Virus record (IMG/VR): IMGVR_UViG_3300031746_001387
Span: 1 to 38,922 of that record
Length of the DNA: 38,922 nucleotides
From: a virus
Strand: one strand, 5' to 3'
Under the pieces are notes generated by a model. That model was not told the DNA's origin. It saw nothing but the letters and a program-made list of their open reading frames with translations, and searched no databases. Shown here in pieces: positions 1 through 38,922 of this stretch (its first letter is position 1; each line of letters opens with the position of its first letter). Made by a program: the position numbers and the translations under genes.

Positions 1-2
1 CA

Positions 3-98
3 CTGGCGATTGTAGCGATATACTTCAGCATCTTTCGCTACAAGTTGGAACGTCGCAATGATAGGACCATCGAGTTGCTGAAGAAGGAGAAACCATGA
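3..98 (+). CDS. C-terminal end of a small membrane-anchored protein (partial)
   Basis: The frame is open from the window edge to TGA at 96-98 and gives 31 residues. It begins with a hydrophobic stretch (LAIVAIYFSIF) followed by a basic, charged tail rich in Lys, Arg and Glu. This pattern is typical of the end of a single transmembrane segment with a cytoplasmic coiled tail, as in small phage membrane proteins or spanin-like proteins. The start lies outside the window. Its stop overlaps the ATG of the next micro-ORF as ATGA, so it belongs to the same transcript. Function is unknown. Confidence 0.5.
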   Translation: MAIVAIYFSIFRYKLERRNDRTIELLKKEKP

Positions 99-163
99 CC
101 AGACGAGGAGCAGTTGCGTTACTGGCGTCTGTCGCCATTCGCGGGAAGGGTGTGAAGGGATGA
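95..163 (+). CDS. 22-residue micro-ORF with start/stop overlaps at both ends
   Basis: This is a short basic peptide (MTRRGAVALLASVAIRGKGV then KG). Its ATG overlaps the TGA of the upstream gene and its own TGA overlaps the ATG of the next gene, both as ATGA. AAGGAG at 82-87 gives it a plausible ribosome binding site. The double overlap is the only argument for translation. It may be a real peptide or just a means of coupling translation to the next gene. No family is recognised. Confidence 0.3.
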   Translation: MTRRGAVALLASVAIRGKGVKG

Positions 164-396
164 GTGAACCACAAGTTTCACGTCGAATCTTTGGGCGTAT
201 CGGTTGGGTCGTCGCATGGTACGATCTATGGGTTGGCCTCTACTGGAATGGAGCCAAGCGACGACTCTATATCCTGCCATTGCCGTGCGTAGGTTTGTAT
301 ATTGACTTTCCAGCCAAGCAGGGCAGGCTCATCGTCTCCGGCAAGGAAACCGTCGAGATCACGATGGCGGAAGTGATGGAGGCGCTGAAACTGTAG
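160..396 (+). CDS. Hypothetical protein, 78 aa
   Basis: The protein has an aromatic N-terminal half (FGRIGWVVAWYDLWVGLYW) that could be a short amphipathic or membrane-associated segment. It is followed by a beta-rich part and a C-terminal helix (TMAEVMEALKL). The ATG overlaps the stop of the preceding micro-ORF, and GGGAAGGG lies about ten bases upstream. Small proteins of this kind are common in phage early operons. I do not recognise a family and no catalytic motif is visible. Confidence 0.6.
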   Translation: MSEPQVSRRIFGRIGWVVAWYDLWVGLYWNGAKRRLYILPLPCVGLYIDFPAKQGRLIVSGKETVEITMAEVMEALKL

Positions 397-493
397 TTCA
401 TCCTGGAGTGAGTTGTGATGCCGAATCGGCCCGCGTTCCGTTAGCGCGCAGGGACGGCGGAGAGTGAAGACGCGCTGAAACAAGGAGATAGAA

Positions 494-673
494 ATGGCGA
501 AGCGCAAGTTTGACCCCACAGTTATACAGGTGCATTTCAAGGCGGGTCTCCGCCTAGACGGAGAATTGGAGACCGTTTGTATACGGCAGGCTGACCAGGA
601 GATAAGGCTTACTGAAAAGCAGGCACTATCTCTGACAAGGCAATTTGCGGACAGGTTCGTAGGAAGGTATTAG
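494..673 (+). CDS. Hypothetical protein, 59 aa
   Basis: ATG at 494 follows a strong ribosome binding site (AAGGAGAT, 482-489). The 59-residue product starts MAKRKFDPTVIQVHF and ends in a helical part with alternating charged and hydrophobic residues. The 97 bases before it hold no convincing gene. It sits 31 bases before the RecB-like nuclease gene in the same direction and is probably co-transcribed. No domain is recognised. Confidence 0.6.
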   Translation: MAKRKFDPTVIQVHFKAGLRLDGELETVCIRQADQEIRLTEKQALSLTRQFADRFVGRY

Positions 674-704
674 CGCGACTCAATCGCAAGGAAGGGGGTG
701 CGAG

Positions 705-1556
705 GTGCCAAAACGAATCATAGTAATCGACTCGCAACGATTGAACAGCGTGCAACTATGCGCACGTCGTTACGACTTCGAGTTCAACCAGGACCAACTT
801 CCACGGGTCAAGCCAGATTACTTCGAGAAGGGTGACCTGATGCATCGCATGTGTGAAATGTATTACAACATGCGTCGGTACAGCCACAACTGGGCGAAGA
901 ATAACTACACTCACGATAACATCGTCGAAATATGCCAACGTTATGGTTCAATGTACTCAGCGAAACTGGAACTCGACGCGGCCGACTCAGCCGAGTGTGT
1001 TTACCAGTTCGGAGAATACACGAAGTTCTACCAGAACGATGGTTGGCGTCCGATTGCGGTTGAGCAGGCGGGCGCACTAACGTTGTATGAGGACGACGAA
1101 CTGCAAATCATTATTGAGTTCAGGATTGACCTCATCGTCGAGTCTGACAACGGTCCAGTCGTCGTTGACCACAAGTACGTGTCGCGTCGGACTGACCCAA
1201 CAGTGCTCAACAATCAGTTCCTATTATACCTATTCGCTACGGGAACCAACAATTTAATCCTGAACCGAATAGGTAAGCAGAAAACGTTGAAGCCTGTCGA
1301 CCGATTCCAGCGGCCCTTCTTCAGTGTATCGAAGGATTTACTCGTCGAATGGGCTGAAAACACGGTTGATTGGGTGGGCATGTTAATGCACTACGAGGCC
1401 ACGAGCCACTGGCCTGCTAACTTCACCAGTTGTGACAAGTTCGGTGGTTGCGTATTCCAAGCAGTATGCACGACCGAACGCGCTGCTCGCGCTTGGAAGT
1501 TGGAGCAAGAGTTCAAACGACGTGAAATGAAGTGGGATGTGGGGGCGAAATTATGA
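705..1556 (+). CDS. RecB/Cas4-like PD-(D/E)XK exonuclease with Fe-S cysteines
   Basis: The 283-residue protein shows the full RecB-family nuclease signature: H47 (GDLMHRM), E120, D142 in EFRID, D155-H-K157 in VVVDHKY, and Q171-x3-Y175 (QFLLY). Four cysteines (C19, C243, C249, C255), one near the N-terminus and three clustered near the C-terminus, match the 4Fe-4S staple known from AddB and Cas4. Known relatives are metal-dependent DNA exonucleases. Here the product probably resects DNA ends for the ATPase and ssDNA-binding protein encoded downstream. The start is GTG at 705, preceded by AAGGAAGGGGG. Its stop overlaps the next ATG. Family assignment is strong; the exact substrate is inferred. 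Confidence 0.9.
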   Translation: MPKRIIVIDSQRLNSVQLCARRYDFEFNQDQLPRVKPDYFEKGDLMHRMCEMYYNMRRYSHNWAKNNYTHDNIVEICQRYGSMYSAKLELDAADSAECVYQFGEYTKFYQNDGWRPIAVEQAGALTLYEDDELQIIIEFRIDLIVESDNGPVVVDHKYVSRRTDPTVLNNQFLLYLFATGTNNLILNRIGKQKTLKPVDRFQRPFFSVSKDLLVEWAENTVDWVGMLMHYEATSHWPANFTSCDKFGGCVFQAVCTTERAARAWKLEQEFKRREMKWDVGAKL

Positions 1557-1822
1557 TGAAGCACATACATAAGTACCAACGAGTTAAGTTCAAGTCAGGC
1601 TATACCATCTACCGCTGTATGCAGCCTGGTTGTTCCCATTTCGTCCGTGAGGAATTGATATTAAATCGTGAAGCAATTTGCTGGCGTTGTGGTGGCGTAT
1701 TCATTATAACGCAACTGTTGAAGAAACCACATTGTTTGAATTGCGTGAAGAAATCACCTCACGCAATTGCAGCGCAACAACTAACCGAACGACTGCTCGA
1801 AAAAGGAGTGCCAGCAAAATGA
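1553..1822 (+). CDS. Small zinc-ribbon protein, 89 aa
   Basis: Three cysteine pairs are visible: C22-x4-C27, C43-x2-C46 (CWRCGG) and C61-x2-C64 (CLNC), consistent with a zinc ribbon plus an extra knuckle. The ATG at 1553 overlaps the nuclease stop as ATGA and is preferred to an upstream in-frame start at 1532. Its own stop overlaps the next gene's ATG. Such small zinc proteins usually bind DNA, RNA or a protein partner. Position between a nuclease and a recombinase-like ATPase suggests a DNA-transaction accessory role, but this is only inference. Confidence 0.65.
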   Translation: MMKHIHKYQRVKFKSGYTIYRCMQPGCSHFVREELILNREAICWRCGGVFIITQLLKKPHCLNCVKKSPHAIAAQQLTERLLEKGVPAK

Positions 1823-2046
1823 GAATTGAACTTAAACCTGGAGACTTCACACAGACTCAACGCATCGAGGTGTGTGACATCTTGTCGAACTTCATGGAAC
1901 TGCTATTGAATGTTGACCACCTGTTCACTGCGGAACGTGAGGCAAATGAACTGGTGGTGACATTGTCCGGTAAAGCGAAGCTCGATCAAGACTTCATTCG
2001 CATAGCGGATGAAACAATCAATAGATTAGAGGAGGTAATGTGCTAA
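1819..2046 (+). CDS. Hypothetical protein, 75 aa
   Basis: The start MRIELKPGDF at 1819 follows AAAAGGAGTG and overlaps the upstream stop as ATGA. A longer reading from 1678 would run through the zinc-ribbon gene in another frame and is rejected. The protein looks like an alpha-helical domain with a central beta hairpin (ELVVTLSGKAK). No motif is recognised. The last codons overlap the GTG start of the ATPase gene by seven bases, so translation of the two is probably coupled. Confidence 0.65.
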   Translation: MRIELKPGDFTQTQRIEVCDILSNFMELLLNVDHLFTAEREANELVVTLSGKAKLDQDFIRIADETINRLEEVMC

Positions 2047-2873
2047 TCCAAGACCTCCCCGAAGCTGAAGGCATCATGTTCCTGTTCAAGGGTGAACCAG
2101 GAACAGGGAAAACTACGGCCATCGGCTCGTTCCCGGAACCAATTTTAGTCCTTGCGTGGGATGGTTTGGACAAGATGCGTGTACTGAAGCGACGCTACCC
2201 AACTAAGCACATAGAGGTTGAAGCGTTCACTACATTCCTTCCCTTCTTCAATCGACTTGAGGAACTGCAAGAGCGGTGCGATTTTCGCACCGTCGCAATC
2301 GACTCACTGACCTTCCTTGTTGACGGAATACTGCGCACCATGGTGGATACTCGGGGTGCACGCTACGACAAAGCGGGAAGACGCGTAATAGCGCAAGAAG
2401 GTAAAACGGCACGTGGCGGTATTATGTTGTTGGAGGTTGAAGATTACGGCGGGGAAATAAGAGGTCTCACACAGACTTTTGACAAACTAAAGGCGATTCA
2501 ACTGGGACAGGGCCATCACATTGTCGTAACCGCCCATGTCATTTCCGCCGTGTACAAGAACATAAAAGGCGTTACCTCAGTATCGCGTGAACTGTTCACA
2601 GCCGGTAAAAAGATTGCGGCGAAATTGCCAGCGTACTTCAGTGAACAGTATCACTTCGATGTACATGCTGAAGCGCCAATCAGGGTCGTCGAAGGAGCAC
2701 CGGCCGTTGAACCTCATTATTCAATCCTCACCCGTCATGCTGGAGACGATTTCGCACAGTCGATGCTCGGGCTTCCAACGGTGATCGACATAACCGACAC
2801 GGACTTGTACCCAATCCTACAAACCTACATGGTCAATCAACCAACCAAACAAACGGAAGGAGAAACGACATGA
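2040..2873 (+). CDS. Sak4/AAA_24-type phage recombination ATPase
   Basis: This 277-residue P-loop NTPase has Walker A GEPGTGKTT at residues 18-26 and a Walker B-like strand TVAIDSL ending at D88. Size and motifs fit the phage AAA_24 nucleotide-binding group that includes Sak4. Sak4 is a RecA-core protein known to anneal single strands with help from a cognate ssDNA-binding protein. The genes around it, a RecB-like nuclease upstream and a DUF669-like protein downstream, support a recombination/replication module. The start is GTG at 2040, with GGAGG at 2031-2035; the ATG at 2038 is out of frame. A different AAA role, such as helicase loading, cannot be excluded. Confidence 0.8.
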   Translation: MLIQDLPEAEGIMFLFKGEPGTGKTTAIGSFPEPILVLAWDGLDKMRVLKRRYPTKHIEVEAFTTFLPFFNRLEELQERCDFRTVAIDSLTFLVDGILRTMVDTRGARYDKAGRRVIAQEGKTARGGIMLLEVEDYGGEIRGLTQTFDKLKAIQLGQGHHIVVTAHVISAVYKNIKGVTSVSRELFTAGKKIAAKLPAYFSEQYHFDVHAEAPIRVVEGAPAVEPHYSILTRHAGDDFAQSMLGLPTVIDITDTDLYPILQTYMVNQPTKQTEGETT

Positions 2874-3319
2874 ACGTTCAATCAATCCGTGAAGCGGCGC
2901 AAGGGTTAATGGACCTTGCAGACAGAGTGGAGGGGGACGAAAAGCTTGCGGAACGCGTTGCAGATTCTCTTCTACCCATCCATACCTATCTGTACACATC
3001 CACTAAGGAGGTGCTGCAGGAACGCGTCCGTCGCTTCGCACCCATGGAGAAGCGCGAGAGCGACAGGGATTACCAACTCGTTCGAGACTTCGGACCGCAT
3101 GTGAAAGTTATCCTGTTCACCGACCGCGCAAACGTGTGCCGGGCAGAAGTAGTCGGCAAGAAGGTGGTCAAAGTTCACCGGGAAATCACACCGGCTGTCA
3201 CCGAAGAGGTCGACGAAGAAATCGACGACATTCGATGGGTTTGTCCCGACTCGATCCTCGACAACGGAATTCAACCGTCCTCATCAACAGAGGAAATCCA
3301 AACCAAACAAGGAGCTTAA
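2870..3319 (+). CDS. Hypothetical protein in the recombination module, 149 aa
   Basis: The ATG overlaps the ATPase stop as ATGA, with GGAGAAACG just upstream. The N-terminal half is helical, the middle is a probable beta region (HVKVILFTDRANVCRAEVVGKKV cut short here), and the C-terminus is acidic and low in complexity (EEVDEEIDDI) with a Ser/Thr tail. An acidic tail is common in phage ssDNA-binding and DNA-mimic proteins, but no fold is recognised. Gene position suggests it works with the ATPase and the ssDNA-binding protein. Confidence 0.65.
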   Translation: MNVQSIREAAQGLMDLADRVEGDEKLAERVADSLLPIHTYLYTSTKEVLQERVRRFAPMEKRESDRDYQLVRDFGPHVKVILFTDRANVCRAEVVGKKVVKVHREITPAVTEEVDEEIDDIRWVCPDSILDNGIQPSSSTEEIQTKQGA

Positions 3320-3322
3320 CCA

Positions 3323-3694
3323 ATGCCCACGTTCCATATATCCGCTGCGGACCTCTTACGGTCCAAGGTAGTCACCCCAGGCTGGTATCGCTGCAAGGTC
3401 GTCAACGTCGGTGAGAACCCAGCCAGGACCGACGGTTCACTCAACGTCGAAATCGAACTCGAAGTCCAGGCCGACGGCCCATTCAAGGGTGTTCCCTTGG
3501 CCCGAGTCTTCAACGAGAAAGCACCTGGATTCTCAGCGGGTTACTTCCGTGCGTTCAAGGTGGCGATCCCACCTGAAGGCGGGGATTTCAGCTTCGACGC
3601 GACCAAGGGCAAACTGGTGGACGCATACGTCAAGAACGATCAGTACCAGGGACGTACCGTCAACCGGGTTGAAGACTTCAGGCCTGCGGCCTGA
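3323..3694 (+). CDS. DUF669-like single-stranded DNA-binding protein
   Basis: The 123-residue protein contains the pattern seen in DUF669-type phage proteins: a helix, then GWYRCKVVNVGENP, then a strand pair ending in LEVQADGPFKG, and later FRAFKVAI and VKNDQYQGRTVNRVEDF. These features suggest an OB-like fold. Proteins of this type often accompany Sak4-like ATPases, and an SSB role is the usual proposal. AAGGAGCTTAACC precedes the ATG. Assignment rests on pattern recognition, so an alternative small beta-barrel protein is possible. Confidence 0.65.
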   Translation: MPTFHISAADLLRSKVVTPGWYRCKVVNVGENPARTDGSLNVEIELEVQADGPFKGVPLARVFNEKAPGFSAGYFRAFKVAIPPEGGDFSFDATKGKLVDAYVKNDQYQGRTVNRVEDFRPAA

Positions 3695-3718
3695 TTCGTT
3701 ACAAGGAGGTAAATCAAC

Positions 3719-3865
3719 TTGACCTACAACTGCATCAACGAGGAATGTCCAAACTTGGACCAAGAAGTTGAAGCCGAACCCGACGACATCCTCTGCAAAG
3801 TTTGCGGCTACGAAATGGAGTTGGCCGAGGACGAAGAGGAGGAGGAGGAGGAAACAACGACATAG
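3719..3865 (+). CDS. Tiny zinc-ribbon protein with acidic tail, 48 aa, TTG start
   Basis: A very good ribosome binding site (AAGGAGGT, 3703-3710) precedes TTG at 3719. The peptide has C-x4-C (CINEEC) and C-x2-C (CKVCGYE), together a classic minimal zinc ribbon, followed by a run of glutamates and three threonines. It follows directly on the ssDNA-binding protein gene and precedes a structured intergenic region. The fold is clear but the role is not. The acidic tail could mimic DNA or bind the neighbouring SSB or polymerase. Confidence 0.7.
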   Translation: MTYNCINEECPNLDQEVEAEPDDILCKVCGYEMELAEDEEEEEEETTT

Positions 3866-3933
3866 CACGTGGACGCCACGGCACGTCCACGTGCGGGTGG
3901 GCGCATCTTCCCCCTGTCATAAGGTGCGCCCAC
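3866..3933 (+). other. Two tandem RNA/DNA hairpins after the zinc-ribbon gene
   Basis: A perfect 10-bp stem (CACGTGGACG, 3866-3875; partner 3884-3893; 8-base loop) begins right after the TAG. It is followed by a second stem of 13 bp with one G-T pair (3897-3909 with 3921-3933; 11-base loop). Neither hairpin is followed by a T-run, so they do not look like classical intrinsic terminators. They could be an RNase processing or stability element, a weak or factor-dependent terminator, or a protein-binding site. Confidence 0.6.
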
Positions 3934-3967
3934 TTACTTCAAATCAAGGGGGAAGAAGGAGGAACCT

Positions 3968-4171
3968 ATGCTATTCCGAGGTGAAAAGTACGACGCTGGA
4001 AAAAGTGTACTCGAACCACATCGTCAGACGTTACGAGAGCGGCTTAACGAAACAAAACAAGGTCTCGTCATGCGTTTGAACGATGTCAACAAGGCGTTAG
4101 ACATGCTCGACACGCACCCGGAACTGGAGTCATTCCAAGAGGCCCTGTCCAAGGTTGATTCGCTATTGTGA
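3968..4171 (+). CDS. Hypothetical helical protein, 67 aa
   Basis: AGAAGGAGG precedes the ATG. The 67-residue product is almost entirely predicted helix with heptad-like spacing (RERLNETKQGLVMRLNDVNK, then ALDMLD), so it is probably a small coiled-coil or helical-bundle protein. It is flanked by two structured noncoding stretches. Its stop codon is the first base of the 5' arm of the competing-hairpin region, which may couple its translation to expression of the ParB-methyltransferase gene. No family is recognised. Confidence 0.6.
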   Translation: MLFRGEKYDAGKSVLEPHRQTLRERLNETKQGLVMRLNDVNKALDMLDTHPELESFQEALSKVDSLL

Positions 4172-4281
4172 CCAACCGCGCAACGCGAGCCGTTGCGCTC
4201 TGGGTTGGTGATGTCAACTTCACGGAATGTGCGCTCACGTAGACGTTGATCTGGCCACCAACCCAGAGCGGAGCGACTCGC
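4171..4281 (+). promoter_or_regulatory. Switch-like leader with mutually exclusive hairpins before the ParB-methyltransferase gene
   Basis: Hairpin A pairs ACCAACC (4171-4177) plus GCGCAAC (4178-4184) with GTTGCGC (4192-4198) plus GGTTGGT (4203-4209): 14 bp with a four-base bulge. Hairpin B pairs CGCTCTGGGTTGGTG (4196-4210) with its exact complement at 4256-4270. The GGTTGGT segment is used in both, so only one can form. B ends at the GGAG ribosome binding site (4270-4273) of the gene starting at 4283. The loop of A (GCGAG, 4185-4189) also complements CTCGC at 4277-4281 just before the ATG. This is the layout of an attenuator or translational switch; the function is inferred. Confidence 0.6.
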
Positions 4282-4282
4282 A

Positions 4283-5509
4283 ATGAACGAAGTTAAGGAA
4301 GTCAATGTAACTGACGTGGTTTTCGACAAGTCACTTGACATAACCGAAGCCGAGATCGACGTAATGGCGGCCTCAATTGTTGAGGTTGGTCAACTACACC
4401 CTATTACGGTGTACATGGCCGAAACTCGGCTACACCTCGGAGCCGGCGAACGCCGTTTACGCGCGTTCCAGAAATTGAGGCGTGCAACTATCTCCGCCCT
4501 AGTCATCGACGGCGAAGTGTCAAAGGAACGCGCGCGTGAAATACATCTCCACGAGACGTTGAAGCGGTTTAACCTGTCGTGGTACGACCAGGTTGAATTG
4601 GAACTCGAACTGCATGAAATGAGGCAGAAGCAACATGGTGCAGGTCGCGTAGGTGGAGGCGGGAAGGTTGGCTGGTCATTGCGCGATACGGCTGACGAGT
4701 TGCAACGTGCTTTGGGAGCATTGAGCGAGGATATTCAACTTGCCAATGCAATCAAGAACGACCCAACGTTGAAGAATATCAAGGATAGGAAAACCGCACT
4801 CCGTGTCATACAAGACATCGAAAAAAGGGGCAGGATGCGTTTGGAAAGTGGAGTCACTTCAATCGAAGATCAAGTCCTACTAGGTGACTCGGAAGAACTG
4901 CTCAATCGGTTCCCATCGGCTACGTTTCATGCTTGTATCACTGACCCTCCTTGGTTGGAGTACAAGGATACTGCACTGACGCGGGACGAACAAACGATCA
5001 AAGTTTTCCCTGAGATATTCCGTGTACTCCGTTACGATTCATTCTTGTACTGCTTCGTGGGCGTTGACGACTTCTTCCATTACCGAGCGAAGCTGGGTGA
5101 AATTGGGTTCGTAGTCCAGAAGCTGCCGTTAATCTGGGCCAAGGATAACGTCCTGACCTATGGTCGACGATCATGGGAGTATGGACGTAACTACGAATTA
5201 ATCCTACTCGCTGTGAAGGGTTCACCGGCCCTGGTTGAATCCGCACAGCTCAACCCAATCTTCAACGTTCCTGCGATTCACTCGACCAAATTGATCCACC
5301 CTAACGAAAAACCGCTGCGCTTGATCGAGTTGATTATCGACCATTGCACGTACTCTGGCGGCGTCATACTCGACCCATTCGCGGGGTCAGGTGTAGTGGG
5401 CGAAGCAGCTCGTAATTCGGGACGGAAATACGTTCTGATCGAACGTGATCGGAAGTTCTTCGACGGAATTGGTAAACGGTTGGCGAAATCGAGGGTGAAG
5501 GAGGCGTAA
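4283..5509 (+). CDS. ParB/Srx-domain fused to DNA N4/N6 methyltransferase
   Basis: Residues about 8-110 form a ParB-like domain (GQLHPITV at 36-43, GAGERRLRA at 53-61). A helical linker follows. The C-terminal part is an amino-methyltransferase with catalytic DPPW at 221-224 and SAM-binding DPFAGSG at 364-370, the catalytic-before-SAM order of the beta class. Known members methylate adenine N6 or cytosine N4 in DNA. The ParB domain may target specific sites or bind nucleotide. In a phage this could protect the genome from host restriction or mark replication/packaging sites. Expression may be controlled by the hairpins just upstream. The specificity cannot be read from sequence. Confidence 0.85.
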   Translation: MNEVKEVNVTDVVFDKSLDITEAEIDVMAASIVEVGQLHPITVYMAETRLHLGAGERRLRAFQKLRRATISALVIDGEVSKERAREIHLHETLKRFNLSWYDQVELELELHEMRQKQHGAGRVGGGGKVGWSLRDTADELQRALGALSEDIQLANAIKNDPTLKNIKDRKTALRVIQDIEKRGRMRLESGVTSIEDQVLLGDSEELLNRFPSATFHACITDPPWLEYKDTALTRDEQTIKVFPEIFRVLRYDSFLYCFVGVDDFFHYRAKLGEIGFVVQKLPLIWAKDNVLTYGRRSWEYGRNYELILLAVKGSPALVESAQLNPIFNVPAIHSTKLIHPNEKPLRLIELIIDHCTYSGGVILDPFAGSGVVGEAARNSGRKYVLIERDRKFFDGIGKRLAKSRVKEA

Positions 5510-5528
5510 TCATGACAGGAGGGTCAAA

Positions 5529-5837
5529 ATGAACGACGATGAACGGCGCGCACTCGTGGCGCGCGTCAACTCACTGTTGAGAAGTGTGATTCTACTACCT
5601 ACCGATACGGATGCGACGTGGGACGTTTGCTTCTACTCCAAAGGAGGAACAGTTTTATTCCCTATACGTCCGGGCAATAGGTATCACATGACTTACCTCA
5701 ATGCACCAAAGAAGAAACTTCATTGGGGCATTGCACTCAAGACCAACCGTCTGGACGATGAGCACTATCTAATGCGGAGGATAAACCGCGAATTGAAACG
5801 GTTTGAGTCCTACCTGAAGACACCGTTTCACATCTAA
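5529..5837 (+). CDS. Hypothetical protein, 102 aa
   Basis: AGGAGGGTC precedes the ATG. The product has an N-terminal helix (DDERRALVARVNSLL), a beta-rich middle (WDVCFYSKGGTVLFPIRPG) and a basic helical C-terminus (MRRINRELKRFESYLK). No catalytic signature is recognised. It follows the methyltransferase gene by 19 bases in the same operon. It could be a small nucleic-acid-binding protein given its basic end, but that is a guess. Confidence 0.65.
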   Translation: MNDDERRALVARVNSLLRSVILLPTDTDATWDVCFYSKGGTVLFPIRPGNRYHMTYLNAPKKKLHWGIALKTNRLDDEHYLMRRINRELKRFESYLKTPFHI

Positions 5838-5849
5838 GGAGGCGTAGTC

Positions 5850-6089
5850 ATGTGCAAGGAACCGCATCCTTGTGGGTGTCCGAAGCTGGAGCCAATTGAG
5901 TGGGCGATAGTCGAAGCGCTTCGCGAGATGCAAGCAAGGATTTTATCCGCACAACTACAGGCGTCACTCGCTCCGATGTGGCTCGTCGTGAATGGTGTAT
6001 CCACGTCAGCGTTCCAACGAGACAAGGTTTCCGCGTACAGTTGTGGAACTAACGTCATTCGTATCGACGTCAAGGTCGCGTCAAAGTGA
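5850..6089 (+). CDS. Hypothetical cysteine-containing protein, 79 aa
   Basis: TAAGGAGGCG precedes the ATG. The N-terminus carries C2, C8 and C10 (MCKEPHPCGCP) and a further cysteine lies near the C-terminus (SYSCGTN reads AYSCGTN), which might bind a metal. The middle is helical. The last four bases overlap the GTG start of the UDG-polymerase gene, so the two are probably translated together. No family is recognised. Confidence 0.6.
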   Translation: MCKEPHPCGCPKLEPIEWAIVEALREMQARILSAQLQASLAPMWLVVNGVSTSAFQRDKVSAYSCGTNVIRIDVKVASK

Positions 6090-8524
6090 GTAACTATGTT
6101 CCAGGTGAAGGACCTAGCACGGCGAAGCTAATGCTTGTGGGCGAAGCTCCCGGCGCTGAGGAGGAGCAGGAGCATCGTCCCTTCGTCGGACCATCAGGCG
6201 AAATGGTCAGGTCCATGTTGCGTCGTGGTGGCATGGACCCACATGACGTTTACATAACCAATGTCGTAAAGGTTCGCCCGCCGAACAATCAACTTCGCAA
6301 TTTGCACATGATAGGACGTAGTGTCGAGGAATTTATCCCTCAACTATGGGCGGAGATTGACGCAATTAAACCGAATTGTATACTCGCCGTTGGTAACCTA
6401 GCACTTCAAGTATTAACAGGTCAACGCAAGATCACTGAGTACCGAGGTTCGATCCTACCGAACTGTAGGTCCGTTCTCCCAAAGGTCGTCCCAACTGTAC
6501 ACCCGGCGTCAATCCTTCACCGTGAAGCGGAAGGAATGTCGTCGTGGAAGGACATGGTATTTATCCAGTTCGATTTCGAGCGTGCAATCAAGCAGTCAGC
6601 GTTTCCCGAAATCAACACCCCTAGTCGACTATTAACAGTTTGTAGGTCATCGCTTGAGTTGTACCGATTCCTGGAACGAATTGACACGATTGCAGCGATT
6701 GACGTTGAGACATTCAAGACGATTCCAATTGTAGTAGCGTTGGCGCTGAGTCCGTGGGAAGCAATTTCAATCCCAGTAATGGACCTGCAAACTGGGGAGA
6801 ATCCGTTAGGCGTAGCCAAGCATGAGTTAGTCGAAATCTGGCACATGTTAGCAGAGTTCTTCGCCGGTCCAATCGGTAAATGCGGGCAGAATTTCAAATT
6901 CGACCAAACGATACTCGAACGTGTTGGCTTCGAGATACGTAACTTCACGTTTGACACGATGTTAGCGTTCGCCACATTGTACCCGGAGCTACGGAGGAGA
7001 TTGGAGTTCATCGCTTCAGTTATGACAGAGGAACCATTCTGGAAATCAGAAGGAAGGGAGTACAATCCGAAGAAGGACAAGTTTGACCGATTATTACTAT
7101 ACAGCGCGAAGGACGCTGCGGTTACATTTGAAGTGATGGAAGTTGAGAAGCGTGAATTGAAGGAGTTGATGTTGTTAGATTTTTTCAACAAACGAGTAAT
7201 GCCACTTCATCAGATGTATCGTGAGATTGAATCCGTTGGAGTACTGATTGATCAAGAGGTGCGTAAGTCACTCCGCACGAAGTACTCGGAGCAGTTGAAA
7301 ACGCATGAGTCAGAACTGAGCCGGCTTGTAGGGTATGAAGTGAATGCGGATTCACCGAAACAAGTAGCTCAACTGTTGTATCAAGATTTACGACTACCGA
7401 TTAGGACATATAAGGGCAAACCAACGACTCGTGAGGAGGCGTTGGACGGGATGCTACGCAATCTTCCTGTAATGCGGAAGGACGAGCGTAAACGTGGTAT
7501 CGTAGGTGGTATACTTCAATGCCGTAAAACAGGACGCGTAATCGGAACATATCTCGATGCGAACTTATCACCAGACGGGCGAATACGAACTGAGTATAAC
7601 ATTGTAGGGACTGAGACTGGACGTACTTCGACTGGAATACTTGAGCCGCCCTTGGTTCCGAGGAAGCAAGGCATTGCTCTCCAAACATTGACGAAGCATG
7701 GAAACGTAGCCGGTGAGAAGGAGCACCAGCAAGGACTCGATTTGCGTAGTATGTTTATACCTGACCCTGGTTGTGTATTCTTCGAGGCTGACCTATCTCA
7801 AGCTGAAGCTCGCGTGGTACTACTTCTCGCGAGGGAGTACGAAGCACTGAAGAAGTTTGATGAAATCGACATTCACATATTAACCGCGTCATGGATTTTC
7901 AACACTACATATGAAGCCGTGGAACACAACTATAAGCATGGTGACGGAACAATGAGACAATTGGGTAAAACCGGACGACATGCTGGAGGGTATGATGAAT
8001 CCGCTCGTGGGTTGGCTAAACGGGCCAACATTTCTGAATACAGAGCGCGTTTAGCCCTGGATGCGTTTCACAAATACACACCTGGCATCAGGGGCGTGTT
8101 TCATGCCGAAGTACGTCAAGCACTTCAAGATAATACTGCTGTATTACGCACATCGTTTGGCCGACGTCGTCAGTTCTTCAATCGTTGGGGAGATGCAATG
8201 TTCCGCGAGGCTTATGCGTACATCCCACAGTCTGTAATCAGTGATCATACTAAATTTAGTATAGGTATAATCAAACAAGCAATACCTACACTCCGAATTT
8301 GCCTAGAATCACACGACTCATTCACTGCGATAGTCCCTACCGACCAAATCAAGCCGCTCGCAACCCTCACCAAACAACACCTCGAATCTCCAATCGACTT
8401 CTCACAATGCTCGCTACCGCGAGGCTCGCTGGTCATACCCTGTGAAATTAAGATTGGCGCTGTCAACTGGTTGGATATGAGGAAGTACATTGACATGGAT
8501 CGAGACTCTTCTCAAGCAGACTGA
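6086..8524 (+). CDS. Uracil-DNA-glycosylase-like domain fused to family A DNA polymerase
   Basis: Residues 1-170 resemble family 4/5 uracil-DNA glycosylases: GEAPG at 19-23, RPFVG at 31-35, ITNVVKVRPP, and a VHPAS motif. The Fe-S cysteines usual in family 4 are missing. A DEDDy 3'-5' exonuclease follows: D206-x-E208, N269-x3-D273 and Y339-x3-D343. The polymerase has motif A D569-LSQAEAR, motif B R624-x3-K628-x7-Y636 and motif C H743-D744. Together this is the replicative polymerase with proofreading and perhaps built-in uracil recognition. In motif B, His632 stands where E. coli Pol I has Phe762. The start is GTG at 6086. Polymerase call is firm; glycosylase activity is unproven. Confidence 0.92.
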   Translation: MSNYVPGEGPSTAKLMLVGEAPGAEEEQEHRPFVGPSGEMVRSMLRRGGMDPHDVYITNVVKVRPPNNQLRNLHMIGRSVEEFIPQLWAEIDAIKPNCILAVGNLALQVLTGQRKITEYRGSILPNCRSVLPKVVPTVHPASILHREAEGMSSWKDMVFIQFDFERAIKQSAFPEINTPSRLLTVCRSSLELYRFLERIDTIAAIDVETFKTIPIVVALALSPWEAISIPVMDLQTGENPLGVAKHELVEIWHMLAEFFAGPIGKCGQNFKFDQTILERVGFEIRNFTFDTMLAFATLYPELRRRLEFIASVMTEEPFWKSEGREYNPKKDKFDRLLLYSAKDAAVTFEVMEVEKRELKELMLLDFFNKRVMPLHQMYREIESVGVLIDQEVRKSLRTKYSEQLKTHESELSRLVGYEVNADSPKQVAQLLYQDLRLPIRTYKGKPTTREEALDGMLRNLPVMRKDERKRGIVGGILQCRKTGRVIGTYLDANLSPDGRIRTEYNIVGTETGRTSTGILEPPLVPRKQGIALQTLTKHGNVAGEKEHQQGLDLRSMFIPDPGCVFFEADLSQAEARVVLLLAREYEALKKFDEIDIHILTASWIFNTTYEAVEHNYKHGDGTMRQLGKTGRHAGGYDESARGLAKRANISEYRARLALDAFHKYTPGIRGVFHAEVRQALQDNTAVLRTSFGRRRQFFNRWGDAMFREAYAYIPQSVISDHTKFSIGIIKQAIPTLRICLESHDSFTAIVPTDQIKPLATLTKQHLESPIDFSQCSLPRGSLVIPCEIKIGAVNWLDMRKYIDMDRDSSQAD

Positions 8525-9677
8525 AGAAGTTGAGTCACCGGAACGCTTCGTATTCTGGACAGGTTTGGCCTGTATAGCCGCAGCCTTGCGTAAAAATGTA
8601 TGGCTTGACCAGCAAATTTATAAGTTGTACCCAAACATTTACGTGTTCAACACCGGCCCTTCGGGGGTACGCAAGGGAGTGCCAGCAGCTATCGCGGCAC
8701 GGTTGTTGACTAAATCAAATTGCACACGTGTCATAAGTGGCAGAAACTCGATACAAGCGGTATTACGTGACTTGGGACGAGCGTATACGATTGAAGGTGG
8801 AGGAGTTATACACGAAGCGCAGGGAATACTATTGACAGGTGAATTATCATCGTTCCTAGTCGAAGATACAGCGGTTTTCAAAATACTCATTGACCTGTAT
8901 GATAGCTGTTACCACGAAGGAGAGTTCAAGTATTCACTCAAGAGTGCCACGGATACACTCAAGGAACCGTGTTTCAGCATGTTGGCATCGACCAATGAGC
9001 CGTTATTCGCAGAAGCGGTTCCTCAATTTGCACATACTGGGGGATTTTTGGCTCGTACATTCGTCGTTAATGAGACCAAGCGGCGCTGTATAAATGACTT
9101 AATGGACCCATTACTGGTCCAACTAGACATTGATGGGTTAGCGTCGTATTTGGTAGACGTCAACAAGTTACGAGGTAGGGTTAAACTCAACAACGCTGCG
9201 AAGAAATTGTACAAGGATTGGTACAAGACACTGTCGACGAAGAAAATTGAGGATAAAACGGGAACGACGGAACGTATACATGATCAAGCGTTGAAAGTCG
9301 CAATGCTGTTAGCAGTTAGTGACAACCTAAGCATGGTGATCAAGGAGGACCACATGCAGAAAGCACTAGATGTTGCTCGGGCTTGCCTGCACGACGTGCG
9401 AAGGTTAGTGCTAGGTCAAGGTACAACGCCGATTGCGAAGCAGACGGCTGTGGTTCTTGGTATGATCCTCAAACGTGAGGACTACCAAATGACACGGCAG
9501 AAGTTACTACAACGCGGTTGGGGTGAGTTCGACGCGTATGAATTGGACCGCATCGTCGAGACGTTGGTTCAGGCCGACGCTATCACGATTAGCAAAGTTG
9601 GACGTGATACGATGTACAAAATGACTCAATCTGCGGTTGATGAGTTCGTTCGGTGTAAGGAGGAGGTTACAACGTGA
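8490..9677 (+). CDS. DUF3987-type replicative helicase/primase-like protein
   Basis: The 395-residue protein starts at TTG 8490, overlapping the polymerase gene by 35 bases. It matches the DUF3987 pattern: a helical N-terminus, then YVFNTGPSGVRKG with a P-loop-like GPSGVRKG at 56-63, GILLTGELSSFL, SMLASTNEP and GGFLARTF, followed by helices and a C-terminal winged-helix-like part (QKLLQRGWGEFDAYELDRIV). DUF3987 proteins are RecA-fold ATPases found beside phage polymerases and thought to act as helicase or primase-associated factors. The terminal Ser/Thr of the P-loop is Gly here, which is unusual for an active ATPase. Confidence 0.75.
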   Translation: MTWIETLLKQTEEVESPERFVFWTGLACIAAALRKNVWLDQQIYKLYPNIYVFNTGPSGVRKGVPAAIAARLLTKSNCTRVISGRNSIQAVLRDLGRAYTIEGGGVIHEAQGILLTGELSSFLVEDTAVFKILIDLYDSCYHEGEFKYSLKSATDTLKEPCFSMLASTNEPLFAEAVPQFAHTGGFLARTFVVNETKRRCINDLMDPLLVQLDIDGLASYLVDVNKLRGRVKLNNAAKKLYKDWYKTLSTKKIEDKTGTTERIHDQALKVAMLLAVSDNLSMVIKEDHMQKALDVARACLHDVRRLVLGQGTTPIAKQTAVVLGMILKREDYQMTRQKLLQRGWGEFDAYELDRIVETLVQADAITISKVGRDTMYKMTQSAVDEFVRCKEEVTT

Positions 9678-9853
9678 TTTACAAGGTGAAGTTGAAGCTA
9701 CGGATTGACTCAGAGTCGGGCTACACGTATTATGCCTTGCCCGGACGCTTTTTAAACGTCGTAATGCAGGGTAAAGTGAAGACGAAAAACGGTCTTCCAA
9801 AGGACTTGCTGTCAACTTATGAGTCGTGGCTATTAGGAAGTTGGAAGGCCTAA
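9674..9853 (+). CDS. Hypothetical protein, 59 aa
   Basis: GTG at 9674 overlaps the previous stop as GTGA, and AAGGAGGAG lies just upstream. The product is basic and beta-rich at the start (IYKVKLKLRIDSESGYTYYA), with a short helical end. The stop overlaps the next ATG as TAATG. The tight packing supports a real gene. No family is recognised. Confidence 0.55.
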   Translation: MIYKVKLKLRIDSESGYTYYALPGRFLNVVMQGKVKTKNGLPKDLLSTYESWLLGSWKA

Positions 9854-10059
9854 TGAAGAAGTGCTTGAACTTCTCAAATTGCCACGGACTCATCGACGAG
9901 GAGCATAACAGGAGTGGACTATGCACGAAGTGCTGCCGCCTGCGAAACTGGACGAATTGGCATCGGTTGAAACGACATCAACCGAAGTTAAGCCCAGAGC
10001 AATGGGTGGCTCAGTACAAACGGAAGGTGTGGAGCAAATCGTATAGGAGGAAGGAATGA
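9853..10059 (+). CDS. Small basic zinc-finger-like protein, 68 aa
   Basis: MKKCLNFSNCHG begins at ATG 9853, overlapping the previous stop as TAATG. A longer GTG reading from 9826 is less likely. Cysteines form C4-x5-C10 and a CTKCC cluster, consistent with a zinc-binding site. The rest is rich in Arg, Lys and Trp (RLRNWTNWHRLKRH), typical of nucleic-acid binding. It ends with an ATGA overlap with the next gene. The role is unknown but DNA or RNA binding is plausible. Confidence 0.6.
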   Translation: MKKCLNFSNCHGLIDEEHNRSGLCTKCCRLRNWTNWHRLKRHQPKLSPEQWVAQYKRKVWSKSYRRKE

Positions 10060-10394
10060 AGTTCTACCTAGCCGGCTCATTCAGCTCACAGCCGATGTTG
10101 CTTGCCATCATGCATCTACTACAAGCAATGGGGCACGAAGTGACCAGTCATTGGCTCATACAGACTGGGAATGCACCAAACCCCACTCGGGCTAAGATGG
10201 ATCTGAGTGACATCGACGCGGCAGATGCAGTAATCGTCTTCACCAGCATCCCATCGACTACTGGTGGTTTATGGGTGGAGTTGGGTTACGCTCTAGGGAT
10301 TGGTAAGCCAGTGTATCTATGCGGGCCACGGAGCAACGTTTTCGCTCATCTCGTCCCTAATCTCACGCGGGATGTACTGCTCAAAATGGCTTAG
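10056..10394 (+). CDS. Nucleoside 2-deoxyribosyltransferase-like protein
   Basis: The 112-residue protein begins KFYLAGSFSS, like the KVYLAG start of this superfamily. It carries DIDAADAVIVF at 52-62 and GGLWVELGYALGIGKPVYL from 70, where E75 fits the catalytic glutamate. Known enzymes transfer or hydrolyse the deoxyribose of nucleosides or nucleotides. In phages they may salvage or clear (modified) nucleotides. It is the last gene of the + strand operon. Its final 14 bases overlap the end of the convergent late operon, so there is no intergenic terminator. Confidence 0.75.
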   Translation: MKFYLAGSFSSQPMLLAIMHLLQAMGHEVTSHWLIQTGNAPNPTRAKMDLSDIDAADAVIVFTSIPSTTGGLWVELGYALGIGKPVYLCGPRSNVFAHLVPNLTRDVLLKMA

Positions 10395-13300
10395 GAGCAC
10401 CACGAGGCCGTGATTGTTGGCGTGGGAATGGAGGTGGAACTCGACCTATAGGCTGTTTCCTTGGAAACGCGTACCCTGCAATTGTTTTTCCCACAATTGG
10501 AATATCCCCTACCGCTCGACGGATGAGTGATCCTGGCCTAGATGTGGGCCATGCGGACTGCATGTAACCGGCGACAGTCGATGGAGCCGCTCCAATGGCC
10601 AATGCCGTCAACCCACCAGTTATCCCCAGTGACATAAAAATCGAGGACGCTATTCCAAACGCTCCCCATGTAACCTGATTGTCGATCATACGTAGTACAA
10701 TATCATCAGGTCGTTCCTTGCCTCGTATAACGGCGTTTAGATCAGCCACAACTTCACCTGCTAATTGTCCGGCGGCGAGCATACGGATAAGCGGCATTGG
10801 GTTGCCGTGCTTGAGTTCACCGTACACGGCATCCTTCGTGAACTTCATCGCATTGAACGCGAAGTTCATGAACTCGTGACGCATACGTGACGTCAACGTC
10901 GTTCCCCAACCTCCAGGTGTTTCAAGCGGGTTGTACCCGAATTGAGTCTTCTGCGCCATTGAGAACGTAGCGCGCTGCTTCATATCCTCAGTCAACCCTT
11001 CGGTTAGTAATTTATCAGGGTCAATTTGGAGAAACTTGTCTAGTTGCCTTCTCACGTATTTATTTTGCGGGTCAGTCTTCAACTTGTTGTACAGTTCTTC
11101 CAACCAGAACCCACCTGAGTACGAAAAGGGACGATTTACCAAGCGTTCCTCCGCGGCGAACGGAGTCACTCGCTGTAAAAGCCATCCACCGGCCGTTCGT
11201 CCGACGCCTTCACGATAACGTAACCACTGCAAGAAATTGTCGCTGGTCACTGCGGCATCACCAAGGAAATCTTTACCAGATGTACGGTACTCCCCGACCA
11301 GACGTGAGGCCGATTTAATCATAGGCTTCATACCAGTGAGTACGTACTGATACAAGAATTGAGGTGAGTTGGCGAGGAATGACAGCCCCATTTTGGTTAG
11401 GACCATTGCACTATGAGTCTTCTGCCAAACTTCAGCCTTCATTGGACTTAACGGTTCAGGGTTTAACGCTTTCTTCGCCAAGTCGAGGAACTGTTCCATC
11501 TGAGCCCGGCTTTTGGTGGTCTCGTATATTTCACTCGCAAGGTTCAATATCTTCGCTGGTAATGCTGAACCTTTTCCCTTCGGGCCAAGCACTTCCGCTT
11601 CCGCTAGTTTGTCGGCTACTTGAAGGTAGTATTCTGGTAATACAGCACGATCGGTTCGAATAAGCGCTGCATTTTCCGTGGTACGTGGAAGTTGAATGTT
11701 AGGGGCTATCCGTTCGCCTTGCGAACGAATAACGTTGTTTACAAATTCCTGCGCCGACGCCACGTTCGGGAACCGTTTTGCCTCGTGCAATTGTTGTGCG
11801 AGTTGACTTATAACGTCGCCCCACATCTCTTCAGGATACATATGTGGGAAGTGATCCTCAACGTAACCTAATTCTTCAGAACCTACACCACGAACACCAC
11901 GTTCGCGCATTCGCTCATGGATTGCATCATCCATTACACGTATCTTCCTGGCTACTGCGTCGGCCGTCGGGTTCGGCTCAACAGTCCATCGCTTGCCCTC
12001 AGCAACTTCTGGTCCAAGCCGTGCCACAATTTGTTGCCACAAGGCTTGGTCCTTGTCAGCGCCGGCATCGACTAACCACTTCCAATAAAAACTTCGTTCC
12101 ATTTCACCGTGATACTTGTGACGAAGCATGTAGAAATCGTTGATTAGCGTGTCACCTTGTACTCCGGCGGGACCAAACTTCTTCATGTGCTCGCGCCCAC
12201 TAGTCCCCTCCAAACGAGCAACGTTGACGAAACTTTCACGCGCTTGTTTAGTGACGCGAGCAAGTCCTTTAGCCAATTCCTTGAGGTCAAGCTGACCTTC
12301 CTCATCGTGCCATAACCTGCGCAGATGATCGCCCCACTCGACTTCCGCCGGAGTTGTTGGACCTCCTTCCTCAGATTTTGTCGGGTCAAAAGGGCGCGCA
12401 GCCCTCCGCATTTCGCCAGGAGTGCGTGGTTGAATAGGAACCGCTCCAGTACGTTGCTTCCGTAGTTCCTTACCGAACCCGGTTTTTTCCTGTAGTATTT
12501 GTTCCGGTTCAGGTGCAGGCTCCGCCATCCCAAATCCACGTCGTACACGTGGGACCATTATGCCGGGAGGTAAACCAGCAGCGAGCAAATCCACACCAAC
12601 CTCCTCAGGTGTCTTGCCCGTCATACGACCTGCGGATACAGCAGTATCAATCGCAGTGGACATGCCTGGGTCAAGTGGGTTAGTTTTGATCTTAGCAAGT
12701 GTGGAGTCATACTGCTGTTGCAGTCGTACTTCCTGTGGTGAAACTACGCGGGGTAATTCCGTTGGTGCTTCCGTCGTAGGAGGAACGAATGGTTCAACCG
12801 CAGGAAGCGCTTGTCGTCCCATTGGTTTACGCAAGCGTTCCGCTGCCCCTTGACCGAACGCTTCCGCACGGTCGGATTGACTCCGCATGCGGTTGCGGAG
12901 TTCAGTTAGTAAGTCGGTGAACCCAATACCACGTGAACGCATCTCATCAATGAGTGCTTGCTCCCCGCCGCGTTCGGGGGCTACGCGCTGCTCGATTGGT
13001 GCGGGTTCAACTTGCTGAGGAGACCCAGGAGGAAGGACCGGCGTTTCCGTCGGTTCGAGCCCAGGCCCCCTCAACTTCGCTACTGCTGCGTTCCACTCCT
13101 TAACAGTAAATCCACCGCCACCAATTGGTGGTCGTCCACGCCATGGAAGTGGACGTGGAGCCTCCGCCGTGGTAGTCCCACGACCAGCACCAAACTCCGC
13201 CGTTTCTTCGCGTAACATTGGACGTGTCGTTGGAATTGGAGGAGGCACTGGGGGAATAGGCTTAGGAAACAATTGTCCAACGTTTTCACCAAGTACCGCG

Positions 13301-14784
13301 TCACGCGCTGGCTCAAATCGTGGTCGCGCAATTGGAGGTTGTTCAGGCCGTGTTGCTAGTCCTTGACGGAGTAAGTCACGATACTGCTCTGCAGTCATGC
13401 CTTCGTTCTCAGCGTAGGCGTATACATCTTCAAGGCTTGGCAACGGGTCGGGGGCATTCTGCCGAGCCTTCCACTGTTCTTCAAGGGAAACAATCTCATC
13501 CGTGACAGGTGACCGCTGTGCTCCCGACTCAAGTGGTTCGGCTCGTGCACCAAATGATATTTGTGCAGGAGGCTCAGTAGGTGGAGGTGTAGGAGGTTCA
13601 GGTTGAGCACCTGCAAGGCGACGGTTTAAATCACGTTTGAAGTCTGACACGAACTGCGTTATTTCAGGACTTGGCTCCAGTTCGAGTTCTCCTGCTTCGA
13701 CTGGACGCGCTCCTCGCATAGCCTCCTCAACATTGCGTTCAAACGCTGGTGGTAAATCCTCCTCAAGGTCGAGCCTAAATCCTTCAGGCGGAGGAACATC
13801 ACCAATCGCTTCACGCACATTGCGTCCGATTTGTTGCGCACCAAGCGCATCAACGTTCGGTGGTCGCCCTTCAACGTTCTTGGTGAATTGCTTTGCCTCG
13901 AAAGCGCGGGCGTCCTGTAACGGTGCAGTTGGAGGTGGAACTGCCGGTAGTGTAGGTGCTGCTGCAGTCGTAGGTGCAGGCGTAGCCGTACCTCTAGTAC
14001 GCTGTATCAATGCTGCAACCTGCGGGCGTAATGCGAGGATTGTCGCATGGTCACCTCGTTGCGCGGCTTCGGCAATTGCGTCCGTGACGCGAGCAATTTC
14101 AGCCTGTAAATCGGGTGGAGCAACGGGAGGAGCGGCGGCCGCTGGTTTACTGATAGGAGCCGCTGGAGCAACCGGAGGAGGTGGAAGTGGCACGGCGCGT
14201 CCACGCATCATGGTACGTGCTCGCATTCCACCCTTACCAGCTCCGACCATAGCTGCTAATTCAGCCACGTCCAGACCAAGACCAGCAAGCTCAGGATACG
14301 CTCCGAGTTCTTCAATCCCACGTTCGACGTGAGGTCGTGCGTATGATGCGGCCACACCAGTACCGACTACCGCGGCTGTGGGAAGCGGAGCAACAATGGA
14401 ACCGGCGGCCAGCATTGGTGGTGCAACCACTCCGAACGCGCCACGTCCCATTTTGCGGAAACCCGCAATTCGAGGCTGCTCTTCCTCACCAACACCAGTG
14501 ACGACTTGCTTCGCACCTGCACCGACTTCCTTCAATGCTTCGATAGGATGCCAGTCAAATGCTTGCAGTCCACGTACCAACGGTTCAGGCACTTGGGCAG
14601 CAGCACGTTGATACCAAGGGATGTTAGTGCGCCCGGCCTCTTCAATCTTACCAAGATTCTCCGAACGACGACCCGCAAGCATCGAGTTGATTTCGTCGTC
14701 GGTCGGGTCACTTTGGTGAGGCCACGACGTCACCATCGTTTCGTGTGTCGTCGGATTGGTAACTCGTATAAGGCGTTGCGGCAT
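10381..14784 (-). CDS. Giant internal virion/ejection protein, 1467 aa (T7 gp16-position)
   Basis: This is the last and largest late gene. The N-terminus (about 1-45) resembles the short VTxPDG-type start seen on phage ejection proteins. Hydrophobic Gly/Ala-rich segments lie near 110-145. Residues about 200-860 are a very long Pro/Ala/Glu-rich, probably disordered region. The remainder is helical and ends with a hydrophobic segment (WGAFGIASSIFMSLGITGGL) and a basic Pro/Arg tail. Position after nozzle and smaller internal proteins, and its size, match T7 gp16, which is ejected into the host envelope. I see no lysozyme-type transglycosylase motif. Its ATG overlaps the previous stop (TAATG). 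Confidence 0.65.
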   Translation of the reverse strand: MPQRLIRVTNPTTHETMVTSWPHQSDPTDDEINSMLAGRRSENLGKIEEAGRTNIPWYQRAAAQVPEPLVRGLQAFDWHPIEALKEVGAGAKQVVTGVGEEEQPRIAGFRKMGRGAFGVVAPPMLAAGSIVAPLPTAAVVGTGVAASYARPHVERGIEELGAYPELAGLGLDVAELAAMVGAGKGGMRARTMMRGRAVPLPPPPVAPAAPISKPAAAAPPVAPPDLQAEIARVTDAIAEAAQRGDHATILALRPQVAALIQRTRGTATPAPTTAAAPTLPAVPPPTAPLQDARAFEAKQFTKNVEGRPPNVDALGAQQIGRNVREAIGDVPPPEGFRLDLEEDLPPAFERNVEEAMRGARPVEAGELELEPSPEITQFVSDFKRDLNRRLAGAQPEPPTPPPTEPPAQISFGARAEPLESGAQRSPVTDEIVSLEEQWKARQNAPDPLPSLEDVYAYAENEGMTAEQYRDLLRQGLATRPEQPPIARPRFEPARDAVLGENVGQLFPKPIPPVPPPIPTTRPMLREETAEFGAGRGTTTAEAPRPLPWRGRPPIGGGGFTVKEWNAAVAKLRGPGLEPTETPVLPPGSPQQVEPAPIEQRVAPERGGEQALIDEMRSRGIGFTDLLTELRNRMRSQSDRAEAFGQGAAERLRKPMGRQALPAVEPFVPPTTEAPTELPRVVSPQEVRLQQQYDSTLAKIKTNPLDPGMSTAIDTAVSAGRMTGKTPEEVGVDLLAAGLPPGIMVPRVRRGFGMAEPAPEPEQILQEKTGFGKELRKQRTGAVPIQPRTPGEMRRAARPFDPTKSEEGGPTTPAEVEWGDHLRRLWHDEEGQLDLKELAKGLARVTKQARESFVNVARLEGTSGREHMKKFGPAGVQGDTLINDFYMLRHKYHGEMERSFYWKWLVDAGADKDQALWQQIVARLGPEVAEGKRWTVEPNPTADAVARKIRVMDDAIHERMRERGVRGVGSEELGYVEDHFPHMYPEEMWGDVISQLAQQLHEAKRFPNVASAQEFVNNVIRSQGERIAPNIQLPRTTENAALIRTDRAVLPEYYLQVADKLAEAEVLGPKGKGSALPAKILNLASEIYETTKSRAQMEQFLDLAKKALNPEPLSPMKAEVWQKTHSAMVLTKMGLSFLANSPQFLYQYVLTGMKPMIKSASRLVGEYRTSGKDFLGDAAVTSDNFLQWLRYREGVGRTAGGWLLQRVTPFAAEERLVNRPFSYSGGFWLEELYNKLKTDPQNKYVRRQLDKFLQIDPDKLLTEGLTEDMKQRATFSMAQKTQFGYNPLETPGGWGTTLTSRMRHEFMNFAFNAMKFTKDAVYGELKHGNPMPLIRMLAAGQLAGEVVADLNAVIRGKERPDDIVLRMIDNQVTWGAFGIASSIFMSLGITGGLTALAIGAAPSTVAGYMQSAWPTSRPGSLIRRAVGDIPIVGKTIAGYAFPRKQPIGRVPPPFPRQQSRPRGAPKPF

Positions 14785-15923
14785 TAACGCACTCCTATTT
14801 CCTGTACATTCGGGTTACGTCCCCTCGCTGGAGGCGCAGTACGTGCACGCCGACCCATACCGGAGATACGTGCCTCAATCTTGCTGAGGAACTCGCGGAA
14901 CAATTGTTGACTCGCGCGGTCCTGCGGAACTTCACCTTGGGTTAGGATACGTGCTGTTTGCGCTGGTACCTCACCAACCCCGGAGCCAGGAAATGGTCCC
15001 TTCTTCCCGGCAGTAGACTCTTGGAAGAACGGAGCGTACCTCGCATCACGCGTGACGATTTCGCGGGCGGCTTGAACTTGATTGGCGTGGGCTTCTTGTC
15101 CTGTTTCAGCCATTGGTGGAGGCGCTCCCGGAGTTCCCTTGAGTATACGGGCTTCTTCGGCACGTTGTGCAAGGAGTCCACTCTCACGCAATGCGCGATA
15201 GTTAATCATGCCTTCACCGAACGTCTTCGCTTCGGGTCCATAAGGTGATGGACGAGGAGTCCCGATTTGCTTGTACTCGCCAGGTCTAGTCGGGTCAGGT
15301 ATCATCTGGCCCGGAGTAATAGGTGGAGGTATACGAGCTGGCGGGGCGGTCCCCGGTTCAATCGCCCCTTTTTTCACGTTGTATAGACCGCCTGGAGAGG
15401 TACGAAGTTGTGCGGCAGCCGCGGCGGCATCCGCTGATTTCCCCGCTTCAAGTGCTCGTATATACGCCAGTAACTCCCGCATACGTTGTGACGACGCGGC
15501 GGTCTCAGCGGTCATTCCCTGACGTTCAAGATCAGCGGCAGTCTTCCTCCCACCGGCTACGACTCCCCAACGCTGCATGGCACGGTTGTATGGCTCGTTC
15601 AACACATCACGTGCGGAAGTTACGCCTGCTTCCGTACCTCCGAAGTAACCAGATGAGGCACCGGCTAGTCCGGCCAAGATTCGGCGCAGTTTGCCCGGGG
15701 GTTGTTGCTTGGGCATCGCTTCGAGGTGCTCTGCGTAACGTCGTGTAGCAGGACCAACGTAGTACGCGCCTGCGCGCGCGTCGTTGGGAGGGTTGCTTGC
15801 AACGCCTTGCGTAGCGTCCCCATCAACGTCAACTTCCTGTTCACCGACTTCCTCGGCACCAGGAATTAGGAAGCGACGACGTCGACGTTCTTCTTCAGGA
15901 TCGAATAATGCTGGATCGAACAT
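14784..15923 (-). CDS. Probable internal virion protein, 379 aa (T7 gp15-position)
   Basis: The protein has an Arg-rich stretch near residue 12 (EEERRRRRF), an acidic patch, a central Ala-rich helical region (MRELLAYIRALEAGKSADAA) and long Pro/Gly-rich linkers. Composition and position between the 350-aa and 1467-aa proteins suggest a virion-internal or ejection protein. No enzymatic motif is visible. GGGGTGG precedes the ATG. Function is inferred from gene order only. Confidence 0.55.
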   Translation of the reverse strand: MFDPALFDPEEERRRRRFLIPGAEEVGEQEVDVDGDATQGVASNPPNDARAGAYYVGPATRRYAEHLEAMPKQQPPGKLRRILAGLAGASSGYFGGTEAGVTSARDVLNEPYNRAMQRWGVVAGGRKTAADLERQGMTAETAASSQRMRELLAYIRALEAGKSADAAAAAAQLRTSPGGLYNVKKGAIEPGTAPPARIPPPITPGQMIPDPTRPGEYKQIGTPRPSPYGPEAKTFGEGMINYRALRESGLLAQRAEEARILKGTPGAPPPMAETGQEAHANQVQAAREIVTRDARYAPFFQESTAGKKGPFPGSGVGEVPAQTARILTQGEVPQDRASQQLFREFLSKIEARISGMGRRARTAPPARGRNPNVQEIGVR

Positions 15924-15934
15924 GGTTCCACCCC

Positions 15935-16987
15935 TTAAACAACACCCGCAATACCCACGACCGCGCCAACCCCGGTTGAGATTCCCTTCATTATGTTCGA
16001 GAACAAACCAGGTTGAATCCCCATCTGAGTCAGCGCTTGTATGTCCTGCGATGTCAGCTGACCAGTCGTTTGGTAACTCTGGATGATTTGATTCATTGAG
16101 GTTGCGGCCTGTCCACTCAAACCACCGAACAGGTTAGCCATCTGACCGTAACCGGCTTGCTTAAGTTGTGCAATGGTCGTCTCCAAACCGGCTTGAGCAG
16201 TCGTAGTCGCACGTCGTCCAGCGGCAACTTCACCTTCCAACCCTGCAGCACCAGTCACACCAGCCCGACGACCCGCAGCAATACCGGACTCCAATCCGGT
16301 TTCAAGCCCTGCACGTTGTGCTCCAGTCGTTACCAATCCACCAAGTCCAGCCTCACGTCCAGCGCGAATTTGACCCTGCAACGCGACGTTCGCGGCAGTA
16401 TCTGCTTCTGCCGTTCTTCCAGCCGCTTCGCGGGTTAACCTTGCGGTTGAACTCGTGAAGCCCGGGGCATACCCACCTGTTTGAGCTTGGCGACGTGCGA
16501 GGTTGGCTCGCAATGCGTCGTAAATACCGGAAGTTCCAGCAGTGGACGATCTAATAAACGCTTGCGATTGTCCGGGCGTGAATCCGCCGGTTCGAGCATA
16601 ATTACCGTAACCAGCTTCAGCCGCCCCGAACGTGCGCCCCATACCGGCCCGTATACCACTAACAGCGTTCGGGTCGTACCCACCACCAGCGGCCATCGTT
16701 CCAAATTGAGTGCGGAGATTCGCTAACTGCTCCCCACCGTATCCACCAGTTGACGCCTGCTCTGACAACGTGGTACGAAGACGGTTAAGTTGCTCCTCAT
16801 CCATGCCACCAGTCTTGGCCATCTCCCCGAGACCACCGACTAGGCCAGGATACATAGCATTAGCACGTTCAGTAGCTTGCGTTCCAGCGGCACCAGCGGT
16901 TGCAGCCATTTGCTGCTGTTGGGCAGCATTAGCCTTGATCTGTGCCTGAGCAGCGTCCGAGGCAGCCTTACGTTCCTTTTTTCCCAT
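15935..16987 (-). CDS. Gly/Ala-rich internal virion protein, 350 aa (T7 gp14-position)
   Basis: The N-terminus is a charged helix (GKKERKAASDAAQAQIKANA) rich in Gln and Ala. The middle contains irregular repeats built on GG-Y/M plus LRT- or AGRRAG-like units, for example AAGRRAGVTGAAGLEGEVAA. The C-terminus has a small hydrophobic segment (GISTGVGAVVGIAGVV) that could insert into a membrane. These are typical properties of podovirus ejection proteins that form a channel across the host envelope. The start overlaps the end of the GNAT gene by 20 bases. Confidence 0.6.
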   Translation of the reverse strand: MGKKERKAASDAAQAQIKANAAQQQQMAATAGAAGTQATERANAMYPGLVGGLGEMAKTGGMDEEQLNRLRTTLSEQASTGGYGGEQLANLRTQFGTMAAGGGYDPNAVSGIRAGMGRTFGAAEAGYGNYARTGGFTPGQSQAFIRSSTAGTSGIYDALRANLARRQAQTGGYAPGFTSSTARLTREAAGRTAEADTAANVALQGQIRAGREAGLGGLVTTGAQRAGLETGLESGIAAGRRAGVTGAAGLEGEVAAGRRATTTAQAGLETTIAQLKQAGYGQMANLFGGLSGQAATSMNQIIQSYQTTGQLTSQDIQALTQMGIQPGLFSNIMKGISTGVGAVVGIAGVV

Positions 16988-17366
16988 TGAACACCTCAGT
17001 CATGGCCACACCATGACAACGAACGAACCCGAAGCGTTTCTCGAGAAACTTAGCATACAATTCAGGATATACAAATGCGTGCCATTCATCAAGCCCAACT
17101 TCCTGTGCTTCCTGCCTACCAAGTTCGTACAATTCTTGTATTACATTTGCACGCTCACTACGAGGTAATGATTTGTCAACAATTAATGCCACCTCCGAAG
17201 TTAGGCGTATGAAACCAAACCCAACAACCTTACCATCAATCTCGGCAACTGCAATTCCTAAACATAGTGGACTGTTCAAATCCGGGAACGGAAACTCACT
17301 ATTCGCTGCATGTAAGTCTTGCAACGGTTTAGCATCGTTATCGTTCATTGGACGAACAGTTATCAT
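16968..17366 (-). CDS. GNAT-fold acetyltransferase-like virion-module protein, 132 aa
   Basis: The start MITVRPMNDNDAKPLQDL, the strand pair GIAVAEIDGKVVGFGFIRL and the final YAKFLEKRFGFVRCHGVAM with the FGF turn are typical of GNAT N-acetyltransferases. The acetyl-CoA pyrophosphate-binding loop (usually Q/R-x-x-G-x-G/A) reads SLPRSERANV and is degenerate, so activity is doubtful. It lies between the nozzle/fibre genes and the internal proteins. Small GNAT-like proteins are seen at this spot in other podoviruses, so it may be structural or modify a virion protein. Confidence 0.65.
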   Translation of the reverse strand: MITVRPMNDNDAKPLQDLHAANSEFPFPDLNSPLCLGIAVAEIDGKVVGFGFIRLTSEVALIVDKSLPRSERANVIQELYELGRQEAQEVGLDEWHAFVYPELYAKFLEKRFGFVRCHGVAMTEVFNGKKGT

Positions 17367-18538
17367 GTTAGAAACTGGTTGTAGTTCGCCGGTACGGAGT
17401 AAGCATCAATCCGACAACAAAGATTCTGGTATGTTTTCAATGTTAAATGCCCAGGGAGGAAGAATCCTACCCTTACAGCGCCACTTAACACCGTGGCACT
17501 GCCAACAGTCATTGTCTTATGCCAGAACGGTGCCGTTCCCATGTAGACTTCAATGCCGCCTGCCGGGATGCCGCCAATTGTCGCGCCGCTGGAGTTGAAC
17601 AGAATGCGGAACGACTTCCAATACGGATTCATATGCCCTGAAGTTGTCCCCCAGCCAGATTGCTGCGCAAACGAAACATTGGCAACGAACTTGTATAGGT
17701 TCGCGGCTCCGGTGTAATACTGAAGCGCATAGAAGTCGGTTGTTTCTGCTCCTGGTTGAGCAATTACAATTCCCTGCGCAACTGCCGCAGCAGTCAGCGA
17801 GACGTAGTCCATTGCAATTAAAAGAAGCTCCCCTGTTGCCGGCGATAAGGAAACGTTCGACAACAGCATGAATCGAACTACTGCCGCGCTGGCTGCTGGG
17901 TTGAAGAATGTCAAATTCGGCACGCAGGTGCCGGTGGAAGCAGTGGTATCTGAGTCCGCGGTATTAACTGCTGCCACATCACCAATCACAAAGGCACCGC
18001 CGGACGCAAACAACGTAAAATCATTCGTAGTCGCTCGGTCCCATCCCCACAGGCGCGTGTATGGTGGCAGACCAGACCCCGGGATCGCTTGGACCCCTAC
18101 AGTTACTCGTTTACCGGCTATACTAATTGTAAGTGCGACATTTCCATTCTCGGTGAAATTCAATTCATCACATGCTCCGATCAAGGCCGCAGCCTTCAAG
18201 ATGTCAATAGTCAGCGCCCCGACTGGACTCGAAACTGGAGCCTTCCAACTCCAACCAGCTTCGCTGCGTATGTCAACTGTTGGTACGTAACCTTCCCTTG
18301 TACCCTTGATCCCAACGCGGGTCAACCCATTTGCGTCACGAGTGAGCAAGTCCCCTTTAGTCGTGAGCGGTAATTCTAACGGAGCGATCACTTCGTCCAT
18401 GCCGGACACGGAACCGATAGGAATGGTGACACCACGACCCCGACTTATCATAATCAGGGCCTCGTATAAGCGTGGATCATCCGACCGCAAGTGCGCGATC
18501 AAGTGCTCGATGCTTATTGGTTGGGGCGCATCGGCCAT
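17363..18538 (-). CDS. Tail-fibre/receptor-binding-like protein, 391 aa
   Basis: The N-terminal region contains LTTKGDLLTRDANGLTRVGI and, near residue 100, an RSEAGWSWKAP segment. This TTKGDLL...G...W pattern is common in phage tail-fibre proteins. The C-terminal 220 residues are beta-rich and lectin-like in composition, with many Gly, Thr and aromatic residues. It directly follows the nozzle-like gene, overlapping it by 25 bases, and its own stop overlaps the GNAT start. I infer a virion surface or receptor-binding role; the fold is not recognised with certainty. Confidence 0.55.
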   Translation of the reverse strand: MADAPQPISIEHLIAHLRSDDPRLYEALIMISRGRGVTIPIGSVSGMDEVIAPLELPLTTKGDLLTRDANGLTRVGIKGTREGYVPTVDIRSEAGWSWKAPVSSPVGALTIDILKAAALIGACDELNFTENGNVALTISIAGKRVTVGVQAIPGSGLPPYTRLWGWDRATTNDFTLFASGGAFVIGDVAAVNTADSDTTASTGTCVPNLTFFNPAASAAVVRFMLLSNVSLSPATGELLLIAMDYVSLTAAAVAQGIVIAQPGAETTDFYALQYYTGAANLYKFVANVSFAQQSGWGTTSGHMNPYWKSFRILFNSSGATIGGIPAGGIEVYMGTAPFWHKTMTVGSATVLSGAVRVGFFLPGHLTLKTYQNLCCRIDAYSVPANYNQFLT

Positions 18539-20799
18539 AGTGGTTTACCAAACACATCGACACGGGAAATGTTGAAGTAATGATTCACTAAGGTCACACC
18601 AAACTTGAGGTATATTTTCTCATTCTGGAAATTGAATCGCCGTGTCGAATCCTTAGCCGGACCTGATACAATTGTCAATGGTAAGATGCTAACCTCGTTC
18701 GTACCTTCCATTCCACGTGCAGTTAATGCCAGCGAACCAGCACCAGTCATGTGGAAGCGTGACCCAACAAATATATGAACCTGACCCGGCTTAACCTCCG
18801 TCTGAGATAATTCGTAGTAGGACGTGATTCCATACGTTGTTAAGTCCGCTATACGAGTAGAATTGTATTCCCAGGTGTAAATCCCATCTGTAAATGTTGC
18901 GGACAAACTGCTAAACCTGAACGCATACAACCCATCGGACAAATAAGCCATACGAATATAATTTGGGACCAGTGGAAATGTCCAATACTGCCATTTGATC
19001 TTCATGTAGTCGCCGGCTTCAGCCTCAGAGTAGTCAGCGACCAGTAGGTGTGAAACGTCGCCCGCACCGTCGAGGGGTAATGCGATGAACACCATCTTAT
19101 GAACGTGATCTTCGATAAGGTTCACCTTATGGAAAGCAGCCCAATTTATTCTGTCCCACACGGCTGAAATCTTCCACGTTAATGGGAACTCTCCATACGC
19201 ACCGTTGAAGGAGTAAATCCCAGCCTTCGTTGCGACGAGTAGACGATCCCCAACAATTGCACTCGTCGCATCGACCGATATTTGCGACACACCACGTAAG
19301 TGCGTTCCCTTAGCTTCATCAACAGGAAAGTAGCCCCACGAACTAGGAACATCGCCATTATCCTGCGTGCCGAACGTCCTACTATTCTTGAACAGATACA
19401 ACACGTCGCGTAGTATAGCGACGCTCTGCATCGAGTCGCCGTCTTCCTTATTGACGACTATGAGACCATCAACGGAATCGAATGATTCGATGTCGTCCGC
19501 GGCGCTCAGCCTGACCAATGAATTATTTGGGGTGTACTCACCCCATGTTACCGATCTACCCTTGTACATTCCAATTCCAACGGCTGATGGTACAGTCCAC
19601 AACTGGTCCATTAAGTAGCCGACTGAACTTACAAGTGATTCGTCGAGGAAATCAACTACAAGTGTATTCGTTGCAGGGTTGGTTAACTCCGCGCCAGCAA
19701 TTAAGAAGTATTCCTCCTCATCCGCCTTAGTTACAGCGAATAGTCGTTTCGTTATATTTGCTGGAAGGTCGGTGCTAAATGGAATGTTGGCCAGCGTGAC
19801 CTTATTAAATTGTCCTCCTGACAGATTCGCACCACCGAACGTCAAGTGCGTCCCTGCGGAGCAGTCGGTCAGTATATCATTACCGTCAGGACCAGCCTCA
19901 ATTGCAGTCAGCGTGACGACGTGACCCGCCCGTACACCAACTATTACGTCAGGGTTGACGTAAGTACCGGCAGAATAAGTCGTACCTGAACCTCCAGGTG
20001 CACAGTTGACCGCAGCTATGAGGTTATCCAGTGATGTATCACCGTTGGTAATGGCCAGAACTTCATATGGAATAGGTGGGCCAGTCAATGTGGTTCTGAA
20101 CGTGTAAAACGTTGGAATCGCGCCTACACGGACTACGCTTCCGTCGACTGGCGTCGTGTTGTCAGTCGTCAACGTCACCGTGGCCTTCGTACCAACGACA
20201 TTAACTGAGGCTGGAGTGAACGCACCAGCAGTATTTGGAACGTATGGGCCAAGCGGCACCCAATGTCCTGTGATAGTCTCACCGAAAACGGCAAACTTGT
20301 GCGTACCAAGCGAGACATTACCCGCACCTGCACCTTCAGTTGCCGTCATGGCAGTGGCACGTGCGAGCGGTGGACCAGCGGCGAGGTAGCAAGTTGGTAC
20401 GGTGGCAACAAGGAGTAAAACGTAGATGCTCACACCGCTAAGGCCAGCGGCTCCGTTATGCGGAGTGATGTAAACTCGGTCGAAGACGTTGAAGGCGCTG
20501 AAGTCAGTTGCGCCAGCCACCGTGAGGAACGGAGCCGCTGTGGTGCCGAGATAGAAATTACCCGCGTTGTCAAGGTAAATCATCCCTAGACCGGACGGAA
20601 ACCAACGAAGAACAGGGCCACCATAGCCTACGGTGTGGGACTTATGAATACCAGAACGTGTCCTCACATTGCCCGGTTGGAAGAACACGTTCTGGCATTT
20701 CACCGCATGATCTGGGGGTACAGAGTCCTCCGACGCACGGTCGAAAAGGCCCATGAAGCTCGACACTTCGCGCTTCGCGTAATCCTCGTCAAGGCGCAT
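18514..20799 (-). CDS. Tail nozzle (T7 gp12/tail tubular B-like) protein with inserted beta domain, 761 aa
   Basis: The N-terminus (SSFMGLFDRASEDSVPPDHA, then NVFFQPGNVRTRSG) and the later propeller-like strands (DGLIVVNKEDGDSM, ILRDVLYLFKNSRTFG, RLLVATKAGIYSFNG) match the layout of podovirus nozzle proteins. Length is close to T7 gp12. Residues about 205-330 contain an extra domain (FYTFRTTL, TSLDNLIAAVN, LTAIEAGPDGND) that is also found in two neighbouring proteins. The protein probably forms the end of the short tail. Position downstream of the adaptor genes supports the call. Confidence 0.65.
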   Translation of the reverse strand: MRLDEDYAKREVSSFMGLFDRASEDSVPPDHAVKCQNVFFQPGNVRTRSGIHKSHTVGYGGPVLRWFPSGLGMIYLDNAGNFYLGTTAAPFLTVAGATDFSAFNVFDRVYITPHNGAAGLSGVSIYVLLLVATVPTCYLAAGPPLARATAMTATEGAGAGNVSLGTHKFAVFGETITGHWVPLGPYVPNTAGAFTPASVNVVGTKATVTLTTDNTTPVDGSVVRVGAIPTFYTFRTTLTGPPIPYEVLAITNGDTSLDNLIAAVNCAPGGSGTTYSAGTYVNPDVIVGVRAGHVVTLTAIEAGPDGNDILTDCSAGTHLTFGGANLSGGQFNKVTLANIPFSTDLPANITKRLFAVTKADEEEYFLIAGAELTNPATNTLVVDFLDESLVSSVGYLMDQLWTVPSAVGIGMYKGRSVTWGEYTPNNSLVRLSAADDIESFDSVDGLIVVNKEDGDSMQSVAILRDVLYLFKNSRTFGTQDNGDVPSSWGYFPVDEAKGTHLRGVSQISVDATSAIVGDRLLVATKAGIYSFNGAYGEFPLTWKISAVWDRINWAAFHKVNLIEDHVHKMVFIALPLDGAGDVSHLLVADYSEAEAGDYMKIKWQYWTFPLVPNYIRMAYLSDGLYAFRFSSLSATFTDGIYTWEYNSTRIADLTTYGITSYYELSQTEVKPGQVHIFVGSRFHMTGAGSLALTARGMEGTNEVSILPLTIVSGPAKDSTRRFNFQNEKIYLKFGVTLVNHYFNISRVDVFGKPLWPMRPNQ

Positions 20800-20805
20800 G
20801 GCGTC

Positions 20806-21537
20806 CTACAACAGTTGGTTGAAAATCGCGTAGAACCCAATTGCCGTGAGAATCGGCCAGTCAGCATTGCCGAGGTCCGCTGCTCCACCGGCTGCGGCAC
20901 CTGGGACTGTACCCCCACCCATCGTGGTACCAGTTGCTGCCAGGTTGGTTTCATCCGTGGTCGTCGCGAGCGCGTTCGCGGTCACGCCACCGTAAATGGC
21001 CGTGACGACAACGACGTGACTGGAGACGTCGGCCGCCGTGAGCAGCGTATGCGCGACTGTTCCAGTGCTATACAACGTACCAGCTCCAGCGCCACCAGTG
21101 ATGGCCAGGAACAGGTTGTGCAAGCTGGCGTCGTAGTTGATACCGAGCAGGATTTCGTTTGGGATCGTCGGGGTGGTGCTCAACGTCGTCCTGAACGTGT
21201 AGACCTTTGCCCCGAGCGTGACGATCTTGCCACTCGTGAACGCGCCAGTGCTCCCCGTGAGTGCCGTCGCGGCCTTGACGGCGGCTCCTACCCCGTTGTT
21301 AGGGGTACGACACTTGAGCAGACTGGCACCAAATGTGCCTTGGTCACCATTGAGTAGTAAACCACCACTCACTGGGTCTGGGATGAACACGATCGGTGCT
21401 TGGCCTGACTGCACAACGGGACGGAAGTCAACGATGTCACCACCGGCTGGATAGTACCCACTCGGTGTCAAGGAACCAATGACGTGCGTCCTTTTACCAT
21501 CGGACCACTGATCGAGAACTGCTACTGCAACGGGCAT
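20806..21537 (-). CDS. Structural protein carrying the shared beta domain, 243 aa
   Basis: Residues 1-90 form a Gly/Val-rich beta region (MPVAVAVLDQWSDGKRTHVI onwards). Residues about 95-210 are a copy of the domain also present in the nozzle and one adaptor (VYTFRTTL, DASLHNLFLAI, VVVVTAIYGG). The remainder is Ala/Gly-rich and ends hydrophobic (FYAIFNQLL). The gene has 6- and 8-base gaps to its neighbours, so it is part of the late operon. It may be a decoration or tail-accessory protein. No enzymatic motif is seen. Confidence 0.6.
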   Translation of the reverse strand: MPVAVAVLDQWSDGKRTHVIGSLTPSGYYPAGGDIVDFRPVVQSGQAPIVFIPDPVSGGLLLNGDQGTFGASLLKCRTPNNGVGAAVKAATALTGSTGAFTSGKIVTLGAKVYTFRTTLSTTPTIPNEILLGINYDASLHNLFLAITGGAGAGTLYSTGTVAHTLLTAADVSSHVVVVTAIYGGVTANALATTTDETNLAATGTTMGGGTVPGAAAGGAADLGNADWPILTAIGFYAIFNQLL

Positions 21538-21545
21538 CTCTCCTC

Positions 21546-22172
21546 CTAAATTATACGCGTTCGGAAACGACGGTACGGCCGTCGTCTTGTCGGTAGACTC
21601 TGCGAACCTCTAACATTCGCGGCGATTATTTCTGACAATCGGTTCTGCGCGTCTTCATTGGAGTCCGCACCAGCTAACGCAGCAGTACGGGGGCCAAGGA
21701 ATGCTTCACCCAGAATGAATCCTATTGGATCGGTTTTGAGTACTGGAATTGTCAGTCCTTTGATATAGTCCAACCGGACCTCACGCGTGGTTGTAGCGCC
21801 TAGTAACGTGATGATTTCCTCACGCCAGCACCAATAACGAAGTGAATCAGACTGGTCAACGTCGGGAAGTTCATTAACTTCGGTCATGTCAATGAACCTT
21901 GATATAGGTTCCCCGACTGCCTTCTCCTTCATCAGTTGCGGCTCAATCAGGTCCGTAGGTTGATTAACACCGAGGTCAACGGCTCCTGCGAGGACGGTGA
22001 AAATCGCGCTGACCTCCTTAGTAACTGGCAATCCGTTGAGCCACAACTTCAATTGAAGCTCACGATGCGCTTGCTGCAGTTTCGGCATCAGGGTCGCATC
22101 AGTGAACTTCACGCCTCGATCATCGCCAAGGTAAGTTCGAGCTATCTTGAGTGCAACATCAACGTTCGCCAT
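21546..22172 (-). CDS. Head-tail adaptor/tail tubular A-like protein, copy 1, 208 aa
   Basis: The start ALKIARTYLGDDRG...FTDATLMPKLQQAHRELQ is the helical opening seen in podovirus adaptor and tail tubular A-type proteins. It is paralogous to the next gene upstream (22172-23158): both share HRELQ, DLG..QPTDL, MTEV, LRYW.W and GPRTAALA at corresponding places. This copy lacks the extra domain and instead has a basic, Arg-rich C-terminus (TRRRPYRRFRTRII). Its ATG overlaps the paralogue's stop. Position after capsid and before the nozzle agrees with T7 gene 11. Confidence 0.6.
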   Translation of the reverse strand: MANVDVALKIARTYLGDDRGVKFTDATLMPKLQQAHRELQLKLWLNGLPVTKEVSAIFTVLAGAVDLGVNQPTDLIEPQLMKEKAVGEPISRFIDMTEVNELPDVDQSDSLRYWCWREEIITLLGATTTREVRLDYIKGLTIPVLKTDPIGFILGEAFLGPRTAALAGADSNEDAQNRLSEIIAANVRGSQSLPTRRRPYRRFRTRII

Positions 22173-23158
22173 TACAACCTCTGTGCTGCAATGACCGCTT
22201 GCAGCCGTTTCTCCGCAGTCGCATCATAAACGTCCGCGACCTTGTCCCCACCAACTGAACGTGCAGCGAGCGCTGCTGTTCGCGGTCCAAGGAACAACTC
22301 GCCTTGGATGATTCCAATGCTCGCGACGCCTGCTCCGACACCACCGACTAGCAACGTATTCCCCCAAGATAGATGCGTCGAAGCCTCAGTCGTTGCGACG
22401 TCATTCCCACTGGTCCCCCCGACGATTGCTGTGAAGGTGATGGCATGAGTGATAACAGCACCAGCGGATACCTGCAAGTTCTTCGTGGTTCCCAGGCTGA
22501 ATTTCGTCCCGATACCAGCTTCAGCATTGACCGCTTTTTTGAGATTTAGCAAGCTGTCGTCAGCGTCGGAGCCGATCAAGACCTCATTGGGAACCGCTGG
22601 ACTTGTCAACGCTGTGCGGAACGTGTACGTCTTGCCGCCAGCGGTCACGGTGTCGCCAGTGGTGACGTTAACGTTATCACTCGTTAACACACCAGTCGCG
22701 GATACTGGAGTCGGTTCAGTGATCTTGGCACGGTACGTAATTTGCACGTCTCGACCAGCAGTCGAACCGAGGAATAGGATTAGTCCACCCTTCCACGCCC
22801 AATACCGAAGTGCTACAGCTTGTGCTTCGATTGGAACGTCGAAGACTTCAGTCATAGGAACGTAAGTCGTTATCGCTCCTGCTGACACCTTCTCGGATAA
22901 TGCAATCGGTGCGAGCAAATCCGTAGGTTGGCCCGCACCGAGGTCGAGAGCACCGAGTGTCACGGCAATAGCCCCTGAAGTCTTACGGAACTGCTCCGTC
23001 TTACCCGCGGCCCACAACGCATCCTGCAGTTCGCGGTGGGCCTGTTGCAAGAACGGAGTTAAAACATCCTCCGACCATAGTGACGGTCCAGCGAGCAATG
23101 CTGCTGCGTCACTTAGTAACGACTGAGCTTCCGCGATTGCGACACTTGCTAACGCCAT
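22172..23158 (-). CDS. Head-tail adaptor-like paralogue, copy 2, with inserted beta domain, 328 aa
   Basis: Residues 1-150 and 282-328 align by eye with copy 1 (FLQQAHRELQ, DLGAGQPTDLL, MTEVFDVP, LRYWAWKGG, GELFLGPRTAALAA). Between them, about 153-278, sits the extra domain (TYTFRTAL, PNEVLIGSDADDSLLNLKKA, FTAIVGGTSGND). The insertion falls exactly where copy 1 has only a short loop (IPVLKTDPIGF). Two adaptors in a row could form successive rings under the portal, or one may be a specialised version. Adaptor identity is inferred from gene order and pattern. Confidence 0.6.
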   Translation of the reverse strand: MALASVAIAEAQSLLSDAAALLAGPSLWSEDVLTPFLQQAHRELQDALWAAGKTEQFRKTSGAIAVTLGALDLGAGQPTDLLAPIALSEKVSAGAITTYVPMTEVFDVPIEAQAVALRYWAWKGGLILFLGSTAGRDVQITYRAKITEPTPVSATGVLTSDNVNVTTGDTVTAGGKTYTFRTALTSPAVPNEVLIGSDADDSLLNLKKAVNAEAGIGTKFSLGTTKNLQVSAGAVITHAITFTAIVGGTSGNDVATTEASTHLSWGNTLLVGGVGAGVASIGIIQGELFLGPRTAALAARSVGGDKVADVYDATAEKRLQAVIAAQRL

Positions 23159-23164
23159 GATTGT

Positions 23165-23797
23165 TCACTTAACGAACGATAACGCCTTGTACTTCTCGGA
23201 GTCAACTACGCACTTGCAAGTCGCGCAAATGACCGCATCCGGTATGACCGACGTGCCGCAAGCTGGACATGCCTTCACCTCAGCAGGTCGCGGTGGGATC
23301 AGCCACGGACGCTCCAGGCCGAGTGCACGAGCAGCGAACCGTTGCATGTCAGTGATGGCCAGATGCTGACGAATCTTCTCCCAATCATCGTCCGCAAGCA
23401 TGACGAGTTGTTGCAGCCAACCCTGCTGACGTTGAAGTGCAACCTTCGTCTCCGTGGCTAACTTGAGTGGTACCTCCCTAGGAGTTAACACCCCAAACGT
23501 CCAAAACAGCGCAGGGCCGCGCTCTAGGTTCACGCCGAGTTGTGCGTCGTGGTAATCCTGGACGATTGACCGCGCTATCTCGTATGAAGGTGTTTTCACC
23601 TCTAAACTTCGAGGTGGTTCGCTCCCCGGGACGTACACATAAGTTACGGACTCACCAACTACCAGTAACTGCGGAGTCTTGCCGTCCGACGCCGGTACGC
23701 GAAACGTGCCAGGATAGATTCCAGGTTTTTCCTCGAAAATCTCGAACGGAACGAACGAGATTACCGTACTAGCTGTTCTAGGGTCAAGTTCTGCCAT
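23165..23797 (-). CDS. Hypothetical virion-module protein with C-terminal zinc ribbon, 210 aa
   Basis: The N-terminal half is beta-rich and the middle is helical and Gln-rich (LQRQQGWLQQLVMLADDDW). The C-terminus contains CPACGT...CATCKC, a typical zinc ribbon. It lies between capsid-side unknowns and the adaptor paralogues, with its start overlapping the end of the previous gene. A head-completion or assembly role is likely from position. No other domain is recognised. Confidence 0.6.
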   Translation of the reverse strand: MAELDPRTASTVISFVPFEIFEEKPGIYPGTFRVPASDGKTPQLLVVGESVTYVYVPGSEPPRSLEVKTPSYEIARSIVQDYHDAQLGVNLERGPALFWTFGVLTPREVPLKLATETKVALQRQQGWLQQLVMLADDDWEKIRQHLAITDMQRFAARALGLERPWLIPPRPAEVKACPACGTSVIPDAVICATCKCVVDSEKYKALSFVK

Positions 23798-24359
23798 TTG
23801 CCGCTCCTTGTTTGATTTCCGGGACTACTATCGCTTCGCGGCCACCACCAGTACTGTGCATCTTACTCACTAGTGGAGACACGTCGTCGAATGAGTCCCG
23901 GATTTCCTTGACTTCACGCTCTTCCTGTACCCTCAACGTATCCTCCGAGCGCTGTTTAATCTTACTCATCGGGTCAGGATACAGTGATAATTGCGCTACA
24001 ATCGTTACTACTTCTTCATTCAGTGGAAGGAACTGACCTTCCGGCCCTTTCAGTACGAAGATCGGTTCGTATACCCCACCATGTGAATCTGGCAGCTCTT
24101 GTAAAACCACTGCACTCGTAGGGAACCAACGTTCCAATACCCAACGCGATTTAACGTAAGGGTACTTTGGAACCTCCTTCACGCCTTGTACTGTGCGGAC
24201 ATATACCTTACCGTAATGCTCTTCGAACGTACCACGTCGTATCTCGGTCTCATCATCACTCCAAACGACGCGGAATAAGGGGCGTCTGGATGGGTTTGAA
24301 CCGAGACGCTCCAGCGCCTTGTTCACAGCGGCCTTACCAGTTGGTGCAGGCACACTCAT
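23784..24359 (-). CDS. Hypothetical protein downstream of the capsid gene, 191 aa
   Basis: The N-terminal part has strands (FRVVWSDDETEIRRGTFEEH) and the C-terminal third is charged and helical (KIKQRSEDTLRVQEEREVKE) with a flexible end. It is the first gene after the capsid gene and the hairpins at 24369-24430. The 15 bases before its ATG contain no Shine-Dalgarno sequence; the nearest GGGAGG runs lie inside the hairpin stem. A structural or assembly role is likely from position alone. Confidence 0.6.
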   Translation of the reverse strand: MSVPAPTGKAAVNKALERLGSNPSRRPLFRVVWSDDETEIRRGTFEEHYGKVYVRTVQGVKEVPKYPYVKSRWVLERWFPTSAVVLQELPDSHGGVYEPIFVLKGPEGQFLPLNEEVVTIVAQLSLYPDPMSKIKQRSEDTLRVQEEREVKEIRDSFDDVSPLVSKMHSTGGGREAIVVPEIKQGAANGRT

Positions 24360-24368
24360 AGTATTCGT

Positions 24369-24430
24369 GGGGAGGGAGCGGCGAGTCTCCCTCCCCCCTT
24401 CACGTCAAGCTACTTGCGGCATCAGTAGCT
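24369..24430 (-). terminator. Tandem hairpins after the major capsid gene
   Basis: Read on the - strand after the capsid stop there is first a 7-bp perfect stem (24424-24430 with 24408-24414) and then a very stable 10-bp G/C stem (24387-24396 with 24369-24378, eight-base loop). No T-run follows, so a textbook intrinsic terminator is not certain. The position matches the T-phi terminator after T7 gene 10, and partial termination or mRNA 3'-end protection to boost capsid output is plausible. Confidence 0.5.
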
Positions 24431-24438
24431 CAACGGAC

Positions 24439-25698
24439 TTAGTACCCAGACGGCACAGCAAGTCCGTAGATGTACGAACCGGCCGCCGGGTTGTTCATGA
24501 AGATGTCGAACGCAGCAACATAGTAGAATATGTTGCTACATGCGACACCACCAGAAGCACCACGAATCTCGAAGATTCGCTTGCCGTCCTCCGGTGCAGT
24601 GTAGAACGAAGCTTCGTGCATGACCGCACGACCCCAGACATTGAGGTCGATGAAGTCGATGCGCGTCTTGTCCCAGGAGAAGGACTTCTTCAGCGGAGCA
24701 CCCGCGATCTGTTTTGGCCCACCGAAGTACAGGTCGAGTCCTTTGTTCCCACCCGTGGTGTTGATCTGGGTGACCAACATGCCCAACTGCTCATAGGCTT
24801 GCTCTTGACACGGGTGGCACCACGCTTGGACTTTGCTTGTGTTCTCCAAGCCGACGCGGTCACCGATCTTGTTGATGGCGAGGCGAGGCAATGGAAGAGT
24901 CAGGGCTGAACCGCCGGCGTTTACAGCATTGGCACGGATTTCTGGGGTCGTGGCGCGGGGGAAACCTAGCCAGTATCCAGTTGATGCGTTGCTGTTGTGG
25001 TACGGGACGCCCTTGATCGAAGCGGGCGCTGTACCGTCCAGACCCGAAACGACGATCTTGTCAGTTGGAGCCGCCCCAGCCACAGCAAGCACTTGAATCG
25101 TTTTGTTGGCGTGGTCGTAGACCAGAATCGGTCGTTCCGCGCCGGTTGTCCGGTTAGTGGTAAGAGCGGCATTGTACACGTTGATGTACTGACCGAAACG
25201 GAGCAAACGGGTTCCGAAGCCGTCAGTCGTTAACGTGTATGTGTCGTTGGTCGCAGCGGCGACTGTGGTGATCGTGCCGAGGACACCGTTACCGGCCGTC
25301 ATGCAAAGTGAATCGCAGTGACGGCGAAATTCCGCCATGCCCTTGGCGAGCAGGTTGCGGAAGTTGTTGAGGACTGCTTTCCGACGGTCGTCGGTGACCC
25401 AGTGTGCGAGCGTGGTGAACTCGAAACCAATCTTGAGGAAGGCCGGCGTGATCGTGGCCTTGTCGAAGACCGGGCCGGTACCACGCCCCAGGTCGCCACC
25501 ATCGGGGTCGAAGTGACCGAAATTGCCTCCTGGACGGAGTTCCAGCGGGATACGCATGTCCCGTTTCGACACGATCTCAACTGGTCTCCGCTCCACTTCA
25601 CGGTAAAACGTGCCTTCACGGTCGAATAGCGTGGGCACAGTTGGCAGGACTCGTTCCAATTCCAGACCGAGTACCTGCGCTTCAGCTTGGGCTGCCAT
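24439..25698 (-). CDS. Major capsid protein (HK97-fold likely), 419 aa
   Basis: Size, the position right after a scaffold-like gene, and the sequence pattern fit a podovirus major capsid protein. There is an N-terminal helical arm (LELERVLPTVPTLFDREGTF), then a region rich in beta strands and Gly/Asn/Thr loops, then hydrophobic aromatic strands near the end (CSNIFYYVAAFDIFMNN). No enzyme motif is present. It starts 4 bases after the scaffold stop, with GGAGTAACCAC before the ATG, and is followed by stable hairpins. The HK97 fold is inferred, not directly visible. Confidence 0.75.
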   Translation of the reverse strand: MAAQAEAQVLGLELERVLPTVPTLFDREGTFYREVERRPVEIVSKRDMRIPLELRPGGNFGHFDPDGGDLGRGTGPVFDKATITPAFLKIGFEFTTLAHWVTDDRRKAVLNNFRNLLAKGMAEFRRHCDSLCMTAGNGVLGTITTVAAATNDTYTLTTDGFGTRLLRFGQYINVYNAALTTNRTTGAERPILVYDHANKTIQVLAVAGAAPTDKIVVSGLDGTAPASIKGVPYHNSNASTGYWLGFPRATTPEIRANAVNAGGSALTLPLPRLAINKIGDRVGLENTSKVQAWCHPCQEQAYEQLGMLVTQINTTGGNKGLDLYFGGPKQIAGAPLKKSFSWDKTRIDFIDLNVWGRAVMHEASFYTAPEDGKRIFEIRGASGGVACSNIFYYVAAFDIFMNNPAAGSYIYGLAVPSGY

Positions 25699-25702
25699 GT
25701 GG

Positions 25703-26941
25703 TTACTCCTTTTTAAGCGTCACTCTGCCTTCAAGCATGTCCAGGTCCGATGTCTTGGACCAGTCCACTTTGTTGGCATCGACCGGACGAGTAATGCGCT
25801 CCCCACGTCCTGTGGAGGCTGCACCCTCAACCGGATCGGTTTTGCCTGGACCGGGTTTACGAGTACTCTCCTTACCACCCATAACACCCGATCTCACCTT
25901 GGTGCGAACGGCAGGCATCACCGCTTTGGCACGTGCCAGGTACGCGGAGACCAAGCTGGCTTTCCATCTGCGGTTGAATCCATCCTGCTTTGTTTTGGCC
26001 CAGATAGAATCCATAAGCGCTGTATGACTGGGGTCGTCATGCAACGCGGTTTGAACCTGTTTCAAGATGCGTTCGACCATCATCTCGCGTAAATCCTCTC
26101 CATACGCATTGTCAGGGTCGAGTCCATCCAGAATCAAACCGCGTAACTTCTCGGTGCCATCGCCGATGACATCTTCGAGTAACGTGTTGAAGCGCTCGTT
26201 GAGCACAGCGGTTTCCGTCGTCACGGTTGACTCCGCCGGTGGGGCTTCACGCTTCTTGATCGTAGTTTTAGCTCCCGTCGCTACCTCGGCGTCACCGAAA
26301 ATGTACTGTGCGATATGAAGCGCGGCGTTCTCCAAGTTCTTGTTGCCACTACGCTGCGCTTCCAAGTGTACGGTGCGGAGCAAACCTTCCACGACAGGAG
26401 TGGTCGCTTCGTAGTACAAGTTGGCGTCGGCCTTATGCAATGTAGGGAGGAAATTAGCCGCTAACAAGCCGAGTGAAGCCTCACCACCTTCCTTCACCGC
26501 TGCCAGGAATTGACCCAGGTCTTCCGGTTTCCCGGAGGTTACCAGCGTTTCGAGGTGGGTAAAATCCTTCAGCGTCTCACCAGCTACACGAGCGTCCTCA
26601 ACTGTTGGGAATACCTCCGTATAGGCCGCCTCACGTCCGAACATATGACGGACGTCCGGGAAATCCTTGAAGAACTTCGGATACTTCTCTTGAACTTCCC
26701 TGATTGACGGACGATTGAGTAGTGGAGCGTCGTCAGGATGAGCTTCAACTACCTCTTCGACTACTTCCTTCTCCTCCCCTTCCTCACCTTCCTTCTTGGG
26801 AGGAACTTCCTTCGAAGGAGGTTCGACCTTCTTCTCCACTACTGGAGTCACTTCCGTTTCTAACAATGCGACGTCTTCTGCTATGTCACCTGACACCGCA
26901 TTAGGCGTTCTGACTGGTGCTATTGCCGCTGTGCTACCCAT
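25703..26941 (-). CDS. Capsid assembly scaffold-like protein, 412 aa
   Basis: The protein is acidic and helical. Residues about 30-70 are a Lys/Glu/Pro-rich low-complexity stretch (KKEGEEGEEKEVVEEVVE). Long helices with few aromatics follow and the C-terminus is basic (VTLKKE after a Gly/Pro/Lys-rich linker). These are usual features of scaffolding proteins, whose basic end touches the capsid protein. It lies immediately before the capsid gene. No protease motif is visible, so scaffold removal would need another mechanism. Confidence 0.7.
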   Translation of the reverse strand: MGSTAAIAPVRTPNAVSGDIAEDVALLETEVTPVVEKKVEPPSKEVPPKKEGEEGEEKEVVEEVVEAHPDDAPLLNRPSIREVQEKYPKFFKDFPDVRHMFGREAAYTEVFPTVEDARVAGETLKDFTHLETLVTSGKPEDLGQFLAAVKEGGEASLGLLAANFLPTLHKADANLYYEATTPVVEGLLRTVHLEAQRSGNKNLENAALHIAQYIFGDAEVATGAKTTIKKREAPPAESTVTTETAVLNERFNTLLEDVIGDGTEKLRGLILDGLDPDNAYGEDLREMMVERILKQVQTALHDDPSHTALMDSIWAKTKQDGFNRRWKASLVSAYLARAKAVMPAVRTKVRSGVMGGKESTRKPGPGKTDPVEGAASTGRGERITRPVDANKVDWSKTSDLDMLEGRVTLKKE

Positions 26942-26942
26942 G

Positions 26943-27110
26943 TCACTCCTCCTCCATTTGCTTGCAACCTACTGCACGACCCCACAGTAAGTCCACCTTC
27001 GTTTCGAGCACGGAGAGTCGACTCACTATCTTGCTGTACGCCGCGAAACCCAGAGCGATCAGGACTATGAGCTGAATTGCAAGCTGAATAACGTTGTTCG
27101 AAGATGGCAT
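26943..27110 (-). CDS. Small single-pass membrane protein, 55 aa
   Basis: ATG at 27110 follows TTAGGAGTGA. One hydrophobic segment (VIQLAIQLIVLIALGFAAY) is followed by a short coiled-coil (IVSRLSVLETKVDLLWG) and an acidic end. The layout resembles XhlA-type or other small phage membrane proteins. It sits between the periplasmic LTxxQ gene and the scaffold gene. A role in lysis, membrane contact or virion assembly is possible. Confidence 0.6.
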   Translation of the reverse strand: MPSSNNVIQLAIQLIVLIALGFAAYSKIVSRLSVLETKVDLLWGRAVGCKQMEEE

Positions 27111-27172
27111 TACTTCACTCCTAACTGGTACTCATATGTTCTCAATCGCGACAACCTGCGCCGTGGTCTCGT

Positions 27173-27553
27173 CTAAAATCCCAATCGCACCAGTAGTACG
27201 TCCCGCTGCGCTGGAGTTAGCAGTTGCCACACGTCGCGCCGGAACTGTACCCGAATCTGTTTGTCCTCAGCCGCCAGCCTTCGGACTTGACGAGACAGTG
27301 TGCCGATCCGGGACAGATCGGGGCTTGTGGCGTCCAGTAGAACATCAAGTTCATTAACTGCGGCAGCCATCTGCGATTGCAATCCGGCAGTCGCCGAGAG
27401 ACGGGTCTGGGCTAGCCTGTTTACCGCGTCCAGTTGCGAAACGGTAAGGGTCACATCGGACAAAGCCCCCAATGCCACCGTATCGGCGTGTTGTGCGAAG
27501 ATCACGGACGCCATCGCAAGAGACAGAACAAGAACGATCAAAAGGCGCTTCAT
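27173..27553 (-). CDS. Secreted Spy/CpxP-like (LTxxQ) periplasmic protein, 126 aa
   Basis: MKRLLIVLVLSLAMASVIFA is a textbook Sec signal peptide, with cleavage likely after A20. The mature part is all-helical and carries two LTxxQ motifs (L36-TVS-Q40 and L112-TPA-Q116), the hallmark of the Spy/CpxP family of periplasmic chaperones and stress sensors. The start at 27553 is chosen because GGGGGT sits just upstream and because it gives the signal peptide; a longer reading to 27685 runs into the fibre gene. It lies 8 bases after the fibre stop. A periplasmic helper for the secreted fibre is my inference. Confidence 0.7.
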   Translation of the reverse strand: MKRLLIVLVLSLAMASVIFAQHADTVALGALSDVTLTVSQLDAVNRLAQTRLSATAGLQSQMAAAVNELDVLLDATSPDLSRIGTLSRQVRRLAAEDKQIRVQFRRDVWQLLTPAQRDVLLVRLGF

Positions 27554-27561
27554 GTTACCCC

Positions 27562-30500
27562 CTATTGGCAGATGTAACCAAACGTCTGTGCAGTCATGGT
27601 CGTTGCCTGCACAATCAGCGTACCAACAGCCGTGGTCCAGTTCAACCCCGCGACAGCAACCGCATTGTCTCCATACACCGCGCAACTGGGCCGCACGGCA
27701 TACGCAATGTTGAATGTCATCGTGCAGGATGTCAGTGCACCGCCGCCGGTGGTGAAGAATCCTCGGTGGTCGGTCGATCCCGCTTCCATCGCGGGAGTGC
27801 CAGTGCCGCAGGCTGATAGCGTGGGCACCGCCGCTTGGGTCGTTATAACGTGGCCGCGCAACAGGGTCTCGGTAATAGTACTCGGTCCCAAGACCGCCTG
27901 ATTAGCCTTTGTAGGGTTCGCATCTACGCCGATGGCAATAGAGTTGCTGGTGTCCGTGGAATTGTTCAGTGTGCCCGTAAACGCCGCAGCGGGGAACGCG
28001 ATTCCGCTTAGCGTAAGTACGTCTGCCGAGGTGACGGTGAACTGATAAATCGTATTGTGGACCAAGCCCACAGGCGGTGTACCGCCAGTCAATAAGTACC
28101 GCACGTTCACTTTGCCGCCCGGAGTGCCGAAACCGTGTGCGACATAAGTAATTGTATTTGCCGCTGTGATGCTGGCTTCGGTGATGTTCTTGAGGCTTCC
28201 TGCGTCGTCGGGAAAATAGATGGAACTTTGGTAGCCAATCCTAACAGTATTAGGCCAGTTGTTGCTTCGGCCTCCGCTGTATCCCATGGCCGTCTGGTAG
28301 GCTCCGGTGTTGTACTGGCCTGCGTAGACGCCTATGACCATCTGGTTGGCTCCGGTGTTGGAGTTGCCTGCGCTGTATCCCATGGCTACCTGGTTGGCTC
28401 CAGTGTTGGAGGCGCCTGCGTAGGCGCCTATGGCCATCTGGTTGGCTCCGGTGTTGGACTGGCCTGCGGCGTTGCCCGTAGCTGTCTGGTTGGCTCCGGT
28501 GTTGCCGTAGCCTGCGGCGTTGCCCGTAGCTGTTTGGTCGGCTCCGGTGTTGGACTGGCCTGCGGCGTTGCCCGTGGCTGTTTGGTTGGCTCCGCTGTTA
28601 GAGACGCCTGCGTTGACACCCCAGGCCGTAGACCCCGCCGCGGCCAGAGAACCGCCCGGCACACCCATCACGGTAATATCCACGCGGCCGGTCTGCGTAG
28701 CGTGCGTAGCATTCGGGAAACTGGCCTGAAACCTCCCCGCCTCCTCGATATTCCCGCTGGCGTCTTCGGCGTACAGAACAAGGGCGGTGCCAATGCCGTT
28801 ACCGGCGGTGCCGGTGGTGCTTCGAGTCAATTTCAGAACGTCAAGGATGGTGTTCGTTGTTGCTGAATCAATGGTGCCGGCAAAAGGCGCGGTTGCGTCC
28901 GCTGCCTGTCCACCACCAAGACGAGCAAATTGCGGTGTGAGCGTTGTCCCAAGGTCCCCTGCAACGATTGACGTGCAGGTGCTCGTTGGCGCACTATCAC
29001 CAGCCAAAGTAAAGCCAGTGACAAATTGATTGGTACAGGCTGTCGGCGTGCCCACGCCAGAAGCCGCAAGTGTCGAAGCCGCGTATACCGCCGGCGTCGC
29101 ACCATTCGACTTTGGATAAGTGCCTGCGCCTGCCGCCGCCAAACTTGCACCGAGACCGCCGTAGGTGGTACCCAATGCTGGTCCAGTCAGTTGAACGGCG
29201 CCCGAAGACAGCACCCTGATGCCAGTCGTTCCCCCACCGGTAATCAGGCCAGCCAGAATCAGGTTCCCGCCCTGGACTTCCTTCAGACTGGCGGATTCAA
29301 TAGTGAACGAGCCACTGGAAACACTCGCTACCGCGATCACGCACGGAAGTGGGGTAGTCTTAGACTTGAAAGTGATCGTGTGGCTACCCGCCCCAAGTGG
29401 GAGGTACGCAACCGCAGCGGCACAAGCGGTTGTGACCGTCATTATGCCGCCAACCTGGGTGGGGGCGGCGGAAATTACGTAGGTAAGTTGATACCCACGA
29501 TTGGCAACCATAGCCACTGCGGGAACCGCCTGGGTAAGGTTTCCAGCCCCCGTTGCGGCGTAGGTATAACGGGCAAATGTCCCCACCACTGCAAACTCAG
29601 AATTGACAGTCCACGCAACGTTGGAGAAGTCTGCCGGAGCCGTAAAGGATTCCGTGCCAAGCACAGACGGATCGGCAACTTCGATGTTGCCGCCCCATAC
29701 ATCGACTTTCTGGCCTGGAATGGCGCTGCCAGCCCGCGCGCTCGTCCCAAGACCCGCATAGCCGGTCGTGTCGATGAACAACGCGGAACGGTTCGGCGTG
29801 GCGGCTGCTCCAGCAAAGAAGTCTAGCGTGCGCCCCTGAACCACGGCGTCCACATAATCGGACGCTGCATCATTCACAAAGCCCACACCCACCATGCTTA
29901 TGGCATAATCCACGACGGTCATGTTCGCCCCACCGCCGGTGGTGCTGGTGTGTATCATGGCCGGGTATACAGCGTGCGCCGGAATCCCGATGCCGACGCG
30001 CAGAAACTGCGGGGTGTTCGTGGTGCCAAGTTGCGTAGTGGAAATCGTGCCCGACAGGTCCGTAAACGCGGGCTGTGCTTTGCTCACCACGCCCAGCGTC
30101 GAAATGGCCGTCAGGAAATTGTTTGCGGCTCCGGCATCGGGCTGCACGGCGACACTGTCTGCGTTTGGTAAGGTGAAGGTCCTGTCAACCGTAGGGTCGG
30201 TAATGGTGAGGACCGTCTTAAAAGTGCCCGCAGTGGCGCCGTCAAACCAGAAAGGCGTTGCGCCAAGCCATGTTTTGACCCCGGTGAGCGTTTGAGTGCC
30301 GGTCGTAACCGCGCCGCGCGCCGTTGCCGAGGCGTCGGGTAGGTGGAACGTGGCGGTATTCGCCGCATGGGCAATGTTGAAGTCGGTGCCCGTGGTGCCT
30401 ACCGTCAGCGCCTTGTACTCGTTCGCCGTGCCGGCCGCATTCATCCCCACCACCGTGTTGGCCGCCCCGAGCGCCAAGGGAGTCGGGGTCGCTCCTGCAC

Positions 30501-30987
30501 CGCCGCCCACTATCAAGGTGTTAGCAGTGAGTAGAACACTGCTCGCCAGTGTAGTGGGCGAAATAAAACCCAGTACACCACCTGATACCCCGGTTGCAGG
30601 AAATGCGAAGCGTGACCAGGCATGTATGCTGAAGCACGACGTCAACGCAACAGTAGGCGACGTACCTGCGGTCAATACGCTCAGATTCGCATACCAGTAA
30701 CGATACGCCCCAGAGGCTGAACCCATGTCCACCCCAGTCGTACTCGTCACGGCAGTGACCTTAGTGAACGGTGTCTGAGTTGCAGGAAGTTCGTTGCCAG
30801 CTTCAATCGAAATAGTTACACCAGTCGGCGTGCCTGTGGTGTAATAGCTGAAATTGCCGGCAACAAATTCCTTGGTCGTGTCGGCCAGGAGAACGACTCG
30901 ACTGACCTTGGCAATTGTAGTCGTCCGGCACGTCTGCGCGTAGCACGGCAAGGCGAGTACGAGTAACGCGAACACGAGTTTACGCAT
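27562..30987 (-). CDS. Tail-fibre-like protein with N-terminal Sec signal peptide, 1141 aa
   Basis: MRKLVFALLVLALPCYA before QTC forms a clear signal peptide. Next come beta-rich regions with fibre patterns (FHLPDASATARGAVTTGTQT, LPNADSVAVQPDAGAANNFL). A carbohydrate-binding-like part follows near 450-570, then seven 16-residue repeats (797-908), then a C-terminal beta region with SIAIGVDANPTKANQAVLG. Tailed-phage fibres normally lack export signals, so this is unusual. By eye the gene is more GC-rich than its neighbours, which hints at transfer. Its ATG lies inside the end of the previous gene with GGAGTG upstream, so translation is coupled. It could be a virion fibre or a protein exported to the host surface. 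Confidence 0.75.
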   Translation of the reverse strand: MRKLVFALLVLALPCYAQTCRTTTIAKVSRVVLLADTTKEFVAGNFSYYTTGTPTGVTISIEAGNELPATQTPFTKVTAVTSTTGVDMGSASGAYRYWYANLSVLTAGTSPTVALTSCFSIHAWSRFAFPATGVSGGVLGFISPTTLASSVLLTANTLIVGGGAGATPTPLALGAANTVVGMNAAGTANEYKALTVGTTGTDFNIAHAANTATFHLPDASATARGAVTTGTQTLTGVKTWLGATPFWFDGATAGTFKTVLTITDPTVDRTFTLPNADSVAVQPDAGAANNFLTAISTLGVVSKAQPAFTDLSGTISTTQLGTTNTPQFLRVGIGIPAHAVYPAMIHTSTTGGGANMTVVDYAISMVGVGFVNDAASDYVDAVVQGRTLDFFAGAAATPNRSALFIDTTGYAGLGTSARAGSAIPGQKVDVWGGNIEVADPSVLGTESFTAPADFSNVAWTVNSEFAVVGTFARYTYAATGAGNLTQAVPAVAMVANRGYQLTYVISAAPTQVGGIMTVTTACAAAVAYLPLGAGSHTITFKSKTTPLPCVIAVASVSSGSFTIESASLKEVQGGNLILAGLITGGGTTGIRVLSSGAVQLTGPALGTTYGGLGASLAAAGAGTYPKSNGATPAVYAASTLAASGVGTPTACTNQFVTGFTLAGDSAPTSTCTSIVAGDLGTTLTPQFARLGGGQAADATAPFAGTIDSATTNTILDVLKLTRSTTGTAGNGIGTALVLYAEDASGNIEEAGRFQASFPNATHATQTGRVDITVMGVPGGSLAAAGSTAWGVNAGVSNSGANQTATGNAAGQSNTGADQTATGNAAGYGNTGANQTATGNAAGQSNTGANQMAIGAYAGASNTGANQVAMGYSAGNSNTGANQMVIGVYAGQYNTGAYQTAMGYSGGRSNNWPNTVRIGYQSSIYFPDDAGSLKNITEASITAANTITYVAHGFGTPGGKVNVRYLLTGGTPPVGLVHNTIYQFTVTSADVLTLSGIAFPAAAFTGTLNNSTDTSNSIAIGVDANPTKANQAVLGPSTITETLLRGHVITTQAAVPTLSACGTGTPAMEAGSTDHRGFFTTGGGALTSCTMTFNIAYAVRPSCAVYGDNAVAVAGLNWTTAVGTLIVQATTMTAQTFGYICQ
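28264..28599 (-). repeat. Seven 48-bp tandem repeats coding a 16-residue beta-roll-like motif
   Basis: The anchor GCTCC(G/A)(G/C)TGTT recurs exactly every 48 bases on the + strand text (28301, 28349, 28397, 28445, 28493, 28541, 28589). In the protein this gives units such as NTGANQTATGNAAGQS, like the YadA/Hep_Hag head repeats that build trimeric beta-rolls. Repeats keep frame, and third-base changes show age. The array could expand or contract by recombination and so change fibre length. Confidence 0.85.
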
Positions 30988-31324
30988 TTTTCACTCCGAT
31001 GATGGTCACGGTGACAGTTCCCGTTCCGGTCAGTATCACGAGGTTGGCCCTGATCCAGCGAACGTACTGTTGTGAGATTTTCCCTGACGCGTTTCCAACA
31101 ACACTGGTGGAAGCAAGTGAGAACCAATCACCAGCGATAGCAGGATCGACATTGTTTCCCTCAATGTCGACCTGGAGAGCGGTGACGCTAGTATCCGCCA
31201 GGATAGCACTCCAGGCGAAGTCCTTGATGTCAGGCGGGACAGCGAAATATGTTCCGACTACAGCGGTAGCCGCTGCGTTCAATGAAACGACGGGATAACC
31301 CGTCATAAGTGCTTCAACTGGCAT
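30980..31324 (-). CDS. Small structural protein, 114 aa
   Basis: The protein is beta-rich with Ala/Val/Thr strands (YPVVSLNAAATAVVGTYFAV) and ends TGTVTVTIIGVKNA, like a small virion or head decoration protein. It starts 11 bases inside the portal gene's end and stops inside the fibre gene's first codons. There is no motif of enzymatic function. A head-surface or head-tail role is inferred from position and composition only. Confidence 0.55.
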   Translation of the reverse strand: MPVEALMTGYPVVSLNAAATAVVGTYFAVPPDIKDFAWSAILADTSVTALQVDIEGNNVDPAIAGDWFSLASTSVVGNASGKISQQYVRWIRANLVILTGTGTVTVTIIGVKNA

Positions 31325-33512
31325 TTGCTTCTCCTCCAGGTGTAGGTGCAGGGGCCGGTGGAATAGCTTGCATCATTTCCACCGTAACTGCTTGCTTGTG
31401 TTCTGCGAAATGCAATATACAATTTGCATAGGCCGTTGGGTTATTATCTTTCAATTTAGCACCTAAATCTCCGATGAGGAAACTTTGCACAACTTCCATG
31501 TGTACCTCATTATCATCAATCTCCTCAATCGGTACGCTGCTAGTGAATTGACCCTCCATCATTCCAGGTTGAGGTTGTCCAGCTATCAGAACCATCAACT
31601 CACGCAACTGCTTGACTCGTTGATCTTCGCCTGGAATCTTGAATCCGGTCAGACCAACTATCGACGAAGCCTTAGCCGCATTGAGCGGACTCGCAATGAC
31701 CGAATTGATTTCAGGTGAGTTCATTTTGAACAGGTCCAATAGAATACCACGTTGCTGAGCAATTGATACTGGAATTGCAGTTTCAGTTTCAGGTTCGAGG
31801 AGTTCAAACGCACCCTTCAAATCTTCAACCTTGACCGTGACCTTCCGAAACGCGTCGGAACCAATGGGCTTGGAAAATGACTCATCCTCCAGCATGTTAT
31901 CCTTGTAATGCTGAACAGCGAGGTACATCAATTCGCCCCACCAAATACGAACGTAATCGTATATGATTGCTAAACGTTGAAGGGCGTAGGAGCGAGATAA
32001 TGAATACTCACCTAACGTTTTGGAACCCTCCGCCGCTCCGCCGTATATGCTCGGCGTATCCCCAACCACGAATTGACTGTCACGATCGACGATGCCGATT
32101 AAATCAACTGCTTCCTTCGGGAATGTGGCCGAGCGAAGTGTGAAGAATGCTTCCTCAATTCGTTGTCCCGGTCGTGTCGTTTTTGTTGGGTAGATGAAGC
32201 CTGGTTCGGCTTCCTGCTTACTGAATGTGTCGAAGTCAAGAACTTCAGGGTCAGCGAACGTTGAAGGGATTCCGTATTCAACGGATTGAATCAACAGATT
32301 CATCAACGCGTTGCGTATCTCCTGCTCTTGGACCATTGAACCGAGTAACGGGTCAGCATGAACACCCTTCGACGGTCCACCCTTACCAATGCGCCAACAT
32401 GAGTCCAGATTTTCATTCGCCACTTCCGCGATTTCGTCCGATATGATTGCGGCGTATAATCCGTCAGGGAACTTCGTCCTCATTTCCTTCAACACGGGAT
32501 CATTTTGATCCGCTGAGATAATGTTGTACATCGCAGGACGAAACCAACACTTTTCAAGCGTTGTTAAATCCTGATGAGGTGGTGCGTGGAACGGTCGAGG
32601 GGCCATAACTGATGTCGAACGCATGACACGCTCGAAATCGTCCGGCCCACCCGGACCAATTTTATCAGCTAAATCGGTGAACAACGCACGCGCTTCCGCG
32701 TAGTGCAGATCGACGAAATGAATAAGGTATCCTATACCTTGTTGACTCTTAGCGTAACTTGGAACCTTAACATCCAACGGGCCGAACACGTCAATTACTG
32801 GACGTGATTTCTCGACTGAATCCTCACTGAGAAGTACAGGAACTTCCTCCTCAAATTCGGGCACCTCTTGCAAGGGCACCCCACATTGTGGGCATTGAAT
32901 GTTCGCTTGCTGAACATTCATCGGTTGTTCCGCGCCACATTGCGGACATACATAATGAGCAGGTGTTACATTCTTCCTACGCCCGTAACGTGGAACCATT
33001 ACTGTGCCGAACACTTTATTCTTATAATCCCGAATATAACCAGCAAGAAACCCTTCATTGCACAGGAGGAATAGTGCGTGGATGAGTAATAGCTTCGCCT
33101 TGTTGTAACGCTGGATATGTTCGACTGCATCATCAGCAGCAGACTTAGCTCGGATGTCAATTGGATTATCCGCGTCATGCGGGGCGAAACGAGTGCCAGG
33201 AACCTCGGACGACAACGCGGAGATGAGTGCTTCGCCATGTGCCTTGTAGACGTTGGTTACGAAGTCGTAGACGAACTTGACGTCCTCACGGGTTGAAGAA
33301 TCACGAAGTACATCGTGAGTCGGAACGCGCCAATCCTGTGCGTCCTCAGCCCAGAACACACTTTGTACGCCGTGCCAGAACTGATTGTTGCGTTTGAAAC
33401 ACTTCAACTGTTGCCAACGGAAGTATGAGTCCTCTTCCTTAGCATGAAGTCGAAGGTCAAGTATTGCCTTCTTCAGCCCTTCACTCAGGTCTGCTGGCTT
33501 GATCACTGGCAT
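31314..33512 (-). CDS. Portal protein with embedded zinc ribbon, 732 aa
   Basis: Size near P22 portal, position between terminase and scaffold/capsid, and features such as the helical start (SLFRW-like, here EEDSYFRWQQLKCFKRNNQF), a long central region with ESGAT-like loops, YSLSRSYALQRLAIIYDYVR and a Pro-rich end support a portal ring protein through which DNA passes. Residues 189-210 contain CPQC-x14-CPQC, a zinc ribbon inside the body. That is not part of classical portals and may be an added clip or binding module. Portal identity is inferred from order and pattern. Confidence 0.75.
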   Translation of the reverse strand: MPVIKPADLSEGLKKAILDLRLHAKEEDSYFRWQQLKCFKRNNQFWHGVQSVFWAEDAQDWRVPTHDVLRDSSTREDVKFVYDFVTNVYKAHGEALISALSSEVPGTRFAPHDADNPIDIRAKSAADDAVEHIQRYNKAKLLLIHALFLLCNEGFLAGYIRDYKNKVFGTVMVPRYGRRKNVTPAHYVCPQCGAEQPMNVQQANIQCPQCGVPLQEVPEFEEEVPVLLSEDSVEKSRPVIDVFGPLDVKVPSYAKSQQGIGYLIHFVDLHYAEARALFTDLADKIGPGGPDDFERVMRSTSVMAPRPFHAPPHQDLTTLEKCWFRPAMYNIISADQNDPVLKEMRTKFPDGLYAAIISDEIAEVANENLDSCWRIGKGGPSKGVHADPLLGSMVQEQEIRNALMNLLIQSVEYGIPSTFADPEVLDFDTFSKQEAEPGFIYPTKTTRPGQRIEEAFFTLRSATFPKEAVDLIGIVDRDSQFVVGDTPSIYGGAAEGSKTLGEYSLSRSYALQRLAIIYDYVRIWWGELMYLAVQHYKDNMLEDESFSKPIGSDAFRKVTVKVEDLKGAFELLEPETETAIPVSIAQQRGILLDLFKMNSPEINSVIASPLNAAKASSIVGLTGFKIPGEDQRVKQLRELMVLIAGQPQPGMMEGQFTSSVPIEEIDDNEVHMEVVQSFLIGDLGAKLKDNNPTAYANCILHFAEHKQAVTVEMMQAIPPAPAPTPGGEANAS

Positions 33513-33792
33513 GTTCTGCCTTGTCTAGTTCCGACTTGAAGAACTTGTTCGATGCTTCACGTTCCAATTGTTGCTTCAACCTTGGAAACTGAACGCGGCG
33601 CGGAATTTGTTGCCGCGCTGTAGGCGGTGGTATGGCCTCATCCTGCGCTCGTGTCAACGAGTCTTGCAACGCACGTTGAGTTACCATCAACTCGTTGATC
33701 ACCTTCATCAACGATTCGTTCACGCGACGCGTAGCGTCAAGTTCGCGTTCTAGTATTGCGATGAGTTGATCGTGCTTATCAAAAGGCCACAT
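33481..33792 (-). CDS. Coiled-coil protein between terminase and portal, 103 aa
   Basis: The first 50 residues form a heptad-rich helix (DQLIAILERELDATRRVNES), followed by a Pro-rich link and a charged helix. The gene overlaps terminase at its start and portal at its end (32 bases), so translation is coupled. Small coiled-coil proteins at this place can help terminase dock or act in head assembly. No family is recognised. Confidence 0.6.
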   Translation of the reverse strand: MWPFDKHDQLIAILERELDATRRVNESLMKVINELMVTQRALQDSLTRAQDEAIPPPTARQQIPRRVQFPRLKQQLEREASNKFFKSELDKAEHASDQASRPE

Positions 33793-35395
33793 AACTACTC
33801 CGACGTCGATGATGAAATAACGGTAGACTCACCGGTGCTCGTCCCTTGCGCTCCAACGCTTCCATCTTACGGTAGAATGCCGTTGTGTCCCCCGTTGACG
33901 TGAATTCACGATTGATTCGGTCGCGTCGCTCAAGAGTCTCAGCAGTCTTGGACGACCTGGAAGTGAAGTAATCCACACCCTTGAGCAGATAACGTAGGTA
34001 GTCGTATGGATCATCACCGTTGAACGTTGCCACGTCCTCTGGGCGGCGTTCATCATCAATACATAGTGGGATCGTCTTGATTAGTTCTGGGCAACAGTCG
34101 AAAATCTGCAATCGTGGTAAGTTCACCTCGATTGCCTCGGGAGCGAATAACTCACGATACTCAGCGTAACGCTCTGGTCCTGATGTGCGTAGGATGCGTT
34201 GTGCTATATCCTCACTATAACCTTCAGCCGGCGTGAACCTAGGTGGTTTGGGCTTCCAACGTAAAAACTCACGTATCAACGCCTTTCCACCTATACGGTC
34301 GTTATCAGCCTTGCGTGGGTTCAAGTGAGAGTACGTACAGAATTGCTCCATTACTGTTTGGTCCGTCCCGCGATCAGCCCACGCTGATGGGTCGAGAACG
34401 ACGTCAACGATGTAATCATCCTGAGATAAGCGAGCGACATCACTTGCCCAGGTTGAAATCTTCGTCCTGGTTGCCACGTATTCACGATAGGCATATACTC
34501 GTCGGTCAGGTGAGATAGCCGCCCAACCGGCATACGTCATAGCAGCGAAACCCCAGTCAATTGCTAGGATTGAAGGCCACCATTTCGGTATCTCAAACGG
34601 TGGAATGACGTGCCTCGCGCACGCAGGTTCGCTTGGGAGCGGCTCAACTCGGAAATCCTCGAAGGACTGACCACTGAACGTGTACCAATCGCCATCGAGT
34701 TTAGCGCGTCGTTCAGCCTCCGGCAACATCATCAGACGATTGATGTATGTCGGGTCTTCACGAAGCAATGTCGGATTATCGGTTAATTTGGCCGGAATGA
34801 AGATGCGCTTGATTGGTCGAGACCCATCACTTCCAGGCATCATTTCGACCATGATTGTTTTAGGCGGTGCAGGTTCAACGAACCGCTTTCGTACCCAACC
34901 ATGTCCAATGTTACCTGGGTTTGATGCTGAACGTACAAATGCGGGAAGGTTACTCGCGGAACGACAACGACTAAATGTTACATAACGATATTGAAATTCA
35001 CTGAATGAAGTCAACTCATCGAATCCGATGTAATTGAACTCCGTTGTATCATAGTTCCTCGCGTCGGAATCACGATCCATATAGCCGAATTGAAGAATCG
35101 CTCCACTTGGCCACGTCCAACGACGTTTCTGTGTATTGTAAGTGGCTCCAGTCTTATGATAGAATTCTGTACTGCGGAGGATTAATGAGTTTTCAAGCTC
35201 GGGGAACGTACGACGAAGGAGTAAACCCTTAAAACGAGGCGCTTGATGGAAACCACGTACTATCGGAAGCCATAGGAGTAGTTCGGATTTCCCACCGCCA
35301 GCAGCGCCCCCGTAGAATCCCTCGAAAACAGTGTCAGGAATGGCGAGGAATTCCTCTTGCCTCGGGTGCGGCTTCCATGTTAGGACTTCATTCAT
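33779..35395 (-). CDS. Terminase large subunit (TerL)
   Basis: Walker A GAAGGGKS at residues 30-37, Walker B YIGFDEL at 122-128 (D126, E127), a SNPGNIGHGW motif at 158-167, and a C-terminal nuclease domain starting with AIDWGF (D280) followed by VVLDPSAW and DDPYDYLRY identify the packaging motor and headful nuclease. The start MNEVLTWKPHPRQ at 35395 is preferred: GTGGAGTG precedes it and 29 upstream residues from 35482 look non-coding. It pumps DNA into the prohead through the portal encoded next. Very confident call. Confidence 0.95.
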   Translation of the reverse strand: MNEVLTWKPHPRQEEFLAIPDTVFEGFYGGAAGGGKSELLLWLPIVRGFHQAPRFKGLLLRRTFPELENSLILRSTEFYHKTGATYNTQKRRWTWPSGAILQFGYMDRDSDARNYDTTEFNYIGFDELTSFSEFQYRYVTFSRCRSASNLPAFVRSASNPGNIGHGWVRKRFVEPAPPKTIMVEMMPGSDGSRPIKRIFIPAKLTDNPTLLREDPTYINRLMMLPEAERRAKLDGDWYTFSGQSFEDFRVEPLPSEPACARHVIPPFEIPKWWPSILAIDWGFAAMTYAGWAAISPDRRVYAYREYVATRTKISTWASDVARLSQDDYIVDVVLDPSAWADRGTDQTVMEQFCTYSHLNPRKADNDRIGGKALIREFLRWKPKPPRFTPAEGYSEDIAQRILRTSGPERYAEYRELFAPEAIEVNLPRLQIFDCCPELIKTIPLCIDDERRPEDVATFNGDDPYDYLRYLLKGVDYFTSRSSKTAETLERRDRINREFTSTGDTTAFYRKMEALERKGRAPVSLPLFHHRRRSSYVAF

Positions 35396-35539
35396 CGCCA
35401 CTCCACGTGCTTGAATAGGAAGCGCCACCAGTTGTGCCACCAGAAACGTGCATCGGCTAACACCAGGGTAAGCCGAGTGCACAACCTCAAACCATGATGA
35501 ACTCGTGGCTCAAGGTGTGTAAGACCATAACCATTAACG
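35396..35539 (-). other. 144-base noncoding leader of the terminase gene with stable hairpin
   Basis: No gene is supported here. A hairpin of 11 bp with one bulged base (35448-35458 with 35471-35482) lies 50 bases before the terminase ATG. The right arm also complements GTTGTGC at 35431-35437 (partner 35479-35485), so a second fold competes. It could be a translational control element, a packaging-related site or a processing signal. No tRNA-like features are seen. Confidence 0.45.
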
Positions 35540-35737
35540 TCATTTGGCACGACGTTGTTTCCTCAGCGCACGTTGAAATCCCTTACGCATCGGCAAATCG
35601 CGCTCCGACGTGGAAGCGAAATCATGCAGTTGCGACTTCGACATCTTAGTCAAGCCACGATTCCGGGCGAATACCTTGCTCGGTTCGTGCTCAGCAATTG
35701 CCATTACACGACGTTGTTTGATGCTAAGTGCTGGCAT
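35540..35737 (-). CDS. DUF3008-like small basic protein, 65 aa
   Basis: The start MPALSIKQRRVMAIAEH and the internal MSKSQLHDFAST match a small family seen in many phages (MPA-S-KQ-R-M...AKSMSK...DFAST). The end is strongly basic (RALRKQRRAK). The ATG follows the previous TAA directly (TAAATG). The function is not known; nucleic-acid binding is likely from charge. Confidence 0.65.
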   Translation of the reverse strand: MPALSIKQRRVMAIAEHEPSKVFARNRGLTKMSKSQLHDFASTSERDLPMRKGFQRALRKQRRAK

Positions 35738-35863
35738 TTACTTCCTCCGAGCTTCGCCCTTACGACGCAACTTCAAGCGCGGCTTGGCGGTATCCTTGGA
35801 TTGAGCGAAATTCATCGTACCCATCCCAACCGCACTTGCCCTGGCGCACAACGCGTTAGCCAC
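35738..35863 (-). CDS. Very basic small protein, 41 aa, GTG start
   Basis: GTG at 35863 has a strong AGGAGG six to eleven bases upstream. The 41-residue product ends in KPRLKLRRKGEARRK. It overlaps the membrane-protein gene at its start by eight bases and its TAA directly adjoins the next ATG. The ribosome binding site and packing make it probable. DNA or RNA binding is likely from charge; no family is recognised. Confidence 0.55.
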   Translation of the reverse strand: MANALCARASAVGMGTMNFAQSKDTAKPRLKLRRKGEARRK

Positions 35864-36182
35864 TTGAACCTCCTAACACTGCACAAGCAGCTTTCAAGTC
35901 CTTATCGAGTTGGTTCCTATTCGCCGTCCATTGCTTCCACATGACACCAGCCGCTATAGGTGTAGCCAGCATGAAGCCCAGGAACATCGAAGTGACTATC
36001 CTCCAACCAGGGGTCATATGACCGAGTTGGTAAAACCACGTCAACGTGGCCGGTCCCCATTGAGCGCCGAACGTGGCAAACGTAGCCATGAACACATCGA
36101 GTAGCACAGCACTGAAGTTCTTCAGCGCAGATACCTGACGCCAACCCGAGATCATGTCGGGCACTTTGATGTCGAACGCCAC
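35856..36182 (-). CDS. Two-pass membrane protein, holin candidate, 108 aa
   Basis: The start is GTG at 36182. Two hydrophobic segments are visible (about 24-42 and 61-83), followed by a charged, helical tail (KQWTANRNQLDKDLKAAC). This is the layout of class II holins. It lies two genes after the endolysin gene in the transcript, which fits a lysis cassette. Other membrane roles cannot be excluded. Confidence 0.55.
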   Translation of the reverse strand: MAFDIKVPDMISGWRQVSALKNFSAVLLDVFMATFATFGAQWGPATLTWFYQLGHMTPGWRIVTSMFLGFMLATPIAAGVMWKQWTANRNQLDKDLKAACAVLGGSSG

Positions 36183-36183
36183 G

Positions 36184-36378
36184 TTACTTCACCCAAGACA
36201 CTTCGGCTGCAGTGCCGTCAGGGTTGAAGTAGTGATTGAGAACGCCGACCACGGCTTGCAAGATCGAAACTCCGGCGAGAACCGCAAACTTGTACTTCCC
36301 CGCGCTCTCGCTGAACGCGTTCCCCAGTTGTACCAACGTCAACAAGAGCTGAACGATGACGTGCGTTTTTGACTTCAC
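36184..36378 (-). CDS. Small membrane protein, holin-like, 64 aa
   Basis: GTG at 36378 follows TGAGGTG. Hydrophobic segments at about 5-20 and 29-48 flank a short polar link (SESAGKYK), and the end reads QAVVGVLNHYFNPDGTAAEV. The QAVVG...NPDG ending is familiar from small phage membrane proteins found near lysis genes. It sits between the endolysin and a second membrane protein, so the two may act as a holin/antiholin or holin pair. Confidence 0.55.
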   Translation of the reverse strand: MKSKTHVIVQLLLTLVQLGNAFSESAGKYKFAVLAGVSILQAVVGVLNHYFNPDGTAAEVSWVK

Positions 36379-36386
36379 GATTCACC

Positions 36387-36800
36387 TCACTTGAAGAATG
36401 TATGAGCACCGATCACTACTGTGACTGGATGCAGTTCGGGTTTGCCTACTATGTTTTCCTGAAACCACGGCGAATTTGCGACCTTCAAATTTGCGTAATA
36501 TAACGCGCCTTGCGTAATGTCCATGTCCGTCTCGTCGTACACCTTCGAAGCAATGTCCATCGCCGCCTCGAACATGGAGTTCGGACGTACAGGCCACAAT
36601 ATGGTCTGCGCGTCGGACGGAACGGAGATTGAAGTAAATTGATTCCTGTCTGTAATGATCTTCGAGTAATCCTTATGCCATTCACGAACTCGATTCGCAA
36701 TGACGTGGGCACAAGCCCGCATCCCTTCCAAGCCTTCGCCACGCGCTTCGCGCCAAATTACTAGTGCTAACAGCACTCGATTGTAGTCAATCCACTGCAT
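36387..36800 (-). CDS. SleB/CwlJ-type cell wall hydrolase (endolysin), 137 aa
   Basis: IWREARGEGLEGMRACAHVI followed by ANRV is the hallmark of the Hydrolase_2 (SleB) family, with E18 the likely catalytic glutamate. The middle contains NQFTS and the end AHTFFK, both typical. No signal peptide is seen, so release needs a holin. Known relatives cleave the glycan strands of peptidoglycan. The gene lies in a lysis cluster with two small membrane-protein genes downstream. The start overlaps the upstream small gene by 34 bases. Confidence 0.88.
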   Translation of the reverse strand: MQWIDYNRVLLALVIWREARGEGLEGMRACAHVIANRVREWHKDYSKIITDRNQFTSISVPSDAQTILWPVRPNSMFEAAMDIASKVYDETDMDITQGALYYANLKVANSPWFQENIVGKPELHPVTVVIGAHTFFK

Positions 36801-36991
36801 GGCTTCGTTGTCCTTCGACTCGTCAAGTGTGTGAAGAACGAGCTGTCACGTTCGAATAGGTGTAATACCCAAGTGCGCAGCCTCTCCATGCACAAACGGT
36901 TGGCCATCATGAAAGGATTCCACAGCATATACTTGCCGTAGCGACTGTACTTACTGTAATCACCGGTTCGTTGGTACTTCACTCGCCGCAT
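36767..36991 (-). CDS. Hypothetical basic protein, 74 aa
   Basis: The start MRRVKYQRTGDYSKYSRYGK at 36991 follows GGAGGAAACAAG, which favours it over the upstream in-frame start at 37009. The protein is rich in Arg, Tyr and Lys, with a hydrophobic centre (MLWNPFMMANRL). Its end overlaps the endolysin gene by 34 bases in another frame. It may be an unknown lysis or packaging accessory; no family is recognised. Confidence 0.5.
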   Translation of the reverse strand: MRRVKYQRTGDYSKYSRYGKYMLWNPFMMANRLCMERLRTWVLHLFERDSSFFTHLTSRRTTKPCSGLTTIECC

Positions 36992-37034
36992 CTTGTTTCC
37001 TCCACCCACGATTTGAACGAGTTGGATTGAAGCT

Positions 37035-37571
37035 TCATTTCGTTTCCGGCCTCAAATTGATTACGCGGTAATCCTCTTCTTTGTGTTGCTGTGGAGCGTA
37101 CACTACAATTTGAATTCCGTGATTGTCGCCGTTATTACCGTTGCGTGGAACTGTGTTAGCTACGACACGACTCATATTCGCAGCGATTGTGCTCAAATCC
37201 TTTGCGTTGGATTTTTCCAATTTACCGTCATCCATCAATCCGAGTGACGACATAAGACGTTCCACAGCCTTATCCTGCACCGGCCCGAGTTTGTCCTCAA
37301 TATGAGCCTTCAACTCTGGGTCGTCCTTATGTTCGGAGATTTTCCCCCTTTCGCAGTAAGATACCTCCGCAGGGGAAACGTTGAATTGCCGTGCGACTTC
37401 GGTTTGAACTTCACCAGAACGACCTAAGATTGCAATGGTTTTCTTGATGAAGGAGGGGATTTCCGGTCCGCGAATCCGATGCCGCTCGATTTGAAGGACG
37501 GAACCAAGCACATTCACCACGTTGCGTGGTGACTTCAATCGGCGGTATGCTTCTTGTTCAGTTATTTCCAT
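37035..37571 (-). CDS. Terminase small subunit-like HTH protein, 178 aa
   Basis: A helix-turn-helix is visible (VQTEVARQFNVSPAEVSYCE). A long helical region follows, and the C-terminus ends IQIVVYAPQQHKEEDYRVINL, a pattern shared with phage small terminases (VxVYAP...Y-V-I). TerS recognises the packaging site and loads TerL. The gene lies upstream of TerL in the same transcript, separated by the lysis genes. A transcription regulator is the alternative because of the HTH and the position near the operon start. Confidence 0.6.
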   Translation of the reverse strand: MEITEQEAYRRLKSPRNVVNVLGSVLQIERHRIRGPEIPSFIKKTIAILGRSGEVQTEVARQFNVSPAEVSYCERGKISEHKDDPELKAHIEDKLGPVQDKAVERLMSSLGLMDDGKLEKSNAKDLSTIAANMSRVVANTVPRNGNNGDNHGIQIVVYAPQQHKEEDYRVINLRPETK

Positions 37572-37786
37572 TGTTCCCCGTGACGCAGTATAAGCGGAAT
37601 ACGCATTGCACGTGTTGACACGACTACACCGCCCCGGTTAATGGCTTGGTACAGTGCGTTATCTCGCTCGAATAACATACGCACGTTCATAATGTCAGGG
37701 ATGCTTCTTATGTACGGTATACGGCAAAGAGTGCGTACTACTGAAGGAATAAAAGGAAGACTTGCGAGAAAATAACGTCGCTTCAT
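37562..37786 (-). CDS. Hypothetical protein, first gene of the late operon, 74 aa
   Basis: The start KRRYFLASLPFIPSVVRTL resembles a Tat-like or membrane-anchoring N-terminus (RR-x-F-L), though no clear cleavage site follows. The rest is a small mixed domain. Its ATG at 37786 is 60 bases after the -10 box of a good promoter, and its end overlaps the TerS-like gene by ten bases. No family is recognised. Confidence 0.5.
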   Translation of the reverse strand: MKRRYFLASLPFIPSVVRTLCRIPYIRSIPDIMNVRMLFERDNALYQAINRGGVVVSTRAMRIPLILRHGEQWK

Positions 37787-37845
37787 TGTTCACCTCACGA
37801 AACGTATCAAGCCTCGAATCAGATACACCACCGGCTTCGCTCATA

Positions 37846-37875
37846 AGCATAACATATCAGTTTATTGGATGTCAA
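37846..37875 (-). promoter_or_regulatory. Sigma70-like promoter of the late operon
   Basis: On the - strand TTGACA (37870-37875) and TATGCT (37846-37851) are separated by 18 bases. Transcription would begin near 37839, about 53 bases before the first ATG (37786). A perfect -35 box and the position at the head of the whole - strand operon support it. Confidence 0.7.
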
Positions 37876-37966
37876 CCCGCTTCGCGGTTTAATTGAATCA
37901 ATGCGATAGTCGTTCATTCGACGAGCGATTCTACTTCATTTCGTTGGTAACTCCGTGAAACCGAAT

Positions 37967-38085
37967 ATGGGACCAGAGTTGCGAAGCAAGATGGGACCAA
38001 GTTATTATGGAACCAAACTTCGTGTTTACCGGAGGTAAGTTGCGCGTGCGTGGGATATCCTCCGCCTTCACGCTAGATGGGACCC
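37967..38085 (+). repeat. Iterated ATGGGACC motifs in the divergent control region
   Basis: ATGGGACCA at 37967-37975 and 37991-37999, ATGGAACCA at 38007-38015 and ATGGGACCC at 38077-38085 are direct repeats within 120 bases. They fill the gap between divergent promoters. This is the pattern of repressor operators or replication-origin iterons; which one cannot be told from the sequence. The rest of 37876-38148 holds no supported gene. Confidence 0.5.
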
Positions 38086-38114
38086 TACCGGACGGACTAT
38101 ACCCGTGGGTAGGG
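38083..38114 (+). other. Imperfect hairpin next to the iterated motifs
   Basis: CCCTACC (38083-38089) pairs with GGTAGGG (38108-38114), with an inner ACGG/CCGT stem (38092-38095, 38103-38106) and a 7-base loop. It overlaps the fourth repeat motif and lies 35 bases before the + strand promoter. It may be a regulatory or origin structure; there is no T-run. Confidence 0.4.
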
Positions 38115-38148
38115 CTGGTGTGGGTATGACGCTGCGCGCAGAATTAGC

Positions 38149-38177
38149 TTGACATTCTAGGCGAAGTATGTTAGTAT
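38149..38177 (+). promoter_or_regulatory. Sigma70-like promoter for the 61-aa gene
   Basis: TTGACA (38149-38154) and TAGTAT (38172-38177) are 17 bases apart, with the predicted start near 38184. This fixes the translation start of the next gene at 38197, since an in-frame ATG at 38176 would lie inside the -10 box. Confidence 0.65.
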
Positions 38178-38196
38178 GATGTTGAGGAAGGATAAC

Positions 38197-38382
38197 ATGA
38201 GCTTTGACTCACAACGCTACGATGCGTTGTGCGCAGCAGCCACCATCTGCGAAAAACAATTTCCCTGGGTTTACGACTTCCCCTGGGAGCTGTCCGAGGG
38301 ACGCACTAAGGTGCAAGCAGTGATAACGTACCTCTGCACACAGATGCATCAGATGGAGAATGACTTCGCACAATTAGGCTAA
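38197..38382 (+). CDS. Hypothetical small protein, 61 aa
   Basis: MSFDSQRYDALCAAATICEK begins at ATG 38197 after GAGGAAGGA. The product is helical with a Trp/Pro motif (QFPWVYDFPWELSEGRTKVQ). It has its own promoter just upstream and a terminator just downstream, so it is a monocistronic unit. That makes it a candidate early regulator or host-takeover protein. No family is recognised. Confidence 0.6.
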   Translation: MSFDSQRYDALCAAATICEKQFPWVYDFPWELSEGRTKVQAVITYLCTQMHQMENDFAQLG

Positions 38383-38392
38383 CCACAAACCA

Positions 38393-38431
38393 AGCGTTTC
38401 CGGCTGAGTACCGGAGCCGCTTTCTTATTTC
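38393..38431 (+). terminator. Intrinsic terminator after the 61-aa gene
   Basis: AGCG-TTT-CCGG-CTGAGTA-CCGG-AGC-CGCT forms a two-part stem (38393-38421) followed directly by TTCTTATTT. It sits 11 bases after the stop codon. Confidence 0.65.
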
Positions 38432-38440
38432 AATCCCGCC

Positions 38441-38503
38441 GTGATATCTAATATCTGATGTTCAATTGTTCGTTAGGCGAACAGTAATATCTAATATATC
38501 ACG
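38441..38503 (+). repeat. AT-rich imperfect palindrome with repeated ATATCTAATAT
   Basis: GTGATAT at one end mirrors ATATCAC at the other, and ATATCTAATAT occurs twice as a direct repeat (38444-38454 and 38487-38497), 43 bases apart, about four helical turns. In the middle GTTCG/CGAAC forms a small stem. It lies between two terminators, so it may be a protein-binding site. No gene is supported here. Confidence 0.45.
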
Positions 38504-38520
38504 AGCCGGCACAAATAGGA

Positions 38521-38551
38521 ATGGCGCTAGGTTCCTCACGCCTAGCGCCAT
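38521..38551 (-). terminator. Perfect 11-bp hairpin, terminator of the 40-aa gene
   Basis: ATGGCGCTAGG (38521-38531) and its exact complement (38541-38551) enclose a 9-base loop. On the - strand it lies five bases after the stop of the 40-aa gene and is followed by TTCCTATTTG, a weak T-rich tail. Confidence 0.6.
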
Positions 38552-38556
38552 CGTAG

Positions 38557-38679
38557 TTACAAATTCAATGCAATCCGAGCCATTGCCCAGGCTTCACGGC
38601 AGGATATACGTTTTCCCGCCTTGCGATATGCGCGTCTGATGCAGACGGCGGCGCGAAACACTGCGAAAGCTTGCTTCAT
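38557..38679 (-). CDS. Small basic protein, 40 aa, probably leaderless
   Basis: MKQAFAVFRAAVCIRRAYRK begins at ATG 38679 and ends at TAA 38557. A near-consensus promoter lies immediately upstream and predicts a transcription start at about the ATG itself, so the mRNA would be leaderless; no Shine-Dalgarno sequence is present. A perfect hairpin follows the stop. The product is a basic amphipathic helix pair. It could also be a small RNA with a chance ORF. Confidence 0.5.
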   Translation of the reverse strand: MKQAFAVFRAAVCIRRAYRKAGKRISCREAWAMARIALNL

Positions 38680-38685
38680 GCCACC

Positions 38686-38714
38686 ATCATATCATACTGC
38701 GCAGCAGAAGTCAA
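38686..38714 (-). promoter_or_regulatory. Strong sigma70-like promoter for the 40-aa gene
   Basis: On the - strand TTGACT (38709-38714) and TATGAT (38686-38691) are separated by exactly 17 bases. Both differ from consensus at a single base. The predicted start is near 38679, the first base of the ATG. A second TATGAT at 38691-38696 is too close to the -35 box. Confidence 0.75.
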
Positions 38715-38724
38715 GCGAAAACAC

Positions 38725-38758
38725 AAACGGCCTGGAGTCTCCAGATTCCAGGCCGTTT
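38725..38758 (-). terminator. Strong intrinsic terminator of the last - strand gene
   Basis: AAACGGCCTGGA (38725-38736) pairs perfectly with 38747-38758, with an inner GTC/GAT extension and a four-base loop. On the - strand it follows the stop of the 38765 gene by six bases and is followed by GTGTTTTCG. On the + strand it is followed by TG after TTTT, so it may work both ways. Confidence 0.7.
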
Positions 38759-38764
38759 TGTGCC

Positions 38765-38922
38765 TTACAGACCCATTGCCGCCTTGGCCAGGATTCCCGC
38801 TTCCTCGACCGTAAGCGCCGCGCCTCGCGCAGCGTAAGCAGCCAAGATGCTCTTCGCCATTGTTTTTATGCTCTTATCAGCGTCGAACACCTTAGCAACC
38901 GTGATTCCCAGTTCATCGGCCC
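38765..38922 (-). CDS. Hypothetical protein, C-terminal part (partial)
   Basis: The frame is open from the window edge to TAA at 38765-38767 and gives 51 residues. It is Ala-rich and helical, for example KTMAKSILAAYAARGAALTV followed by EEAGILAKAAMGL. The N-terminus lies outside the window. A strong hairpin terminator follows its stop. No family is recognised; the alternating small and charged residues suggest a helical-bundle or phage accessory protein. Confidence 0.5.
   Translation of the reverse strand, partial: ADELGITVAKVFDADKSIKTMAKSILAAYAARGAALTVEEAGILAKAAMGL

What the first reader, a model, noticed from the sequence alone, without database searches (positions are those of the whole stretch)
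27173..30987. Secreted tail fibre plus Spy/CpxP-like periplasmic protein inside the virion operon
The 1141-aa fibre-like protein starts with a clear Sec signal peptide, and the next gene (8 bases later) encodes an exported helical protein with two LTxxQ motifs, the mark of Spy/CpxP chaperones. Both are embedded between portal and scaffold genes and look more GC-rich than their neighbours. Tailed-phage fibres normally assemble in the cytoplasm, so export of a fibre with a matching periplasmic chaperone would be new. Possible roles are coating the host surface to block superinfection, a decoy or adhesin, or an unusual route of virion assembly.
Basis: partly seen in the sequence, partly recalled or inferred. 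Interest (0 to 1): 0.75.

Follow-up and report, generated by a model that had tools for sequence, protein, structure and literature searches.

The report
Exported phage fibre with chaperone-like partner
An uncultured tailed phage carries, among its head and tail genes, a large tail-fibre-like protein with an export signal followed by a small exported chaperone-like protein, and other uncultured phages repeat the pattern, so these fibres are probably sent across the inner membrane instead of staying inside the cell as textbook phage fibres do.

Summary
The 1141-aa fibre-like gene (27562-30987, -) begins with a Sec-type signal peptide, and no in-frame start lies between codons 14 and 79. Eight bases downstream a 126-aa gene (27173-27553, -) encodes an exported helical protein with two LTxxQ motifs whose predicted fold best matches ZraP, NccX, CnrX, CpxP and Spy. 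All three detectable relatives of the LTxxQ gene lie 8-13 nt behind a fibre gene; in the two where the fibre start is visible it too has a signal peptide.

Signal-peptide fibre-like genes occur in about a dozen uncultured phage contigs, some with certified tail-fibre modules. They look disulphide-bonded: 15 of 16 have an even cysteine count, against 21 of 47 signal-less fibre-like proteins (p=4e-4). Signal-less copies of a shared N-domain have no cysteines.

Best reading: a Sec-exported, disulphide-stabilised receptor-binding-type fibre with its own Spy/CpxP-like helper, probably acting outside the virion as a surface coat or decoy, because the phage keeps a separate signal-less putative tail fibre. 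Loading onto virions at lysis is the main rival. Export, chaperoning and role are inferred, not shown; SignalP was unavailable and the host is unknown.

The parts
27562..30987 (-). Fibre-like protein, 1141 aa: Sec signal peptide (residues 1-17), beta-sandwich N-domain (about 18-135), mosaic fibre modules (e.g. 711-775), repeat region (about 796-910), 10 cysteines in the mature chain
27173..27553 (-). Exported helical LTxxQ protein, 126 aa, Spy/CpxP/ZraP-superfamily fold, putative periplasmic chaperone
30980..31324 (-). 114-aa signal-less beta-sandwich protein; its end overlaps the fibre start by 8 bases; homologous to the N-domain of signal-peptide fibres
26943..27110 (-). 55-aa protein, one transmembrane segment plus short coiled coil (lysis-gene type; function not established)
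17363..18538 (-). Signal-less putative tail fibre, 391 aa: N-terminal segment shared by related phages after the nozzle-position gene, C-terminal region shared with L004 (40% over 292 aa)
31314..33512 (-). Portal-position gene (context; label by gene order)
25703..26941 (-). Scaffold-position gene (context; label by gene order)
24439..25698 (-). Major-capsid-position gene used to find related phages

Best explanation
The fibre is made with a cleavable Sec signal peptide, crosses the inner membrane unfolded, and folds in the oxidising periplasm with disulphide bonds. The co-exported Spy/CpxP-like LTxxQ protein helps this large beta-rich chain fold or keeps it from aggregating. The mature fibre keeps the receptor-binding architecture of a tail fibre but acts outside the virion: in the periplasm, on the cell surface or released at lysis it binds host envelope receptors or glycans, which would block superinfection or stop progeny adsorbing to the dying cell and its debris. 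Shown by sequence: signal peptides, gene pairing, predicted fold, cysteine pattern, fibre modules on relatives, a separate signal-less putative fibre. Inferred: actual export, disulphides, chaperoning, non-virion location, receptor blocking.
For: Signal peptide behind a good ribosome-binding site and no in-frame start between codons 14 and 79, so no full-length signal-less form. Of signal-peptide fibre-like proteins with cysteine, 15 of 16 have an even count (window fibre 10) against 21 of 47 signal-less ones; Fisher p=4e-4, cysteine density p=2.6e-4. Within one homologous domain, signal-less copies have 0 cysteines (4 of 4) and exported copies have exactly 2 in 5 of 7. LTxxQ protein: Pfam LTXXQ and Metal_resist matched by all four members, NCBIfam ZraP 2e-6, top structural matches ZraP, NccX, CpxP, CnrX, Spy. 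LTxxQ gene directly behind a fibre gene in 4 of 4 loci, with a signal peptide in the 3 whose fibre start is visible. Exported relatives carry tail-fibre modules (PTR 2.4e-15, PHROG tail fibre 6e-9). Signal-less putative fibre at the tail position. Phages related by capsid encode secreted PEP-CTERM proteins, another surface-directed cargo.
Against: No experiment; SignalP not run. The window LTxxQ match is under the Pfam gathering score (19.4 vs 24.3 bits). The fibre has no recognised surface anchor. Some signal-peptide fibres sit where virion spikes lie in other phages (crAss001 spikes between portal and capsid; L041 spike beside a tail gene). In the capsid group, phages with signal-peptide fibres tend to have shorter signal-less tail fibres, which would fit replacement of a virion fibre (small sample, no phylogenetic correction). 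Host unknown.
Confidence: 0.48

Rival explanations
1. Virion fibre loaded from outside: the exported fibre folds in the periplasm and docks on the tail or head of virions only when the inner membrane is breached at lysis.
For: Tail-fibre modules on exported relatives; place in the head-tail operon, like the crAss001 spikes; several exported fibres in one genome, four genes in a row in L062; N-domain shared with a signal-less protein of the same operon; shorter signal-less fibres in phages that have exported ones.
Against: A signal-less putative fibre with a shared N-terminal segment is present; exported fibres come and go among close relatives; no precedent in tailed phages known to me.
Confidence: 0.27
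2. Accessory surface adhesin: the exported fibre coats the infected cell and changes adhesion, aggregation or matrix binding, a moron-like role as proposed for lambda Lom.
For: Variable accessory position; PEP-CTERM secreted proteins in related phages; repeats in the window fibre like those of surface adhesins (and sequence); N-domain with weak carbohydrate-binding-module-like matches.
Against: No provirus found in species genomes, so a long-lived infected state is not evident; no anchor found.
Confidence: 0.13
3. The LTxxQ protein is not a fibre chaperone but a metal-binding, lysis or envelope-stress factor that merely lies beside the fibre.
For: ZraP, NccX and CnrX are its best structural matches; the next gene is a small membrane protein of lysis-gene type.
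Against: The mature protein has one histidine and no cysteine, and no histidine or cysteine is conserved in the family; it follows a fibre gene in 4 of 4 loci.
Confidence: 0.2
4. The N-terminal hydrophobic stretch is not a working signal peptide and the fibre is an ordinary cytoplasmic virion protein.
For: Prediction was by simple rules, without SignalP.
Against: Full n/h/c-region pattern on many different fibres, no such call on fibre-like proteins of eight isolate phages, and the cysteine parity signal.
Confidence: 0.07

Closest known systems
Spy / CpxP periplasmic chaperones (LTXXQ family, PF07813)
   Same: Exported, short, helical hairpin fold, two LTxxQ motifs; predicted fold aligns over about 93-99 residues.
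   Different: Phage-encoded beside a fibre gene; sequence score under the Pfam cut-off; chaperone activity untested.
ZraP / CnrX / NccX metal-sensor relatives (Metal_resist)
   Same: Best Foldseek and VIA matches; NCBIfam ZraP 2e-6.
   Different: No conserved histidine or cysteine; one histidine in the mature window protein.
Phage tail fibres (Pfam PTR, PHROG tail-fibre families)
   Same: Such modules are found on exported relatives; repetitive, beta-rich, mosaic make-up.
   Different: Known tail fibres are made without signal peptides (eight isolate phages checked).
Lambda Lom
   Same: Exported outer-membrane protein encoded inside the tail operon (signal called).
   Different: A small outer-membrane protein, not a large fibre, and without a chaperone-like partner.
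crAss001 spike cluster (gp22-gp26)
   Same: Spike and fibre genes between portal and capsid genes, followed by lysis-type genes.
   Different: No signal peptides on the spikes.
Filamentous phage pIII
   Same: Receptor-binding phage protein with a Sec signal peptide (general knowledge).
   Different: Filamentous phages assemble at the membrane; this is a tailed dsDNA phage.

Membership tests
Spy/CpxP LTXXQ chaperones | Two LTxxQ motifs | tested here: met
   LTVSQ and LTPAQ; 0.5% of shuffles
Spy/CpxP LTXXQ chaperones | Sec export | tested here: met
   Signal peptide by sequence rule; N-terminus conserved in all four members (as control); SignalP not run
Spy/CpxP LTXXQ chaperones | Helical hairpin (Spy) fold | tested here: met
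   AlphaFold2 model pLDDT 77; CpxP Z 10.1, Spy Z 9.3; first 23 Foldseek matches all in this superfamily
Spy/CpxP LTXXQ chaperones | Profile match over curated cut-off | tested here: inconclusive
   19.4 bits vs 24.3; the L004 member 23.9; all four members match below E 1, best 6e-5
Spy/CpxP LTXXQ chaperones | Cradle-shaped dimer and chaperone activity | not testable with these tools
   needs biochemistry
ZraP/CnrX metal sensors | Histidine/cysteine metal-binding residues | tested here: not met
   one His, no Cys in the mature window protein; none conserved
Phage tail fibre | Recognised tail-fibre domains | tested here: inconclusive
   No Pfam or PHROG match on the window fibre itself; found on two exported relatives
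Phage tail fibre | Present in virions | not testable with these tools
   needs virion proteomics
Phage tail fibre | Made without signal peptide, in the cytoplasm | tested here: not met
   signal peptide by sequence rule, no alternative start between codons 14 and 79

The most novel reading that the evidence does not exclude
A group of uncultured tailed phages exports disulphide-bonded tail fibres through Sec, matures them in the periplasm with a phage-encoded Spy-type chaperone, and attaches them to virions only at lysis: an extracytoplasmic step in tailed-phage assembly.
Probability: 0.2. Interest if true: 0.92.

Novelty: new variant of a known kind. Interest (0 to 1): 0.72.

Why it matters
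Tailed-phage fibres are thought to fold and assemble in the cytoplasm. A recurring class of Sec-exported, disulphide-patterned fibres with a dedicated periplasmic helper would mean either a new kind of phage-encoded receptor-blocking or surface protein built from fibre parts, or an assembly step outside the cytoplasm. Either can be tested directly with recombinant proteins, and it would change how receptor-binding proteins are picked out in metagenomic phages.

Tried and rejected
Host assignment: two scans of species genomes (LTxxQ family, fibre module) found no relative; the phages collection has no relative of the LTxxQ or capsid protein. More LTxxQ members: three viral scans return the same three contigs. 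PF07813 over 30 phage records finds only the L004 member, so the family model alone is too weak a probe. Considered and set aside: foreign origin by GC (the capsid gene is equally GC-rich); two-start production of a signal-less fibre (no internal start near the N-terminus); LTxxQ protein as o-spanin (no lipobox). The inverse relation between exported and signal-less fibre length is suggestive only: about ten phages, partly truncated contigs, no phylogenetic correction. Foldseek of the 114-aa domain gives only weak beta-sandwich matches. Literature searches found no paper on signal-peptide tail fibres or phage LTxxQ proteins, in an open-access library only.

Full report
WHAT IS THERE. The window is a 38.9-kb IMG/VR virus record without taxonomy. 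On the minus strand a head-tail operon runs terminase (PHROG match), portal-position gene, a 114-aa gene, the 1141-aa fibre-like gene, the 126-aa LTxxQ gene, a 55-aa membrane gene, scaffold- and capsid-position genes, an adaptor (Pfam SU10_adaptor), a nozzle-position gene and a 391-aa putative fibre. The fibre start overlaps the end of the 114-aa gene by 8 bases and has a GGAG ribosome-binding site; the LTxxQ ATG follows the fibre stop by 8 bases behind AGGGGG. These are tightly packed phage genes, not a stray insertion. GC is higher than in the nearest larger genes but is matched by the capsid gene.

SIGNAL PEPTIDES. The N-termini MRKLVFALLVLALPCYA|QTC (fibre) and MKRLLIVLVLSLAMASVIFA|Q (LTxxQ) have the n-, h- and c-regions of Sec signal peptides. 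After codon 13 the next in-frame start of the fibre is codon 80, so a full-length signal-less form cannot come from a second start. SignalP was not available. A rule-based predictor applied to T7, P22, lambda, SU10, epsilon15, crAss001, B124-14 and MJing1 called 7 of 312 ORFs, among them Lom, Rz proteins and a lipoprotein, and none of the 6 proteins that are fibre-like by composition; the crAss001 spikes also start without one.

THE PATTERN RECURS. Relatives of the LTxxQ protein (60-61% identical) occur in three IMG/VR contigs. In each, the gene lies 8-13 nt behind a fibre gene. In L002 and L004 that fibre has a signal peptide, and further signal-peptide fibres lie next to it; in L003 (nearly the same LTxxQ sequence as L002) only the end of the fibre is on the contig. 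These contigs were not found by the capsid scans and L002 has a capsid-position protein that looks unrelated, so the cassette has probably moved between phages. Fibre modules are shared at up to 97%. The capsid scan found 24 related contigs. Exported fibre-like genes lie in the same portal-scaffold interval in L005, L006, L015 and L022, elsewhere in L016, L021 and the record of L024 (four exported genes in a row, L062), and are absent in others. L010 and L041 pair an exported fibre with another small exported helical or coiled protein.

THEY ARE FIBRES. The window fibre itself has no Pfam or PHROG match; its repeat region resembles proteins of Tenacibaculum phages. Exported relatives carry the Phage tail repeat domain (E 2.4e-15, over the curated cut-off) and PHROG tail-fibre matches, and the L004 protein matches annotated tail repeat and tail fibre proteins of isolated phages. 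The N-domain of exported fibres is homologous to the signal-less 114-aa family of the same operon (L029 vs L016 E 1e-14; window 114-aa protein vs L016 3e-7; profile comparison probability 95%). For the window fibre itself the link is at profile level only (direct best E 0.007).

EXPORT LEAVES A CYSTEINE SIGNATURE. Exported bacterial proteins often prefer even cysteine numbers because of disulphides (PMC7678975). In a first pass 14 of 16 signal-peptide fibre-like proteins had even counts against 17 of 36 signal-less ones with cysteine. With a stricter predictor that places the cleavage site, more loci and removal of near-duplicates, the figures were 15 of 16 against 21 of 47 (Fisher p=4e-4), and cysteine density was higher (p=2.6e-4). 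In the shared N-domain, four signal-less copies have no cysteine and five of seven exported copies have exactly two. The cut-offs were mine, the second pass was tuned after the first, and several proteins come from the same phage, so the p-values are approximate.

THE LTxxQ PROTEIN. All four members match Pfam LTXXQ and Metal_resist (best 6e-5 and 3e-4), but the window member is below the gathering score; NCBIfam ZraP 2e-6, CpxP and Spy weaker. The AlphaFold2 model (pLDDT 77) has ZraP, NccX, CpxP, CnrX and Spy as its top structural matches. Helical Z-scores of 9-14 alone would not be decisive; agreement with the profiles and motifs is what carries the assignment. With one histidine and no cysteine it has no obvious metal site, so a Spy/CpxP-like chaperone role is the better guess.

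WHAT IT DOES. The phage keeps a signal-less putative fibre (17363-18538) whose N-terminal segment is shared with related phages at the same place and whose C-terminal region is shared with L004 (40% over 292 aa, E 5e-57), another carrier of the LTxxQ cassette. So the virion has its own candidate receptor-binding protein and the exported fibre looks accessory. This favours a role outside the virion: coating or decoy binding of host receptors, or blocking superinfection. Against this, the locus is where crAss001 keeps its spikes, and phages with exported fibres have shorter signal-less fibres, so loading onto virions at lysis remains a serious rival. Related phages also encode secreted proteins with PEP-CTERM motifs, another hint that these phages place proteins on or outside the host envelope.

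NOVELTY. I found no description of signal-peptide tail fibres or of phage-encoded LTxxQ proteins in the open-access library. From general knowledge, Lom and filamentous pIII are the nearest precedents. I rate it a new variant of a known kind: known fibre parts and a known chaperone family in an unexpected cellular location.

Noticed in passing
L013:9308-9988 and L053:12601-13281: Phages related by capsid encode secreted 226-aa proteins ending in PEP-CTERM-like sorting motifs (Pfam PEP-CTERM over cut-off for L053), i.e. possible cargo for a host exosortase.
   Followed up: partly
L062:9974-14076: Four consecutive genes with signal peptides (130, 460, 385, 400 aa), one with a PHROG tail-fibre match.
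   Followed up: partly
L041:16386-19459: A 909-aa spike-like protein with a signal peptide followed directly by a 114-aa exported proline-rich coiled protein, beside tail genes: a possible second fibre/partner pair without LTxxQ.
   Followed up: partly
L010:8218-10070: An exported 151-aa helical protein directly upstream of another signal-peptide fibre; the fibre is cut by the contig end.
   Followed up: partly
window 16968-17366: A 132-aa protein that looks like a GNAT acetyltransferase lies between the putative tail fibre and the next virion genes, and similar proteins stand at this place in most related contigs.
   Followed up: no
L027:1172-3721: Terminase-position gene of 849 aa with what looks like an intein inserted at the Walker A motif (GSGK-ALALDTIIPTPEGY).
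   Followed up: no
window 36387-36800: A cell-wall hydrolase (Hydrolase_2) endolysin lies upstream of the terminase, away from the LTxxQ gene.
   Followed up: no
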